Below, piece after piece: positions 1-64,000 of a stretch of 64,000 nt of DNA. The position numbers and the translations under genes were made by a program. The stretch is from NCBI GenBank assembly GCA_937950315.1, contig CALFDU010000013.1:29728-93727 (forward strand), written 5' to 3'. Origin of the DNA: an uncultured Saprospiraceae bacterium (GTDB taxonomy: Bacteria; Bacteroidota; Bacteroidia; Chitinophagales; Saprospiraceae). The notes beneath the pieces are model-generated. The model saw only the letters and a program-made list of their open reading frames with translations. It made no database searches and was not told the origin of the DNA. Position 1 is the stretch's first letter; every line of letters starts with the position of its first letter.

Positions 1-2
1 TA

Positions 3-218
3 CTGGTTGTCCTTGTTTTTTATGTTTACTTCAAAGGCACCAATCTACAGTTTTATGCCTCTGCTTTTAACGCAGATCAACTGAAATCAGTTTTAGAAAC
101 ATGGGGTCGATGGCATTGGGTAAGGATAATATTTGAAATACTATCATTGGTTTTTTTGATACTTGCATTTCATTTATTAGACAGTGAACATTCTGAAAAT
201 CACGCAGTTGGTACCTAA
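3..218 (+). CDS. C-terminal end of a small integral membrane protein (DUF1772-like), partial
   Basis: An open frame enters from the left edge and stops at the TAA at 216-218, leaving 71 codons. The visible part has a hydrophobic stretch at the very start, a soluble loop with Trp-rich spacing (W-G-R-W-H-W-V-R), then a strongly hydrophobic helix and a short polar tail. The loop followed by a last TM helix resembles the end of DUF1772-type (anthrone-oxygenase-like) four-helix membrane proteins. That family call rests only on the tail and is tentative. The start lies outside the window. No function can be assigned from this fragment. Confidence 0.55.
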   Translation: MVVLVFYVYFKGTNLQFYASAFNADQLKSVLETWGRWHWVRIIFEILSLVFLILAFHLLDSEHSENHAVGT

Positions 219-343
219 AAATATAATACCACTTTTCCAAATTCTATCTACCATACATTTCTTATATTCGTACCAACTTATTAGTATTCGGCTGTGTTCA
301 TACACTCCGAAAATACATTGGAAATTGAAAAACGAAACAAGAC

Positions 344-1108
344 ATGCATAACAAGCTTAGTAACAAAAATGTATTGATCACTGCAGGAGCTCAAGGAATT
401 GGGGAAGCGATTACGAAGCAATTTATAGATTCTGGAGCCAACGTAGGAATCCATTATTTCTCCAGTGCAGAAACAGCAGATAAATTGGTTGCTTATGCCA
501 CGGACAAAGGACTAAAAGCCAGTGCAGTTCGTGGTGACTTAACCATAGAAGAGGATGCCAATAAGGTGGTTCAGCAGACGGCCGATACATTGGGAGGAAT
601 AGATATTGTAATCAACAATGCAGGATCTCTTGTGGCTCGTAAACGCTTAGAAGAAATCGATCCGATGTTTTGGACCAAGGTGATGGATATCAACTTAACC
701 TCGATGATGTATGTATCCAAAGCAGCCATGCCATATCTTATAAAAAATGAAAACAGCAGCATGGTGAATTTGGCCTCATTGGCAGGACGTAAAGGAGGAC
801 ACGCTGGCTCGTTGGCTTACTCAACCAGCAAAGGAGCGATTTTGACATTTACCAGAGCACTTTCATCAGAGTTGGGTCCGCATGGTGTAAGAGTCAATGC
901 AGTTGCACCTGGCTTAATTCTAGGTACAGCCTTTCACAACACGCATACCACACCTGAATCTGCAGCAAAGACTGTAGAAGGTATTCCGATCAAACGTGCA
1001 GGCAACTCCGATGATGTAGCGAGAGCAGTATTGTATCTTGCCTCAGAGTATGATGGATTCATCACAGGGGCTACGCTTGATATCAACGGTGGGTCTTACA
1101 ATATGTAA
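344..1108 (+). CDS. SDR family NAD(P)-dependent oxidoreductase (FabG-like)
   Basis: This is a classical short-chain dehydrogenase/reductase of 254 residues, the normal length for the family. The Rossmann nucleotide loop is at residues 13-20 (T-A-G-A-Q-G-I-G, with Ala instead of Gly at the second position), the NNAG motif is at 91-94, and the catalytic Ser145, Tyr159 and Lys163 have the usual spacing. The C-terminal part (N-A-V-A-P-G, then D-I-N-G-G at the end) resembles FabG and sugar/alcohol dehydrogenases of the family. It should reduce a keto group or oxidise an alcohol with NAD(P)(H) in the cytoplasm; the substrate cannot be read. The gene stands alone between an unrelated membrane protein and a small membrane ORF. 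ATG start. Confidence 0.9.
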   Translation: MHNKLSNKNVLITAGAQGIGEAITKQFIDSGANVGIHYFSSAETADKLVAYATDKGLKASAVRGDLTIEEDANKVVQQTADTLGGIDIVINNAGSLVARKRLEEIDPMFWTKVMDINLTSMMYVSKAAMPYLIKNENSSMVNLASLAGRKGGHAGSLAYSTSKGAILTFTRALSSELGPHGVRVNAVAPGLILGTAFHNTHTTPESAAKTVEGIPIKRAGNSDDVARAVLYLASEYDGFITGATLDINGGSYNM

Positions 1109-1279
1109 TGGAGTTTGGGTACTTGTCTAAGTCCTAGATGCAGCATGCGGATCAATAGAAAATAATTGTGGTTAATGCTTGAATAGTTTTAGATTTTGTA
1201 TGCATCTTGCCATGAAGCTTATGTTAAGTTTATTACCAACAAGTTCAAAGAAAAATTCATCAAAGACTACTTTAAAAAT

Positions 1280-1471
1280 ATGAGCAAAACCAACTGGATC
1301 ATCTTCGCGGTGATGCTATTGTTTTCCATACTTTTTATTTTTAGAGAACGCATCTACAAGACCAAGATAGCCAAGGCCAAAATGGAAATATTCAATACAA
1401 TCATTGAGGATGAACCAGAAGAAGCCAAAGAAAACATCAAAGCGATACTTGATACGCTTATCAGCCAATAA
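1280..1471 (+). CDS. Small single-pass membrane protein, 63 aa, function unknown
   Basis: The open frame extends upstream to a TTG at 1196. The ATG at 1280 is the better start because the sequence from there reads as a short polar N-terminus, one TM helix (about residues 4-20), a basic patch (R-E-R-I-Y-K-T-K) and a charged, probably helical tail. This is the pattern of a small inner-membrane protein with a cytoplasmic C-terminus. It lies 70 bases upstream of recQ on the same strand and could be co-transcribed with it. I do not recognise the family. Possible alternatives are a regulatory small protein or a spurious ORF; the hydrophobic-then-charged layout argues for a real one. Confidence 0.5.
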   Translation: MSKTNWIIFAVMLLFSILFIFRERIYKTKIAKAKMEIFNTIIEDEPEEAKENIKAILDTLISQ

Positions 1472-1541
1472 ATAAATCCAATTGAGGTGTTTACCTCCCA
1501 TTGAAATTGCTCATTTAATTTAAAGCAATATATTTGTCCTA

Positions 1542-3332
1542 ATGAAGAAAGACATCCATGCTGCCCTAGAATCTGTATTTGGTTATAAGTCATTTAGGCT
1601 TGATCAAGAGCAGATCATAAACAGGGTACTAGACCAGCAGGATTGTCTTGCCATCATGCCTACAGGTGGAGGTAAATCCCTTTGCTACCAGATCCCAGCC
1701 ATCGTTTCTGATGGATTGACCATTGTTGTGTCCCCTTTGATTGCTTTGATGAACGATCAGGTTGCTGCATTGCATCAAGTAGGAGTGAAAGCGGCTACCA
1801 TTCATAGTGGTATCGGTCAAGCCGAATCTTCATCCATCTTCTCCGATATGAAGAATGGTAAATTGAAATTGCTGTATGTATCACCAGAGCGATTGATGTC
1901 GGGTGACTTTCTTAATTTCCTCGGAAATTACAACATCAATCTTTTTGCTATTGATGAAGCACATTGTGTATCAGTGTGGGGAAATGACTTTAGGCCAGAA
2001 TACATCAAGTTGAAAGCGCTCAAGCAAAGCTTTCCGCGCGTTCCAGTCATTGCATTGACAGCTACCGCCGATAGTACCACCCAGAAAGATATCCTGAAAC
2101 AGTTAGGACTCGACGATGCAAAGATGTTCTTAAGTAGTTTTGAGAGGAAAAACATCTCAGTAGAATCCAGATCAGGTCTAAAACGAATCGATCAGATCAT
2201 TCAATATGTAAAACAGGAAAGAGGGAATGCTGGCATCGTATATTGCCTAAGTCGAAAGTCAACCGAGTCCGTCGCAACCAAATTACAGGCCAAAGGAGTC
2301 AAAGCTTCCTACTATCATGCAGGCATGAACTCCGAAGATCGGAATCTCATTCAACGGAATTTTCAAAATGATGACCTGCAAGTGGTATGTGCCACGATTG
2401 CATTCGGAATGGGAATCGATAAACCCAATATCCGCTGGGTCATCCATTACAATATGCCTAAAAACATCGAAGGCTATTACCAAGAAATTGGTCGGGCAGG
2501 CAGAGATGGTGATCCTGCCAAAGCATTGCTCTTTTATAGTTGGGGTGATTATCTCAACCTAAAGAAATTCATCGACGAAGGTGAAGCCGACCGCCATTTC
2601 AAAAAAGTACAGACTGCCAAGCTCGAACGCATGTGGGAATACGCCAATGCCGTCAATTGCCGCACCAATTTTGTCTTAAACTATTTTGGGGAATATCGGG
2701 CTGAAGGATGTGGTCATTGTGACAACTGTCTCAATCCACCCAAGATCTTTGACGGGCGCACCTACGCCAAGATGGCATTGTCAGGTGTACTTCGTTCAGG
2801 AGAAAATATAAGTTCGAGTTTGCTCATCGATGTACTGAGGGGTTCTTTTAAATCCGAAATCACCAATCGTGGTCTCGACAAACTAAAGACCTTCGGGGTA
2901 GGGAGAGATATACCTCAGGCGCATTGGTCCCACTATATTACCCAGATGGTCAACCAAGGAATCATTCGCATTGATTTTGCGGATTATTCAAAAGTGAAAT
3001 CCACCCCTTTGACCAAAAAAGTTTTGTTCGAAGATCTAGAAGTTCCTTTGGCAGAATTTGCGGGATACAAGAAAGCCAAAGAGAAAAAAGTAGTCAAGTC
3101 CACCATCAATTTGGCAGATGTCGATAAGGATCTGTTGTCAAGATTGAAATCGTGGAGAAATGCCCTTGCAAAATCTAAAAATGTACCTGCATACGTGATA
3201 CTTCCCAACAAAGCCCTCGAGCAAATAGCCGCCGAGATGCCTACCAACGATTCCCAATTGCTTGAAATAAGTGGGATTGGTCAGAAGAAGTTGGAAAACT
3301 ATGGGGACGAGATATTGGCGCTTATTGGCTAG
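1542..3332 (+). CDS. recQ: ATP-dependent DNA helicase RecQ
   Basis: A 3'-5' superfamily 2 DNA helicase acting in recombination and replication-fork repair. Visible motifs are Walker A TGGGKS at residues 41-46, the DEAH box at 138-141, motif III region A-L-T-A-T-A near 171-176, and motif VI Q-E-I-G-R-A-G-R-D-G at 314-323. The RecQ-type zinc site has Cys373, Cys390, Cys393 and Cys396. A winged-helix RQC region follows, and the last ~75 residues look like an HRDC domain with the helix-hairpin segment ending in I-S-G-I-G-Q-K-K. The length of 596 residues is close to E. coli RecQ (about 609). The ATG at 1542 gives the expected N-terminus just before motif 0. The gene is convergent with the Smr-domain gene, with a 61-base gap. 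Confidence 0.97.
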   Translation: MKKDIHAALESVFGYKSFRLDQEQIINRVLDQQDCLAIMPTGGGKSLCYQIPAIVSDGLTIVVSPLIALMNDQVAALHQVGVKAATIHSGIGQAESSSIFSDMKNGKLKLLYVSPERLMSGDFLNFLGNYNINLFAIDEAHCVSVWGNDFRPEYIKLKALKQSFPRVPVIALTATADSTTQKDILKQLGLDDAKMFLSSFERKNISVESRSGLKRIDQIIQYVKQERGNAGIVYCLSRKSTESVATKLQAKGVKASYYHAGMNSEDRNLIQRNFQNDDLQVVCATIAFGMGIDKPNIRWVIHYNMPKNIEGYYQEIGRAGRDGDPAKALLFYSWGDYLNLKKFIDEGEADRHFKKVQTAKLERMWEYANAVNCRTNFVLNYFGEYRAEGCGHCDNCLNPPKIFDGRTYAKMALSGVLRSGENISSSLLIDVLRGSFKSEITNRGLDKLKTFGVGRDIPQAHWSHYITQMVNQGIIRIDFADYSKVKSTPLTKKVLFEDLEVPLAEFAGYKKAKEKKVVKSTINLADVDKDLLSRLKSWRNALAKSKNVPAYVILPNKALEQIAAEMPTNDSQLLEISGIGQKKLENYGDEILALIG

Positions 3333-3393
3333 ACCAATAAGACGAGCTTAGTCTCAAGAATCAATTTGTAGTCCTAGTGTTTTGCCTCACTTT

Positions 3394-3918
3394 TTACACA
3401 GTGGTAAAAATGATTTCTATCGCTCCTCCATCATTGGTTTCAAACGACTGCAATACATTCGGATGATATTTTAGGATACTCATGATCTCTGCTTTAAGTA
3501 CTCCAGTTCCTTTTCCATGGATCACTTTGATGCTGGTCTTCTTCTCCTTAATAGATCTTCTCAAGTAGGAATCGAATGCTTTCATCTGAAAGTCGAAAAT
3601 CCGTTCTGGTCTATTGGATTCTAGGGAAGGGTTGAGCTTCTCGATATGTAGATCGATGCTGTATTGCTCTGAGTTATAACTAATCCCGAAATTGAGTTTG
3701 TCCATTCGCGTACGCTCTTTGAACGCCTCTTGATGGGCATTGAGGGTCGCAGCAAGCTTGGCTTCGTCTACTGCCTTCAGGTCGTTGTGATCGACCAAAA
3801 TGATCTCTTCGTTGATTTTTATGCGAACTTGGCCATTTTCTGTACCATCAAATTTTCCAATCTTACCAGTTGACTTTACTCTTAAAAGATCGCCAATCCA
3901 TAAATCACTTACATCCAC
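3394..3918 (-). CDS. Smr/MutS2 C-terminal domain protein
   Basis: A 174-residue protein with an N-terminal beta-rich, KOW/SH3-like segment (about 1-50) and a C-terminal Smr domain (about 85-174). The two Smr hallmarks are present: I-D-L-H at 88-91 and H-G-K-G-T-G-V-L-K at 134-142, matching the HGxG(T)GxL motif. Smr domains bind or nick branched nucleic acids, and some act on RNA in ribosome rescue. There are no MutS ATPase domains, so this is a stand-alone Smr protein of the kind common in Bacteroidota. The start appears to be GTG at 3918, only three bases after the stop of the glycosyltransferase gene, so the two are probably translationally coupled. The exact substrate is unknown. Confidence 0.85.
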   Translation of the reverse strand: MDVSDLWIGDLLRVKSTGKIGKFDGTENGQVRIKINEEIILVDHNDLKAVDEAKLAATLNAHQEAFKERTRMDKLNFGISYNSEQYSIDLHIEKLNPSLESNRPERIFDFQMKAFDSYLRRSIKEKKTSIKVIHGKGTGVLKAEIMSILKYHPNVLQSFETNDGGAIEIIFTTV

Positions 3919-3921
3919 TTT

Positions 3922-5346
3922 TTATTCTTTAATGATTAAACGATAACCTTGTGCTTTTAGTTCTTCAATTTGCTGCAGATTTGGGGCATATGGGTAGGCT
4001 GCAGCGCAATCAGAATAAAACATAGCTTGAATATAGTGCTCTTCTTTGAAGATGACGGTTTTGTTGTCATAATTAGCACATTCTTTTTTGAATTCGATCA
4101 TTTCTTGAGAGCGGTTCTTGATGGGTTTTAGTCTTTCTATGGAGTATCGGATAGGGAGCAAAAGCAATGCTGCAGTAAGTATTGTTATAAGTTTTGGGTA
4201 CCTGAACTGAGATTTGTTTCTTTTTAAGTATTGGATAAACAGTGCTATCAATATGAATAGAGCAGGTGCTATGAAAAGTAGATAACCTTGCATCTTGGTT
4301 TTTACCAGGGTGAAGAATAACAATGGTACAGCAATCCAGATAGTCAGTATCCATAATTTGGGGTTGGTCCTTTTTTTGGTAGTTTTCCAGACCAACCAGA
4401 TGATGGCCAAGAATATCAATTCGCCAAAAATAATCGTGAGTCTATTGAAGTGGTAAAATATTCCGCCTCTTTCAGATCCGAGTGCTTCAAAAATATGCAT
4501 TCGGTTGTATTGGGATTCCCAAGCAGCTTCCAATGGCCACTTACCATGAATATAGATTTGCCAGGGTAAGACCAAGGCCGCAGTTATAGCAATCAAAACC
4601 AACATTGGAATGATTTGTTTTTTGAAAGGCACCTTATAAATATTTGCCGAAAGGCTCCAAATAGGAAGGACGATTAAGGCAGGAAGCCACTTGGATAAAA
4701 TGGCAGCTGCCAGGCATAATGCCGTGCTAAAGATGAAAAATGGTCGTTGCGATTCTTGAAAACGAAGACCAAAATACACAGCAAATCCAATGAAGCATAA
4801 GAAGTACAAATCAATGTGATCTGTTGCTACTCGGCCACCGGTCTGTTCAATTGTCAAGCCGTGGATGGCACAAAGAAATGCAGCGATGAAGGCAACTCGA
4901 TGATTGAAAAGTATCTTCCCGATGCCATATACAGCCGGGATTAAGAGTGTACTAAATATGATCGATGGTATTCTGATTGCCATGGCTGATGCACCAAAAA
5001 GTTTTATGCTGATGGCCATGCACCATAGCGGAAAGGGTTGCTTGTGTAACCAGATATGATTGCTTGACCATTCCTTGTAGTCGAAGGGTAGAAGTGGATT
5101 GTTGTACAAGCTTGGGGTCAATAAGTCGGTCGACATGTTCTTGGCAACCAAGGCATGAAAGCGTTCATCCCAAACGTGTAAGAAGCCATCTTTTGATACA
5201 AATATTCGAAAGAGTAGACCACCAATGGTGAATAAGAGCAAGGCCAGATTTTGTTTGCCTTTTTTATTCATGAAATACGCAGCGACGATGCTCGCTAAAG
5301 CAAAAATGAATAAGGTCCAATGTATGATTAAGTCAGGCGACATCAT
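3922..5346 (-). CDS. GT39/GT83-type (PMT/ArnT-like) membrane glycosyltransferase
   Basis: A polytopic protein of 474 residues with about ten or eleven hydrophobic helices. It has the first-loop acidic pair D60-E61 (W-D-E-R-F-H-A), which is the signature position of ArnT/PMT-like transferases using lipid-phosphate sugars. The following loop contains Trp/His/Lys residues (W-L-H-K-Q-P-F-P) typical of the same family. The C-terminal ~80 residues are soluble and probably periplasmic. It should transfer a sugar from a polyprenyl-phosphate donor to a protein or lipid acceptor at the periplasmic face of the inner membrane; donor and acceptor are unknown. The N-terminus offers two adjacent ATG codons. 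It is the upstream partner of the Smr gene. Confidence 0.88.
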   Translation of the reverse strand: MMSPDLIIHWTLFIFALASIVAAYFMNKKGKQNLALLLFTIGGLLFRIFVSKDGFLHVWDERFHALVAKNMSTDLLTPSLYNNPLLPFDYKEWSSNHIWLHKQPFPLWCMAISIKLFGASAMAIRIPSIIFSTLLIPAVYGIGKILFNHRVAFIAAFLCAIHGLTIEQTGGRVATDHIDLYFLCFIGFAVYFGLRFQESQRPFFIFSTALCLAAAILSKWLPALIVLPIWSLSANIYKVPFKKQIIPMLVLIAITAALVLPWQIYIHGKWPLEAAWESQYNRMHIFEALGSERGGIFYHFNRLTIIFGELIFLAIIWLVWKTTKKRTNPKLWILTIWIAVPLLFFTLVKTKMQGYLLFIAPALFILIALFIQYLKRNKSQFRYPKLITILTAALLLLPIRYSIERLKPIKNRSQEMIEFKKECANYDNKTVIFKEEHYIQAMFYSDCAAAYPYAPNLQQIEELKAQGYRLIIKE

Positions 5347-5418
5347 GAAGATTTCGCTTTAAAGGTGCAAGTTTTTTTGGAGATACAAAGGTAATTTGAA
5401 CTAATTCTTGTGAATAAA

Positions 5419-5450
5419 AAAGCCCATTCAACTGTTGTCGAATGGGCTTT
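5419..5450 (-). terminator. Rho-independent terminator after the first choice-of-anchor B gene
   Basis: An 11-bp perfect stem (5419-5429 with 5440-5450) encloses a 10-base loop. On the minus strand it is followed by a T-rich run. It sits 20 bases past the stop codon of the gene ending at 5470. Confidence 0.85.
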
Positions 5451-5469
5451 GGTTTATCGTATTAGCGAT

Positions 5470-7830
5470 TTATTGCTTAATAATTCTGTATGCTCTGCTT
5501 ATTGATTCATCGCTGCTCAATTGCAGGAAGTATACACCTGGAAGTAATGCTGATCCGTCAATTGTAAAGTTTAGATCCAGGATGTTATCCGATTGAATTA
5601 CTTGACCATTTACGGTTGTCAATTGATATTCGTCAAAGTCTAATGACTCAAGACTAATCTGGAATACATCCTGTGATGGGTTGGGGTAGATCAATAATTC
5701 TGTTTCTGTAAATTCTTGAATAGAACTCGGTGATCCTTCCACTACTTCAAATACATCAATCGCTACTTCCGTAAAAATACCATCCATATCATTGAAAACA
5801 GTGTAGGATACGCTTACATCTGTAAGGTCCCAAAAAGCCTCCTTTGGATGCAGTTCTATACTGGTCCATGTCGTATCAGTCATATCAAATTGTCTCAATA
5901 TTCTTTGTTCGTTCCCTCTGTTTAATATGATGTCCAAAGAATATGTTCCCGGTCCGATGATTCCATCATGTAAAAAGAATAAATCAAATTTGATAACAGG
6001 AAAATCGAAGTCATTCAAATTCATAGGTGGGGTAGTCGCAGTTGCTCTACCATTTTTTACATAGTCCAAATGTATTGGGTGATTGATGCCTGCTCCTGTT
6101 AATAGTGCTTCTGTTCCCAAGTCTTCTTGATTGTCAAAATCAATATTTACAAGGAAATCTCCGACAACAACTTCTTCAGGAACACCGATTTCAAAAGATC
6201 CTTCATCTGCATCACCATCGAAAGCCCAGCCGTGATCAAAAAAGAATTCATCACGGTATCCTTGTTCTAGTCTGACTTCCAAGATTGGGTCAGTCTCAGT
6301 ATCAAATTCAAATTCACCTATTTTGAAACCCCATTGAGAAGCATAAATGGTGTAAACACCGTCAGTCAATTCCAATAGGGAATTTCCATTTTCGTCAGCA
6401 ACAATATCATCAATATCTCCGTTTGGGTGAACCAATTTCATCAATGCATTGGGCACTGGCTGGTCGTCTGCATCTCTGACTACAGATGAGGTGAAAACAG
6501 AAGAATTTGGTTTGATCATTTCCACGTTAAGAATGGTAACTTCACCATTGATTAATTCTACTGTTGCTATTAAATCTTCAAATTCTGGATGCGTAACCAA
6601 TACTTCGTAAGTTCCTGCATTGGCAATTCCTGTTTTGTAATCACCCGATGCATCTGAGTTGGTTTCTGCAAGTTGCTCTTGACTTACTATGGTCAATGTG
6701 GCTCCTGAGATGGCCAAGCCGGTCCCAGCACTCACAACATTTCCTTCTAAGTAACAAGCTCTTTCGTATGAAGGATTTAATACATGTAGTCCACTTGTTC
6801 TATCTGAAGCTAGTATTAGTCCTGATGGTAAATATGGGAATGCTCCCCAGCATCCGTTGGAACCTCCATCAGCACCCAACCAAGTATCGTATCCAGCTAC
6901 TTTGATCAAGTTGTCCGGTTTGTTGGCGTCAATTACAACAACACCATCGGAGTACCACGAAGTGATAAGAAAACCATCAAGGTAGTGCGTGTTGTGAGGA
7001 ATAACTCCATTTCCTTCGGTAACGGCTGGTCTGTATCTGTCTAGCATTTTGATGTCCTGTGGATCCGAAATATCGTAAGCTTCAACATATGCGTTGGGAC
7101 GTTCATCCGTAGTGAATATGAAATTTTCATCGGGGGAAGTCCATGCATTGTGCGTAAATTCTGTTCCTGTAGTTTGGGTAGCAATTCTTGTAGGATTTGA
7201 TTTATCAGATATGTCATAAATGGCAAACCATCCTTCAAAAATTTCAGATGTATACATTCTATCTCCTTTGGTAAAGACATCATGACTATAGCTTTGGTCT
7301 GCATATCCTACCATGGTAGGGTTAAGCGGATCAGTGAACAAGTCAAGAATGATGATGCCACCGACGGAAATATTACATCCTGCCAGGTATCCGAAACCAT
7401 CATCGTCAATATAAAGATTGTGACATTCCTTTAAAGAATCCACTGAGTTACCAATCCATAGCGGTGGATCCCAGATGTGTGATTCTATGTTGTCGGGATC
7501 TGTAATATCTAAAATAGTAAGACCTGGACTTGTTCCATCTGTGGTCACATATGCGTAATCATTAAAAGTTTTGATATCTCTCCAAGTTGTCGTTGGTCCT
7601 GGAATGACAGCTCTAAGTGCTGGAGTCACAGGGTTGTCTAGAGAATAAACCTTGGTACTAGATCTGGTTCCTAAGATGGCAAACTCAGTTCCATTGCTGT
7701 GCTGAAAACCCCACACATCATTGGATCCTTCAAAAGCATCAACTCTGGAAACAAGTTCCATATTCAAGTCCACTTGGCCATATAGACCAACGGACAAGAA
7801 GAGCAATATTAAAAATGTAAATAGTCTCAT
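5470..7830 (-). CDS. Choice-of-anchor B family secreted protein with T9SS type A tail
   Basis: A 786-residue exported protein. Residues 1-18 form a signal peptide ending near G-L-Y-G-Q. Residues ~20-360 are beta-propeller-like LVIVD repeats, visible as recurring V-Y-S-L-D-N-P, I-L-D-I-T-D-P and Y-D-I-S-D-P patterns, characteristic of the choice-of-anchor B family. Two carboxypeptidase-regulatory-like Ig folds follow (about 365-450 and 450-525), then a jelly-roll-like stretch (about 530-690). The tail from about 710 (Y-P-N-P-S ... G-V-Y-F-L-Q-L ... I-I-K-Q) is a T9SS type A sorting domain, so the protein is expected at the cell surface or outside. It is a tandem paralog of the next gene upstream, with the same domain order. 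Function unknown; adhesion or matrix roles are only inference. Confidence 0.92.
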   Translation of the reverse strand: MRLFTFLILLFLSVGLYGQVDLNMELVSRVDAFEGSNDVWGFQHSNGTEFAILGTRSSTKVYSLDNPVTPALRAVIPGPTTTWRDIKTFNDYAYVTTDGTSPGLTILDITDPDNIESHIWDPPLWIGNSVDSLKECHNLYIDDDGFGYLAGCNISVGGIIILDLFTDPLNPTMVGYADQSYSHDVFTKGDRMYTSEIFEGWFAIYDISDKSNPTRIATQTTGTEFTHNAWTSPDENFIFTTDERPNAYVEAYDISDPQDIKMLDRYRPAVTEGNGVIPHNTHYLDGFLITSWYSDGVVVIDANKPDNLIKVAGYDTWLGADGGSNGCWGAFPYLPSGLILASDRTSGLHVLNPSYERACYLEGNVVSAGTGLAISGATLTIVSQEQLAETNSDASGDYKTGIANAGTYEVLVTHPEFEDLIATVELINGEVTILNVEMIKPNSSVFTSSVVRDADDQPVPNALMKLVHPNGDIDDIVADENGNSLLELTDGVYTIYASQWGFKIGEFEFDTETDPILEVRLEQGYRDEFFFDHGWAFDGDADEGSFEIGVPEEVVVGDFLVNIDFDNQEDLGTEALLTGAGINHPIHLDYVKNGRATATTPPMNLNDFDFPVIKFDLFFLHDGIIGPGTYSLDIILNRGNEQRILRQFDMTDTTWTSIELHPKEAFWDLTDVSVSYTVFNDMDGIFTEVAIDVFEVVEGSPSSIQEFTETELLIYPNPSQDVFQISLESLDFDEYQLTTVNGQVIQSDNILDLNFTIDGSALLPGVYFLQLSSDESISRAYRIIKQ

Positions 7831-7937
7831 GTCTTAATTTTGTAATTTCTGTTATGGGTAAAGATAGGCCTAGAATAGGGTATATACAAAGAATCTTAAT
7901 GTGTAAAATCGGCAATGTATGGTTAAATACAAACGAA

Positions 7938-7969
7938 AAAAGGGGATTACGATTAAGTAATCCCCTTTT
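7938..7969 (-). terminator. Rho-independent terminator after the second choice-of-anchor B gene
   Basis: A 13-bp stem (7938-7950 with 7957-7969) has a 6-base loop and a T-rich run on the minus strand. It lies 20 bases past the stop of the 7990-10353 gene and separates the two paralogs, so each is probably transcribed on its own. Confidence 0.88.
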
Positions 7970-7989
7970 AAATTGACTTTAAAGCCTAT

Positions 7990-10353
7990 TTATTGCTTGA
8001 TAATCTTTCTAGCAATTCCTGTTGTATTGTCTCCGCTTAATTGGATAAAATAGATTCCATCTATTAAGTCTTGTGTGTTGATGATGGTTTCTTGTCCAGT
8101 GATATCCCCTTGTAATAACAATTGACCTCTGGCATTTGTCACACTGTATCTAGTTATATTTTGATTTTCTACTGTCACCTTCACCAAGTCATTGAAAGGA
8201 TTCGGGCTGAAAGAAGCTTGGATATCCGTTAGGTCTTCATTAGAAAGCACTCCTTGAGAAACTAGGAATTTATCTACTCCTGCTTCTACCAAATGTCCAT
8301 TACTATCAAAATCTGACGTTTGGAAAGCTACGGTTACATTGCTCAAGTCCAAAGAATTAGGAACAGCTACTACTTCAGGAACCCATGCAGGTAATGATTC
8401 ATCATATACTGCTGCTTCTATTGTATTCACTCCGTCTGAAAAAATAACAGTCAATGCATCATCAGGATTACCTTGACCACCAGCATTTAAAAACCATCTT
8501 TCAAATGAAATTTCAGGATTGATCAATTCTGTTAGGTCCATTGGTAATGAAGTGAAAGTGGTTGTTCCACCATCAACATCATCGTTTCCAGCACCTCCGC
8601 CACCGTTACCAGTGATAAAAGCTATTTCACCAAATTCATCCGTCTCACTATCATTGCCTGGATTAGAATCACTTCCTGCAAACTGAGTTCCTACAGGTAC
8701 CTCTCTTACCCATATTCCCGTTTGAGCATCTCCAGTCACAGTCCAGCCTTGGTCTACTACAAAGTCGTCTTTGTAACCTACTTCCAATACAAATTCTATC
8801 CCTGTCTGTGTCGTAGGATCAAATGAAGCAATTGCTTCTTCTCTGTAACCCCATGCTCCAGCATAGATTATATAAGGTTCTTCAAATAAAGATATATCAA
8901 AGGTCCCATCAGCAGAAGAGTTGGCGATCACTTCTCCTGTTTCGGAGATTGCAACTACATTGGCTCCTTCAATTCCTGAACCATCAGTCGCTGTGATTAC
9001 GCTCCCTACAAACTGTACTGTAGGTCTTTGCTCAAGTTCAATGGTGATATCTGTAACAATTCCATTTTCAAGTTCAACTTCAACTTCTTTTGGGATGTAT
9101 CCAGCTGCCGTTGCGGTAACGGTGTAGTTTCCAGCTGTTGCCAACCCTGTTTTAAATCTTCCACTTGCATCTGTATTTGCAAATGCCATTTGATCAGCTA
9201 TAATATCAATTCTAGCCATATTGATAGCTGCGCCAGTTGCTTGGTCCACAACATTTCCTTCAAGGAAACAAGCTCTTTGTACTGTTGAAGAAAGTATATA
9301 TAGGCCAGAGTTAATATCAGAAGCGATGATCGTTCCTGATGGTAAGTAGGGATATACTCCCCAGCAACCACTAAATCCTCCATCATTTCCTAACCAGGTA
9401 TCGTAAGCTCCTACTTTTATCAAGTTGTCAGGTCTGGTAGCATCCGTGATAACTACACCATCTGTATACCATGAAGTGTACAAGAACCCATCACCGTAAT
9501 GTGTATTGTGAGGAATAACATTGTTGCCTGCCGTTTCCAAAGGTTGGAAAGCGTCAAGAAGTTGGATATCATTGGGGTCGGTAATGTCGTAAGAATCAAC
9601 AAATGCATTTGGTCTTTCATCTGTGGTAAATAAAAACTTACCATCATCAGATGGCCATGCATTGTGTGTGAAATTTGAAGTTGTATTCTGCATATGGGTT
9701 CTTACAGGATTACTTTTGTCTCCTTCTGCTACATAAATTGAAAAATGGCCTGCACCAATTTCTGAAGAGTAAATAGTATCTCCTTTTGCCACTACATCAT
9801 GGCTATAAAATTCATTGGTTGCTCCTACAAGAACTGGATTCAACGGATCTGTGTGGATATCTAAGATGGCAACACCACCAACACCCATATTGCAACCAGC
9901 TAAATAACACCACCCATCTTCTGCATCAACATATAAGTTGTGGCAAGTCTGAAGTTGCTCAGGACCGAATCCAACATCCAACATCGGTCTCCAAAATCTA
10001 TGTTCGATTACATCCGGTGCTCCAGTCATATCGATAATCAATAATCCATCAGTACCTACATCAGTAGTTACATACAGATAATTGTCATAATGTTTTATAT
10101 CTCTCCAAGTTGAAGACGACCCGCTAATCACAGCCCGTTCAATGGGATTGCTGTTATCTTCAAGAGAATAGATTCTGGTTGCTGTGGTAGTACCCATGAT
10201 AGCATACTCAGTTCCATTGTCATCAACATATCCCCAAATATCATTACCTGCTTCGCCAACTTGGACATTTGCAAGCAGCTCTAAATTTAAATTTGGTTGA
10301 GAAAAGGCAGTAAAGCCTAGGGCAATAAATGCGATTATTAATCGAAATTTCAT
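7990..10353 (-). CDS. Choice-of-anchor B family secreted protein with T9SS type A tail (paralog)
   Basis: A 787-residue paralog of the preceding entry with the same architecture. It has a signal peptide (about 1-18, ending F-T-A-F-S-Q), LVIVD-type propeller repeats to about residue 360 with the same landmarks (D-I-W-G-Y, T-W-R-D-I-K, H-N-L-Y-V-D, T-T-D-E-R-P-N-A), and two carboxypeptidase-regulatory-like domains. A Gly/Asp/Asn-rich stretch near 600 (G-N-G-G-G-G-A-G-N-D-D) is absent from the paralog and may bind Ca2+. The C-terminus is a T9SS type A sorting domain (P-N-P-F-N-D ... I-Y-F-I-Q-L-S ... I-I-K-Q). The conserved N-terminal propellers and more divergent middles suggest duplication followed by specialisation. 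The protein should be cell-surface or released; its ligand is unknown. Confidence 0.92.
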   Translation of the reverse strand: MKFRLIIAFIALGFTAFSQPNLNLELLANVQVGEAGNDIWGYVDDNGTEYAIMGTTTATRIYSLEDNSNPIERAVISGSSSTWRDIKHYDNYLYVTTDVGTDGLLIIDMTGAPDVIEHRFWRPMLDVGFGPEQLQTCHNLYVDAEDGWCYLAGCNMGVGGVAILDIHTDPLNPVLVGATNEFYSHDVVAKGDTIYSSEIGAGHFSIYVAEGDKSNPVRTHMQNTTSNFTHNAWPSDDGKFLFTTDERPNAFVDSYDITDPNDIQLLDAFQPLETAGNNVIPHNTHYGDGFLYTSWYTDGVVITDATRPDNLIKVGAYDTWLGNDGGFSGCWGVYPYLPSGTIIASDINSGLYILSSTVQRACFLEGNVVDQATGAAINMARIDIIADQMAFANTDASGRFKTGLATAGNYTVTATAAGYIPKEVEVELENGIVTDITIELEQRPTVQFVGSVITATDGSGIEGANVVAISETGEVIANSSADGTFDISLFEEPYIIYAGAWGYREEAIASFDPTTQTGIEFVLEVGYKDDFVVDQGWTVTGDAQTGIWVREVPVGTQFAGSDSNPGNDSETDEFGEIAFITGNGGGGAGNDDVDGGTTTFTSLPMDLTELINPEISFERWFLNAGGQGNPDDALTVIFSDGVNTIEAAVYDESLPAWVPEVVAVPNSLDLSNVTVAFQTSDFDSNGHLVEAGVDKFLVSQGVLSNEDLTDIQASFSPNPFNDLVKVTVENQNITRYSVTNARGQLLLQGDITGQETIINTQDLIDGIYFIQLSGDNTTGIARKIIKQ

Positions 10354-10969
10354 TCGTTTTTTAATTTGCTTAGTTAATAGTGATCCAAAGATAAAGGATT
10401 ACTTTGTTTCTCTAGCAAATGCTGGTCTCATAAAAAGGGTATTTGGTCGTTTTGTCCTGTGCAAAGTGGGTAAATAGAGGCGGATTTCTCCTTAAGTATT
10501 AAAGACGACTTAAATTCAGATTTTTATTGGCTTCAAGATTGCCAAGATTTCCGCCTGCTTATCCATTCTCAGGGCCCAATTTCAACATTTGTCCATACAA
10601 TCCTGTGTTGATCTTTGATAAATGTATAAGGGTGTTTTTCAACTAAGGTCGATAGTATTGTTGTAAGATTTGTATGTGCAGACTTTCGTCAAATATTTCC
10701 TTACGGCTGTATGAATTACATAAGCTGTATTTACAAAGCGAAACTGAAACTTTCTTAATCCTTGGTCTGTGGTGCCTCGTGTACTTTTGTGCATTTGTCA
10801 TGTTTGCTTCCGCAAATGTTGGAACTCTTGCCAATGGATTGCTTTCTGCCTCAGAGATGACTGTAGGGTGAAAATAAGGTGACTCGTGAGTAACTGAGAA
10901 AAGATGAGTCTAAGAAAAAGGAGGTGGATGAAAAAAAAGGCCCAACCAAAGTCGAGCCTTTTTAAAATT
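10354..10969 (+). other. 616-base stretch without a convincing gene
   Basis: This lies between the start of the 7990-10353 gene and the terminator of the small exported protein gene. Two overlapping antisense ORFs of 63-65 codons cover 10643-10871, but neither has a recognisable domain or start context. I see a 7-bp inverted repeat (10478-10484 with 10550-10556), and short dyads around 10795-10825 that include a TTTGC/GCAAA hairpin. The part next to 10353 should hold the promoter of the minus-strand gene. The rest could be an unrecognised small RNA or a decayed gene. Confidence 0.4.
10934..10963 (-). terminator. Terminator after the 118-aa exported protein
   Basis: An 8-bp stem (10934-10941 with 10956-10963) has a 14-base loop and is flanked by A/T runs that give a U-tract on the minus strand. 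It lies just past the stop at 10970. Confidence 0.75.
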
Positions 10970-11326
10970 TTATCTTCTTTCCATCGAGACTGGAATTAAG
11001 AATAACTTATTTTTTTCAACGCCCATGGTTTTTACTTCTTGATAGTTTAACCTTGACTTGATCTGAGATTCAAAATTCGGGTCACTTACATCAAGTACTA
11101 CGATTTCATTGTCATTATTTACGATAAATTCAATGTGCATTCTTTGTGTGTCGTAAGGCATGGATGTAAGGTCGATGTCTGATATTAAGCTACTGATCTG
11201 AGTAGCCAATGTTTGATTTTTGCTCGGGGAAGTAGTAGGCGATGTACTTGGTCCGTGAGCGAAAGCAGTAAGGCCAGAGAACAAAACAAAAAGAGTCGAT
11301 AAGAAAAATATTTTTGACGTTTTCAT
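10970..11326 (-). CDS. Small exported protein, 118 aa, function unknown
   Basis: The N-terminus is a clean signal peptide (basic M-K-T-S-K, hydrophobic core, cleavage near A-F-A-H at about residue 24). A Ser/Thr/Pro linker follows, then a compact domain of about 80 residues with alternating strands (H-I-E-F-I-V-N-N-D-N-E-I-V-V-L-D-V) ending in a basic C-terminus. The pattern 'strand - Asn/Asp turn - strand - short helix' resembles small periplasmic proteins of Bacteroidota with a TonB-C-like half fold, but I cannot name a family. It has its own terminator and about 360 bases of upstream non-coding DNA, so it is probably monocistronic. There are no cysteines, so it is not a lipoprotein. Confidence 0.75.
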   Translation of the reverse strand: MKTSKIFFLSTLFVLFSGLTAFAHGPSTSPTTSPSKNQTLATQISSLISDIDLTSMPYDTQRMHIEFIVNNDNEIVVLDVSDPNFESQIKSRLNYQEVKTMGVEKNKLFLIPVSMERR

Positions 11327-11686
11327 TAGAAGTATTTTTTGAAATTAATAATTGTTTGAAATTAAATTTTGTAATTGTCTGGCCAGATCAAATACAACCT
11401 TAATACGAATCAATCATCTCGTTTGTTACACGACTATCGAAATAAATTTTTACTGTGGGGTAGAACCAAAGAACGCTATCATGATAAATAATGCATGACT
11501 TAAGACTAATGAAAGTCTTTACAGGATGAACAACATTTTTTTAAATTTTTTAAAAAAATTAGCAAGGACGTGAATTGGTTTACACGTCCGTTTCTCCAGT
11601 ATGACGAATGGATGGAGTGAAACAATTGTATTTAGAAACTTTTTGGGTTTTTTAAACCATCAATTCACGTTAAAGTATAAACTTTT
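11327..11686 (+). other. 360-base intergenic region
   Basis: It holds the upstream region of the minus-strand gene starting at 11326, an A/T-rich tract at about 11536-11560 and the hairpin listed at 11566-11589. No supported gene is seen; the plus-strand ORF from 11601 is antisense to the thioesterase gene. Confidence 0.5.
11566..11589 (-). terminator. Probable terminator downstream of the thioesterase gene
   Basis: A 7-bp stem (11566-11572 with 11583-11589) has a 10-base loop. On the minus strand a T-rich stretch begins a few bases later. The offset makes it a weaker candidate than the others in this window. It lies about 100 bases past the stop at 11687. Confidence 0.5.
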
Positions 11687-12112
11687 CTACTTCCTGGTGA
11701 TGAGCATGGTGGTCAATCTAGATCTGCAGAGAAGCACTTGGTCTTCATTGGTGATATCAATTTGCCATACTTGGATGGTTCTTCCTATCTTTACTGGAGT
11801 TACTTTTCCATACACCCAGCCAGATGTTGCTGACTTGATGTGGTTTGCATTGATTTCTAAACCCACAATGGATTGAGAAAGTGGATCGTCCAGCATCACA
11901 AATGAAGCAATGCTACCAAGCGTCTCAGCCAAGGCTGCAGATGCTCCTCCGTGTAATAAGCCCATGGGTTGTTTGGTCCTGTGATCAACAGGCATTTTTG
12001 CAATCAAGTAGTCGTCTCCGACTTCTGTGAATTCAATACCTAAATGATCAACCATGGTGTTTGTGTTGATTTGCTTGATTACGTCAAGAGAAGGCTTTGT
12101 TTTCCAGATCAT
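11687..12112 (-). CDS. Hotdog-fold acyl-CoA thioesterase (PaaI/YdiI-like)
   Basis: A 141-residue single-domain hotdog protein, the usual length for the family. The motif H-G-G at 54-56 followed by L-A-E at 61-63 is the active-site signature of the YdiI/EntH/PaaI group, with Glu63 as the likely catalytic carboxylate. These cytoplasmic enzymes hydrolyse aryl- or acyl-CoA thioesters; in some bacteria they act in menaquinone synthesis on DHNA-CoA, but the substrate is not readable here. The ATG overlaps the TGA of the upstream repeat-protein gene (ATGA), implying translational coupling. That is odd, since the partner is a large secreted protein. Confidence 0.88.
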   Translation of the reverse strand: MIWKTKPSLDVIKQINTNTMVDHLGIEFTEVGDDYLIAKMPVDHRTKQPMGLLHGGASAALAETLGSIASFVMLDDPLSQSIVGLEINANHIKSATSGWVYGKVTPVKIGRTIQVWQIDITNEDQVLLCRSRLTTMLITRK

Positions 12113-15100
12113 TTAAATATAGGTAGTTTGATGGTGTGTATTTGATCATTGACCATCATGCTTAGAAAATATATTCCGTTCTGTTGGATATTTGGAGTCA
12201 ATTCAATCAATGACTGATTGTTTGGTGAATGCTGTCCGTATACATATTTGCCTTCAAGGCTAAAAATCTTAAACTGGCTGATCTGTAATAAATCGGGATT
12301 GTCAAGGATCACCATTTCATCTTGGTATCTCGCTGTAATGTTGTAATTGATGATCGCGTCATTTGTACTCACTGTCATGCAATCTACCGTTCCAAATTCT
12401 ACCACCGCAGAACAGTTCTCAAATTCTAAATCGGTCACCACAAATTCATAAAAGGTAGTTCCATCCGCGTCGAGAGGACCTAAGGTATAGCTGTCTTGGC
12501 CATAGCCAAATGCACCGTAGTTTTCATCGTTACCAGTAATTTCAAAAAACTGAGTGGTTTGGTTTTGGATATTAAAACTTATGCTCACAAAAAAGACTTG
12601 ATCGCTGCTATCACAGGAAATGATTTCCGCTTCAAGATCGGAAATCATACATGCATCCGGATCACAACAAATCGCTTCTTCAAATTCATAGAAGTTGCTA
12701 CAATTAGGGTCGCCTTCATCGATGACAATAAATTCTAGTATTGTTTCACAGTCTGCCATGATTGGTCCTACCGTATAGAAATCTTCACCGTATTCAAATA
12801 TGCCATAGGAAATTCCGTTTCCTACCAATTCAAATCCATCAGGACTTCCATTTTCGTACTCAAATGTAACGTCGACCATGAAGGTGCCATCTTCTGCGCA
12901 CTCATCTGCCTCCGCAAGAACTTCTCCAATGAAGCATTCTTCGGAATCCGCACAATCAAGTGCTTCAAATTCTATGATTTGACAACAATCGGGATTGTCG
13001 TTGATACATATGGTCAATACGTCAACTTCATTTCCAGATGTGGGATAAACAATTTCAATGGGTAGATCTTCTAATGCATGGAAAGCAATCACTTCATTGT
13101 CGACGATGACGTCAAAAAAGTCATTGGTTGCACCCACATATTCAAAGTCTAGGTCAATAAAATAATTTCCATTTTCTTCACATTCTATGGGATCAACTTG
13201 TAACTCACTGATCGCACAGTCAGGAATGGCACAGCAGATAGGCCCAATAAAAAGAAAGTTGCTAGTGCAATCTTGGTTTTCATTATCGATCACTATTAAT
13301 TCATACACTGTCTGACAATCTCCCACAAAAGGCCCCACTGTATAAAAGGTTTCCCCATATTCAAAGCTGCCATAATTGTTCCCATCGCCAAAAACAGTGA
13401 AAGTTGCAGACGCTGGATTTTCTACATTGAATTCCAAGTCAACAAAAAACATCCCATCGTCATTGCAGCTTTGCGGCTCAATGAAAAAATCACTTATGAT
13501 ACAATCGGGACTACAGATCGGACCTTGGAAAGCATTGCTGACGCAACAAGCTGGATTGTCGTTGTCACAAATGGTAAGAAGATACAGACCTATGTCATTT
13601 GCTGGAATACTGATGTCGGCTCCATTGGAAAGATCGGCATAAAGACCTGTATCTACAAGTTGGTTGTCTACAAATATATCATAGGAGTCATTGGTGACTG
13701 CATTGAAATTGAAATTGTAAGAAAATGTAAGCTCTTCGCTGTTGCATTCGATGTCATCTATTATCAGATTGGAAAGGATGCAAATAGAATCCATACAACA
13801 GATTGGTTCTGTAAATCCGTTTTCAGCTTGGCAATCAGGAAACTCTACATCTATCAATATAAATTCAAAAATAGTTTCACAGTCGCCTTCCAATGGCCCA
13901 AAGACATACCAATCTTCTCCATACTCAAAGGTGTCATACACAATGCCATTGCCTCTGACGATGAAGCCTTCGCTACCTTCTCCCTCTACATCAAATTGTA
14001 TGTACATGTCAAAAAGACCTTGACTATCACATTCGTGGGCTTCTATGAAGTAATTGCTAAAGATGCAAGGCAGCTCAGCACAATCTGGTCCTATAAATTC
14101 AAGAACCTCCGCACAACCATCATTGCCATTGTCACTGATGGTTATGATATCAAACTCTGCATCCCTTTCTGGAAAATTGCTTATGGTTATAGGTAAATCT
14201 GCATATTGAAAAGCACCTAAATATGTTGAACCTCCAAACACATCAAAGAATATAGATGTAGGCGATGTTACTTCAAAGTCCAATTCCAATGAATAGGTTC
14301 CGACGCCATCACAATCAAGTGGATTGATGGTGATATCAGAAAAAGAACATGGCGGGGTTTCTACACAGGTTATTAGATAATCGTCATAGAATCCACAATT
14401 GGGTTTGGCTACATGCGCCACTCCAAATGCTTGAAGAATGCTGTCGGGTTGCTGTCCTACGAAATTATAGAAAAATGTATCTGGAAATTCGAATACAAAT
14501 GATGTATCCACTGCTATGGAATCAACCAATATCTCAAATTGTTCGTTGTTGTTGCCCAGGTAGTTGAAATCTACGATGATTCCGGCAATTTCATCGTTTT
14601 CACAATAAGAAGTGACAGAAACATCATTAATGATGCATTGATCAGGGCAACACCATGGTCCAGGTTGCCAATAAAAGTCAGTACAATCAGGATTAGATTG
14701 GTCAATGACTGTTACCCCGATTCCAGTGGTGCAATCTCCAGTCAATGGCCCAATGGTATAAAAATCCTCCCCATACAAGAATGAACCTACGGGCACCTGA
14801 TTTACTCTAAGCTCAAAACTGGCACCTACGTTGGAACTGTTCTGGATAAACACATTGGCATATCTAGCCAAGCCATCGCAGAGTTGAAACTCGACATCGA
14901 CGATGTCAATCTCACACGCAATGATACATTCATCAAAAGGAAGTATCTGGGTTTCATCAAAACAGGTGAGGGTAGTATTGTCTATTGCAGCAAAATTATA
15001 GGTGGTACCATCATTGGAAAAAGGTCCGATTTCAATCGGAGAGGCCGAATAACTAAAAGATCCAAAAGTAGTCCCATTGCCTCCCAGCACGAATGTGGGA

Positions 15101-15276
15101 CCGACTCCCGTTCCGGAGACCGTGATTAAGGCATTGAACGTATTGTTTAGGTCATTGCATTGCACAACTTCAGCAGAGATTTCAACATTGCATTGCCCTT
15201 TGGCTGCCATTGAGCACAGGCAAAAAATAGCTATATATATATAGTTATGTATTAATCTGTAAGTCCTTAAGTCCAT
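12109..15276 (-). CDS. Secreted protein of ten ~95-aa Cys-containing repeats with T9SS type A tail
   Basis: The frame is open from a TTG at 15315. I choose the ATG at 15276 because it puts a signal peptide directly at the N-terminus, cleaving near A-A-K-G-Q-C, and gives 1055 residues. The mature chain is ten consecutive repeats of about 93-96 residues, each opening with Cys-hydrophobic-(I/S) and containing a second Cys about 13 residues later. From the fourth repeat two subtypes mostly alternate. One carries F-E-Y-G-E-D-F-Y-T-V-G-P and a D-C-x-T step. The other carries I-T-I-C-x-N-D-N-P-x-C-C. The last ~85 residues form a T9SS type A sorting domain (Q-N-G-I-Y-F-L-S). The protein is very acidic and Cys-rich. 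I do not recognise the repeat family; Ig-like beta-sandwiches with disulfides are a guess. Confidence 0.9.
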   Translation of the reverse strand: MDLRTYRLIHNYIYIAIFCLCSMAAKGQCNVEISAEVVQCNDLNNTFNALITVSGTGVGPTFVLGGNGTTFGSFSYSASPIEIGPFSNDGTTYNFAAIDNTTLTCFDETQILPFDECIIACEIDIVDVEFQLCDGLARYANVFIQNSSNVGASFELRVNQVPVGSFLYGEDFYTIGPLTGDCTTGIGVTVIDQSNPDCTDFYWQPGPWCCPDQCIINDVSVTSYCENDEIAGIIVDFNYLGNNNEQFEILVDSIAVDTSFVFEFPDTFFYNFVGQQPDSILQAFGVAHVAKPNCGFYDDYLITCVETPPCSFSDITINPLDCDGVGTYSLELDFEVTSPTSIFFDVFGGSTYLGAFQYADLPITISNFPERDAEFDIITISDNGNDGCAEVLEFIGPDCAELPCIFSNYFIEAHECDSQGLFDMYIQFDVEGEGSEGFIVRGNGIVYDTFEYGEDWYVFGPLEGDCETIFEFILIDVEFPDCQAENGFTEPICCMDSICILSNLIIDDIECNSEELTFSYNFNFNAVTNDSYDIFVDNQLVDTGLYADLSNGADISIPANDIGLYLLTICDNDNPACCVSNAFQGPICSPDCIISDFFIEPQSCNDDGMFFVDLEFNVENPASATFTVFGDGNNYGSFEYGETFYTVGPFVGDCQTVYELIVIDNENQDCTSNFLFIGPICCAIPDCAISELQVDPIECEENGNYFIDLDFEYVGATNDFFDVIVDNEVIAFHALEDLPIEIVYPTSGNEVDVLTICINDNPDCCQIIEFEALDCADSEECFIGEVLAEADECAEDGTFMVDVTFEYENGSPDGFELVGNGISYGIFEYGEDFYTVGPIMADCETILEFIVIDEGDPNCSNFYEFEEAICCDPDACMISDLEAEIISCDSSDQVFFVSISFNIQNQTTQFFEITGNDENYGAFGYGQDSYTLGPLDADGTTFYEFVVTDLEFENCSAVVEFGTVDCMTVSTNDAIINYNITARYQDEMVILDNPDLLQISQFKIFSLEGKYVYGQHSPNNQSLIELTPNIQQNGIYFLSMMVNDQIHTIKLPIFK

Positions 15277-15315
15277 GTTCAAGTATTTCCTAATGATTTT
15301 GATTGACTGAATCAA

Positions 15316-15739
15316 CCTATATAGTCCCTTACATTAAAAAATGTTGCTTCTAAACCATTGTAATTTTAACAATATGAATGATTCAATAGTGAATGTACAA
15401 CTAGAATTGTATTAATCCCACCTCATTTGAAATTGCTTTTCCTCCAAGTCTAGAATTATTGCCTCAAACCTTACAAATTCTTCGCATCGAGGCAATTAAA
15501 TTAAAATTTGACCAAAAAAAAGTTAAAAAAGGCTGCAATGAAATTATACATAAAGTCTTGTAAATCAATTATTTATCTATTAAAAAATATCACAATACGT
15601 TACATATTACGATAGATTGTAATATGAAAGGTGTTTTGGAATAGAACTTGGCAATAGTAGTGAAGCGAAGTAAAAGTGTGCCCAATAGTGGGTTATAGCA
15701 CTATTGAGCAAAATCGAATTTATCTAAAACCCAAAAGTC
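15316..15739 (+). other. Divergent intergenic region, 424 bases
   Basis: A very A/T-rich region between two divergent genes for large secreted proteins. It must contain both promoters, but I cannot place either confidently. It contains A-runs near 15515-15530 and the perfect dyad listed at 15683-15706. Confidence 0.5.
15683..15706 (+). promoter_or_regulatory. Perfect 8-bp inverted repeat in the leader of the 1960-aa protein gene
   Basis: The half-sites CAATAGTG (15683-15690) and CACTATTG (15699-15706) are exact reverse complements around an 8-base spacer, ending 33 bases before the GTG start. It could be an operator for a dimeric regulator or an mRNA hairpin in the 5' leader. No T-run follows, so it is not a terminator. 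Confidence 0.5.
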
Positions 15740-18700
15740 GTGAAAAGACATTTAAAAAGATTTAAACAATTACTGGCCTTCACCATGATGGTGATTGGTA
15801 TAAGCCAGTCTATTGTAACCGAGGCTTACTCACAGACTCTCAACGGCCCACCTGGAGTGAGTTGTGATTGTCAAACAGGTTTGCCTACGGGATGGAAAGT
15901 TATGGATATCAGTTTTTCTGGTACTCCAGATGCTAATTTTGTAATCATTAATAGTTCTGACCTATTTAATGCTGATGAAACGCCATTGACAGAACCTTTT
16001 GCATTTACAGAAGGATCTAGTGGACGTTATGAAGCACAAGTGCTGGCTGATGTATCGGGAGCACCTGTAGTAGGAATAGGATTTTTAGACGGAGCAGGTC
16101 AAACTCAGATACAGAATATTTTGTCCTTCCCTGCATCGTGTACTATAAGCGCGGTTGAACTTGTTGCATCTCCAGATACGGATGCAGTATGTATTTCTTC
16201 CATGGCTGTTAATTACACGGCGATTATTCCTTCAGATCCAATGGGCGCATCTTATGATTATGAGTTTACTTACACAGTAAGTACTGATAATGGTGCTTCT
16301 ACTTTCCCTATTTCTGGATCAGGCTCACCTGACTATACTTTCCCAGCTGGTATTCCTTTACCTTCTGCTGGAGATTATGTCATTGGTGTAGTTGCTGAGC
16401 AGTTTAACCTAGATGGTACAACAACAGGATGTACTTATGAGGACACAGCTCCTTTGACAGTATATGATCTTTCAAATATGATTTCCGTAATGGGAAGTGA
16501 TGAAATCTGTAATACCAGTATGCCGAGTAACTATTTCGTAGGTGACTTGCCTGGTGATTTTACCAATAATCAAGATTTAGAGTGGACATTGACTGGTCCT
16601 GGAGGAGTGGTAAATAATTTCACCGCTACTGGAAGTGGAACTTCCATTGACTTTGTGGGTCAACCAGTAGGAGATTACGTAATCTCTGTATCGGGTATGA
16701 CTGACGATGGATGTCTTTTTGATCTAGACTATGATGTATCTCTAGTTAATCCAGAAGGTGTTCTTTTAGGCCCAAGTGAAGTGACTTGTGGTTCGACACA
16801 AACATATACGGCAATGCCAGAAGGTGGAACGAGCGCTGGAACGGCTTGGTCAGTAGTAGGAGGAATCATTACTTCTTCAGACGATGATACTGCTACAGTA
16901 GCATGGGACACTGATGGAAGCATCACTGCTTCTGGTGTGACTGGAGATGGATGTATGTATACTATTACAACTGCTACAACCATAGTAAGTGGAGTAGAAG
17001 CATATTCAATTGAAGGAGATACGCACGTATGTGGTGATGAAACTATTGGAGTATACAATCTAACTTCTACTGCTGTTGCATCAAGTGGTTACACATATAC
17101 ATGGACGCTATTGGATGATTCAGGTGCAGCGGTTGCTTGTGCTATTTCTCCAACTGTAGGAGATGGAACAAGCCAATTGATTGACTATTCTTGCTTGGAC
17201 ATTGGAGATTATACATTGAGTGTAGCTGCGGCATCTACGACGTGCCCAGACTTCACAGTAGAATCACCTCTTACTATCGCAGATCCAAGTATTATCAATT
17301 CTATTGCTTGTGTAAGTGGAGGATTGAATGTAACAATAGGAAATTCATGTACGCTAGAAGTTACTGCTGACTTGTTGTTACAAGGAGCAGGAACAGTAAA
17401 TAATGATGCTTACGATATTGAATTAACCAATGCAACTACTGGCGAGGCAATTGTTGGTACCGTGCTTGATCATTCATATATCAACCAAGAAATAGAAGTA
17501 AAAGTGATTGATCAATGTTCTGGAAACTCATGTTGGGGATTCATTACAGTAGAAGATAAATCAATTCCTGCTTTAGAATGTCCTTCTGTAGTACCAGATG
17601 TAGATTGTCTTGAAGCAGCAGATAAAACAAACGAAGACTTCATGCCAATCTTTGATCCTACAGTAGTTATTACTTACAACGGTGATGAGACTTGGACACT
17701 TGAAGGATATGACAACTGTGGCGATGCTACACTTACTTGTGAAGATATCAATCAGTCAATGGGAGAGTGTGACAACCCAAGATTCTTATCAAGAATTTGG
17801 ACAGTAACTGATGAATACGGTGCGACTTCAACTTGTAGAGTTGATATCACTGTAACTGTGGATGATAACAACTTGGTTACATTCCCACCTAACTTTGATG
17901 ACGTATTGCCAGGAGCAGAACCATCTATTGATGTTTGTTCTGTCTACCCAACAGATGCAGATGGTAACCCAGATCCTAGTTTCACAGGAATGCCTGAAGC
18001 GGCATCTTGTGTAGATGTAGTAGTATTGGGTTATACAGATACTAACTTAGAATTATGTGGTGATGATTCACCATCAAGAAAAGTAATAAGAGAGTGGGCG
18101 ATTTGGAACCCATGTGGTAATGATGGTTTGGGTGAAGATTTCACTTATACACAATACATTACTTTGACGGATACAACTCCGCCAATTTGTGCGGCATTTA
18201 ATGAGTTTTCAGTGACAACTGATGGTCATGATTGTGGTGCTACAATCTTTGTTCCTCAACCACAAGTTACAAATGAGTGTGGAAGAGTATACATCGATAT
18301 GACTTATAAGTTGAGAGATGATAATGGAATTATTCCTGCATTGTTCTCTGACGAAGGAGTAACATACGATCCAATGGCACAAGGATTTACTATTGATAAC
18401 GTAAGCTTTGAGTCTGACTCACTTTGGATATTGTTTGAAGTAAGAGATGGATGTGGAAACAGTACTACTGATTGTTTGACTGAGGTTGCCCTTATAGACA
18501 ACACTCCTCCGACACCAGTATGTGACTTGTTCAACAATATCTCATTAAATGCTGATGGAAGAGCGTACGCTGGACCTGGAACATTTGACGATAGTAGTAA
18601 TGACAACTGTGGAGTATATCAGACCGTTATCCAAAGAATGGATGAAGGAGCACCTTGTGGCGATTGCGCTACACCTAGGTATGACTTCTTGAGCCACTTG

Positions 18701-21622
18701 GGAGATTTCAACGGTAGTTCTTACTTTATTTCTAAGTCACCTACGACAGGACCTAAATCATTGGCTTACGCAAATGCTTTAGATGCGCACGTTGCGACAA
18801 TTGAAACAGAAGGAGAAAACACTTGGTTGTATAACCAAGTAAGCGCTTTAAATATTGATTCTTACTTCATCGGATACGTTGGAGAAGGAATTACAAATGC
18901 TGATTCACCAGAGAATAGTGATTTTGCTGCACAATCAGGTGGAGTAATGAATTATGATAACTGGGATTCAGGTGAGCCAACTTGGACACTTACAGGTACA
19001 GGAGAACTGTATGTAAATGTACAAGCAGGAGGAACATGGGCTGCAGAAAGAGAATCTGTTGCAAATCACTACTATATCGTAGAGGTTGAAAACCCTTGTT
19101 CGACCTTCAGCCAACAAGTTGAGTTTTGTTGTGCAGACATAGGAACAGATGTACAAGTAAGAATGAGAGTCTTTGATACACACGGTAACTTTGCTGAGTG
19201 TATGGTAATGGTTACTGTACAAGATTTCAAAGATCCTACTGTATCAAATGTACCAGGAGATTTAGAGTTTGACTGTGAAGATCTTGAAGGGACAGATTAC
19301 TTATTAGGAGAGGATAGTGAAGACTTATTGTTATTCGGTACTCCGACATTCAATGATAACTGTGATTTTGTTGTGGACTACCAAGTGAATATTTCAAATG
19401 AAACGGATTGTGGATCATTTAATATCGTAAGATCATGGACTGCAACGGATTCTTTTGGTAATAGTGTAAGTGCAAGTCAGACCATTACTGTAGGAGAATT
19501 GACTCCATTTAGTTTTGGAAATATTGACTTCCCAGATGATTATGATGCAATGGATTGTAGCGCAGGAGTATCTCCAGATGACTTACCTTTTGAAAATGCA
19601 TATCCAGTATTGATTGGACAGAACGCATGTTCTAACGTAACATTTGCCTATGATGATCAAGTGTTTAATTACACAGAGATTGCTTGTGCTAAGATTTTGA
19701 GAACATGGACCGTGATCGATTGGTGTCAGCCAGGAGTTGAGTGGACGCATGTTCAAGTTATCAAGATTTTTGATTCTGAAGCGCCTGTAGTTGTTAGTGG
19801 ATGTCAAGATTTGACGGAAGTGGCAGGAGAAGAAGTAGGTAACTGTATGATTGAAACGTACGAATCAGGTTTGGGACTTTCAGTTGCAGATAATTGCAGT
19901 ACGTTCAACCAGATTCAGGTTTGGTACGACTTAGATTTAAACAACGATGGTTCATATGAAATGACTGGAGTTCAGTCTGACAATGCCAACGGAATATATC
20001 CATACGGTACACACAAGATTACTTGGTACGCATTGGATAATTGTGGAAACGAAATGGCACCATGTTCAATGACCTTCATCATCGAAGGTGAGACAGATGG
20101 GCCAACTGCATACTGCTTGACGGAAGTTGTAACAACGATTCCAGTAGCAGGAACAGCTGAGATTTGGGCTGCTGACTTTGATCAAGGATCATTTGCTGGC
20201 AACTGTAATGAAAATGATGATTTATCTTTCTCATTCTCAGCAGATATCACAGATACATTCAGAGAGTTTGATTGTTCAGATTTGGCTCAAGGTGTAACTG
20301 ATACAATTCAATTGGAAATGTGGGTTACTGATAGCAATGGAGACCAGAGTTACTGTACTACATTCCTAATCCTGCAAGACAACCACGATGTATGTCCTAA
20401 TGGAGGGGCAAGTAGAGCTATGATTGCTGGTAAAGTTTATACTGAAACAGGAGAGATGGTTGATCAAGTTGAGATGTCATTGATGGCTGGTGAAGTAGCA
20501 CCAATGATGACTTACATGACTGAAGATGGAGAATACGGATTTGCTGACGTACCAATGTACAATGACTATCAAGTAAATGCTTATAGCAATGATAACCCAT
20601 TGAATGGTGTATCTACGTTGGATATCGTATTGATCCAGAGACACATTTTGGGTCTACAAGACTTGAATAGTCCTTACAAATTGATAGCAGCAGATGCAAA
20701 CAATTCTAGTTCAGTTTCAGCGATTGACTTGATTGTCATCAGAAAACTGATTTTAGGACTTACATCAGAGTTTCCAAATAATGATTCATGGAGATTTGTT
20801 GATCAAGAATACGCATTCGTTGATGAGACATCGCCATGGCCATTTAGTGAAGCATTGTACATAAATGATCTCGACCACAACTTGAACGATGAAGATTTCA
20901 TCGCTGTGAAGATAGGAGACGTGAACAACACAGTAGTTGCTAACTATACTTCTAATCCAGTTGAGTTGAGAAGCAATGAGAAATTTGAAATAGGACTAAA
21001 CTCTGCAGAGCTTGATAACGGTAATAGTAAGCTAGAACTTACTGCTGCCAATGATGGAAGCTTCGTAGGAGCTCAGTTCTCTATCTCTCTAGAAGGAGGA
21101 GAATTGATGAATGTTATTCCAGGTGCATTGACATTAACTGAAAAGAACTTCACGATTGCTAATGGTGAATTGCTTGTAAGTTTTGATCAAGTAGATGGAG
21201 TAAATGTGTCAGAAGACGATGTATTGTTTGCAGTAGAGTTATCTAATGCTAAAACAGTAAACTTGACTGAGACACTAAGATCAGAAGTATACGTTGAAGG
21301 TAATGGTGGCGTAGAGGTAATGGAGATTGAACTTGACTCAGCTGTTGATGCTGATGCGATTGGATTCTCTGTGTATCAAAACACACCAAACCCGTTCTCT
21401 GAAGAAACGACAATTGCTTTTGAACTACCAAGTTCTAGTGTAGTGAATTTACAAGTATTTGATAATAGTGGTAAAGTGCTCTTTGCTGATTCAGGAAATT
21501 TCAATAGGGGATATAACGAATTTTCCATCAAGCAATCAGAATTAGAAACAACGGGCATACTCTATTATCAGATTTCAACCGACACTCATATTGCTACACG
21601 AAAAATGATAGTACTTAAGTAA
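15740..21622 (+). CDS. Giant secreted protein: HYR/Ig-like repeats, C-type lectin, dockerin-like, cohesin-like, T9SS tail
   Basis: A 1960-residue protein starting at GTG 15740. That start gives a basic n-region (K-R-H-L-K-R-F-K) and a hydrophobic signal core ending near A-Y-S-Q-T. The chain has PKD/Ig-like segments (about 120-500) and a long Cys-containing HYR-like region with 'D-N-C-x', 'C-G-N' and 'R-x-W-T-x-x-D' motifs (about 520-1580). Embedded in that region is a C-type-lectin-like domain (about 983-1120, with A-H-V-A-T-I-E-T near its start and paired Cys after it). Next come a dockerin-like segment (about 1618-1685, two Ca2+-loop plus helix units with V-S-T-L-D-I-V-L-I-Q-R), a cohesin-like beta domain (about 1747-1860) and a T9SS type A tail (about 1873-1960). 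It is a surface or matrix protein, probably an adhesin. The C-terminal third matches the next gene. The substrate is unknown. Confidence 0.92.
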   Translation: MKRHLKRFKQLLAFTMMVIGISQSIVTEAYSQTLNGPPGVSCDCQTGLPTGWKVMDISFSGTPDANFVIINSSDLFNADETPLTEPFAFTEGSSGRYEAQVLADVSGAPVVGIGFLDGAGQTQIQNILSFPASCTISAVELVASPDTDAVCISSMAVNYTAIIPSDPMGASYDYEFTYTVSTDNGASTFPISGSGSPDYTFPAGIPLPSAGDYVIGVVAEQFNLDGTTTGCTYEDTAPLTVYDLSNMISVMGSDEICNTSMPSNYFVGDLPGDFTNNQDLEWTLTGPGGVVNNFTATGSGTSIDFVGQPVGDYVISVSGMTDDGCLFDLDYDVSLVNPEGVLLGPSEVTCGSTQTYTAMPEGGTSAGTAWSVVGGIITSSDDDTATVAWDTDGSITASGVTGDGCMYTITTATTIVSGVEAYSIEGDTHVCGDETIGVYNLTSTAVASSGYTYTWTLLDDSGAAVACAISPTVGDGTSQLIDYSCLDIGDYTLSVAAASTTCPDFTVESPLTIADPSIINSIACVSGGLNVTIGNSCTLEVTADLLLQGAGTVNNDAYDIELTNATTGEAIVGTVLDHSYINQEIEVKVIDQCSGNSCWGFITVEDKSIPALECPSVVPDVDCLEAADKTNEDFMPIFDPTVVITYNGDETWTLEGYDNCGDATLTCEDINQSMGECDNPRFLSRIWTVTDEYGATSTCRVDITVTVDDNNLVTFPPNFDDVLPGAEPSIDVCSVYPTDADGNPDPSFTGMPEAASCVDVVVLGYTDTNLELCGDDSPSRKVIREWAIWNPCGNDGLGEDFTYTQYITLTDTTPPICAAFNEFSVTTDGHDCGATIFVPQPQVTNECGRVYIDMTYKLRDDNGIIPALFSDEGVTYDPMAQGFTIDNVSFESDSLWILFEVRDGCGNSTTDCLTEVALIDNTPPTPVCDLFNNISLNADGRAYAGPGTFDDSSNDNCGVYQTVIQRMDEGAPCGDCATPRYDFLSHLGDFNGSSYFISKSPTTGPKSLAYANALDAHVATIETEGENTWLYNQVSALNIDSYFIGYVGEGITNADSPENSDFAAQSGGVMNYDNWDSGEPTWTLTGTGELYVNVQAGGTWAAERESVANHYYIVEVENPCSTFSQQVEFCCADIGTDVQVRMRVFDTHGNFAECMVMVTVQDFKDPTVSNVPGDLEFDCEDLEGTDYLLGEDSEDLLLFGTPTFNDNCDFVVDYQVNISNETDCGSFNIVRSWTATDSFGNSVSASQTITVGELTPFSFGNIDFPDDYDAMDCSAGVSPDDLPFENAYPVLIGQNACSNVTFAYDDQVFNYTEIACAKILRTWTVIDWCQPGVEWTHVQVIKIFDSEAPVVVSGCQDLTEVAGEEVGNCMIETYESGLGLSVADNCSTFNQIQVWYDLDLNNDGSYEMTGVQSDNANGIYPYGTHKITWYALDNCGNEMAPCSMTFIIEGETDGPTAYCLTEVVTTIPVAGTAEIWAADFDQGSFAGNCNENDDLSFSFSADITDTFREFDCSDLAQGVTDTIQLEMWVTDSNGDQSYCTTFLILQDNHDVCPNGGASRAMIAGKVYTETGEMVDQVEMSLMAGEVAPMMTYMTEDGEYGFADVPMYNDYQVNAYSNDNPLNGVSTLDIVLIQRHILGLQDLNSPYKLIAADANNSSSVSAIDLIVIRKLILGLTSEFPNNDSWRFVDQEYAFVDETSPWPFSEALYINDLDHNLNDEDFIAVKIGDVNNTVVANYTSNPVELRSNEKFEIGLNSAELDNGNSKLELTAANDGSFVGAQFSISLEGGELMNVIPGALTLTEKNFTIANGELLVSFDQVDGVNVSEDDVLFAVELSNAKTVNLTETLRSEVYVEGNGGVEVMEIELDSAVDADAIGFSVYQNTPNPFSEETTIAFELPSSSVVNLQVFDNSGKVLFADSGNFNRGYNEFSIKQSELETTGILYYQISTDTHIATRKMIVLK

Positions 21623-21640
21623 ATATAAAAATTAAAATAA

Positions 21641-21675
21641 GTGGGTCCTGCTTTTTGAAGTAGAGCAGGACCTAC
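21641..21675 (+). terminator. Strong hairpin between the two giant genes, without a U-tract
   Basis: A 12-bp stem (21641-21652 with 21664-21675, one G-T wobble) has an 11-base loop. The bases after it are not T-rich, so full termination is doubtful. It may cap the first message or allow partial read-through to the second gene, 36 bases on. Confidence 0.5.
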
Positions 21676-21711
21676 TATAAAGATTTATTCGCAAACTCTG
21701 ATTAAAAAAAA

Positions 21712-24700
21712 ATGATGAAACAAGCTTTATTAAGTTTATTTTCATTGGATGCAACCAAGAACACCAAATTTATCTTGTCAGCAATGTTCGCCTTAGCGAT
21801 GTGCTTTCAGACAAATGCACAGGTTGACTGTCTTGAAGTAGAGGACCTTGTTCTTGCTTGTAATGGAAATATAAACGTAGCGCTAAATTCAGACTGTGAG
21901 GCTGAAATAACTTTAGCCATGATCCTTTCTGGAACGCCTTACGACAATCCTAATTATCCTAATCTTACCATCGATGATTTCGAGTTAGTAATCACTAGCA
22001 ATGGTACGGTTATACCTGCTACAGACAACTTGACTACTGTGTTGAGTAACAGCGAGTTGGGTGCCGATATCCAAGCGAGTGTGTCAATTCCTTCATGTGG
22101 AATGACCTGCTGGGGTAACATTGTCTTAGAAGACAAATCTGAAGCGGTTCTTAATGATTGTGAAGACGTTGAGATAACATGTGAGGAATTTGAAACTGGT
22201 AACTCAGCAACAATATACCGACCAACCTTTGATGGAAACTGTACGATCAATATGGGTGATTTAACTTTTGAAGATGATACTTTGAGTATTATGTGTTCAA
22301 ACGGTTATGCATCAACTATTGAAAGAACTTGGACGGCACTGGATGATGATGACAACTTTTTGGCTACTTGTACGCAATCGATTTTCGTACAGTTGATGGA
22401 TATCGATGATGTAGTTTTTCCTGATGATTTTGTGTATGATTATACGCAGAGTGATGGTTGTGAAGTATTCACAGATGAATACTTGGTTCCATCAAGAACA
22501 GGAGAGCCTACTGGTCTTGGATGTCCAAATATTAAGTATTTCTATAATGACACTGATTTTGAATTGTGTGGTGTAAGTAGAAAGATCTTGAGAAACTGGA
22601 CTGTAATTGACTGGTGTACTGGTGAGTCTACAATAGAAGGTCAAATTATCAAAGTATTGGATGATGAGCCAGTAATTAAAGTTTGTCCTCCTGATACATT
22701 GATGTTCCCAGCAATTGCAGGAACTTGTGAAGCAGTGATCAATTTGGATCCATTTGATCTTGATCATGGAATTGGTCAAATTCAAAATGCACTATCTGAA
22801 TGTTCAGAATTTGAGATTTTTGTTGAATTCTTGCCTGCTGTTCCTGGAACTTTGCAGCCAGCTGAAGATGGAGAATACTCTATTGAAGGAGTTGTTGAAG
22901 AATTAAATGGGACATACACTTTGCCTAATGTTCCGGAAGGACTTGCTTGGGTGAGATATAGATTTGTTGATGCATGTGGAAATGCTTCACCAATTACCAA
23001 TGATGTAGGAACAGATGATTCTGGTTCATGTTACTTTGAAGTACAAGTTAAAGATACCTTGCCTCCGACTGCTATATGTGAAGGTTTTACAAAAGTATCA
23101 TTGGACCAGTCAGGATTTGCTGAAGTATTGGCAGAAACATTTGATGATCATAGTTATGATGTATGCGGAGAAGTTGTAGACTTCGAAGTAAAACTATTGG
23201 CTCCTTCAGCATGTGCTGGTTTTGCCGATGATACAGAATATGGTCCTTCAGTTCGTTTTTGCTGTGCCAACTTAGGTGATACTTTAACAGTCATGTTGAA
23301 AGTGATTGATGATACTGGACTTTATAGCGAATGTGAAGCAAAAGTGTGCATTGTAGGAATGGACGATCAAAGTTTTGTCGCTACATGCCCGGCAGATGTT
23401 ACTGCAAATTGCGGATTTGACTACGAAGGATTCAATTATGCAGATGTTGTGTTTGATGACATGGTAGATATCTGTGCTGCTGGAGGAACTCCAACAGTGA
23501 TCGATACTACTTTTGATACATCAGGTTTGGATCTTTGTGGAATCGGAGAGGTAATAAGAACTGTAAGAATCGAATTGCCTAATGGTCAGACTACCAACTG
23601 TACAAGTAGTATATTCTTAAGCCAAGGAAATCCTTTGCAAGAAGACGACATCAGAGTACAAGCAGAACTTACGGTTGAAGGATGTGGATCACAGTTTTCT
23701 GGATTAGAACCAGAAATAATTGGTGGATTCCCAGTAGTAAATAACAATGATGTATGTGTAAGTCTTACCATGAACTATGTAGATTTACTATTGACAACTG
23801 GAGCAAACTCCAATGTTTGTCACAAAATAAAGAGAACTTGGACTGTGATTGATTGGTGTACTTATGAAGTAAACAATGGATATTCAGGACTGTATACTTT
23901 TGAACAAATCATCGCATTGACTGATCTTTCAGATCCATTCTTTGCTGATCCATGTGTGGATGTGACACTGAATGCGGAGTTTCCGAATTGTGATGCATTG
24001 TTTGAATTTGATATTTGGGCGGAAGACAACTGTACTCCAGCTGGAGACTTGACATACGCTTATGAAATCGATGTAGAGAATGGGCCAGTACTTACAGGTT
24101 CAGGAAACTTTATCAGCCAAGTATTGCCAGGTGGTGTACACCAGGTAACTGTAACAGTATATGATTTCTGTGGCAACACAGATGTATGTGTATTTGATGT
24201 GTCTGTTATAGGTAGCAACCCTCCATCTCCAATTTGTTTGGCTTCGGTGGTTTGGGTATTGGATGATGAAGGAAATGCAGAGGTGTGGGCTTCAGACTTT
24301 GATCTTAAGAGTGAAGGTGGATGTGGAAGTACTGAAGATTTGACATTCTCATTTACAAACCCGACGACAGCAATTACAACCAATATGATGTTTGATTGTA
24401 GTGATATTCCAAATGGAATCGGAGCAAATATTCCTTTAGAGGTATTTGTTATCGATGCAGGTGGAGCGTATGAGTCATGTGTGGTTACTTTGGTTCTGCA
24501 AGATTCACAGGGAGTTTGTATTGATTTGGATGGAGCGAGAGCTGTAATTGAAGGAAAGATATTTACTGAGACTTATGAAAATATTGATGATGTAGATGTT
24601 GAGTTATACGAGAATATGGTTGACTTCACGCAGTCTGAATTGACGACAGAAGGAGATTATATCTTCGATGGAGTACCATTTTACAATGGCTACATGGTGA

Positions 24701-25779
24701 AACCAAGCAAAGATGATGTTGCACTTAATGGTGTATCAACATTGGATCTTGTATTGATTCAGAAGCACATTTTGGGAACTCAAGCACTGGATTCTCCTTA
24801 CAAATTGATCGCAGCTGACGTAAACAATTCTAATTCTATTTCAGGAATTGACTTGATAGAAATCAGAAAGGTGATCTTAGGATTACAAAACGATTGGTCA
24901 TCAGTAACACCATGGGTATTTGTTCCTGAAAACCACGTGTTTGCTGATGAAGAAGATCCATTTACTTTCCCTGAGACTACGGTTTATAATGGACTGTTTG
25001 TTTCGCAAGAAGGGGTAGACTTTATCGGAATCAAAATGGGTGATGTTACTGGAAATGCAGTCGTGAATGCATCTAACAATGTAATTGAAAAAAGATCTGC
25101 TGATATATTCAGAGTAGAAACTAAGAATGCGGAATTTAATGGAGGAGCTGTATTGAACGTACCATTTACAGCTGTAAACGAAAGTATCATTGATGGTCTT
25201 CAGTTTACCATTGAGTTTGATGCTTCAGTGTTGAAGTACAACGGATATGAAAATGGTGTGTTTGCATTGAATGATGTTAATGTAGGAACACAAAACGCAG
25301 ACGAAGGAATCATAACAATGAGTTATGACGATATCAAAGGAATCAATATCAATGGTGGTGAAGCATTGTTTGCATTGAATTTTGTAAGCAGAACTACTGG
25401 GCAGATTGAAAATGTAATTTCGATCAACTCAGCAATTACTTCAGCAGAAGCATACGATACAGAAGGAGGAATTCAGGAAATCATCTTGCAATCATCTGAG
25501 GATGTTGCACAAGGAGGTTCATTTGAATTGTTCCAGAATCAACCGAATCCGTTTAACAACTCTACTGAGATTGGATTCTTCTTGCCAGAGGCAGGGGAGG
25601 CTACTTTTGAAGTAATGTCTGCAGACGGAAAAGTAATCTTTAAAAATTCAGATTACTACAACAAAGGGATGAACAGAATTAACCTTGATGGATCAAGTCT
25701 TGAAAATAAAGGAGTACTTCTTTATAGAGTTGAATACAATGGTTTCTCAGCAACAAGAAAAATGATATTTATCAACTAA
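21712..25779 (+). CDS. Giant secreted protein: HYR-like repeats, dockerin-like, cohesin-like, T9SS tail (paralog)
   Basis: A 1355-residue relative of the preceding protein, sharing its C-terminal layout but without the lectin domain. After a signal region (about 1-36, ending T-N-A-Q) it has Cys-rich HYR-like modules. Recurrent features are R-T-W-T-V-I-D-W-C at several positions, D-x-C-G pairs, and D-x-x-P-P-x-A-x-C boundaries, up to about residue 930. A carboxypeptidase-regulatory-like segment follows. Then come a dockerin-like segment (about 1004-1070, with L-N-G-V-S-T-L-D and A-A-D-V-N-N-S-N-S-I-S-G-I-D), a cohesin-like domain (about 1132-1245, V-P-F-T-A-V-N ... I-E-F-D) and a T9SS type A tail (about 1268-1355). 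Two adjacent ATG codons are possible starts. It is probably co-expressed with its neighbour. Confidence 0.92.
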   Translation: MMKQALLSLFSLDATKNTKFILSAMFALAMCFQTNAQVDCLEVEDLVLACNGNINVALNSDCEAEITLAMILSGTPYDNPNYPNLTIDDFELVITSNGTVIPATDNLTTVLSNSELGADIQASVSIPSCGMTCWGNIVLEDKSEAVLNDCEDVEITCEEFETGNSATIYRPTFDGNCTINMGDLTFEDDTLSIMCSNGYASTIERTWTALDDDDNFLATCTQSIFVQLMDIDDVVFPDDFVYDYTQSDGCEVFTDEYLVPSRTGEPTGLGCPNIKYFYNDTDFELCGVSRKILRNWTVIDWCTGESTIEGQIIKVLDDEPVIKVCPPDTLMFPAIAGTCEAVINLDPFDLDHGIGQIQNALSECSEFEIFVEFLPAVPGTLQPAEDGEYSIEGVVEELNGTYTLPNVPEGLAWVRYRFVDACGNASPITNDVGTDDSGSCYFEVQVKDTLPPTAICEGFTKVSLDQSGFAEVLAETFDDHSYDVCGEVVDFEVKLLAPSACAGFADDTEYGPSVRFCCANLGDTLTVMLKVIDDTGLYSECEAKVCIVGMDDQSFVATCPADVTANCGFDYEGFNYADVVFDDMVDICAAGGTPTVIDTTFDTSGLDLCGIGEVIRTVRIELPNGQTTNCTSSIFLSQGNPLQEDDIRVQAELTVEGCGSQFSGLEPEIIGGFPVVNNNDVCVSLTMNYVDLLLTTGANSNVCHKIKRTWTVIDWCTYEVNNGYSGLYTFEQIIALTDLSDPFFADPCVDVTLNAEFPNCDALFEFDIWAEDNCTPAGDLTYAYEIDVENGPVLTGSGNFISQVLPGGVHQVTVTVYDFCGNTDVCVFDVSVIGSNPPSPICLASVVWVLDDEGNAEVWASDFDLKSEGGCGSTEDLTFSFTNPTTAITTNMMFDCSDIPNGIGANIPLEVFVIDAGGAYESCVVTLVLQDSQGVCIDLDGARAVIEGKIFTETYENIDDVDVELYENMVDFTQSELTTEGDYIFDGVPFYNGYMVKPSKDDVALNGVSTLDLVLIQKHILGTQALDSPYKLIAADVNNSNSISGIDLIEIRKVILGLQNDWSSVTPWVFVPENHVFADEEDPFTFPETTVYNGLFVSQEGVDFIGIKMGDVTGNAVVNASNNVIEKRSADIFRVETKNAEFNGGAVLNVPFTAVNESIIDGLQFTIEFDASVLKYNGYENGVFALNDVNVGTQNADEGIITMSYDDIKGININGGEALFALNFVSRTTGQIENVISINSAITSAEAYDTEGGIQEIILQSSEDVAQGGSFELFQNQPNPFNNSTEIGFFLPEAGEATFEVMSADGKVIFKNSDYYNKGMNRINLDGSSLENKGVLLYRVEYNGFSATRKMIFIN

Positions 25780-25808
25780 GAATAATTTGGGTTCTTATAT
25801 TTCTTAAG

Positions 25809-25840
25809 AAAGCCGGTTCCTTTATGTAGGAACCGGCTTT
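25809..25840 (+). terminator. Bidirectional Rho-independent terminator
   Basis: A perfect 12-bp GC-rich stem (25809-25820 with 25829-25840) has an 8-base loop. T-rich sequence follows on the plus strand, and on the minus strand the stem itself ends in Ts. It lies between the convergent giant-protein gene and SDR gene and can serve both. Confidence 0.92.
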
Positions 25841-25909
25841 TCTATTTTTAATCCTTTTGTAAGAATGGATCATGCGGTTTATTTGAATTACTTTCAACCT
25901 GTTCAACGA

Positions 25910-26740
25910 TCAATACACCGCCTTCATCGCCAGCTCTTTGTTGCTATCTAAATCGGATTGCAAACTTTCAATCTTCATGCCTATGGTTTTAATAGGTATC
26001 GATCCTAAAGGCAAGCGGAGCGTTTCAGATCCAGAATTTATGTGTTGCAATATGATCTTAGCTGCTTTTATAGGATCTCCTTCTTGCTTGTTGTGCACTC
26101 CATCCAATTTGGTCCTAAAGTTTCCTGCAGTATCTTGGTAATCTGAAATTTGTTTCTCCGAACGCATCAAGGAGCGACCTGCAAAGTTGGTTCTGAATGG
26201 TCCTGGTTCGACCAATGTCAATCCTATTCCCAAGGGCTTAACTTCCTGCGCCAAAGCTTCACTAAATCCTTCCAGTGCAAACTTACTAGCATTGTATATC
26301 CCAAAACCGGCAAATGCTTTTACTCCTGCATGAGAAGAAATCTGTATGATGTGTCCTTTCTTTTTGGATCGCATGTGGGGTAATACTGCTTGCGTCATTT
26401 TTAAGGCCCCAAAAAAGTTTGCTTCAAATACCTTTCTGACATCGTCAATGCTTGCTTCTTCAACGGCCCCAGAATATCCAATTCCTGCATTGTTGACCAA
26501 TACATCGATTTGCCCAAATTCAGTAACTATTTCTTGAATAACAGCGTCTATCTTATCCATGTCTGTTATATCCAGTAATACGCCTTTTCCTTTGTTTTGA
26601 TATAAAGTGTTGAATGCCTCGACTTCACTATTTTTTCTGAAAGTTCCAATCACAAATTCGTTAGATCGGATTACGGCATCTGCAAGTGCTTTCCCTAATC
26701 CGCTAGATATTCCCGTAATGAACCAAATTTTTTTATTCAT
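25910..26740 (-). CDS. SDR family oxidoreductase
   Basis: A 276-residue classical SDR from the ATG at 26740; the open frame reaches a TTG at 26773 but that adds no domain. Residues 9-16 are the nucleotide loop T-G-I-S-S-G-L-G, 83-86 are NNAG, and the catalytic Ser135 (or 136), Tyr149 and Lys153 are in place. The sequence after the active site (V-E-P-G-P-F-R-T-N-F) is typical of the large group annotated as 'oxidoreductase, SDR family', which also includes retinol- and hydroxysteroid-dehydrogenase-like enzymes. The substrate is unknown. The gene lies downstream of a Crp/Fnr regulator on the same strand (gap about 175 bases), which is a common pairing when the regulator responds to the same stress or metabolite. 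Confidence 0.9.
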   Translation of the reverse strand: MNKKIWFITGISSGLGKALADAVIRSNEFVIGTFRKNSEVEAFNTLYQNKGKGVLLDITDMDKIDAVIQEIVTEFGQIDVLVNNAGIGYSGAVEEASIDDVRKVFEANFFGALKMTQAVLPHMRSKKKGHIIQISSHAGVKAFAGFGIYNASKFALEGFSEALAQEVKPLGIGLTLVEPGPFRTNFAGRSLMRSEKQISDYQDTAGNFRTKLDGVHNKQEGDPIKAAKIILQHINSGSETLRLPLGSIPIKTIGMKIESLQSDLDSNKELAMKAVY

Positions 26741-26916
26741 AGTATCTGTTTTTTGATGAAAGTATAACCCCAAAAGTGCTTTTGGGTTTTCTATGTTTTT
26801 TAAATTACCCTGGATTCTTTGTTATGCGCAAAAATCAATGAAGATTTAAAATACAAATGTCGGGCTTAAATAGCTTTCGAAAAATGAACTAGATTAAGAA
26901 ATGTATTTAAACTGAT

Positions 26917-27501
26917 TCAAGATTGTGCTTTTCGATTTCTGATTTTACTTAAGAATTCAGGAGACATGCCGAGGTAGGATGCCAGCACGTATTGTGGGAC
27001 TCTATTAACAATGTGGGGGTATTGTGCGGCATACTCATCATATCGCTGTTCTGCTGTCAAACTGATACTAGAAATCACTCTTCTTCTTGAATGAGCGAAT
27101 GCCTTTTCTGTTGTCAAGCGGAAGTATTCACTTAAATTATGTATTTCTTTGCATAAGGGCTCAATGTCTTCATAATGCATCTGGAATATGAGAGAATTTT
27201 CCAATGCCTCGGCGTAATTTTGGGCTGGCGTTTGATTGATGTAGCTGAAAAAATCAGTAACAAACCAATCTTCTACACCGATACTAACTGTATGTTCTTT
27301 GCCTTCTTCGTCTAAATGAAATACTCTGAATGCTCCTTCGACAATGTATGTTCTGCTTTGGCAAACAAATCCAGGCTGGATGATGTACTGCCTCCTTTTA
27401 ACGGTGGATGTTTTGATGATAGAGCAGATTTTTTCTTCTTCCACTTTTGTCAAAGATACATACCTGTTTATGTTGTTTAATATGCTAGCGTATTGGTTCA
27501 T
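26917..27501 (-). CDS. Crp/Fnr family transcriptional regulator
   Basis: A 194-residue regulator with an N-terminal cyclic-nucleotide-binding beta-barrel fold (about 15-120, visible strands R-R-Q-Y-I-I-Q-P-G and T-Y-I-V-E-G-A-F-R-V) and a C-terminal helix-turn-helix (about 165-190, P-Q-Y-V-L-A-S-Y-L-G-M-S-P-E-F-L-S). There is no Cys cluster as in Fnr, so no Fe-S oxygen sensing is expected. The canonical cAMP-contact Arg-Ser motif is not obvious, so the ligand may be different or absent. This short form without clear cAMP residues is very common in Bacteroidota next to oxidoreductase genes. It probably controls the SDR gene downstream and itself. Confidence 0.9.
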   Translation of the reverse strand: MNQYASILNNINRYVSLTKVEEEKICSIIKTSTVKRRQYIIQPGFVCQSRTYIVEGAFRVFHLDEEGKEHTVSIGVEDWFVTDFFSYINQTPAQNYAEALENSLIFQMHYEDIEPLCKEIHNLSEYFRLTTEKAFAHSRRRVISSISLTAEQRYDEYAAQYPHIVNRVPQYVLASYLGMSPEFLSKIRNRKAQS

Positions 27502-27540
27502 TTTGTTCGTTGAAAGATAAAAATAACTCCTTTCATCACA

Positions 27541-27578
27541 AAGAAAGCCGATCCCTTTTACAAAGAATCGGCTTTCTT
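27541..27578 (-). terminator. Terminator after the lamin-tail protein gene
   Basis: A perfect 12-bp stem (27541-27552 with 27567-27578) has a 14-base loop and T-rich stem ends in both directions. It lies past the stop at 27617 on the minus strand, and also upstream of the Crp/Fnr gene, which it would insulate. Confidence 0.85.
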
Positions 27579-27616
27579 TTTACACCGCTTACACATTTGA
27601 CGAAAGTCAAATATGT

Positions 27617-30600
27617 CTAGTTAATCTTAACAAACTTTTTGTTACTCAATTTCTTGCCCGCTTGGAATAGGATAGAGTAGTTTCCTTCTGGCAAGTCGCT
27701 CACATCAATTGTAGATTCAAAAGCTGATTCTTTAAGCTTTTGCCCTAGAGCGTTAAAAATCAGATATCGATCCAATATAACTTCACTCGAAATTGTCAAA
27801 ATATCAGTGGTAGGATTTGGTGATAGATTGATCGCTAAGGATAATTCTGGATCGAATGTCGAATCAAGAAATCCAATATCTCCGATATATCTTGGTAGCA
27901 ATTGATAACCAGAATCAAATGGATCACTGTTGTCAAACTGACCACCTAGTCCGATAATAAATAGACTAGTCGCTCCTGGGATTGATGTATTTGCGTATTC
28001 TGTGTCATTGTCAATTCTTACAACAAAATCATTGGTGCCATCTGTAGCATCCATATTAAATGAGCTGCCATCACCAGCCCATTGTGTTGGGTCGGTAAAG
28101 TTTACAAAATTGATAACGACAAGACTTGATTCAGTGTCCTCATTCAATTCAGTAACCACTTCAGGGATTACCAAAGGATTTCCTTGGCTTACCAAAGTAA
28201 TTGTTTCAGGATTGATCTGGGTTAAGCCATTGAATTGACCGATTGTACCTTCCATCGTTACAATGTCTCCTTCAGTAACTGTATAACCACTTGTGTTATC
28301 ATTTTGGAATACGCCAATACCGTTGTTGTCATCATCAATCACGGTCATGATCAAGTCGCCTCCTGAGAGATTTACGCCGTAGACGGTGCCTGTCAAAGTA
28401 CACGCCACGCCCAAGGAGTCAGCTACACCCACTGCATCTACGGTCGTCATCTCAGCGATGGTACGCGGTGGGAATGGATTAAAGTTAGGGTCAAACAATC
28501 TGATGTCGCTTTCGTATCTAGGAAGTATTTGGTAACCTTCGGTAAATGGATCGCTGTTGTCAAATTGTCCTCCGATACCAATAATATCGTATACATCTCC
28601 TGTCGGTGCAGGCTGGGTAGACCAGTAGGTGTCGTTGTCTATTCTGACCGTGTGTACAGTCATTCCATCTGTGAATTCTACATTGAATGATGATCCGTCA
28701 CCAAACCAATCCAATGGATCAACCAATGAAACATTTTTAAGGGTCACGAGACTTGATTCTGTGGTCTCCTCCAGTAGTGTTACTTCCGCTGGTTCAATCA
28801 AGTCATTGCCTTGACTGATCAAAAGAATAGAATCTGGATTCATTTGTGTCAATCCATTGAACTGACTGATCGTTCCTTTTAAAGTTACGATGTCTCCTTC
28901 CACTACTTCATACGTGAATGCACCATTTTCAAACACGTTGATTCCTTCGTTGTTTTCATCAATGATGGTAAAGGCAAGATCAAATGATGAAAGATTGATG
29001 CCGTATACCGTTCCAGTCAATGCACAAGTTGCATCCAATGAATCAGCAATTCCTGTTACAGGATCCACCGTTGTCATCTCTGGAATAGTCCTATCTGGGT
29101 AGATGTTGTCTTCCTCAGAAACAAATGGCATGTACGGGTCAATGTCTTCAAAAAATCTTGGGAACAACTGATATCCTTCGTCAAACGGAGCACTGTTGTC
29201 AAATTGACCCCCGATTCCTGTTACAGTAAAAGTTCCAGTAGGGTAGTTAAGTCCAAATATGTCTTCTACATCCGCATCGATTCTCATCGTCACGGTTTCT
29301 GTTCCATTTGAAATATCGACATTGAAACCCGACCCTGAATTGGTCCACTGAGAAGCATCGGTCAATGACATGCCTTCCATTGTTATCAATTGTGATTCGG
29401 TCTCTTCATTTAGTGTCGTGACCAGTGTTGGTTCATGTAGTAAGTTGCCAGTGTTGATTAGTGTGATACTCGTCGGTACGATCTGAGCCAATCCATTGAA
29501 TTGGTCCATCGTTCCTGTAATGGTTACTTTGTCTCCTTGCGTTACTGTGTATCCTAAGTTGTCGTCAAACAAAAATACACCTACACCATCGTTGTTGTCA
29601 TCGATGATGGTAAACTGCAATCCACCTGGTCTCATGTTGATTCCATATACGTTTCCAGTGGTTGTTACTTCTTGATCCAATGAAAGGATGACACCATCTG
29701 CATCAGTCTCTGTGATTTCTCCAATGGAGAATCCACCACAAGCATTTAGACTTGATGGACTTCCTACAATACCAGGGCTTGCCACAACTTCACTCGTCGA
29801 TGCAACCCAGTTGGTAGGATCGTTTGCTGATCCTGTTAACGGACAAAAAGTGATGGACGTACCTGTCTCCACTTCGGGCCAAGGTGCGCTGTTGGTGTAA
29901 GTGACTTCATCAATCACGGTTCCAAGGTTGGAAACCAATGCTACCGTTCCACTGTCGTCACCCAATGATTCTGTGTCAGACCATCTAAAACTAGGAACAC
30001 CAAATATGGTTCCGATGGCACCATTGTCTTTTCCTACAACAAAATATCCATTTGGTAAAATCATCAAAGGAGGAAGATTGTAGTTGATATCTCCAGAGAT
30101 ACTCCATCCCGCCATACTCACTGTATCAGTTCCAAAGTTGAACAACTCGATGTATTCCAATGAATCAGTAGTATACATGATTTCGTTTACAGCAATATCC
30201 ATATATTCTTCATTGATTACAGAACAGTCTGCTTGGTTGGCCATGGAAGGACTTCCGAATACTTGTGTTCCATTGATCATCATGCCTGAATCCGTCGTAG
30301 AGAATCCCCAGTTTAAAGGATTGCTATTGTCAGCATTTAGGTCGCATAATTCTAGTGATGCGCCAGCTCCATCTGCATTGGGAGACCATGGACTTTGGCT
30401 GCTGTAGCTCACTGCATTTACCAGTGAGCTATCTGGAGCAAACAATCCTATTTCTTCACCTGAATTATTCAATGCACCATCTGTCCATTGTATTGCAGCA
30501 ACTTGGAATACACCTTCAAAAGCTACTGCAGATCTAGCGATAGTCAGGTAAGACTCAGCGGCCATTGGCTGATCTCCAAAAGTAAGTTCTACTCCTTCGG

Positions 30601-30766
30601 TATAGTAACCTTGTAGATTGAGTTCAGCGCCGGTATTGTTGTATATTTCTATATACTCTAAAGAGTCTGCTCCTGATTCAGGCGGATTGTACATGATTTC
30701 CGTAATAATCTGTCCGTAAGACATTGAACATATTACAAAAAATAATAATGTGTTGAATAGCTTCAT
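27617..30766 (-). CDS. Secreted lamin-tail-domain protein with three OB-fold-like repeats and T9SS type A tail
   Basis: A 1049-residue exported protein with a signal peptide (about 1-18, ending M-S-Y-G-Q). Two lamin-tail domains follow (about 20-140 and 190-330), each with the hallmark E-I-M-Y, Y-I-E-(I/L)-(Y/F)-N and a G-W/G-Y turn. Three successive repeats of about 200 residues occupy 340-545, 560-760 and 767-955. Each has T-G-x-V-Y-G-(I/V)-N, a D-x-N-x-G-(I/V) turn, G-D-x-V-T-(I/L/M)-x-G-T and Q-F-N-G-L-x-Q, ending in G-G-Q-F-D-N-S. This looks like OB-fold modules of the type found in extracellular nucleases. The last ~75 residues form a T9SS type A tail. No nuclease catalytic domain is visible, so the protein is probably a binding or scaffold protein. 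Confidence 0.9.
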   Translation of the reverse strand: MKLFNTLLFFVICSMSYGQIITEIMYNPPESGADSLEYIEIYNNTGAELNLQGYYTEGVELTFGDQPMAAESYLTIARSAVAFEGVFQVAAIQWTDGALNNSGEEIGLFAPDSSLVNAVSYSSQSPWSPNADGAGASLELCDLNADNSNPLNWGFSTTDSGMMINGTQVFGSPSMANQADCSVINEEYMDIAVNEIMYTTDSLEYIELFNFGTDTVSMAGWSISGDINYNLPPLMILPNGYFVVGKDNGAIGTIFGVPSFRWSDTESLGDDSGTVALVSNLGTVIDEVTYTNSAPWPEVETGTSITFCPLTGSANDPTNWVASTSEVVASPGIVGSPSSLNACGGFSIGEITETDADGVILSLDQEVTTTGNVYGINMRPGGLQFTIIDDNNDGVGVFLFDDNLGYTVTQGDKVTITGTMDQFNGLAQIVPTSITLINTGNLLHEPTLVTTLNEETESQLITMEGMSLTDASQWTNSGSGFNVDISNGTETVTMRIDADVEDIFGLNYPTGTFTVTGIGGQFDNSAPFDEGYQLFPRFFEDIDPYMPFVSEEDNIYPDRTIPEMTTVDPVTGIADSLDATCALTGTVYGINLSSFDLAFTIIDENNEGINVFENGAFTYEVVEGDIVTLKGTISQFNGLTQMNPDSILLISQGNDLIEPAEVTLLEETTESSLVTLKNVSLVDPLDWFGDGSSFNVEFTDGMTVHTVRIDNDTYWSTQPAPTGDVYDIIGIGGQFDNSDPFTEGYQILPRYESDIRLFDPNFNPFPPRTIAEMTTVDAVGVADSLGVACTLTGTVYGVNLSGGDLIMTVIDDDNNGIGVFQNDNTSGYTVTEGDIVTMEGTIGQFNGLTQINPETITLVSQGNPLVIPEVVTELNEDTESSLVVINFVNFTDPTQWAGDGSSFNMDATDGTNDFVVRIDNDTEYANTSIPGATSLFIIGLGGQFDNSDPFDSGYQLLPRYIGDIGFLDSTFDPELSLAINLSPNPTTDILTISSEVILDRYLIFNALGQKLKESAFESTIDVSDLPEGNYSILFQAGKKLSNKKFVKIN

Positions 30767-30975
30767 ACTTAATATTTTTTATGCGTTGTTGTATAACTTC
30801 TGTAAAGATGAGTGTAAATATATAGATTTTTAAATATGTCCATACACAAGTATGAATGTATATTCTTCTATCTATTGATAGAGCTATAAAGTGATTGACA
30901 TCAAGGATCTAGATGCTTAAGCTTAAATGAAATTAAATAGGACTTTGAAATGAGATTACTGGAAGGCTGTCTTGA

Positions 30976-31896
30976 TCAATCAGGTATAAAAATCTCTGCC
31001 AGCATACATCTTACACTACCTCCTCCATATTTTTCAATGGTAGGAATATCTACGGCAAGGATGCGATTTGTTTTTTCGATGAGGGCTACTTGTTCTTGTG
31101 TTAAAGAAGCTCTAGCGGTAGTAGACATAATCAGGAATCGACTCATGTCGTTGGATCTCATTTCAAGCATGTTGCCGGCAAATTGTTCGACTTGGTCCAA
31201 GCTAATTTCTACAATTGTTTTTTTATTTTTAAGCAATTGATTTTTAACCACCTTGCGTTCGTCTTCGTCACTGATTGCATCGAGGGCTATGATCGCCAAC
31301 TGTTCACCAAGGGCCATCATGACATTGGTGTGGTAGATGGGTTGTTCTCGTTTGTCATGTGCGAAAAAATAGATGGGTTTGTAATTCATCAGAATCCCAA
31401 ATTTGGAAAGTAACTGTATGCTCGTACGAGAAGAAAGGCACGCATATACAATTCTATTTTCTCTATCGAGGATCATACTTCCGGTTCCTTCAAGCGCTAG
31501 TCCTTCTTCTACGATATAGTGTTGGAAATTGTATTCTTTTTTGTAGCCATATACTTCTTCTAGTTTTCGCAGTACATCATCCCTCAGCTCTTGCCTACGA
31601 ATCGGAGATTCCATCGCGTAAGTGATCAATGCTTTGTTTTGGTGTGTGCTGATCCAGTTGTTGGGAAAGATGGCGTCGGGAGTATGAGGTGATTCTGTGT
31701 CATCAATGACAAGCACATCGATATTATTTTCTCTTAATGTTTTTACGACCTCTTCAAATTCGGCCAGGGCTTTGTTGTGCACATCGGCATCGTCTTTCCC
31801 GTCTGCTGACTGAAAGTGATTGCTTGCAGCTGTTTCTTCATTGTATCCAAATCTTGCTGGTCTTACCATCAAGACTGTGTTTGTTATTTGCCTCAT
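30976..31896 (-). CDS. ctlX: Citrulline-utilisation-type hydrolase CtlX (amidinotransferase fold)
   Basis: A 306-residue pentein-fold enzyme of the arginine deiminase/amidinotransferase superfamily. Expected active-site features are visible: acidic residue and Asn in D74-A-I-F-P-N-N-W, E136-G-T-G-S, His189 in Y-H-T-N-V, and the catalytic Cys297 in G-G-S-V-R-C-M-L-A-E near the C-terminus. This set matches the family annotated as CtlX, proposed to hydrolyse citrulline or a similar ureido/guanidino compound to ornithine, CO2 and ammonia. The cytoplasmic location follows from the lack of a signal peptide. The gene starts 4 bases after the stop of the transporter gene, so the two are probably one transcript. 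Confidence 0.9.
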   Translation of the reverse strand: MRQITNTVLMVRPARFGYNEETAASNHFQSADGKDDADVHNKALAEFEEVVKTLRENNIDVLVIDDTESPHTPDAIFPNNWISTHQNKALITYAMESPIRRQELRDDVLRKLEEVYGYKKEYNFQHYIVEEGLALEGTGSMILDRENRIVYACLSSRTSIQLLSKFGILMNYKPIYFFAHDKREQPIYHTNVMMALGEQLAIIALDAISDEDERKVVKNQLLKNKKTIVEISLDQVEQFAGNMLEMRSNDMSRFLIMSTTARASLTQEQVALIEKTNRILAVDIPTIEKYGGGSVRCMLAEIFIPD

Positions 31897-31900
31897 AAAA

Positions 31901-32686
31901 TCACTTTAATAAAGCCTCTTCTTTTAATTGAGAAGCTAAATTTGCTCCAAGATAGCTATCAATCAAGTGATGCGCAAGATAAATCGCAGGAGTTAGCACA
32001 ATTGCGACGCTGAACTTATAAATGTAGTTGACGATACCAATGGCCAAAACTCTGACCAATTCCCAGTCTGCCCCAATATAAAATGCGATAAATAACACGA
32101 CAAAACTATCTATGAATTGTGATACAAGGGTAGAGCCAGTTGCTCTTAACCATATTTTTCCTTCGCCCGTTTTTTGCTTGATTTTTTGAAAAACATAAAC
32201 GTCAATCAATTGTCCTACCAAGAATGCCACCAAGGATCCTACAATGATCCATAGTCCTTGACCAAATATTTTTTGAAAGGCCAGATTCATGTTGCTAAGG
32301 CTTAAAGACTGATCGTTGTTCAATCCGCTGATCGAATTCCACCAATCATTGGGAGGCAAAGCGATAGCCATAAATATGATCATAAAGGCAAACACAATCA
32401 GGCCTGCTGTTAAATAGCTGAGAAATTGAACTCCTTTTTTTCCAAAATATTCATTGATGACATCTGTCATGATGAATACCACTGGCCATAGCAGAACGCC
32501 CGCTGTCAGATTAAATCCAAGATCTTTGACTCCGAAAATGGTCCAGTTCATCGATTCATAACCAAAGACTTTTTCGAGCGAAAAAATCTTGACGCCGATC
32601 ATCTCAGCCACAAGGGCATTGCAGATGAAAAACCCACCTAAAATTAAAAATAACTTCGTTGCCTTATTGGATAAAACTGAGGACAT
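31901..32686 (-). CDS. Queuosine precursor transporter (YhhQ/VUT family)
   Basis: A 261-residue inner-membrane protein with about six hydrophobic segments. It has the family landmarks in the first half: N-A-L-V-A-E-M-I-G, then F-I-M-T-D-V-I-N-E-Y-F-G-K-K near residues 74-87. In the second half it has S-L-V-A-F-L-V-G-Q-L-I-D-V-Y-V-F and a conserved R-x-T-G-S-T-L-V-S-Q-F-I-D-S. The family imports 7-deazaguanine precursors (preQ0/preQ1 or queuine) for tRNA queuosine modification. I looked upstream for a preQ1 riboswitch and saw none. It is the first gene of the pair with the CtlX-type hydrolase. Confidence 0.9.
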   Translation of the reverse strand: MSSVLSNKATKLFLILGGFFICNALVAEMIGVKIFSLEKVFGYESMNWTIFGVKDLGFNLTAGVLLWPVVFIMTDVINEYFGKKGVQFLSYLTAGLIVFAFMIIFMAIALPPNDWWNSISGLNNDQSLSLSNMNLAFQKIFGQGLWIIVGSLVAFLVGQLIDVYVFQKIKQKTGEGKIWLRATGSTLVSQFIDSFVVLFIAFYIGADWELVRVLAIGIVNYIYKFSVAIVLTPAIYLAHHLIDSYLGANLASQLKEEALLK

Positions 32687-32737
32687 ACTATAAAAGTAAG
32701 TCTTTGCCCTCTAGTTTCGTAAAAAGCACAATTGATT

Positions 32738-34411
32738 CTACAGTCTTATTTCTGCTCCTATCGATATTCCAGCCAATCCTAAATTTTGTCTGATAGGATT
32801 GAAATCTTGATTGTTGATAGATGCCAGATTGTATTTGTATGAAGCATTGGTGAAGACCGACCATCGTTTGTTGATGTTGAATCTTGCTCCAGCTCCTCCG
32901 TACAAACTTACTCCTGTCTGGTTTAGGAAGAAATTTTCACCTGAGACAACTTCGTTGTTGGTGTCAAGCAATGTTCCTTCGTAGCTGAATCTAACATTAT
33001 AGAAAATACCTGCTTCACCAAAGTAGTCCCATCTTTTTGAAATTGGTGCTTCATATCCTATGATGATAGGGATATTAAATGAGTGATATTTATTGTATTT
33101 TTTCCACACTGTAGTCCTGATAACCTGCATGGTGCCAGGCCCCAACACTGGTATGGTGTCACCTTCCATGTCAATTCTGTAAGCGATGATGGTTTCTGGA
33201 TCAAAGATTTGATCTTGTGTTACCAAAGTAGATTCAAATTTTTCTCTGATTTGATCATATTCAACACCTGCTTTCACATACACATTGGGGTTTAGATTGT
33301 ATTTGATCAATGCGCCTGCTTTTAATACTTCCAGAAATTGCATGGTGCTTTGTCTTGTGATCAGATACTCATCTGGTTCTGCGGTGTCTGTTCTTGATCT
33401 GTCATTGGTGACCAAGTCTATCCCTACGTAGGGGAGTATGCTAAACTTACTTCTGTCTGCAGTCCAGTTGTCGTAGCAATCTACACGATTTCTCAATCTC
33501 AAAGCCCCACTGCATGCATCGCCTTTTAGTGCATCGCACACGTCTCTATCGTCCTTTGCGTAATTAAGACTAGGGGCATGGTTGAGCGCTTGAAGCGATG
33601 CCATAATCAAATTGCTTGACGTTTCTTTTGTTGCGCTGTTGGTAACAATCTTTTCCGCTTTTTCAGTGAATGCTCCTATTGCATTTTGTGCATTATTGTT
33701 TTGGGCACTTTCGTAAATGTTGTTTGTGCTAGTACCGCCAGTACCTATGTTGCCAGTTGATCCTCCTGCGGCGACTTGGCCTTGGTCAGGTCTTTCGGAA
33801 ACTGACTTTTCTGCTGATGTTTTATTGTCTGCCAATCCTGAAGTATAGCTGTTCTTTTCTTTTGCTTTTGCAGCTGATTTTTTTGTGTTGGTCGTTGTGT
33901 TGTTTTTTAACTGGCTAGTTGTATTTGTCTTAGAAGTGGTGTTTGAGTTGAGGGTTGTGTTTGAATTAGAAGTTCGAGTTATTGCTATGTTGTTGGGTGC
34001 ACTTTCGTTAGAAGATGTAATACTATTTCTTGTATTGTCTGTTTCACCAGTCTTTATTGAATTAAGATTGGTGTTGTCGACACTTGCATTGCTTTGTTTA
34101 GGAGCATTGGCAATATTTGCGGAAGCGAGATCGGAATTTAATTCAGAAGATATATTTCCTGTATTTATTGACTCCGTTAAGTCTTGCGTATCTGATGTCA
34201 TATAACTCTGACCCACATACAGAGTTCCCATCAAAAGTACGGCTAGGATACCAAGACCAAGATATTTCCTAAACGAAAATCCTGGGGTAGGGCTTGGGTT
34301 ATCCTGATCCATTTTGGATTCAATGCCTGCCCATAAATCGTTGGTGTCTATAGGAGTGTGCAAGTCGTAAAGTTTGCTCTTTACGGTGCGGTCTAGCTTA
34401 TCTTTGCCCAT
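32738..34411 (-). CDS. Probable dual-membrane-spanning anti-sigma factor: cytoplasmic N-terminus, TM helix, linker, outer-membrane barrel
   Basis: A 557-residue protein with unusual topology. Residues 1-48 are charged and cytoplasmic-like. Residues 50-68 form one TM helix with no signal-peptidase-like site after it. Residues 72-270 are a low-complexity Asn/Ser/Thr/Ala/Lys linker. Residues 285-315 hold Cys292, Cys300 and Cys312. Residues 323-557 have alternating beta strands of an outer-membrane barrel, ending in I-S-I-G-A-E-I-R-L. Its start overlaps the ECF sigma gene by 19 bases, which strongly suggests that it controls that sigma factor. The layout matches the Dma type of anti-sigma factor reported in Bacteroides thetaiotaomicron. 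The N-terminal anti-sigma function is inferred from position and topology, not from a recognised motif. Confidence 0.8.
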   Translation of the reverse strand: MGKDKLDRTVKSKLYDLHTPIDTNDLWAGIESKMDQDNPSPTPGFSFRKYLGLGILAVLLMGTLYVGQSYMTSDTQDLTESINTGNISSELNSDLASANIANAPKQSNASVDNTNLNSIKTGETDNTRNSITSSNESAPNNIAITRTSNSNTTLNSNTTSKTNTTSQLKNNTTTNTKKSAAKAKEKNSYTSGLADNKTSAEKSVSERPDQGQVAAGGSTGNIGTGGTSTNNIYESAQNNNAQNAIGAFTEKAEKIVTNSATKETSSNLIMASLQALNHAPSLNYAKDDRDVCDALKGDACSGALRLRNRVDCYDNWTADRSKFSILPYVGIDLVTNDRSRTDTAEPDEYLITRQSTMQFLEVLKAGALIKYNLNPNVYVKAGVEYDQIREKFESTLVTQDQIFDPETIIAYRIDMEGDTIPVLGPGTMQVIRTTVWKKYNKYHSFNIPIIIGYEAPISKRWDYFGEAGIFYNVRFSYEGTLLDTNNEVVSGENFFLNQTGVSLYGGAGARFNINKRWSVFTNASYKYNLASINNQDFNPIRQNLGLAGISIGAEIRL

Positions 34412-34959
34412 GACTCATCAGTTTGCATATTAATTAATTTTTTTCTCAATAATTGTTTGGCACGTGAAAGTTGAGATCGAGAAGTTACCTCCTTGATGCC
34501 CAACATTTCTCCGATTTCTCTATGGTTGTAACCTTCCACTACTGCAAGGTTGAAAATCTGTCTATATCCATCTGGAAGGGTCCGGACGATCTTCAATAAA
34601 TCCTCTGCAGCGAGTTTGTCTGTTACATCAGAAGCCTTGGTGAGATGAGAAACATTGTCTCCGATCTCAGACTCCATTCTTGACTTCTGTTTTTTTATTT
34701 GCTTCAAGGCTACATTGATCGTTACACGACGCATCCATCCTTGCAATGAACCTCGCTCACAATCGTAGGTATGTATTCCTTTAAAAATCCTTATAAAACT
34801 ATCTTGCAAAACATCCTTGGCCAAATGTGCCTCACCCATATACCGCAGACAGACTGTGTACAGCATACTTGAGAAAGTGTCAACCAATTCTCTTTGTGCG
34901 GTTGGGTCTTTATTGACACAACCTTCTACGAGTTGTTTTAAATCCGGATTATTCAGCAT
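34393..34959 (-). CDS. RNA polymerase sigma-70 factor, ECF subfamily
   Basis: A 188-residue ECF sigma factor with region 2 (about 22-90, with D-V-L-Q-D-S-F-I-R-I-F and G-S-L-Q-G-W-M-R-R-V-T-I-N) and region 4 (about 128-178, L-P-D-G-Y-R-Q-I-F-N-L-A-V-V-E-G-Y, then the helix-turn-helix H-R-E-I-G-E-M-L-G-I). There is no extra C-terminal domain. The 19-base overlap with the barrel-protein gene downstream implies coupled synthesis of sigma factor and regulator. The lipoprotein gene ends 48 bases upstream on the same strand and may be a target or part of the operon. Its own promoter and regulon cannot be read here. Confidence 0.95.
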   Translation of the reverse strand: MLNNPDLKQLVEGCVNKDPTAQRELVDTFSSMLYTVCLRYMGEAHLAKDVLQDSFIRIFKGIHTYDCERGSLQGWMRRVTINVALKQIKKQKSRMESEIGDNVSHLTKASDVTDKLAAEDLLKIVRTLPDGYRQIFNLAVVEGYNHREIGEMLGIKEVTSRSQLSRAKQLLRKKLINMQTDESWAKIS

Positions 34960-35007
34960 TTATTTTTTAATTGAGATTTATATCTCACATAACTTTAATG
35001 ATTGTAT

Positions 35008-37935
35008 TTATATTTCAGTATAACCTGCATCAATATATAATATTACATCTCCACAGTTTACTGTGAATATATCGGTAAATCGAGTCATTGGATCAGGATC
35101 ACTTCCATCAGGGTCAGTAATGTCTTCCGCCTGTGGTACCAGTACATATCCTGCTGGTTGAATAAATTCTACTCTGAATTCACCATCATATTGACCTGCG
35201 AAAAGGTAGCTGCCAGATGCATCAGTGACTGTTTCATCAATGAGTGTCGATCCATCACTATTGTATAATCTAACGGTTACTCCCTCCAGTGGAGAATCTC
35301 CAGTATCAAATATACCTGATTGACCTCCAGGCATATCCACCCAAGCCATATTTCCAATTCTCGCTCCAAAATCCAAAATGGTTATGGTCTGATCCAAAGA
35401 CTGACATCCATTTCCATCAGTGGCAACATAGGTATAAGTGCCAGGTGCCAAATCTGATACTGTATTTGCAGTGATGCCTAGCTCGTACCAGAAGATCGAT
35501 ACATCTTGAATTGGAGGAAAGCTAATAGAACCGAAAGGTTCACCGCAAGTTGCATGTTCAATAACTGGGTCATTCAGTTCAATAAATTCAGCATAGAGTA
35601 ACACTTCATTTTCACACACTGCCCCCGAAGCATCTGATATTATTACCGTATAGTTTCCTTCCTCAAAGACCGTAATGTCAGGGGTTGTTTCACCTGTGCT
35701 CCATTCATAAGAGTAAGGAGGAATACCTGTGGTCACCTCTGTGGTTATCTGAATGGGCTCTCCTAAGCAAATGGATAAAGTGCCTGAAGGATTTATACCA
35801 CATTGAAGCGCTTCTCTTTCTATCAAACCAAATCCAATATCAAATAGATATTCTTGATCTCCAATGATGTATTCATTTGATACTCCGCTAACATTGAAAT
35901 CGGAATCTTGATTGTCATTGCCAGCATCCTGAAGCGTTAACTGCCATTCGTTGGCTGAAACTCCTCTTAAAAGGTTGGAGAATACTCTCAAGGTGAAAGG
36001 TACATCTGCTAGCACATGGGTTCTAAAGCTTCCATCAGGAAGAACATTTACGGCAATGGTATTGTCGCTTTGATCAAGTAAGAAATTTGCCGGGTAGGGA
36101 GTTGGTTCTCCAGTATCGTAAATTCCATTTTCATTTTCATCAATCCATGCTTGACCAATGACAACACCATTGGGTTTGTACTCATCCAAAAACATACTGA
36201 ATTCACCAGAGACTTCAACTTCATTTCCATTATTTAGGTCATATAAAAATCCCGAAAAGGTTCCCTCGATGAGATCATCTGCATTTCTTCCTATGCTGGT
36301 GATATTAATATTGAAATCTGAACACAGTGTTTCAGCTATGTCTGGCACACAAGATATGAATTGATTTGAATTAACTAATACCCTAGAATTGTGTGGATTT
36401 TGACTACCCAATTTAGGGTCGAGAAGGGTTGCTTGGAAAGACCTTATCAAAGAATCAGATGTTCCAAAATGCAATCCATTGTTTCCGTAAGTAGCAAAAA
36501 TTTCATAACTATATCCTATGTCAACACCATCAACTGTCATGCGTATGAATTCTTCTGGTACCTCTTCGCATGCCTCAATATCTCCCAAGTCCCAAAGGCC
36601 TTCTTCATCAATGGTAATGAATATTTCTTCACTTGAAAAGGTTTCTGCCGTATTGAAAACCTGAATGGCTACTTCATTTATGTTGGCAGAACAAGAAAAT
36701 CTTGCTTCCAGAAAGCTACCATCACTGTCTAGTTCTATAACTATGGTTTCTTCTTCGTATTGTATTCTTACGTATCCTGTAGTTAGGATTTCTCCGTTGC
36801 AATAGGCCGTTCCTGAGATGATTGATATAAAACTAGTAGTCTCGACTTCAATGTTAGGTAAAGTAGTGTCGGTATTGAATGGTCCGACAGAGGTTTCAAA
36901 AACGACATTTTCACATTGATCTAAAATACTAATAATCAATTCTGTATCTGCAGGTACTTTGCCTGAAAACTGACCTTGCGCATTGGTATTTCCATAACCA
37001 CTAAACCCAGAATCTGCAATGTCTATTCTGACAGAGGTGTTGGCCAACGGAATACCATCGATATTGGTTACCGTACCAGACAAATGAACAAGCGGGTAAG
37101 GCCAATCACAGTTCCAAAATGAGAAATGAGATACTTCTCCAACATAGTTTCCTTCTACCAAAACACATGACCCATCTTCTTCCCAAAAGCCAGTGTCTTC
37201 ATTAAATGACCACAACGGCATCGTGCCCGGAAGATTGTCAAAATCTGGAGCAGTCATGCTCAGTGTAGCAGTGGTGTTTTCTTTTAAATTAAGTTTTTGT
37301 CCATTGTTGCCAATCAATTCAACAGCAACCATTCCATAACTGGCCAAGGCTCTGATGTTGTTTTCTGCATCTACCGCTCTTAAATCACCTGGCATTGAAA
37401 GGCCGACGTTGTTGTCATTGACATCGTACCAATGAAAAAATACTTCTACATTTCCTATGTATTCATCCTCCGTTCCATCAAATACAATACTGTTCGGTTG
37501 GAAAACAATGCTTGCATTCTCAATCGAGACTGTACCTCCTTCAGCTGCATCAAATTCATTGGTAGAAGTACGCTCAATCAACATCACCTTAATGTAAGTC
37601 TGGTTTGATTGCTCAGGGTAGACAAACTTAAAGCTCTGATAAAAACCTGCTTTGTTGATGGTAATCATCGAGCCCGTACTATTCAAGGATACGATGTTGT
37701 CAAAACGGAAATAACCGTTTTCGTCTGATGTTTGAGTAAAACTGGTGAAGTCAATGACGGCATTCTCAATTGGGTTACCTTGTTCGTCGACAATCAATCC
37801 AGAAAATCCAGAATCTTCAAGGATTGGTGGATTTTGTTGAACTATAACTTCGGTAGTTTCCCCGTCAATGTCCTTTCGGCATCCGAAGATGGTTAATGTT
37901 GCGAGTAGTATAACAATTAACGTATTAAATCTCAT
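35008..37935 (-). CDS. Large surface lipoprotein with carboxypeptidase-regulatory-like and SdrD B-like domains
   Basis: A 975-residue lipoprotein. The N-terminus has a signal peptide with lipobox ending T-I-F-G-C (Cys19). A carboxypeptidase-regulatory-like domain follows (about 42-130: V-D-E-Q-G-N-P-I-E-N-A ... D-E-N-G-Y-F-R-F). A large middle region follows, with a second such domain at about 280-345 (G-T-V-T-N-I-D-G-I-P-L-A-N). A SprB-like repeat (Y-S-Y-E-W-S-T-G-E-T-T, about 737-770) and a terminal SdrD B-like domain (about 858-970) complete it. There is no T9SS tail. The lipid anchor suggests outer-membrane attachment. It sits directly upstream of the ECF sigma gene. Function unknown. Confidence 0.88.
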   Translation of the reverse strand: MRFNTLIVILLATLTIFGCRKDIDGETTEVIVQQNPPILEDSGFSGLIVDEQGNPIENAVIDFTSFTQTSDENGYFRFDNIVSLNSTGSMITINKAGFYQSFKFVYPEQSNQTYIKVMLIERTSTNEFDAAEGGTVSIENASIVFQPNSIVFDGTEDEYIGNVEVFFHWYDVNDNNVGLSMPGDLRAVDAENNIRALASYGMVAVELIGNNGQKLNLKENTTATLSMTAPDFDNLPGTMPLWSFNEDTGFWEEDGSCVLVEGNYVGEVSHFSFWNCDWPYPLVHLSGTVTNIDGIPLANTSVRIDIADSGFSGYGNTNAQGQFSGKVPADTELIISILDQCENVVFETSVGPFNTDTTLPNIEVETTSFISIISGTAYCNGEILTTGYVRIQYEEETIVIELDSDGSFLEARFSCSANINEVAIQVFNTAETFSSEEIFITIDEEGLWDLGDIEACEEVPEEFIRMTVDGVDIGYSYEIFATYGNNGLHFGTSDSLIRSFQATLLDPKLGSQNPHNSRVLVNSNQFISCVPDIAETLCSDFNINITSIGRNADDLIEGTFSGFLYDLNNGNEVEVSGEFSMFLDEYKPNGVVIGQAWIDENENGIYDTGEPTPYPANFLLDQSDNTIAVNVLPDGSFRTHVLADVPFTLRVFSNLLRGVSANEWQLTLQDAGNDNQDSDFNVSGVSNEYIIGDQEYLFDIGFGLIEREALQCGINPSGTLSICLGEPIQITTEVTTGIPPYSYEWSTGETTPDITVFEEGNYTVIISDASGAVCENEVLLYAEFIELNDPVIEHATCGEPFGSISFPPIQDVSIFWYELGITANTVSDLAPGTYTYVATDGNGCQSLDQTITILDFGARIGNMAWVDMPGGQSGIFDTGDSPLEGVTVRLYNSDGSTLIDETVTDASGSYLFAGQYDGEFRVEFIQPAGYVLVPQAEDITDPDGSDPDPMTRFTDIFTVNCGDVILYIDAGYTEI

Positions 37936-38128
37936 GTGCTTCTTTATTTCAAAGGTGTCATACTATAAATAATATTGGTCTTTCGACCTAACGTGTATAA
38001 TATCTATGGACAGGGTAAAACGTTGCACCTTTTTTGGAAATAATTGTTCTTGTTTAAAAATGATATAATATGTCAAATAAATATATGTATAAATATTTGG
38101 TATGTAAGATATTATTTCAAATTGTCAT

Positions 38129-39364
38129 CTATTTGGCATTTGCATATTCTTCTACTTTTTTCCATACTCTCATTAGATTTCCGGAGCAAATCTTAGCTAT
38201 ATCCTCCTCGGAATATCCTCTAGCCAGCAATTCCTTTATTAAGTTAGGATAATCTGAGACATCTTTCAAACCTGTAGGCAGAGAATCACCTACACCATCA
38301 AAGTCAGATCCAAAGCCGACATGGTCCACACCGGCGATTTTTACTACATGATCAATATGGTCTGCTACTACTTTGACATCAGAAAAGCTGAGCTCAGTTT
38401 CTTCCATGATTTTTTCCATTATTTCCTTGGCTCCTTCACTTTCACGCGTCATTCCTCTTTCTTCTAAATAGGCATTCATATCCAAACCGAGCTGCCATCT
38501 GTCGTCTTTGACTTTCTGGTCGATAAATGTAGATCCAAAATTGATCATAATAACACCTCCATTTTCACCGAGCACCTTCAGCATGTCATCATCCATGTTT
38601 CTTTCAAAGTCAGGCGTAAATTTTCTACAAGATGAATGTGAGGCGATCACGGGAACTTTTGAATGCTTGATGGCTTGATAGAAGGTAGTATCTGAAACAT
38701 GGGATATGTCCACCATGACGCCTTGCTTGTTCATCTCTTCCACGACCTTAAATCCAAAAGGACTCAATCCTTTCCAAGTCCGTGTCGTATCATAAGAAGA
38801 ATCGCAGATGAGATTGTCTTTGGAGTGGGTGAGGGTAATGTAATTGATTCCTCGATCAGAAAAGTGTTTGATATTGGATAGATCATCTTCAATCCCAGAT
38901 CCATTTTCCATTCCCATCGGTAAGGCCAATTTCCCTTGCTTAAAAATTCTTTCTACATCTTCAGGTGTATATGCGACTTCAAAGTATGTCGGATTTTTCT
39001 TACAAATGGCTTCGACCATGTTGATCAATGAGTCTGCTACTGATTTGGAACGACCAGGATCTTTCTGATAATCAGCCGGAATATATATCGACATAAAAGG
39101 TGCATCCAATCCTCCTTCTCTAGATCTTACAAAATCAAAATCACCCTTGTCAGATTGCACCGGTATTTCTAAGAATTCTTTTTCCAATCTAAAATTCATG
39201 ACTCTCAGACGATAAGGGAGATCAATATGGCCATCGACAATGATGTATTTTTGAGCCAACTGATCGTGCAATTCTAGATTCTCGGAAGTGTCTGCAATGG
39301 TTTTCTTGGTTTTACAAGCAATGGCTGCAAGCGTGATGAGTAGAAGAGGAAGGTACTTTTTCAT
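38129..39364 (-). CDS. Membrane dipeptidase, peptidase family M19, lipoprotein
   Basis: An M19 (renal-dipeptidase-like) zinc peptidase of 411 residues from the ATG at 39364. The frame extends to a GTG at 39385, but the ATG gives a proper lipoprotein signal with lipobox A-A-I-A-C (Cys17). Metal-ligand motifs are visible: H46-x-D48 in V-D-G-H-I-D-L-P, the acidic residue in G-M-E-N-G-S-G, D-I-S-H-V-S-D, and I-A-S-H-S-S-C-R. A later H-V-G-F-G-S-D-F-D-G is the family's conserved C-terminal motif. It should cleave dipeptides, possibly including D-amino-acid or beta-lactam-like substrates, at the periplasmic or outer-membrane face. No clear operon partner; about 135 bases separate it from the M56 gene. 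Confidence 0.95.
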   Translation of the reverse strand: MKKYLPLLLITLAAIACKTKKTIADTSENLELHDQLAQKYIIVDGHIDLPYRLRVMNFRLEKEFLEIPVQSDKGDFDFVRSREGGLDAPFMSIYIPADYQKDPGRSKSVADSLINMVEAICKKNPTYFEVAYTPEDVERIFKQGKLALPMGMENGSGIEDDLSNIKHFSDRGINYITLTHSKDNLICDSSYDTTRTWKGLSPFGFKVVEEMNKQGVMVDISHVSDTTFYQAIKHSKVPVIASHSSCRKFTPDFERNMDDDMLKVLGENGGVIMINFGSTFIDQKVKDDRWQLGLDMNAYLEERGMTRESEGAKEIMEKIMEETELSFSDVKVVADHIDHVVKIAGVDHVGFGSDFDGVGDSLPTGLKDVSDYPNLIKELLARGYSEEDIAKICSGNLMRVWKKVEEYANAK

Positions 39365-39454
39365 TTGCTTTATTATTGTATACACAACTTACATAATTAA
39401 GCGCAGAGAAGGGAAGACATCTATTCAAATTTCAGTTTGTTGTGATCAAAAAAA

Positions 39455-39478
39455 AGCCCTGCACGTAAATGCAGAGCT
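39455..39478 (-). terminator. Terminator after the M56 gene
   Basis: A 9-position stem with one mismatch (39455-39463 with 39470-39478) is flanked by an A-run and a T-run, giving a strong U-tract in both directions. It is positioned after the stop at 39501, and the minus strand reads ...TTTTTTTT after the stem. Confidence 0.8.
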
Positions 39479-39500
39479 TTTTTTAAGAGTAAATATGTTT

Positions 39501-40880
39501 TTATCCTTCCAGTTTGAATTTGACAGGTAGCGTAAATTGTGTAGCTACATTTTCTCCGCCGTTTCTACCAGCAGTCCATTTGGCTTTGCCTTGCATCATT
39601 TTGTTTAACACATCCAAGACTGCTTTGTCAGTACTTGGATCCAGGGATTTGACAATTTCTAGGAAACCAATAGCTCCTTGTTCATCAACCACAAATTGAA
39701 CCACGGACATTCCTTCTATACCACCTTCTCTTGCTTCGGCTGGGTATTTAAGATTGCTATAGATGAAGGTCAATAAATTGTCATTGCTGCACTTATAGAT
39801 TGCATCAACATCACTGATGCTTGAGCAATCCCCAAAGACTGGCATTACCTCTGGCAACTTGAAAACTTTAATATCTGTCTTGGTGATTTCAACAGTTTCT
39901 TCAAATGTTTCAGTATCGAATATTGATACGGTATCTATTCTTGTTAAAATCGAGAACTGTTCGTCTTTTTTTATTTCTTGCATCTTATAGTTGTCCTCAA
40001 TAAGAGGTTCTTCATTTTCTAAATTGCAAGCATGCAAAAACATAATTGCGACAAACATGGCGAGGTATGCACCCCATTTAATAAAACTAGGGGTGTTTTT
40101 GTTTTTTGAGCTGATCATGATGATTCTATTTTTAATATGTGATGAAATATTGTTGACAAAAGAAAATTGACTGTTTGTATTGAGCTGAGAAAGTAAAAAC
40201 TGTCCGTAGTGTTTTTTACTTGAACTGTGGCATAATTTCTCATCTACTTGGTATTCATGTACGAGCTCGAGTTCAGTAAAATATTTATAACTGACAGGAT
40301 TCCACCAGAAGAACACTTTGTTTAGTAACAGAAATATTTTTTCGATACTATGTCCAAATTTGATGTGGTTTATCTCGTGTTCAAGGATGAGTTCTTTTTC
40401 GTCATCTTTGTATGAGCCTTTCGGCAAATAGATACTATTGAAAAAAGAAAACGGAGTGTGTACCGAGTCACTTTCGATTAATACGTAATCCTTGTATGGG
40501 CTTATGGTGCTTTGGACTTTATAACTGTTTATTTTCAATAATCCATAGATGAATCTCGCCAAAAAGAAGGCCGTTATGATAAAGTACATCACGGTGATGA
40601 TCGTGATGGCAGGTACGCTTTGATTGACTTCTGTGATGACCGCTGAGGTTCCTTCTGCAACCAGTTCAATCGGACTCAATACAACAGAAAATAATTCTGG
40701 TTGAGCCAAAAATATACTGTTGTCCACCAAGGGCAATACTAGGCAGATCATGTTGCTGCTGATCAAATAGAAACGATTGAATTTGTGGTCCGATTTCCCT
40801 TTGAAAAGAAGCATGTACAAGACATAAAAGGATAGCAGATACACGCCATATTCTATTAAATAAAAAACAATGCTTTCCAT
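39501..40880 (-). CDS. BlaR1-like M56 family metallopeptidase with C-terminal TonB-like domain
   Basis: A 459-residue membrane protein. It has TM helices near 7-27, 37-52 and 91-115, and a cytoplasmic/membrane zinc-protease domain with H168-E-I-N-H172 (HExxH) and a downstream Glu-rich helix (L-E-L-V-H-E-Y-Q-V-D). A further TM helix lies near 265-285 (A-M-F-V-A-I-M-F-L-H). Residues ~375-459 form a TonB C-terminal-like domain (Y-P-A-E-A-R-E-G-G-I-E-G ... V-Q-F-V-V-D-E-Q-G). In BlaR1/MecR1 the extracytoplasmic sensor is a penicillin-binding domain; here it is replaced by the TonB-like fold, so a different envelope signal is expected. It lies 2 bases after the BlaI gene and is the likely sensor/protease partner. 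Confidence 0.93.
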   Translation of the reverse strand: MESIVFYLIEYGVYLLSFYVLYMLLFKGKSDHKFNRFYLISSNMICLVLPLVDNSIFLAQPELFSVVLSPIELVAEGTSAVITEVNQSVPAITIITVMYFIITAFFLARFIYGLLKINSYKVQSTISPYKDYVLIESDSVHTPFSFFNSIYLPKGSYKDDEKELILEHEINHIKFGHSIEKIFLLLNKVFFWWNPVSYKYFTELELVHEYQVDEKLCHSSSKKHYGQFLLSQLNTNSQFSFVNNISSHIKNRIIMISSKNKNTPSFIKWGAYLAMFVAIMFLHACNLENEEPLIEDNYKMQEIKKDEQFSILTRIDTVSIFDTETFEETVEITKTDIKVFKLPEVMPVFGDCSSISDVDAIYKCSNDNLLTFIYSNLKYPAEAREGGIEGMSVVQFVVDEQGAIGFLEIVKSLDPSTDKAVLDVLNKMMQGKAKWTAGRNGGENVATQFTLPVKFKLEG

Positions 40881-40882
40881 GA

Positions 40883-41251
40883 TTATTCTTTTATATCGTT
40901 AATCAATTTTTTTAATTCGTTTACATCTACTTCCTCTTCTTTGATAAGAAAGGAAACCATCTCATTGACCGATCCTTCAAAGTAGTTGGACAACAGAGAC
41001 TTTAAGGAATACTTGGAGTAAATCTCCTTTTCGATGATCGGGTAGTATTCATACGTTCTGCCATAGGTATTATGATCTACAAATCCTTTCTTTTCCAATA
41101 TCCTAATGATGGAAGAAACCGTACTATGTGGTGGTTTGTCTCCTTTCATTTTTTCAATCATGGCACTTACAGTAGTTGGGCCGTGACTCCAAAGCATCTT
41201 CATGATGTCTTCCTCTGCTTTGGTTAATTTTTGAATCTTTGCTTTCTTCAT
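40883..41251 (-). CDS. BlaI/MecI/CopY family transcriptional repressor
   Basis: A 122-residue winged-helix repressor, the normal family length. The N-terminal DNA-binding domain (about 8-75) carries E-E-D-I-M-K-M-L-W, the recognition region P-P-H-S-T-V-S-S-I-I-R-I-L-E-K-K-G-F-V, and the wing G-R-T-Y-E-Y-Y-P. The C-terminal ~45 residues form the dimerisation helices (L-L-S-N-Y-F-E-G-S). The repressor is cleaved or inactivated when the M56 protease is activated. It is upstream of and nearly touching the M56 gene (2 bases), so the two form a canonical sensor-repressor operon. No operator palindrome could be assigned by eye. Confidence 0.95.
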   Translation of the reverse strand: MKKAKIQKLTKAEEDIMKMLWSHGPTTVSAMIEKMKGDKPPHSTVSSIIRILEKKGFVDHNTYGRTYEYYPIIEKEIYSKYSLKSLLSNYFEGSVNEMVSFLIKEEEVDVNELKKLINDIKE

Positions 41252-41279
41252 AAGGGATTTTTTTCAGTATGAATTTCTT

Positions 41280-42419
41280 TTATTTGCTAGAGAGGTGAAC
41301 TTGCTCTTTCAGATACATGCTACGCTCTCGGGCATATTTTTTATAACTTTTGTTTTCGTGATCGCTATCGCTAAACTTCTTGTAATATCTGATAGCAATA
41401 TTTTTGTCTTTGTAATAATCATCGCAGACTTGAGCTAGCAAGAACCACAGGAGTGGATCGTCGTCATACTTGGTCGCTTCGGTGTAATGATGAATTGCCT
41501 TTTTAAGCTGGTTCTTTTCTTTGTGGAGTTTGGCTAGTTGTCGATGGTATAAATCAGTGTCTTTGGATATTCCTGCCATCAATGCTTTTTCATAATACTC
41601 TAGTGCGAGTTCAGGTTCGCCTTTCTTTTCATAGGCAATTCCTAAATAATAGGAAGCATGTTCAGGACGCGGTTCATCCACCAATGACTTCGATAGATGA
41701 AAAATCGCCCTGTCCAATGAGTCGACTTGTAGATACGAGAATCCAGTCATCTTATTGTAGTAGTTGTTAAGATCCAATCTTCCTCGAAGACTTTCTATCT
41801 GCTCGATCGTCTTATTGTACTTTTTCTGGATGTAAGCAGACCTGGCCGAGAGCAACGTAAATTGTATATTGGTCGAGTCCACGATCAATGCTTCTGTTAG
41901 GATCGAATCAGCCAATTCGTATTGCTTGTTGGTAGTCAAGATTTCCACCATTCCTTTGATCGTGTAGAAGTCATTGGCATTCAAAGAATAGGCCTTGGCG
42001 AAGTAGGGGAATGCGTCGTGCATCATATCCGCCTTCATAAATAGTTGTCCTAGTTTTCTTGTATAGACAGCATTTAAGGAGTCTTGTTTTAACAATTGAT
42101 TGTAATATTTGATGGCCTTTGGAACATTTTCTTCCTGCTCATAGACACTTGCAAGTTGTTTCAAGACCAATTTGTTTTCAGGTTGTATTTCTTCTGCTTT
42201 CAGTAAAGCATTTTTGCATTCTAGAAAGTTGCCTAGTCGAAAGGCAGCAAGTCCAGCCTTTTCATAACATTGGTAATTATTGCTATCCAATTCTATGCAT
42301 TCTTTGGCCAAACGAAGTGCAAGAGGATAGTCCTCGGATTGGTAAGCTTCCATCAAGGCATCTTGCCCACTCAAGGTGAAACTTAAAATACATGCTATGA
42401 TTATGGTGGTTAAACGCAT
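41280..42419 (-). CDS. Exported TPR-repeat protein
   Basis: A 379-residue protein with an N-terminal signal peptide (about 1-19, ending T-L-S-G-Q). A chain of tetratricopeptide repeats fills most of the rest, seen as recurring A-(x)7-(G/A)-x-x-x-(F/Y)-(x)11-A-(x)3-P patterns (e.g. Y-Y-N-Q-L-L-K-Q-D, A-Y-F-A-K-A-Y-S-L, A-L-E-Y-Y-E-K-A-L). About eight to ten repeats fit. TPR proteins act as protein-interaction scaffolds; this one would be periplasmic. It starts the cluster that continues with BlaI (28-base gap) and M56, so it may belong to the same regulon. Partners unknown. Confidence 0.88.
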   Translation of the reverse strand: MRLTTIIIACILSFTLSGQDALMEAYQSEDYPLALRLAKECIELDSNNYQCYEKAGLAAFRLGNFLECKNALLKAEEIQPENKLVLKQLASVYEQEENVPKAIKYYNQLLKQDSLNAVYTRKLGQLFMKADMMHDAFPYFAKAYSLNANDFYTIKGMVEILTTNKQYELADSILTEALIVDSTNIQFTLLSARSAYIQKKYNKTIEQIESLRGRLDLNNYYNKMTGFSYLQVDSLDRAIFHLSKSLVDEPRPEHASYYLGIAYEKKGEPELALEYYEKALMAGISKDTDLYHRQLAKLHKEKNQLKKAIHHYTEATKYDDDPLLWFLLAQVCDDYYKDKNIAIRYYKKFSDSDHENKSYKKYARERSMYLKEQVHLSSK

Positions 42420-42540
42420 AAATCAAATATATAACGTAAAATACAGTTATGCAACTAAATTGTAAGTTGTTTTTATTTGTAGTTCCTACAATACCGAATT
42501 CATTTGCGTTTTTTGCCCATTGGTTTTTTTTAAATCAGCA

Positions 42541-43302
42541 TCATTTATTGGTCTTTTTCAACCATTGAATCATCAGATTTGACACTTTTTCATGGTTAGG
42601 ATCAAGCATCATGTCATGTGCAATGTCATCCACCATCATGAATGTCGCATTGAATTTCTTGGCTGTTTTTAGATTGTCTCTTTCTGAAAATATGGTGTCG
42701 TTTTTAGCACCGACAACCAGGGTAGGAATCTTTGCATTTTCGTTTACTCGGACTATTGGTATAAGCAAGTTTAAGAATGCTTTAAATGACTCAGAGCACA
42801 ATTGTGAACTGAATTCAACGAGGTCTTTTTGTGGGATGTTGTCGCTGAAGAAAGCCTGTTTGCTTTTCTTGATTGTATCGACAAAGCCATAAAGATTTAA
42901 GCCTAAGACACTGGGTAAGAAATATGTTTTTTTTGCAAACTTTAAAGTAGCTTTGATAACTCCGTAAGGAGGGACCGAAGCTAAGAAAATCGCTTTTTTG
43001 CAAGAAGCAGTCTCAAGGTATTTTTGCAGGATCATTCCTCCCATAGAGTGACCGACGATCACAGGTGGGTGATCTAGTTTTTGCACTTCATTTTTCAATG
43101 CTTTTACATAATCTTGTATAGAATATTTATTTATGTCTTTTATTCTCCCTGATGCTTCATGACCGGGCAGGTCAAAAGTAACAACGTTGTAACCTTGATC
43201 GATAAATTTTTGTTTGAAATATTTATCCCAGCACCATTTCCCATGCCATGCACCATGTACAAATACGATGGATTGTTTGTTGTTAGTAGTTTTGGTCGTC
43301 AT
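42541..43302 (-). CDS. Alpha/beta-fold hydrolase
   Basis: A 253-residue cytoplasmic alpha/beta hydrolase. The oxyanion-type motif H-G-A-W-H-G is at about 16-21, the nucleophile elbow G-H-S-M-G-G at 84-89 puts Ser86 as nucleophile, and the later G-A-K-N-D and D-I-A-H-D-M segments fit the catalytic acid and His. The family includes esterases, lipases and haloperoxidase-like enzymes, and the substrate cannot be told. No signal peptide. The gene has no close partner (about 120 bases to the TPR gene and about 390 bases to the next gene). Length and motif spacing are normal. Confidence 0.9.
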   Translation of the reverse strand: MTTKTTNNKQSIVFVHGAWHGKWCWDKYFKQKFIDQGYNVVTFDLPGHEASGRIKDINKYSIQDYVKALKNEVQKLDHPPVIVGHSMGGMILQKYLETASCKKAIFLASVPPYGVIKATLKFAKKTYFLPSVLGLNLYGFVDTIKKSKQAFFSDNIPQKDLVEFSSQLCSESFKAFLNLLIPIVRVNENAKIPTLVVGAKNDTIFSERDNLKTAKKFNATFMMVDDIAHDMMLDPNHEKVSNLMIQWLKKTNK

Positions 43303-43694
43303 ATTACCAGATTAAAGTGTCAAAGGAAACCTAGATGGATTCATGCTAAGTTACCTTATTCTAGCATACTTGTTTGCTTGTTATTAATTTGAATGCCCTT
43401 CTTAATTGCCCAAAAGTATTGCAGGACAATTTTATTTCATTTTTTCTTTATGGGCCTAAGGCTGTATAGGTAATTTTTGTACTTCAGAAAAGAATGGAAT
43501 CAATGAAAGACACGCTTATCTTTGGCAAGGCGATTTAGTGCTTGGGAGTCAATATGGTAGGATTCTTTATTTGGTCATAGTGAGTTGTAATGAGCCAATA
43601 GATGTGGTTTTAAATCATCGTGAAAATAAATTGCCAGTAATTAAACAACTGCTATGCAAAGAATGGTCGTTCTTTAATATTATCCCCGCCAGTT
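43303..43694 (+). other. 392-base intergenic stretch
   Basis: I see no gene here. The only structure noted is a weak A/T-rich hairpin (43658-43663 with 43670-43675) just past the end of the kbl gene. It could act as a weak terminator on the minus strand. Confidence 0.4.
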
Positions 43695-44882
43695 TTAAAT
43701 GACGCCCAATTCTTTTCCGACTTTCGTAAATGCTGCTACTGCTTTTTCGAGATGTTTTCTTTCATGTCCAGCTGAAATTTGTACCCTGATTCTTGCTTTT
43801 TCCTTTGGGACAACTGGATAGTAAAAGCCTATCACATAGATTCCTTCATCCAAGAGCTTTTCTGAAAAAACCTGCGATAATTTAGCATCATACAACATGA
43901 TCGGCACAATAGGGTGGACACCAGGAATGATGTCAAAACCAGCCGCTGTCATCTCTTTTCTGAAGTATGTTGCATTTTCTTCTAGCTTATCTCTCAAGGC
44001 AGTCGATCCCATCAGTACATCTAGGACTTTCAATGATGCACCTACAATGGAAGGCGCAAGCGTGTTGGAAAAAAGGTAAGGTCGCGATCTTTGTCTCAGC
44101 ATTTCTACAATTTCTTTTCTAGCGGCAGTAAAACCTCCACTAGCGCCTCCTAGAGCTTTCCCAAAGGTGCCTGTTATAATATCTACTCGACCCATGGCAT
44201 CACAATATTCGTGAGTACCTCTTCCTGTTTTACCTACAAAACCTGTTGAGTGACATTCATCGACCATCACCATAGCACCATACTTATCAGCCAGGTCACA
44301 GATTTTATCTATCTGAGCAATGGTGCCGTCCATGGAGAAAACACCATCCGTTGCAATCAATATTCTTCTTGCACCCGCTGCCTCTTTCAATTTCACTTCC
44401 AAGTCAGCCATATCATTGGTGGCGTATCGATATCTCGCTGCTTTGCATAACCTGATGCCATCGATAATGGATGCGTGATTCAATGAGTCTGAAATAATGG
44501 CATCTTCTTTTCCTAATATGGGTTCAAACAATCCGCCATTGGCATCGAAAGCCGCAGCATACAAAATGGCATCTTCCATTCCCAAGAAAGCAGCAATTTT
44601 TTCTTCAAGTTCCTTATGTATATCTTGTGTTCCACAAATGAACCTTACTGAACTCAGGCCAAAACCGTGTGTATCAATGGTAGCTTTTGCTGCCTCGATT
44701 ACATCAGGATGAGAAGATAGACCAAGGTAATTGTTGGCACAAAAATTTAGTACGCCTTCAAGTTTATTTGTTGAAATTTCCGCAGACTGTGGAGTCGTGA
44801 TGACCCTTTCTTTTTTGTAAAGACCAGCTTCAGTAATTTCTTTCAGTTCTTCTGCGATTTGTTCTTTGGTGCCTTTAAACAT
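43695..44882 (-). CDS. kbl: Glycine C-acetyltransferase (2-amino-3-ketobutyrate CoA ligase)
   Basis: A PLP-dependent alpha-oxoamine synthase family enzyme of 395 residues (E. coli Kbl is 398). It catalyses CoA-dependent cleavage of 2-amino-3-ketobutyrate to glycine and acetyl-CoA. The PLP lysine is K242 in [11 protein letters not shown]. Other landmarks are N-N-Y-L-G-L at 50-55, S-V-R-F-I-C-G-T at 78-85, N-H-A-S at 135-138 and V-D-E-C-H-S at 207-212. It follows the threonine dehydrogenase gene by 5 bases on the same strand, giving a complete threonine-to-glycine route. AONS and KAPA synthases are relatives, but the paired dehydrogenase fixes the assignment. Confidence 0.97.
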
Positions 44883-44887
44883 CTTGT

Positions 44888-45841
44888 TTAGCTATTGATT
44901 GTTTGTTGAGAATATTTTATTTCTAGGTTGTGTAGCATATCTGCCACCATGGTTTTTAGTGTAAATTCAGATCTCCAACCCCAATCGATCATGGCTTGGG
45001 TGTCATCAACATCATTGGGCCAAGAGTCGGCAATTTGTTGTCTGGAGTCAGGCTTATACGTTACTTGAAAATCTGGCTTGTGTTTTTGGATTTCAAGGGT
45101 CAATTCTTCAGGTGAAAAGCTCAAACTCGCAAGATTGTAAGAAGTCCTAATTTTAATTTTTTCCTTATCGGCTTCCATCAATTCGATGGTGGCCCTCATA
45201 GCATCTTTTAGATACATCATCGGAAGTCTTGCGTCTTTGTTCAAGAAGCATTCGTAAGTATTGTCTTTGATGGCATAATGGAAAATGTCTACTGCATAAT
45301 CAGTGGTTCCTCCTCCAGGTAGTGTTTGATAACCAATAAGTCCTGGGTATCGCACAGATCTTACATCAACATCGTATTTGTTGTGGTAGTATTGACACCA
45401 GTATTCACCAGATACCTTACTAATTCCATAAACAGTGGAAGGATCTGTGATAGAAGACTGGGGTGATTTAATCAGCTTGGATTGTTTCCCAAAAACAGCA
45501 ATGGAACTAGGGAAGAATATCTTGTCGATCAATTTTTCTTTACCAACTTCCAGCACATTGAACAGGCCTTGCATGTTGAGATCCCAGGTCCATAGAGGAT
45601 CTTCTTCTCCTTTGGCAGATAAAATGGCAGCCAAATGGTATATTGTACTTATATCGTGTTTTTGAATAATTTCTCGAAGTCTTTCGATATCTGTGATATC
45701 CAAAAGTTCAAAAGTGCCATGTACCCCTCTGTCATGGATGTCTGAAAGTACTACCTGATCTAGCCCGTATTGATTTTGGAGAGCTAAACTGAGTACACCG
45801 CCGACTTGGCCTAGTGCACCCGTTATAAGTATTTTCCCCAA
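44888..45841 (-). CDS. L-threonine 3-dehydrogenase, SDR (NAD-epimerase) type
   Basis: A 317-residue extended SDR that oxidises L-threonine to 2-amino-3-ketobutyrate with NAD+. The nucleotide loop G-A-L-G-Q-V-G is at 8-14, the catalytic Ser is in P-S-S-I-A-V-F-G at about 112-113, and Tyr138/Lys142 are in the Y-x-x-x-K motif. It is unlike the zinc-dependent MDR-type Tdh of E. coli, but matches the SDR-type TDH known from Flavobacteriia. The start codon is TTG at 45841; no ATG lies close enough upstream to keep the loop at residue 8. It is the first gene of the two-gene operon with kbl. Confidence 0.95.
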
Positions 45842-45886
45842 TTTATTAGGTTTTGTTGGTTAAGGAAATCAGGATTACAATGCTGG

Positions 45887-45917
45887 TAAAGGTATCTATT
45901 CTGAACTAAAATGCAAA
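45887..45917 (-). promoter_or_regulatory. Possible Bacteroidota-type promoter of the threonine operon
   Basis: On the minus strand TTTG (45914-45917) is followed after 19 bases by TACCTTTA (45887-45894). This is close to the Bacteroidota pair TTTG / TAnnTTTG, with one mismatch at the last base. It lies 45 bases upstream of the TTG start. Confidence 0.4.
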
Positions 45918-45987
45918 CAGATTTTTGTACTTAATTGCCCAATTTTTTATGCTGTAATTTTCGGCTTTTTGTGTCTTTTATCAACAA

Positions 45988-48519
45988 TTATACGTCCTTT
46001 CTCAAGGTTTCTAATGGAGATTTGTTAACCACATCTCTGGTTGTCCAAAGGCCAATAAATAAGGTAATAAACACGACAAAGCAGAAGACCAGGATGATCG
46101 GTAAAAAGCGTATTTTATAATCAAAATCTAATTGGAATCGGACCAGAAGCCAACTTGCAACCAATGAAATAAGAATTCCAGTTGTCGCCGCCAATACACC
46201 AATCAATAAGTATTCAGTAGCATTAATTTTTAATATTTGAGCTCGACTCGCCCCCAAAGTACGCAGTAATACACTCTCACGTACTCGTTGAAATTTACTG
46301 AGAATCAATGAAGACAAAAGAACGATTAGCCCTGTCAAAATACTAAAGCCTGCCATGAACTGCACCGCATAACTGATCTTTTTTAAAATGTCATTTAAGG
46401 TCGTGAGAATCGAACTTAAATCCACAACAGAAACATTGGGAAAAGCTTTGACAACAGAGGTTCGATATGCCGCCATGACATCCTCATTGGGTGCTTTGGT
46501 AACCAATACCTGAAACTGAGGTGCGTCTTCCAAAACGCCTCGCGGAAACAACACAAAGAATCTAGTACGCATAGATACAAACTCTATCTCTCGCAGGCTA
46601 CTGACATATGTTTTCATCAACATGCCTTGTACATTGAAAACCACTTCGTCACCCAAGCCCACATTTAGGCTCTCAGCATAACCCTCATCCAATGAAATGA
46701 ATATACTATCTCCAGGGTTTTCGATACGTCCTACAAAATTACCAGCGATCAGTTTTTCTGAAGCATCCAAGGTGTCTCGGAAGGTAACTCGCGTTTCTCG
46801 ATTGGCGGCCCATCTTCTCACGCGTACTGTCGTATCTTGTAACCATTCTTTCTTAGTTCTGCCTTTCCATCCTTCGATACGCATCGTTACAATTGGGACC
46901 TCTTCTACAACCGGCAAATCAAAATCTCGTGTCGTTTTTTTCAAATCCTCCATCTGATTACTTTCGATCCCAAACAAAATCATGTTGGGTTGTGCACCCG
47001 CATCCATTGCATTGACATTTTCTAAGATCAAGCCCTGAACAATGAACAAAGTGGATAGAATAGAAGTACCCAATCCCAAGGAGACCAAAAGTATCTGAGT
47101 CTGATTGTTTGGCCTATATAAATTGGCCAAGCCTTGACGCAATACAAAACTCCAGTTTCGAGGGAAGAACTTTCTTACTGCCCAAATAATCATTTTGGAA
47201 ACCATGTACAAAATGAAAAATGCAATCAGAATACCTCCCATAAAGATCAAAGCATTGATGATCGAACCCGTAAGCGTAAAAAGAAATACCGTCAAGCAAA
47301 GAATGATCGCTGCATAACATAACCATACCAATGGGTCCCGTCGACCTGTACCTTCCTCTTGGAAATTGGTACGTAAAGTTCTCAATGGACTAATTTTTCT
47401 TATCTCCAATAATGGAATCAATGCAAATAGGATCGTTACCAACAAGCCAAGACTTAATCCTTGACCAATGGCGCTCCAGGAAATTTCTGTTGCCACCGTA
47501 AAAGGTAGAAAATCGCTAAACACTTTAGGCAATAATATTTGTATCGCCGAACCAATAAATGCACCCAGTAAACTTCCTAGAATCCCCAAAACAAGAATTT
47601 GAAGAAAATAGATGATGAAGGCATCGTTGCTTTTCATTCCCAAACATCTAAAGATGGCGATGGAAGAGATTTTATTTTTTACATAAATGAAAACACTACT
47701 AGCCACTCCGATACACCCAAGCAGTAATGAAACCAATGCTACCAAGTTCAAAAATGAATTCAAAGAATTAAAGGCTTCGTTTAGATTTTCTCTTTGGTCA
47801 TCGATGGTCCTGATTCTCATACTTTCGTTGGAGAAAGTTCGTCGGTTTTCTGACTTCCAAATATTCGCATCAAAGTCTGCTGGCACTTTGTGGAAGTAAG
47901 AATAATCAATGATACTTCCCGGCTGCGCCAAATTGGTAGAGGCGAGATTAGCGAAAGGAATATAAATGGTGGGCGCAAATCCAGCTCCTAGATTGGAAGC
48001 ACCCATATTGTTCATCAACTTGCCTTCAATGATGAAAACTTGATCTCCCAGTTTGACTTCATCGCCCGGTACCAAGCCAAACTGTTTCATGAAAGACTTA
48101 TCAACCAGAGCTGTACCATTATTTTTGAAATCTACAGCTGCTGAAGCTGGTTCAGTAATCAGTTTTCCATAAAAGGGAAAGTTCCCCTCAATAGCTTTTA
48201 CTCGCACAAACTGACTTCCTTCATTCTTGGGGACGAAGGCCATAGAAAGCAATTCCTGTTCTCTTGATTTTTCTCCTGGCAATGCTTGAATGGCTTCTGC
48301 AAGCTCTTCAGGAATTGCCTTGTTTCCAGTAACAACTATATCTGCCCCTATAATGGAAGCAGATTGTTTGTCAATATCGTTTACGATGTTTTCATTGAAT
48401 GAATTGATGGCAACCAATGCTGCAATCCCCAAGACAATGGAAGAGATAAATAGAAACAATTTACCCCATTGTGTGCGTGCATCAGCTAAAGCTGTACGAA
48501 ATAAAAAACTCCAATTCAT
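45988..48519 (-). CDS. ABC transporter permease, FtsX/YbbP-like
   Basis: An 843-residue permease with an N-terminal TM helix, a large periplasmic region, a three-helix block (about 257-380), another helix group near 400-480, and a second FtsX-type three-helix block at the C-terminus (about 710-830). Two duplicated FtsX domains plus extra helices is the YbbP layout. The class includes lipoprotein- and lipid-handling exporters (LolCDE/MacB type VII ABC). It pairs with the ATPase gene immediately upstream, with a one-base overlap (TAATG), so they are translationally coupled. It probably extracts or moves a hydrophobic molecule at the inner membrane; the substrate is unknown. Confidence 0.92.
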   Translation of the reverse strand: MNWSFLFRTALADARTQWGKLFLFISSIVLGIAALVAINSFNENIVNDIDKQSASIIGADIVVTGNKAIPEELAEAIQALPGEKSREQELLSMAFVPKNEGSQFVRVKAIEGNFPFYGKLITEPASAAVDFKNNGTALVDKSFMKQFGLVPGDEVKLGDQVFIIEGKLMNNMGASNLGAGFAPTIYIPFANLASTNLAQPGSIIDYSYFHKVPADFDANIWKSENRRTFSNESMRIRTIDDQRENLNEAFNSLNSFLNLVALVSLLLGCIGVASSVFIYVKNKISSIAIFRCLGMKSNDAFIIYFLQILVLGILGSLLGAFIGSAIQILLPKVFSDFLPFTVATEISWSAIGQGLSLGLLVTILFALIPLLEIRKISPLRTLRTNFQEEGTGRRDPLVWLCYAAIILCLTVFLFTLTGSIINALIFMGGILIAFFILYMVSKMIIWAVRKFFPRNWSFVLRQGLANLYRPNNQTQILLVSLGLGTSILSTLFIVQGLILENVNAMDAGAQPNMILFGIESNQMEDLKKTTRDFDLPVVEEVPIVTMRIEGWKGRTKKEWLQDTTVRVRRWAANRETRVTFRDTLDASEKLIAGNFVGRIENPGDSIFISLDEGYAESLNVGLGDEVVFNVQGMLMKTYVSSLREIEFVSMRTRFFVLFPRGVLEDAPQFQVLVTKAPNEDVMAAYRTSVVKAFPNVSVVDLSSILTTLNDILKKISYAVQFMAGFSILTGLIVLLSSLILSKFQRVRESVLLRTLGASRAQILKINATEYLLIGVLAATTGILISLVASWLLVRFQLDFDYKIRFLPIILVFCFVVFITLFIGLWTTRDVVNKSPLETLRKDV

Positions 48520-49220
48520 TAGTTTGATTTATCGGATACAACCAATCCACTTTTTAATCTGATGACGCGACTTGTCCTTGAAGCCAATTCCAAATCATGT
48601 GTTACAATGATCAGCGTTGTTCCTTTTTCTTTGTTCAAATCAAAAAGTAAGTTTTCTATTTTATCTCCTGTTTCTCCATCTAAATTTCCTGTAGGTTCAT
48701 CTGCAAATAGAAGTTTCGGCTCATTGCTAAAAGCTCGGGCAAGTGAAACCCTTTGTTGCTCGCCACCGGATAATTGATTAGGGTAATGGTTGGCTCTGTC
48801 TTTTAATCCAACTCTGTCCAGAAGTTCTAGTGCTTTTTCTTTCACTTTTTTCGCGCCTTGTAGTTCGAGCGGGATAGTGACATTTTCTAGAGCTGTCAGG
48901 GTAGGGATCAACTGAAAATTTTGGAAGATAAATCCGACATTTTCGTTTCTCAAGAGAGCACGTTGGTCTTCATCAAGTTCACTTATGTTTTTGCCAAACA
49001 AAGCAACAGAACCATTGGTGGGTTTGTCAAGGCCTGCACACAATCCAAGTAAGGTGGTTTTGCCGCTTCCTGAAGGTCCCACGATGGAGACTGTTTCACC
49101 CGCTTGGATATTGAAATTTACATCTTTCAGGACAGTAAGATCTTTGGCGTTGGACTTGTAGGTTTTGGAAAGGGATTCGATTTTCAAAACATCCTGTTTG
49201 TCGATTGCGTTATCTATCAA
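48519..49220 (-). CDS. ABC transporter ATP-binding protein, YbbA/LolD-like
   Basis: A 233-residue ABC ATPase with Walker A G-P-S-G-S-G-K-T at 48-55, Q-loop at about 100, signature L-S-G-G-E-Q-Q at 150-156, Walker B L-L-F-A-D-E at 170-175 and the switch His208. It belongs to the MacB/LolD group by its E-N-V-x-(I/L)-P-L-x-L and H-Y-P-N-Q-L-S-G-G segments. The start appears to be TTG at 49220; no in-frame ATG lies nearby, and a later TTG (about residue 12) is also possible, so the N-terminus is uncertain. It drives the YbbP-like permease. A TesA-like esterase gene is divergent, only 46 bases away from this start. Confidence 0.93.
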   Translation of the reverse strand: MIDNAIDKQDVLKIESLSKTYKSNAKDLTVLKDVNFNIQAGETVSIVGPSGSGKTTLLGLCAGLDKPTNGSVALFGKNISELDEDQRALLRNENVGFIFQNFQLIPTLTALENVTIPLELQGAKKVKEKALELLDRVGLKDRANHYPNQLSGGEQQRVSLARAFSNEPKLLFADEPTGNLDGETGDKIENLLFDLNKEKGTTLIIVTHDLELASRTSRVIRLKSGLVVSDKSN

Positions 49221-49266
49221 TGTTGTGCTTTTACTTTTTATTAAATTGCAGTACCAAATAGAAAAG

Positions 49267-49962
49267 ATGAATCATAAAATATCAATTAGCCTATTTTTGC
49301 TATTTTTCGTTTTCAGTAGTGGCTGCGAAAATAAACAAACTCCAGCCAAACAAGTTGATAATCAACCCAGTGAATCAACTACAAATACGATAAACGAGAA
49401 GAAAAAGCCTACCAACAAGAATATATTGTTCTTTGGTGACTCGATTACCGCCGGTTATCAGCTAGCCGAGGAAGATGCTTTCACTTATTTAATCCAGCAG
49501 AAAATTGATAGTTTGAGCCTTGATTGTACCGTTATCAATGCGGGATTGAGTGGTGATACTAGTTCAGGAGGGTTGAATCGAGTGGATTGGGTGCTAAAGC
49601 AGCATGTTGATATTTTTTTGCTTGAGCTCGGGGCAAATGATGCTTTGCGAGGCCTAGATCCAGTAGAAACTGAAAAAAACCTAAAGGGAATCATTGAAAA
49701 AGTGCAACAAAAGTATCCTCAATGTGATATAGTGTTAGTAGGTATGATGTCTCCACCTAATATGGGCATCAAATATGCCGACCAGTTTAATGAAATTTAC
49801 CCTAAACTAGCCAAGGAATATGGGTTAGGCTTGATTCCTTTCTTGCTTGAAGGTGTTGCTGGAGTAGTTGAGTTGAACCTTCAAGACGGTATTCATCCTA
49901 ATAAAAAAGGGCATGAAGTCTTAACGGAGAATATATGGCAAGTTTTAAAAGACTATATTTAA
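49267..49962 (+). CDS. TesA-like arylesterase / SGNH hydrolase, lipoprotein
   Basis: A 231-residue protein from the ATG at 49267; the frame extends upstream to a TTG that would overlap the divergent ATPase gene. A lipoprotein signal with lipobox S-S-G-C (Cys20) and a ~30-residue polar linker precede the SGNH domain. Block I is G-D-S-I-T at 57-61 (nucleophile Ser59), block II Gly is near 93-95, block III G-A-N-D at 122-125 (Asn124), and block V D-G-I-H-P-N gives Asp207 and His210. The family hydrolyses acyl thioesters, arylesters and lysophospholipids. In E. coli tesA is also divergent from ybbAP, so the association is conserved. The lipid anchor suggests periplasmic action. Confidence 0.93.
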   Translation: MNHKISISLFLLFFVFSSGCENKQTPAKQVDNQPSESTTNTINEKKKPTNKNILFFGDSITAGYQLAEEDAFTYLIQQKIDSLSLDCTVINAGLSGDTSSGGLNRVDWVLKQHVDIFLLELGANDALRGLDPVETEKNLKGIIEKVQQKYPQCDIVLVGMMSPPNMGIKYADQFNEIYPKLAKEYGLGLIPFLLEGVAGVVELNLQDGIHPNKKGHEVLTENIWQVLKDYI

Positions 49963-49987
49963 TATAGAGAAACACCATAATAATCAA

Positions 49988-51832
49988 ATGATCAAATTTA
50001 TAGCAACTGTTCCTTTTATCTTTTTTTGCCTTTTCTTGCAAGCACAAGAGATTTGTGACAATGGAATCGACGACGATGGCGATTCGCTGGTTGATTTGAA
50101 TGACGATGATTGTGATTGCTTTTTCGATTTTCCTTCTGGCCTCATTCCCAACCCATCCTTTGAAGAAAGGACATGTTGTCCAAATGGGGAAGGACAATTA
50201 AACTGTGCAAATGGGTGGATTCAAGCATCAGCTCCTACGACAGATTATGTGCATACTTGTGGTGTTTTAGGAAATCCTTTTTTAGGAAAAGAAGCGCCGT
50301 TGCCTTTTCCGGATGGAGATGGCGCCATTGGTTTTAGGGATGGGAAGCCCAATAATCCCAATTTTAAAGAATATGCAGGAGCTGCCTTGACGGAAGATAT
50401 GGAGCCTGGCAAACAGTATCGTTTGGACTTTTTTACTGGATTTCCAGATGATGATGCCAGTATCAGTTTTGACATGTCTTTGTATGGACATGAAAGCGCA
50501 GGAGCGTTGCCCTTTGGGGGAGGTTCAAATACCATTGGTTGTCCCGCCAACGTGAATGGATGGGATTTGATAGATAGAAAAACAGTGACAGGTAGAGATG
50601 AATGGGTTAATGTTGTTTTTGAATTTGTTGCCAACAAACCATATCGATCTATTGTATTGGGGCCTTCATGTGATCCACACCCGCAGTTTTCTGATGATCC
50701 TTATTTTTTCTTTGATAGATTACTGCTAGCAGAAAGAGAAGAATTTGGTTTGCCTTATTCAGAAATTACAGGAAGCGTTTGTGCCGATGGATTATCATTG
50801 ACTGTTGAGTTACCGGAAGCAATCAGCTATCAGTGGTACCTTGATGGAGTAGCATTGTTGGGGGCAGATACTCCGACGATTACACTCAATGAGTTAGAAG
50901 ATCCACTTGGACAATATCAAGCGATCATTGAAACGCCTGATGGTTGCTTTGTCAGTCAGACCTACGACATGGTCATTCCATTCTACGAAGAAACGATAAC
51001 GGAATTTATATGTAGCGGTGAAAGTTACCTTCTTGGCGACCAACTCTTAACTCAAGCAGATATGTATGAAAGTCTTTTACTTGCCTCTGATGGTTGCGAT
51101 AGCATGGTCTATTTGGATTTAATTGTTTTGGATCATACGACTGGAACTAGAGAAGATTTAATTTGTGAAGGCGATGTACTATCAGTCGATGGTTTTGAAT
51201 TTTCGGAAGAAGGTTCATTTAGCTATGTCATAGACAATCTAGCAGGATGTGATAGTACAGTTACCGGTCAATTAACAGTTATTCCTTCCAATGAAGGACT
51301 CAAATTGGAGGAAGAGCTGATCGAATTGAAGTTGGGAGAATTTGTAGACGTTTCTACAAGTTTTGTTGATCCAGCCATCACTCAGTTCTCTTGGCAGGAA
51401 ATAGGTGGAGGCATAGTTTCTACCGAAGAAAATTTAGAAGGTTTTAGGCCTTTAGAAAATACAAGCCTGATTTTGACAGGTTTGGATGAATTTGGCTGCC
51501 CTTCTATTGATACAGTGGAGTTCCGAGTAGAAAGAGACATCAGTGCCTTTATCCCAAATATATTTACTCCGGACGACCCTAGTATCAATCAGACATTCCA
51601 AATATTTGGGTCACCTTCTGTTGAGCAAATCGCTGAGTTGTACATATACGATCGATGGGGAGCGCTGGTTTATTCTTCGTTTAATACAGGTCCGCTTGAT
51701 GGATATATAGGATGGGATGGACGCTTCCAAGGTGTCAAAGCACTGAATGGAGTATATGTATATCACGCTATTTTAGACATTGTTGATGGTACGCAGGAGG
51801 TTTACTCGGGAGATGTCACCCTGATAAGATAG
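49988..51832 (+). CDS. Secreted protein with T9SS type B (gliding-motility-associated) C-terminal domain
   Basis: A 614-residue exported protein. The signal peptide (about 1-20) ends L-F-L-Q-A-Q. Then comes an Asp-rich motif (D-N-G-I-D-D-D-G-D-S-L-V-D-L-N-D-D-D-C) of the type frequent at the mature N-terminus of Bacteroidota surface proteins, possibly Ca2+-binding. The middle contains a lectin/jelly-roll-like region with Cys pairs (about 45-250) and Ig-like segments (about 260-500). The C-terminus from about 515 (F-I-P-N-I-F-T-P-D-D ... Y-D-R-W-G ... G-W-D-G ... N-G-V-Y-V-Y) is a clear T9SS type B tail, as in SprB-type proteins, so it should be surface-exposed. The binding target is unknown. 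It lies 25 bases after the esterase gene. Confidence 0.92.
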   Translation: MIKFIATVPFIFFCLFLQAQEICDNGIDDDGDSLVDLNDDDCDCFFDFPSGLIPNPSFEERTCCPNGEGQLNCANGWIQASAPTTDYVHTCGVLGNPFLGKEAPLPFPDGDGAIGFRDGKPNNPNFKEYAGAALTEDMEPGKQYRLDFFTGFPDDDASISFDMSLYGHESAGALPFGGGSNTIGCPANVNGWDLIDRKTVTGRDEWVNVVFEFVANKPYRSIVLGPSCDPHPQFSDDPYFFFDRLLLAEREEFGLPYSEITGSVCADGLSLTVELPEAISYQWYLDGVALLGADTPTITLNELEDPLGQYQAIIETPDGCFVSQTYDMVIPFYEETITEFICSGESYLLGDQLLTQADMYESLLLASDGCDSMVYLDLIVLDHTTGTREDLICEGDVLSVDGFEFSEEGSFSYVIDNLAGCDSTVTGQLTVIPSNEGLKLEEELIELKLGEFVDVSTSFVDPAITQFSWQEIGGGIVSTEENLEGFRPLENTSLILTGLDEFGCPSIDTVEFRVERDISAFIPNIFTPDDPSINQTFQIFGSPSVEQIAELYIYDRWGALVYSSFNTGPLDGYIGWDGRFQGVKALNGVYVYHAILDIVDGTQEVYSGDVTLIR

Positions 51833-51850
51833 TTCAAAAAAAGCATCAAA

Positions 51851-51942
51851 AGAGTAAACTTTGGCTTTAGGCCTAATGAAGTCTGGGAATTAAAGATTTA
51901 CCTGTTTTCTTAAGATATTAGTTAGTTTAAAGGCTTTACTCT
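51851..51942 (+). promoter_or_regulatory. Inverted repeat bracketing the leader of the SulP gene
   Basis: AGAGTAAA (51851-51858) and TTTACTCT (51935-51942) are exact reverse complements, extended by CTTT/AAAG across a two-base bulge. They enclose about 75 bases, ending 18 bases before the ATG. The element may be a structured mRNA leader; chance cannot be excluded. Confidence 0.3.
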
Positions 51943-51960
51943 ATCTTTCCAGTCGAGAAA

Positions 51961-53457
51961 ATGGGAACAATTTCAAGAAACAAGATTCGGAAATACTTAA
52001 GGGAAGATTTATTGGCTGGTTTGACAGTAGCCATTCTGGTAATCCCTCAGGCAATGGGTTATGCACTCATAGCTGGCGTTCCCCCAATTTATGGGCTTTA
52101 CACTGCTTTTATTCCTTTGCTAATTTATCCTTTATTTGGATCTTCTCCACACATAATCGTGGGTTGTGCAGCCATTCCGTCTATGATGGTTTTCTCTTCT
52201 TTGTCTTCAATGGCGGAGCCGTTTTCGCAAGAATATTTGCAATTAACTGCGATGCTTACCTTTTTGGTCGGAGTTTGTCTGGTCTTTTTTCGAATCATGA
52301 GATTTGGTAAACTGGCCCGTCTTATTTCTCGTTCCGTCATTTACGGATACACAGCAGGTGCAGCGATACTGATTTTGTTGTCACAATTAAAGTATATGCT
52401 CAGGGCAAATGTAGGAGATGCTTCTAGTAGCATGGAATATGTGAAAAATCTTTTTAGTAACATGTCTAGCGTACATATCCTTTCCTTATCAATGGGAATT
52501 GCTGCAATAGTCTTCATGCTTATATTGAGGAAAATTAATCGGAAAATTCCAAGTGCCATCTTTGTGCTTCTTGGGGGGATAGTAGCTGCTTTCTTGATGA
52601 ATCTTGAGTCAAAAGGCGTTGAATTGGTGAAGGAAATTCCGGCGGGTTTGCCAAGCTTTGGATTGCCATTTTTAGATTGGCAATTAACATTGAAATTATT
52701 GCCTTATTCTTTTATTATTGCTTTGGTGGCTTATGTACAATCCTTTGCCATTGCCAAGACCTTTGCGATGCAAGGAAAGGATGATGGCCTAGATCCAAAC
52801 CAAGAATTATTTGCCTTAGGTGCTTCTAATTTAATTTCTGCATTCTTCTTCTGCTTTCCAAATACAGGAAGCCTTACCAAGTCAGCAGTAAATTATGATG
52901 CAGGTTCAAAAACGGGATTCTCCTCGCTTTTTGCAGGTGCTATTATAGGACTTGTGTTGTTGTTTTTTACCGCATACTTTTTCTATTTACCAAAAACTAT
53001 TTTGGCTGCTATTATCATGGTTGCAGTTTTAAAATTCATCAACATAAAAGGGATATTGGGTGTTTTTAAAAGTTCGGGAATTGATTTCATGATATTGATG
53101 ACTACCTTGTTGGTGACCTTATTTATCAATATCCAACTAGGTGTATTTTTGGGTGTTGTTCTATCCATTTTTGTCGGGATATATAGAGTAGGTGGTTTTG
53201 GCAGTTTTGTTAAAATATTTGCGCAAAGCGATCAAGTAGCTGTCGTAGTAAATGGCGAACTAAAACTTACCAGTCCTATCATCTATACGAATGCAAATAA
53301 CGCCAACCAAAAACTAAGAGCGCAACTTAAAGACAACGGTGATGTCACACTGAATGCCGATCATCTTGAAATGGATGCAGATGGTATTGATGTCTTGAGA
53401 ATGCTCTCGGATGAATATGGTGTGGAGATTATCAATACGGAGAAATCGATTGGGTAG
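51961..53457 (+). CDS. SulP family anion (sulfate) permease with short STAS-like tail
   Basis: A 498-residue SulP (SLC26-like) transporter. The core has about twelve to fourteen TM segments. Landmarks are the N-terminal D-L-L-A-G-L-T-V-A-I-L-V-I-P-Q-A-M-G-Y-A (the 'P-Q-x-x-x-Y-A' motif), G-L-Y-T-A-F and the later F-F-F-C-F-P-N-T-G-S-L-T-K-S-A-V-N. The soluble C-terminus (about 425-498) is a shortened STAS-like domain with V-V-V-N-G-E-L ... L-E-M-D-A-D-G. Members import sulfate, bicarbonate or related anions; the substrate is not determined. It is a single gene with a terminator downstream. Confidence 0.92.
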   Translation: MGTISRNKIRKYLREDLLAGLTVAILVIPQAMGYALIAGVPPIYGLYTAFIPLLIYPLFGSSPHIIVGCAAIPSMMVFSSLSSMAEPFSQEYLQLTAMLTFLVGVCLVFFRIMRFGKLARLISRSVIYGYTAGAAILILLSQLKYMLRANVGDASSSMEYVKNLFSNMSSVHILSLSMGIAAIVFMLILRKINRKIPSAIFVLLGGIVAAFLMNLESKGVELVKEIPAGLPSFGLPFLDWQLTLKLLPYSFIIALVAYVQSFAIAKTFAMQGKDDGLDPNQELFALGASNLISAFFFCFPNTGSLTKSAVNYDAGSKTGFSSLFAGAIIGLVLLFFTAYFFYLPKTILAAIIMVAVLKFINIKGILGVFKSSGIDFMILMTTLLVTLFINIQLGVFLGVVLSIFVGIYRVGGFGSFVKIFAQSDQVAVVVNGELKLTSPIIYTNANNANQKLRAQLKDNGDVTLNADHLEMDADGIDVLRMLSDEYGVEIINTEKSIG

Positions 53458-53470
53458 GGCATAAAAAAAA

Positions 53471-53492
53471 AAGGAGCTCTTTAGAGCTCCTT
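53471..53492 (-). terminator. Bidirectional terminator between convergent genes
   Basis: A perfect 10-bp stem (53471-53480 with 53483-53492) is preceded by a run of ten As on the plus strand, so the minus strand reads stem then poly-T. It serves the outer-membrane protein gene, and probably also the SulP gene in the other direction. Confidence 0.88.
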
Positions 53493-53512
53493 CCTATATT
53501 TTCATTGTTTAT

Positions 53513-54154
53513 TTACAAATTGTAGGTCAGACCAAACCACACCTCAATGACGCCATATTGATCTCTTCTTTCTTCATTCAAATTTAACAAGGCCTGTGCG
53601 CCATACCTCCATTTTCCAAATCCAGTCATGTATCCACCACCCACAACAGCGCTGTTCAGCCATGTCCTTTCAGTAAATGCAAAAATGCCATTGTTGAAGT
53701 CATAACCTGCCTGTAGATAAATGGACTCCAAAACTTGAAAACGTCCGAAAGTCTCTACACCAAGATCAAATTCATTGATGTCTTCTTGGTCAACGATGTT
53801 CCAAAAGTAATATTCAATCTTTGGCGCAATACCAAAAGAAAGACGTGGCAATACTTTATAAGACACGGCAGGTTTTAGACCAAACTTTAATATGGTTATA
53901 TTTGGTCCTGCTCCACTTATCCTAAAGTCACCCAGGAGATCATAGACCAATTTGTCTTTGGTCCAAAATGATTGATCTTCAGAAGCTCGAGTACTTCTTT
54001 GGCTAGAACTACGCTGACTGCCTGAATCAGATTCTTCGGTTTTTGCTGGTCTTTGTTTGCCTTTTTTCTTCTTTCTACTCTGTGCTTCAGCATCTACTGA
54101 TAGTCCCAGGACGAAGAAAAAACTTAAAAGGGCTACCAAAATTTTATTCCGCAT
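53513..54154 (-). CDS. Outer-membrane beta-barrel protein, 213 aa
   Basis: From the ATG at 54154 (a TTG at 54160 is also in frame) it has a signal peptide of ~24 residues ending V-D-A-E-A-Q. A very basic then Ser-rich linker (R-K-K-K-K-G-K-Q and S-S-S-Q-R-S-T) covers about 26-60. The last ~150 residues are alternating strands with Gly/aromatic turns typical of a small outer-membrane barrel (porin-like, 8 strands), ending in an aromatic/Leu residue (F-G-L-T-Y-N-L). The basic linker is unusual and may bind peptidoglycan or LPS. The function is unknown. Confidence 0.85.
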   Translation of the reverse strand: MRNKILVALLSFFFVLGLSVDAEAQSRKKKKGKQRPAKTEESDSGSQRSSSQRSTRASEDQSFWTKDKLVYDLLGDFRISGAGPNITILKFGLKPAVSYKVLPRLSFGIAPKIEYYFWNIVDQEDINEFDLGVETFGRFQVLESIYLQAGYDFNNGIFAFTERTWLNSAVVGGGYMTGFGKWRYGAQALLNLNEERRDQYGVIEVWFGLTYNL

Positions 54155-54367
54155 AATCAATTATTTGTTAACAAAACTCTTAAATGAGCCAAATTGTTTT
54201 CTAGACTTGAGACGTTACAAATTATTTAACGTTACATAATAAAGACGTATAATCTCAAGTTGGTATTAAAACCAACGAACTTAACTCAATCTAGTTTCAA
54301 GATTAAATTTAAGGGAAAGGTTTTACTTATTACATTATACCAAATGATAATTTGTAATTAACTGAAA

Positions 54368-57300
54368 ATGAATCTGAAATATCATCTGATTGCAGCGCTT
54401 TTGCTCATTATTAACCCCATGAGTAAAATGGACGCGCAAGCTGTGGTTGCTTTTAATGAAGTTAGCACCAATGTACAGCGCGCGCAATTGCACAATGCTG
54501 TAAGTGCTCAACTCAAAACAGATTTTATTGAAAAAATAAAATCATCTCAAGACGAAACAATTTCTTTGGTACTTCCAGATGAAAATGGTAATCCGTTGTT
54601 GATTGACTTTGTCTCATATGAAATCCTATCTGATGATTTTAGATTGACAGATCAGACGGGCAAGTCTTATAAGTTTGACAAGCCTGAATTTTACAAAGGT
54701 AGCCTGAAGGACGGTTCAGGATTTGCGACGATGACCGTTTTTGAAGATCGGATAAGTGCCGTTTTATCTATAGAAGGACATGGCAATGTGCATATTGCTC
54801 AAGATAAAGAAAGTAAAAATCCATTTGAATATTGGATATACAATGACCAAGATTGGAAAGAAGAAATTCCATTTGAATGTCACACCAAAGAAGAAGATCA
54901 CAATCCTATCCCAAAGGAAGCCCCCTCTGATTTGCGATCCGTAGATCAGTGCGTGGAGGTCTATCTCGAAGCCGATTTTATTATGTTTCAAGATTATGGT
55001 TCGACGCAGGATGTCATGGATTATCTAACGGAAGTGTGGGTGCATGTGGCGGCTCTTTTTGAAGTTGAAGAAATCACAGTTAATATCTCAGAAATTTTTG
55101 TGTGGACAACCAACGACCCGTATAGCGATACAAATGGAGGAAATGCATTGATCGATTTCATGAATTTCAGGACTAGCTACAACGGAGACATTGCTCACTT
55201 GGTTACCACCAATGATGGAAACCTTGGAGGAATCGCTTTTGTAGATGTCTTATGCACCGATGCAGGTTATGGGTTTAGTAATATTACCAACAACTTCAGC
55301 CTATTGCCCAATTATTCTTGGACCATCAATGTGCTGGCTCATGAGATAGGTCACCAATTGGGTTCATATCATACACATAGTTGTCTATGGCCTAGCGGTC
55401 CCATTGATGATTGTGCTCCTACAGAAAATGGCCCCTGCAATCCAGGACCTACTCCTACCAATGGCGGAACCATCATGAGTTATTGCCATCTAACTGGATT
55501 TGGTATCGATTTTAACAATGGTTTTGGCCCTATACCAGGCGATCGAATCCGAGCTCAAGTTGCTGCTGCTACTTGTCTTACTGTTTGTGATCCTAATGGC
55601 GGTGGTGCCCCAACAGCAGATTTTACTTTCGATTATATTAGTCCATGTCAAGTAGGAGCTGTTTCGTTTGCGGATAATTCAAGTGGCAATCCATCTACTT
55701 ATTCATGGCAATTTGAAGGCGGAATTCCTGGTACCTCTCAGGATGAAACACCAGTGGTTCAATATCTTGCTTCCGGTGAATTCTCTGTAACCTTGACAGT
55801 AACAAATGCCAATGGGATAGATTCAGAAATAAAAAATGACATAATCGTTATTCAGGATGATCCGATTGTTTCATCTTCATTTTCTGTTCCCAATGATCCC
55901 AATACTTTTGAGTTTGTTGGGTCGGGTGTCGGAATCAATACTTGGAATTGGGATTTTGGAGATGGGAATAGCTCATCTTTACAATCTCCAACGCATACTT
56001 ATGCACAAAATGGTAGTTATGACGTGGTGCTCACGGGTACCAATGATTGTGGAACGGCCCAAGATATCTTTTCGGTTAGTGTGGACCTTCCACCAGTTGC
56101 TGCTTTTAGTCAAAACAAGACTGAAGGTTGTGCGCCTCTTTCGATCAACTTCCTAGATCAATCGCAGAATAATCCAACAGAATATACATGGCAATTGTTG
56201 GGGGGATCTCCGGCAAGTTCGACATTTCATAGTCCATTTGTGACCTACCAGACGCCAGGAGTTTATGATGTAATTCTTCAAGTGAGTAATTCATCTGGTA
56301 CAGATGTAGAGGTCAAGCAAAATCTTATTACCGTGGAGGCAGGACCTATTGCCAATTTTATCAGTTCTACCAATGGCGCAACTGTAACATTTACCAACAC
56401 TGGATTTAACTTTAATTCAATAGAGTGGGACTTTGGTGATGGTACAACAAGTTTTATTGAGGACCCAGTGCACACTTTTGGTAGCAATGGAACCTTTGTG
56501 GTTACCCAGACGGTAGAAAATGATTGTGGATTTGCTGATATTAAAATGAACATAACCATCAATGCATATCCAGAGCCTAGCTTTACGGTAAGCTCCGACA
56601 GTGGTTGCATACCTCATTTGGTGAACTTTAACAACACCAGTATCAATACAACATTTGTCACTTGGCAATTCCCTGGAGGAACCCCAGAAACTACCTCGGC
56701 GTCAAGCCCAGATGTGATTTATGAGACGCCAGGAGTGTATGATGTAACTATGATTGTTGCCAATGGTTTTGGCAATGCGACAGAAACATTTGATCAGGTT
56801 ATTACGGTTGGTGCTGAGCCCGAGGCGGCTTTTGATTATGAAGCCATTGGTTTGTCCTTTAGTTTCGAAAATCAATCTTTGTTTGGTGATAGTTATGTGT
56901 GGAGTTTTGGGGATGGGTCTATAAGTGCAGAAGAGAATCCGGAGCATACTTTTGCTTCTGAAGGAACCTATGAGGTAAGCCTTGAAGTGACAAGTGCCTG
57001 TGGTACGGATATATTAACAAACACGATTACGATATTCAATCTGCCTTCGGTGTCGATTGAGACAGGGCAAAGAGAATTTTGTGCAGGTGACCCAATTAAT
57101 TTTACGACAACACTATCGGATAATATTACAGATTTCTTGTGGACCCTTACAGGTCCTGAAACGATCACTTCAGATGAAGAAGATCCAGTATTTATTTTAA
57201 CTGAGCCAGGGAATTATGATGTTAGACTGGAAGTGTCTAATCCTGAAGGATCCGATGTTGAATTCTTGCCGGGGTATTTGATTATAAGAGATGAGCCCGT

Positions 57301-60300
57301 GGTTGATTTTGATTATACAGTCAATATTCTTCAGGTAAATTTCCAATCGCAAATCAGTTTGGCTACATCGGTTTTGTGGTCTTTTGGCGATGGTAATACA
57401 AGTAGCAATTTTAATCCTTTGCACAATTACGCCAGCAATGGTGAATATCTTGTTTCGCTTACAGCCATCAATGATTGTGGTGCGACAAGTTTTAGTCAGA
57501 CGATTACTGTTGATCAACTCACCTTTGCCAATTTTACAGCAGATCAAACTTCTTTTTGTCAAGGAGAGTTTGTTCAGTTTGAGAATAATTCTACCATGAG
57601 TAGCAATGAGTTTTTGTGGTCATTTCCTGGAGGGTCACCTTCTAGTTCCACAGAGGAGAACCCTATGGTGTTTTATGACGAACCAGGAGTGTATGATGTG
57701 AGCTTGTTTGTGAATAACGGAATTACCGAAGATGAAGTGATTTTTAATGATTTTATTCAGGTAGATGCAAGTGAGCCATTTGAAATACAAAATGCACCCT
57801 TGATAGCAAACGTGCCGACCAATATCCGCTTTAACTTTAACAACAACATTCCAGGAGAATATATGTGGGATTTTGGTGATGGAGGGTCAAGTACGGTTTC
57901 TTCACCGGTTTATCAATATGACGATGAAGGAAGTTATGAAGTAAGCTTGAATTTTAATAACAGTTGTTTTGAACTGGACACTACATTTATCTTGGATGTG
58001 TATTCAAGGCCTGAGCCAGCATTTGCTGTCAACAACAATGAGGGATGTGTTCCATTTTCCATAGTAATTGATAATCAGAGTTCAAATAATTATACAGAAA
58101 TAGAATGGACTGCTCCTGGTTCAGTAGAACAAGTATCAGATCTTGATACTCCATTTTTCACGTATTTAAATCCAGGAGAATACGATATTACATTGAGGTT
58201 GATCAATCCACTTTTTGAAAGAAGTGTGACCATAGAAAATGCAGTGAATATCATTGATGTACCAAGTGCTAATTTTGGGCTGGATGCCAATGGCTTCGAT
58301 GTTGCTTTCAATGACGAATCATTGTATAATTCAAGCCAAACTTGGGATTTTGGAGATGGAAATACGAGTATTGCACAGAATCCCTCTCATACTTATGCAG
58401 CAGAAGATAGCTATCTAGTGACGCTAGTGGCAAGGAATGTGTGTGGAAGAGATACTTTGACAGAAGTATTTAATTTATTCAGTCCCCCGACTGCGAGTTT
58501 TGAAAGCAGTGATCGAGAGGTGTGTAGACCAGCAAGCGTTGCATTCCAAAACAATTCAAGTGACAATGCACTTGATTATGAATGGATTTTTGAGGGAGCT
58601 CAGACGACCAATTCAAGCATGAAAAATCCTGTTGTGGCATATGATGAAGTAGGAATTTATGATGTTACCTTGATTGTGCATAATCCATTATTTTCGGATA
58701 CAATGTTGCTCCAGAATTACATAACTGTGAATGATGTAGCAGAGACCAATTTTACATTTACGCAATCTGGTCTTGAGTTTGATTTTACAAATTTAAGTGT
58801 GAATGCAGATAGTTATCAGTGGGATTTTGGAGATGGAAACATTAGTGTGGATGTGAATCCATCACATGAATATACAGTGCCTGGAAATTATTTTGTAAGT
58901 CTTACCACGGTCAATCAATGTGGGGCTGCAGCGATCAGTATTCCCGTTGAAGTGAGGGCAGTGCCTTCAGCCAATTTTTCAGTAAATCTATTGCAGCAAT
59001 GCCAAGGATCTACATTTACTTTTTTCAACTTGAGTGATGAAGAGACCACAGATTATGAATGGTCTTTTCCTGGATCCACCGTTCCTAGTTCGACAGAAGA
59101 AGCGCCAACTGTTATTTACAATACGCCAGGTTTTTACGATGTGCGTTTGATTGCGCATTCGGCTTTTGGTTCGGATACTTTGGAATTTTTGAATTATATA
59201 GAAGTGCAGGATTTTCCAGTAGCTTTGTTTGACACTGAGTTGATAGGGAATGAGATACATGTCACGAATAATTCGATAGGTGCTGATAACTTTTTGTGGA
59301 CTTTAGGTAGTCAATCAACGGTTGATCCAAATCCGATATTTACGGTTGATAGTAATGGAGAGGTGATGATTGCATTATCGGCAAGCAATACTTGTGGAAC
59401 ATCTGAGCAGGTTCAGACGATTACGATCAATGCATTACCGACGATTGATTTTACTTTGACAGAACGAGTTTGTATCGGAGAGGTGATTCGTCTTGAGAGC
59501 CTTTCGGCAAATGTAGAATCGCTTACTTGGTATATAAATGATGAACTGGTAGGAAGTGGGGTAGATCCTGTCTTGGAGATAACATTGGATGAAGCAGGAA
59601 TTTATGATGTGCTTTTGGTGGGTGTAAATGAATTTGGACAATCGGAATTGAGAAGAGAAGATGTATTACAAGTGGTGGGAGCACCCATTGCTGATTTTGA
59701 ATTTTCGTTTTTCGGTGACCAGATATTGTTTACAGACTTAAGCCAAGATGCGATAGATTATTTCTGGGATTTTGGTGATGGATTTATCTCCATTACAGGG
59801 GGAGACCAATTTCACAAATTTGCGGAAGCGGGAATCTATGAAGTCCAATTGATGGTAGAAAATGAATGTGGGTCTGATATTATTGTACTGTCGGTAGATG
59901 CCAATATATTGTTGCCACAACCTTTGTTTTTTAGTAACAACGATTTGTGTGTTCCGACTACATTGGATATCAACAATGAAACGATAGGAGATGTGTCAAA
60001 TTGGTTTTGGCGCTTGACTGGGCCAGATACTTTGGAGAGTAACTTGGAGACGCCTGTCTTTGATTTGGAGTTGCCCGGTACTTATGATTTGTTTATAGAA
60101 TTTAGCAATCAATTTGGCGGATCATCGGAGTTTTTTGAATCTTATGTGGTTGTCGAAGATGTACCCGATGGCGAAGTAGGCTTAACAGTAGATGGCTTGA
60201 ATTTGATATACGGCAATGTGGATGCAAGTAATGATGAATATCTCTGGGATTTTGGTGATGGTAATGATGCCATGTTGAAAAGTGGAGTTCACACATTTGC

Positions 60301-60676
60301 GGAAGCGGGAACATACAACATAGTCCATACTGCGTCGAATTTCTGTGGAGAATCAGTCTATAATGAAACTATAAACGTAGAGCAAACGAGAGTCAATGAT
60401 GAGGAAGTGATCGAGTCTTTGATTGTTGTGGACAATCTAACCGTTGGTGATCCAATCATTGAGATAACAGGTTATATATCAGAGCCTTATGAGTTACACG
60501 TACTGGATAATCTCGGGAGATTGATCAGAATCTTTGAACAACCACCACTAAATGGTGTCTCCAGGATTCCTTTGTCCTTAGAGCCTCATAATGTCAAAAC
60601 GGTTGTTCAAGCAACCTATCACGTATGGGTTAAAGCATTGGATGGATCTAAAAGTGTAAGCTTCATCAAGTTTTAA
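54368..60676 (+). CDS. Giant secreted metalloprotease with 20 PKD-type domains and T9SS type A tail
   Basis: A 2102-residue protein. After a signal peptide (about 1-24, ending K-M-D-A-Q-A) there is a pro-region and a metzincin-type domain with H325-E-I-G-H-Q-L-G-S-Y-H335 (HExxHxxGxxH) and a Met-turn M-S-Y-C near 373, as in reprolysin-like (M12B-type) proteases. From about residue 414 to 2005 there are 20 PKD-type Ig domains of about 80 residues. They are arranged as ten pairs in which the odd domain carries a Cys near its start and 'P-G-x-Y-D-V', and the even domain carries 'W-D-F-G-D-G' and ends in 'N-x-C-G'. The last ~95 residues resemble a T9SS type A tail. It should be a secreted or surface protease with a long stalk. 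The substrate is unknown. Confidence 0.93.
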   Translation: MNLKYHLIAALLLIINPMSKMDAQAVVAFNEVSTNVQRAQLHNAVSAQLKTDFIEKIKSSQDETISLVLPDENGNPLLIDFVSYEILSDDFRLTDQTGKSYKFDKPEFYKGSLKDGSGFATMTVFEDRISAVLSIEGHGNVHIAQDKESKNPFEYWIYNDQDWKEEIPFECHTKEEDHNPIPKEAPSDLRSVDQCVEVYLEADFIMFQDYGSTQDVMDYLTEVWVHVAALFEVEEITVNISEIFVWTTNDPYSDTNGGNALIDFMNFRTSYNGDIAHLVTTNDGNLGGIAFVDVLCTDAGYGFSNITNNFSLLPNYSWTINVLAHEIGHQLGSYHTHSCLWPSGPIDDCAPTENGPCNPGPTPTNGGTIMSYCHLTGFGIDFNNGFGPIPGDRIRAQVAAATCLTVCDPNGGGAPTADFTFDYISPCQVGAVSFADNSSGNPSTYSWQFEGGIPGTSQDETPVVQYLASGEFSVTLTVTNANGIDSEIKNDIIVIQDDPIVSSSFSVPNDPNTFEFVGSGVGINTWNWDFGDGNSSSLQSPTHTYAQNGSYDVVLTGTNDCGTAQDIFSVSVDLPPVAAFSQNKTEGCAPLSINFLDQSQNNPTEYTWQLLGGSPASSTFHSPFVTYQTPGVYDVILQVSNSSGTDVEVKQNLITVEAGPIANFISSTNGATVTFTNTGFNFNSIEWDFGDGTTSFIEDPVHTFGSNGTFVVTQTVENDCGFADIKMNITINAYPEPSFTVSSDSGCIPHLVNFNNTSINTTFVTWQFPGGTPETTSASSPDVIYETPGVYDVTMIVANGFGNATETFDQVITVGAEPEAAFDYEAIGLSFSFENQSLFGDSYVWSFGDGSISAEENPEHTFASEGTYEVSLEVTSACGTDILTNTITIFNLPSVSIETGQREFCAGDPINFTTTLSDNITDFLWTLTGPETITSDEEDPVFILTEPGNYDVRLEVSNPEGSDVEFLPGYLIIRDEPVVDFDYTVNILQVNFQSQISLATSVLWSFGDGNTSSNFNPLHNYASNGEYLVSLTAINDCGATSFSQTITVDQLTFANFTADQTSFCQGEFVQFENNSTMSSNEFLWSFPGGSPSSSTEENPMVFYDEPGVYDVSLFVNNGITEDEVIFNDFIQVDASEPFEIQNAPLIANVPTNIRFNFNNNIPGEYMWDFGDGGSSTVSSPVYQYDDEGSYEVSLNFNNSCFELDTTFILDVYSRPEPAFAVNNNEGCVPFSIVIDNQSSNNYTEIEWTAPGSVEQVSDLDTPFFTYLNPGEYDITLRLINPLFERSVTIENAVNIIDVPSANFGLDANGFDVAFNDESLYNSSQTWDFGDGNTSIAQNPSHTYAAEDSYLVTLVARNVCGRDTLTEVFNLFSPPTASFESSDREVCRPASVAFQNNSSDNALDYEWIFEGAQTTNSSMKNPVVAYDEVGIYDVTLIVHNPLFSDTMLLQNYITVNDVAETNFTFTQSGLEFDFTNLSVNADSYQWDFGDGNISVDVNPSHEYTVPGNYFVSLTTVNQCGAAAISIPVEVRAVPSANFSVNLLQQCQGSTFTFFNLSDEETTDYEWSFPGSTVPSSTEEAPTVIYNTPGFYDVRLIAHSAFGSDTLEFLNYIEVQDFPVALFDTELIGNEIHVTNNSIGADNFLWTLGSQSTVDPNPIFTVDSNGEVMIALSASNTCGTSEQVQTITINALPTIDFTLTERVCIGEVIRLESLSANVESLTWYINDELVGSGVDPVLEITLDEAGIYDVLLVGVNEFGQSELRREDVLQVVGAPIADFEFSFFGDQILFTDLSQDAIDYFWDFGDGFISITGGDQFHKFAEAGIYEVQLMVENECGSDIIVLSVDANILLPQPLFFSNNDLCVPTTLDINNETIGDVSNWFWRLTGPDTLESNLETPVFDLELPGTYDLFIEFSNQFGGSSEFFESYVVVEDVPDGEVGLTVDGLNLIYGNVDASNDEYLWDFGDGNDAMLKSGVHTFAEAGTYNIVHTASNFCGESVYNETINVEQTRVNDEEVIESLIVVDNLTVGDPIIEITGYISEPYELHVLDNLGRLIRIFEQPPLNGVSRIPLSLEPHNVKTVVQATYHVWVKALDGSKSVSFIKF

Positions 60677-60704
60677 AAGATTTTAATATGTTTTAGGCAT
60701 TCTA

Positions 60705-60736
60705 TTTGAAATTGAATGCGGAAGTTTTCATATTTG
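60705..60736 (+). promoter_or_regulatory. Possible Bacteroidota-type promoter of the SAM riboswitch/metH transcript
   Basis: TTTG (60705-60708) is followed after 20 bases by CATATTTG (60729-60736), one base off the TAnnTTTG element. The predicted start site would fall at about 60741, right at the beginning of the riboswitch aptamer, which supports the reading. Confidence 0.4.
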
Positions 60737-60836
60737 TGTCACTTATCGAGAAAGATGGAGGGAACAGGCCCTGTGAAATCTTGGCAACCAGCGCATGTAT
60801 GGTGCTAAATCCTGCCCGAAGAGGGAAAGATGACAG
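60737..60836 (+). promoter_or_regulatory. SAM-I (S-box) riboswitch upstream of metH
   Basis: The leader matches the SAM-I aptamer consensus in order: CTTATC at the 5' side, then GGAGGGA, GGCCC, TGAAA, GGCAACC, GGTGCTAAATCC, and a closing GATGA. Helices fit: P1 by 60743-60747 with 60829-60833 (one wobble), P2 by AAGAT (60752-60756) with ATCTT (60778-60782) and GGG with CCC, P3 by CCA (60788-60790) with TGG (60800-60802), P4 by CCT (60811-60813) with AGG (60822-60824). S-box elements bind S-adenosylmethionine and lower expression of methionine genes, which fits its place 73 bases before metH. Confidence 0.92.
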
Positions 60837-60872
60837 TAAATATGACATTTCACTGAACTTTTTTGTAACCGT

Positions 60873-60906
60873 TTTTTCTCGGATAAGTATAAATACACGA
60901 GAAGAA
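60873..60906 (+). promoter_or_regulatory. Hairpin just before the metH start, possible expression platform
   Basis: A 9-bp stem (60873-60881 with 60898-60906, one wobble) with a 16-base loop ends two bases before the ATG. There is no T-run after it, so it would hinder ribosome binding rather than terminate transcription. Confidence 0.5.
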
Positions 60907-60908
60907 AT

Positions 60909-63900
60909 ATGGATATACAAACAGCCGCTAAAAAAAGAATTCTAGTACTCGATGGCGCCATGGGTACGATGATTCAAAGACTCAACTTCACAGAAGAAGA
61001 CTATCGAGGAGAGAGGTTTAAAGACTATGATTCTCCCTTGCAAGGGAACAATGATCTATTGTCATTGACACAGCCTGAGGCTATCGCAAAAATTCACAGA
61101 CAATATCTTGAAGCTGGTGCTGATATATTGGAGACAAACACGTTTAACTCCAACTCCATTTCCATGGAGGATTACAATATGCAAGACTTGGTCTATGAGA
61201 TCAATAAAGCTTCTGCAGAGTTGGCAAAAAAGGAGGTTTTGGCAATGAATGCTATTACACCGGATAAGCCAAGATATGTTGCGGGGTCTATCGGTCCTAC
61301 CAACAGAACGGCGTCCTTGTCACCGGATGTAAATGATCCTGGATTCCGCGCAGTGAGCTTTGATGATTTGTTCAATGCTTATTACGAGCAGATAACAGGA
61401 TTGGTTGATGGAGGGTGTGACTTATTGTTGATAGAAACCATCTTCGACACTTTGAATGCCAAGGCTGCACTTTATGCTGCTCAAAAATACATGGAAGACA
61501 AAGATGTAATCCTTCCCGTGATGATTTCAGGGACGATTACCGATGCCAGTGGAAGGACATTGTCTGGACAAACGGCAGAGGCATTTGCTATTTCGATGTC
61601 ACATTTTCCATTGTTTTCGATTGGCTTTAACTGTGCGCTTGGTGGTGATCAGTTGATGCCATATGTACAGACCGTTTCAGAAAAAAGTGAGTTTAATATT
61701 TCTGCCCATCCAAATGCAGGATTGCCCAATGAGTTTGGAGCCTATGATCAGAGCCCTGAAGCAATGGCGGAAATTTTAGAAGGTTACTTTGAAAGAGGAA
61801 TATTGAACGTAGTTGGTGGCTGCTGTGGTACTACACCAGATCACATCCGAGCTATAGCTGAAGCAGCATCTCATCATCAACCACGGTTGGCAGAAAAGGC
61901 TCCAAAATTGTTGACACTTAGTGGACTTGAGCCTTTGGTGGTGCGGCCAGAAACCAACTTAATCAATGTCGGAGAGCGAACCAATGTGGCTGGATCAAGA
62001 GCATTTTTGCGAATGATTAAGAATGGTGAGTTTGAAAAAGCTTTGACAGTAGCAAAGGATCAAGTTGAAGGCGGTGCCCAGATTTTGGATGTAAATATGG
62101 ACGACGGGTTGATTGATGGGGTAGAAAGTATGCGTATTTTCTTAAACTTAATTGCATCAGAACCAGATATCTGCAGAATCCCAATTATGATCGATTCATC
62201 CAAGTGGGAAATTATAAAAACAGGATTGGAAACGATCCAAGGAAAAGGAATCGTGAACTCGATCAGTCTGAAGGAAGGTGAGGATGAGTTCAGAGAGCAT
62301 GCCAATGAGATATTGAAGTATGGAGCTGCTGTGATTGTGATGGCCTTTGATGAGACAGGGCAAGCGGATTCATATGAAAGAAGGATTGAAATTTGTAAGC
62401 GATCATATGATATCTTGGTTGACGAAATAGGCTTTCCTCCTACAGACATTATTTTTGATCCCAACATCTTCCCAGTTTGTACAGGGATGGATGAACATAA
62501 AAACAATGCTGTTGATTTTTTCAGAGGAACAAAATGGATTAAGGAAAACTTGCCTCATGCAAAAGTAAGTGGTGGAGTGAGTAATGTATCTTTTTCTTTT
62601 AGAGGAAATAATACAGTGAGAGAAGCCATGCACTCCGTGTTTTTGTACCACGCAGTGAAGGCAGGAATGGATATGGCAATTGTAAATCCTGGTATGCTTG
62701 AAGTGTATGAAGAGATAGAGCCAACCTTGCGTGAACTTGTAGAGGATGTGATTTTGAATAGAAATGATGAGTCTGAAGAGAAATTGATTGAGCTTGCGGA
62801 ATCGTTGAAAGGAACTAAGAAGATTTCTGCGGAGAAAGTGTTGGAGTGGAGAGGAGGAACAGTCGAAGAAAGACTGAGTCATAGTCTGGTGAAGGGGATC
62901 AATGAGTTTATTGAGCAAGATGTAGAAGAGGCAAGAGTAAAATATGATTCACCACTTGAGGTGATTGAAGGCCCATTGATGGATGGGATGAATGTAGTAG
63001 GAGATCTGTTTGGAAGTGGAAAAATGTTTTTGCCACAGGTGGTAAAATCTGCAAGAGTGATGAAGCAAGGAGTAGCATATCTTACCCCGTTTCTTGAGGA
63101 ATCGAAAGGCAAAAGATCATCAGCAGGTAAGATATTGATGGCTACCGTAAAAGGGGATGTTCATGATATCGGGAAAAACATTGTGTCAGTAGTGTTGGCA
63201 TGTAACAACTATGAGATTGTCGATCTCGGAGTGATGGTCCCAATGCACGATATACTCGCCAAGGCCAAGGAGCACGAGGTGGATATGATCGGTTTGAGTG
63301 GATTGATAACACCTTCACTAGATGAAATGGTGAAAGTAGCCAAGGAGATGGAGCGTCAAGAAATGAAAATGCCTTTATTGATAGGAGGTGCTACAACGTC
63401 AAGATTGCATACAGCGGTGAAAATCGATCCAGTATATAGTGGTCCTGTGATTCATGTATTGGATGCTTCCAAAAGTGTGCCTGTGGCAAGTAGTTTGATC
63501 AGTAACAAATCAAGAAAGGATACCATCGCCGGTTTTAAATCAGAGTACGAAGGAATGCGTGAGAAATATATGTCTGGGTCAAACTCAAAAACATTCCAGT
63601 CTATTGAATCATGCAATGAAAATAAAACAAAAATTGATTGGGATTCAACAGAAATCACCAAGCCAACTTTTACTGGATTGAGGCGTTTTCAAAATGCAGA
63701 CATTTCAGAAATTGCCAAGTACATTGATTGGACTCCATTTTTTGCGACATGGATGTTGAAGGGTAAATTCCCAAATATTCTAACAGATGAAGTTGTAGGT
63801 GAAGAAGCTACCAAATTATATGATGATGCTCAAGCATTGTTGAAGAAGATTGTCGATAATAAATTGTTGCAAGCCGAAGGAATCATCGCATTCTTTCCTG

Positions 63901-64000
63901 CCAATTCGACGGATAACAATATGATAGAGTTGTATCCTTCAGAAGAAAGGAAGAGTCCGTTTGCAGTATTTCCGCAATTGAGACAGCAGGGAAAAAAAGC
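60909..64000 (+). CDS. metH: Cobalamin-dependent methionine synthase, partial (runs off the window)
   Basis: MetH methylates homocysteine to methionine using B12 and methyl-tetrahydrofolate. From the ATG at 60909, 1030 codons are in the window (E. coli MetH is 1227). The homocysteine-binding module carries D-G-A-M-G-T at 16-21 and the zinc ligands Cys242 (F-N-C-A-L-G) and Cys305/Cys306 (G-G-C-C-G-T). The folate module begins with [11 protein letters not shown]. The B12 module contains D750-V-H-D-I-G755, with His752 as the cobalt ligand. The activation (SAM-binding) domain starts near 920 with W-T-P-F-F-A-T-W and is cut by the window edge. It sits under SAM-I riboswitch control. Confidence 0.97.

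Follow-up and report, generated by a model that had tools for sequence, protein, structure and literature searches.

A predicted Dma-type anti-sigma factor, its ECF sigma factor and a recurrent upstream lipoprotein gene in an uncultured Saprospiraceae bacterium

A 557-residue protein encoded in the DNA analysed here is very probably a Dma-type anti-sigma factor that clamps an ECF sigma factor across the cell envelope, frees it upon an event at the outer membrane and thereby permits transcription of their own operon, with a lipoprotein from the same operon as partner or product. The window is the whole stretch of DNA that was analysed, 64,000 nucleotides from an uncultured Saprospiraceae bacterium. 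On its minus strand the transcription order is lipoprotein gene, ECF sigma gene, barrel-protein gene, and the features are as follows.

37998..38026, minus strand: promoter-like element GCAACG-N17-ATATTA, starting 91 bp before the lipoprotein start
35008..37935, minus strand: predicted lipoprotein gene, 975 aa, with lipobox Cys19 and CarboxypepD_reg and SdrD_B domains
34393..34959, minus strand: ECF sigma factor, 188 aa (sigma2, residues 25-93; sigma4, residues 119-171)
34393..34411, minus strand: overlap of the sigma and barrel-protein frames, 19 bp
32738..34411, minus strand: predicted Dma-type anti-sigma factor, 557 aa, from Pfam, AlphaFold2 and profile alignment
34277..34411, minus strand: its predicted cytoplasmic sigma-binding domain, residues 1-45 (helix 5-14; helix 23-36 with W27)
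34199..34273, minus strand: its single transmembrane (TM) helix, residues 47-71, from model and sequence
33446..34198, minus strand: its predicted disordered periplasmic tether, residues 72-322, 44% N/S/T/Q
32741..33445, minus strand: its predicted C-terminal outer-membrane barrel, residues 323-557, eight long strands, OmpA-like

The sigma factor matches Pfam Sigma70_r2 (1.2e-14) and Sigma70_r4_2 (1.2e-13), and the matches of the barrel protein, to OMP_b-brl (4.8e-07) and Opacity (2.3e-06), both pass the respective cut-offs. The original prediction of ECF sigma and barrel reading frames sharing 19 bp was thus confirmed on the minus strand, and its probable Saprospiria lineage fits the nearest named relative met for the sigma factor, protein P0060 of a Saprospiraceae MAG (51% identity). 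The overlap had further been taken to argue for stoichiometric production. That argument is weakened, because overlap length varies among complete pairs: 19 bp is one value among several, the commonest is 4 bp (97/211), and some overlap is present in 176/211.

The barrel protein was modelled as one chain with AlphaFold2 from a 34-row alignment (mean pLDDT of the whole model, 67.6). Helices are predicted at residues 5-14, 23-36 and 47-71, the last being the single TM helix. The tether, residues 72-322, is mostly below pLDDT 50 (residues 75 to 314), and the barrel, residues 323-557, is mostly above 90 with eight long strands. Its top PDB match in Foldseek is the OmpA TM barrel 9fzc_A (TM-score 0.70, target length). 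Model and Pfam together match the architecture first read from the letters (short N-terminus, one TM helix, linker, C-terminal barrel); a non-barrel fold of residues 323-557 would have spoken against that reading, and an eight-stranded OmpA-like barrel is predicted there. The orientation of the TM helix follows the positive-inside rule, with more Lys and Arg before it than after it in 190 of 215 complete relatives. Fold and topology are predicted, and so is the spanning of the envelope by one chain, from the model and from the published family. The barrel protein has cysteines at 292, 300 and 312, as had been noted; a three-cysteine redox switch as a family feature was rejected, since, of 11 near relatives read, only four (P0002-P0005) retain all three, and only the third is widespread (a Cys lies 235-285 residues from the C-terminus in 100/215 complete proteins).

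Adjacency to a sigma gene extends well beyond the window. With the barrel protein as query, matches were found in 27 of 60 genomes (own included). Counting matches for which a stretch was returned (there were further matches in the 60 genomes without one), 30 distinct barrel ORFs were obtained, L029 being a second stretch of the L005 gene. An upstream-adjacent ECF sigma gene is present at 29 of the 30, the window's own included, and L031 has no sigma gene on its stretch; the adjacency is therefore not due to chance. The 34-row family profile matched 33/148 genomes at the level of the phylum (E up to 1e-6; 32 of the 33 in the window's class), 113/198 in the class (E up to 1e-9), 117/248 in the order (E up to 1e-15) and 128/150 in the family (E up to 1e-20), some of these matches spanning the barrel alone or the N-terminus alone. 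Within the window's own genome the profile matches at 15 places. Of the ten examined, eight are sigma-Dma pairs that are complete and two are truncated at a contig end, so the genome carries about ten such pairs; in one of the eight (C54) the C-terminal part falls below the barrel-profile threshold and is barrel-like by eye. Run against proteins, the family profile gave 13 matches at E up to 1e-10, of which 12 were known from the earlier search and one is from Kordia, and a search of solved structures gave nothing convincing (best E 0.083).

For comparison with published Dma proteins, Bacteroides-like genomes were marked by NigD_N and the Bacteroides reference set was defined by published gene order, not by locus tags of B. 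thetaiotaomicron (Bt). Bacteroides ihuae has a row of sigma, barrel-protein, DUF4943, DUF4858 and nitronate monooxygenase genes. Since this row matches the Dma2 operon described for Bt, with DUF4943, DUF4858 and nitronate monooxygenase downstream (PMC13088901), we take its barrel protein as the Dma2 orthologue. A profile built from the window's order only, and so free of Bacteroides sequences, detects that protein at 3e-19 in the ORF set and at 3.1e-11 in the whole genome, and the N-terminal part of the profile alone finds it at 2e-05 (ORF set). In hhalign against 16 Bacteroides proteins (99.2%, E 1.2e-19) only the barrel aligned, so homology of the N-terminus is argued from the short profile and a motif: L16, W28 and L31, at equivalent N-terminal places, are invariant in the 16 Bacteroides Dma proteins, and this L...W..L pattern resembles L14, W27 and I30 of the window protein. 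Trp at the W27 column is conserved in 91% of 176 pairs. Profile and hhalign together support homology to the Bacteroides Dma2 orthologues. According to PMC13088901, Dma2 is one chain with an N-terminal sigma-binding domain, a TM helix, a tether and a barrel, and by this four-part description the window protein qualifies as a Dma. The Dma-like reading is thus upheld in its architecture, its Bacteroides homology and the co-variation described below, and not in its three-cysteine switch or in its extension of the type to a distant lineage: PMC13088901 already gives the family as occurring solely among Bacteroidota, and with 128 of 150 family genomes matching, the window protein adds a member, not range outside the phylum.

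Co-variation between the N-terminus and the sigma factor was evaluated by mean-field coupling analysis. Of 279 non-redundant sigma/anti-sigma pairs, 68 were dropped; the 211 kept are full-length, match the barrel and have a TM helix that starts within 25-75 residues. For such an analysis 211 sequences are few. Six barrel segments of equal width served as controls. Sigma/N-terminus couplings had a top-10 mean of 1.87 and a maximum of 3.22, versus 1.08-1.15 and 1.26-1.43 for the barrel segments, and the strongest coupling inside the sigma factor itself was 3.53. An earlier run with 176 pairs gave a top-10 mean of 1.35 and a maximum of 1.56, versus 0.77-0.94 and 0.85-1.38 for 12 shuffled pairings.

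Sigma positions were mapped on E. coli RpoE (MG1655) and compared with 16 interface residues, namely the 15 contacts common to four class I structures in Table 2 of PMC7406223 plus R178. The top ten couplings involve nine distinct sigma positions, of which five (RpoE 35, 131, 178, 22 and 26) fall on these residues (hypergeometric p 3e-4, which takes positions as independent), versus 0-2 of 8-10 for the six barrel controls. Helix 1 (D7, V10) pairs with sigma4 (L121, L138, L164, K168), while the loop and helix 2 (L17, T19, D22, M34) pair with sigma2 (Q22, V26, T35, L38, K60); the partner of D7 is K168, the counterpart of RpoE R178 in the alignment. Lower-ranked couplings are mixed (L6 with I58 in sigma2, G29 with Q169 in sigma4). 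The identical ten pairs rank first under three other parameter choices. Six random half-sets gave 2-6 interface positions with p from 3e-5 to 0.12, the worst having 2 of 7 (p 0.12) and the other five 3-6 of 8-10. In a matching test, where training sequences with at least 70% sigma identity to the test set were removed, the cognate sigma factor was picked first for 67/211 from the N-terminus and for 37-51 from four barrel segments. Shared ancestry thus ties the sigma factor to the barrel too, less than to the N-terminus; it explains part of this signal, and hardly the excess or the positions. The conserved two-helix unit therefore appears to co-vary with its cognate sigma factor at known inhibitory surfaces, which lends independent support to an anti-sigma role, as far as sequences can speak to it.

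The sigma-binding unit behaves as a module, because it occurs by profile in two or more tandem copies before the TM helix in 12/279 proteins and because in 5/279 paired proteins the chain is complete but short, with this N-terminus and without a match to the barrel. Relatives carry two to five tandem units; the C54 protein of the window's own genome (L137) has four by profile and five by eye. A natural sigma-Dma fusion (L158, Dma3-like) was considered as a docking template and dropped because it has no W-motif unit between sigma and TM.

In the mechanism that we propose, the resting chain would cross the envelope: the single helix would traverse the inner membrane and the disordered tether the periplasm, the barrel would sit in the outer membrane, and, in the cytoplasm, two short helices would form a clamp on the ECF sigma factor that is encoded directly upstream. 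The sigma factor would be kept from RNA polymerase because helix 1 would cover sigma4 and helix 2 would cover sigma2, both of them surfaces blocked by RseA and CnrY. An outer-membrane change that pulls on, cuts or lets go of the chain would free the sigma factor, which would then transcribe its own operon from the GCAACG element; we infer this autoregulation from the place of the element upstream of the lipoprotein gene. It is likely that the Dma-type protein holds the sigma factor inactive, and there is evidence for the surfaces that are clamped and for the layout of the operon.

The same genes could be read otherwise. The 557-residue protein might be an ordinary outer-membrane protein with a long cleaved signal anchor, the sigma factor being free or controlled by other means. 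Since a loose signal-peptidase pattern follows the TM helix in 121/215 relatives, cleavage could take place there, although the strict A-x-A form is present in only 20. A mere anchor is also hard to square with the roughly 45 residues that precede the TM helix, with their near-invariant Trp and their co-variation with the sigma factor, or with a sigma gene adjoining in 29 of 30 loci, and we consider this reading very unlikely. Alternatively, the protein could be an anti-sigma factor whose barrel is normally cut off, leaving a single-membrane anti-sigma factor with the barrel as a separate sensor or a removable piece. The five complete short versions without a barrel match would suit that arrangement, which we nevertheless regard as unlikely: the barrel profile is matched on the same chain in 251 of the 279 deduplicated pairs (many of the others are cut by stretch ends), and Dma2 is described as a single chain with tether and barrel in PMC13088901. 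Finally, an outer-membrane barrel coupled to an ECF sigma factor recalls FecR-type cell-surface signalling with a TonB-dependent receptor. We give this practically no credence, since Pfam searches (E up to 1) found no FecR, STN, plug or TonB-receptor domain in the three proteins and the modelled barrel is eight-stranded.

Returning to the Dma-type reading, the more novel part of the locus is the upstream lipoprotein gene, which the original prediction did not mention. It ends 48 bp from the sigma gene. Its lipobox Cys19 is followed by RKDID, resembling a surface-export signal. The model is all-beta and of moderate quality (pLDDT 70.6, pTM 0.39), and its PDB matches are strings of beta domains with low TM-scores, the first being the Aureispira grappling-hook protein. 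Profile A2, built from 11 lipoproteins chosen upstream of sigma genes, has lipoprotein matches in 102 of the 120 family genomes searched. Neighbours were counted on 70 stretches, the 30 best matches and 40 hand-picked rows, chosen regardless of neighbours. A sigma gene directly follows the lipoprotein gene in 54 of 72 evaluable cases (3 of 75 lipoprotein genes were not evaluable), a count that leans toward this place because the A2 seeds were picked upstream of sigma genes; with the eight seed rows removed it is 47/64. The anti-sigma gene comes next in 51 of the 54, two run off the stretch and one is without it. After other genes on the same stretches a sigma gene follows in 1/135. Conversely, among pairs taken by anti-sigma match, a lipoprotein gene lies within 500 bp upstream in 11/56 (55 from the family, one from the order), an underestimate because several already-fetched pairs with a lipoprotein were passed over when the family stretches were chosen, and in 1/55 pairs of other families. 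With the reverse count so much weaker, the lipoprotein marks a subgroup of pairs. Among 104 distinct lipoproteins, 80 have a lipobox recognized by pattern, and 47 of these start C-x-[KR]-[DE], with the second acidic residue placed in only 11; the Capnocytophaga surface-export signal is given as C-X-K-(D/E)2-X in PMC5080379. By this signal the lipoprotein is likely surface-exposed. Our limited literature search found no paper tying such a lipoprotein to this type of sigma/anti-sigma pair, and the recurrent lipoprotein-sigma-Dma cassette is new here.

Also new is the promoter-like element, which is enriched at operon heads and has a similar counterpart upstream of Bacteroides das2 orthologues. 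Its class (GCARCG, a spacer and a T-rich box) was found by a discriminative k-mer search, a plain k-mer search being dominated by A/T runs. The core GCARCGW is present upstream of 30/68 sigma-preceding lipoprotein genes and 36/93 sigma genes without an upstream neighbour, versus 65/1055 control regions (Fisher 1e-16 and 3.5e-17), and is absent from more than half of the lipoprotein and sigma upstream regions. T stands at offset 24 from the core in 89% and 88% of instances, versus 50% in controls. In the window's own genome the element is visible for the window operon and for another pair (C60), spans the annotated lipoprotein start for a third (C6), and was not seen at five other sigma-Dma operons. 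One strict pattern, searched through that genome, matched exactly only the operon's own site, so the regulon is not defined. Nine of ten Dma2-type Bacteroides operons have GCAGCATT...GCGTCTAA 31-74 bp upstream of the annotated sigma start, and the tenth (L157) has GCAGCATT with the box changed; the two boxes do not occur together in four nigD-linked pairs or in the fusion L158. The rise of Bt das2 on dma2 deletion (log2 4.54, PMC13088901) fits autoregulation. The element could permit regulon prediction.

For the lipoprotein one of two roles is most likely: it would partner the barrel at the cell surface, or be a main product of the response. That it is a mere regulon product with no part in sensing, as NigD is under EcfO-Reo, has in our estimate an even chance. 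The promoter-like element that precedes the lipoprotein gene is of the kind that also stands before sigma genes, Bacteroides has nigD-linked pairs as well as pairs with a downstream DUF4943 lipoprotein, and according to PMC13114119 the NigD lipoproteins of P. vulgatus are made only with EcfO free. Against this stands the tie of the lipoprotein gene's position to sigma-Dma pairs (54/72 evaluable); position, however, does not separate partner from product, and the product-only reading therefore stands. Rather doubtful, and offered tentatively, is a three-part relay in which the exported lipoprotein would dock outside the Dma barrel and set the tether's state, its loss or the binding of a ligand would free the sigma factor without a periplasmic go-between, and the two-helix unit would be a portable sigma clamp used in up to five copies. 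If so, tandem units would enable a single outer-membrane sensor to keep several sigma molecules bound. In either role the lipoprotein of the cassette is a candidate for what sits at, or emerges from, the outer end of the sensor.

Among known systems, Dma2-Das2 of B. thetaiotaomicron (BT_1558/BT_1559) is alike in its sigma-binding N-terminus, TM helix, disordered tether and barrel, as described in PMC13088901. The sigma gene lies directly upstream (in the B. ihuae orthologue, L128, the overlap is 17 bp), and Bacteroides orthologues carry a GCAGC...GTCTA element upstream of it. It differs in that genes for DUF4943, DUF4858 and nitronate monooxygenase follow downstream in the Bt operon (PMC13088901), whereas the window has a carboxypeptidase-regulatory-like lipoprotein gene upstream, and Dma2-type and window barrels are 12% identical in the profile alignment. 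EcfO-Reo of Bacteroides and Phocaeicola likewise has a barrel-bearing anti-sigma factor predicted to span the periplasm, and its regulon is reported to include surface lipoproteins, NigD (PMC9308784, PMC13114119). NigD, however, belongs to another family (Pfam NigD_N/NigD_C), and its gene is divergent to the pair in L126, L127 and L159, which were recognized by gene context and not by the EcfO-Reo locus tag.

CnrY of the class II pair CnrY-CnrH contacts its sigma factor with two helices, the first on sigma4 and the last on sigma2 (PMC7406223, PMC4598750). The couplings and predicted helices of the window protein show the same arrangement, with CnrY compared by description only. CnrX is the periplasmic partner of CnrY and senses metal; to our knowledge, CnrY has no barrel on the same chain.

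The class I pair RseA-RpoE provides a map of contact sites. RseA D11, in helix 1, contacts RpoE R178 on sigma4, and helix 4 contacts sigma2 (PMC7406223); the top coupled sigma positions of the window family coincide with this interface (RpoE 22, 26, 35, 131 and 178), and an acidic helix-1 residue is paired with R178 or K168 in both cases (D11 in RseA, D7 here). Contact of helix 1 with sigma4 and of the last helix with sigma2 is indicated here by the top-ten coupling pattern only, and the scaffold is unlike: RseA has a three-helix bundle and helix 4, whereas in the model of the window protein only two helices, within some 45 residues, precede the TM helix. A class I anti-sigma neighbour is reported for 6% of Bacteroidetes ECF sigma factors versus an average of 32%, and other modes of control have been suggested for them (PMC7406223); a portable clamp, if real, would help explain this scarcity in Bacteroidota. 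For one large group the co-variation map gives a concrete answer, a two-helix unit of about 45 residues with RseA-like contact sites, fused to a barrel, and it names candidate contact residues (D7/K168, T19/T35, V10/L121 and M34/Q22).

The two genes after the sigma-Dma pair in the window, and a further gene beyond them, are the following:
31901-32686, Vut_1 transporter gene, next after the pair
30976-31896, DDAH-like gene
27617-30766, gene whose 1049-aa product contains a Por_Secre_tail domain as well as lamin-tail domains

Since the Vut_1 transporter and DDAH-like genes also follow the pair in three further genomes of the same genus (L032-L034), the locus is syntenic in these genomes. The domains of the 1049-aa protein mark it as a probable type IX secretion cargo. 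The window's own genome holds a second sigma-Dma pair (contig C60, L036 6976-9864). A separate GCAGCG element precedes its sigma gene by 50 bp, and the lipoprotein-like gene downstream of the pair differs from the window's.

The window lipoprotein (35008-37935) matches FAM171A1-2-B_N, a Pfam family named from FAM171 proteins, weakly and below the cut-off (E 0.0027); the L037 lipoprotein matches it at E 2.7e-4. Lipoprotein genes adjoin one another in 4 of 72 evaluable cases, and at L038 (9897-14197) the gene is doubled in tandem upstream of a single sigma-Dma pair.

The two-helix unit, the predicted sigma-binding part, varies in copy number. A 638-aa sigma-paired protein of the same genome (contig C54, L137 6814-8730) carries five in tandem, counted by eye, all preceding the TM helix; by profile, eleven further proteins have at least two. 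At five loci (L067, L068, L069, L073 and L079) the sigma gene is followed by a complete protein of 244-263 aa with the N-terminal two-helix unit of Dma proteins and no barrel match. In Bacteroides salyersiae (L158 1429-3057), sigma, TM helix, linker and barrel form one Dma3-like chain that lacks the W-motif unit, which would make the sigma factor itself the tethered part.
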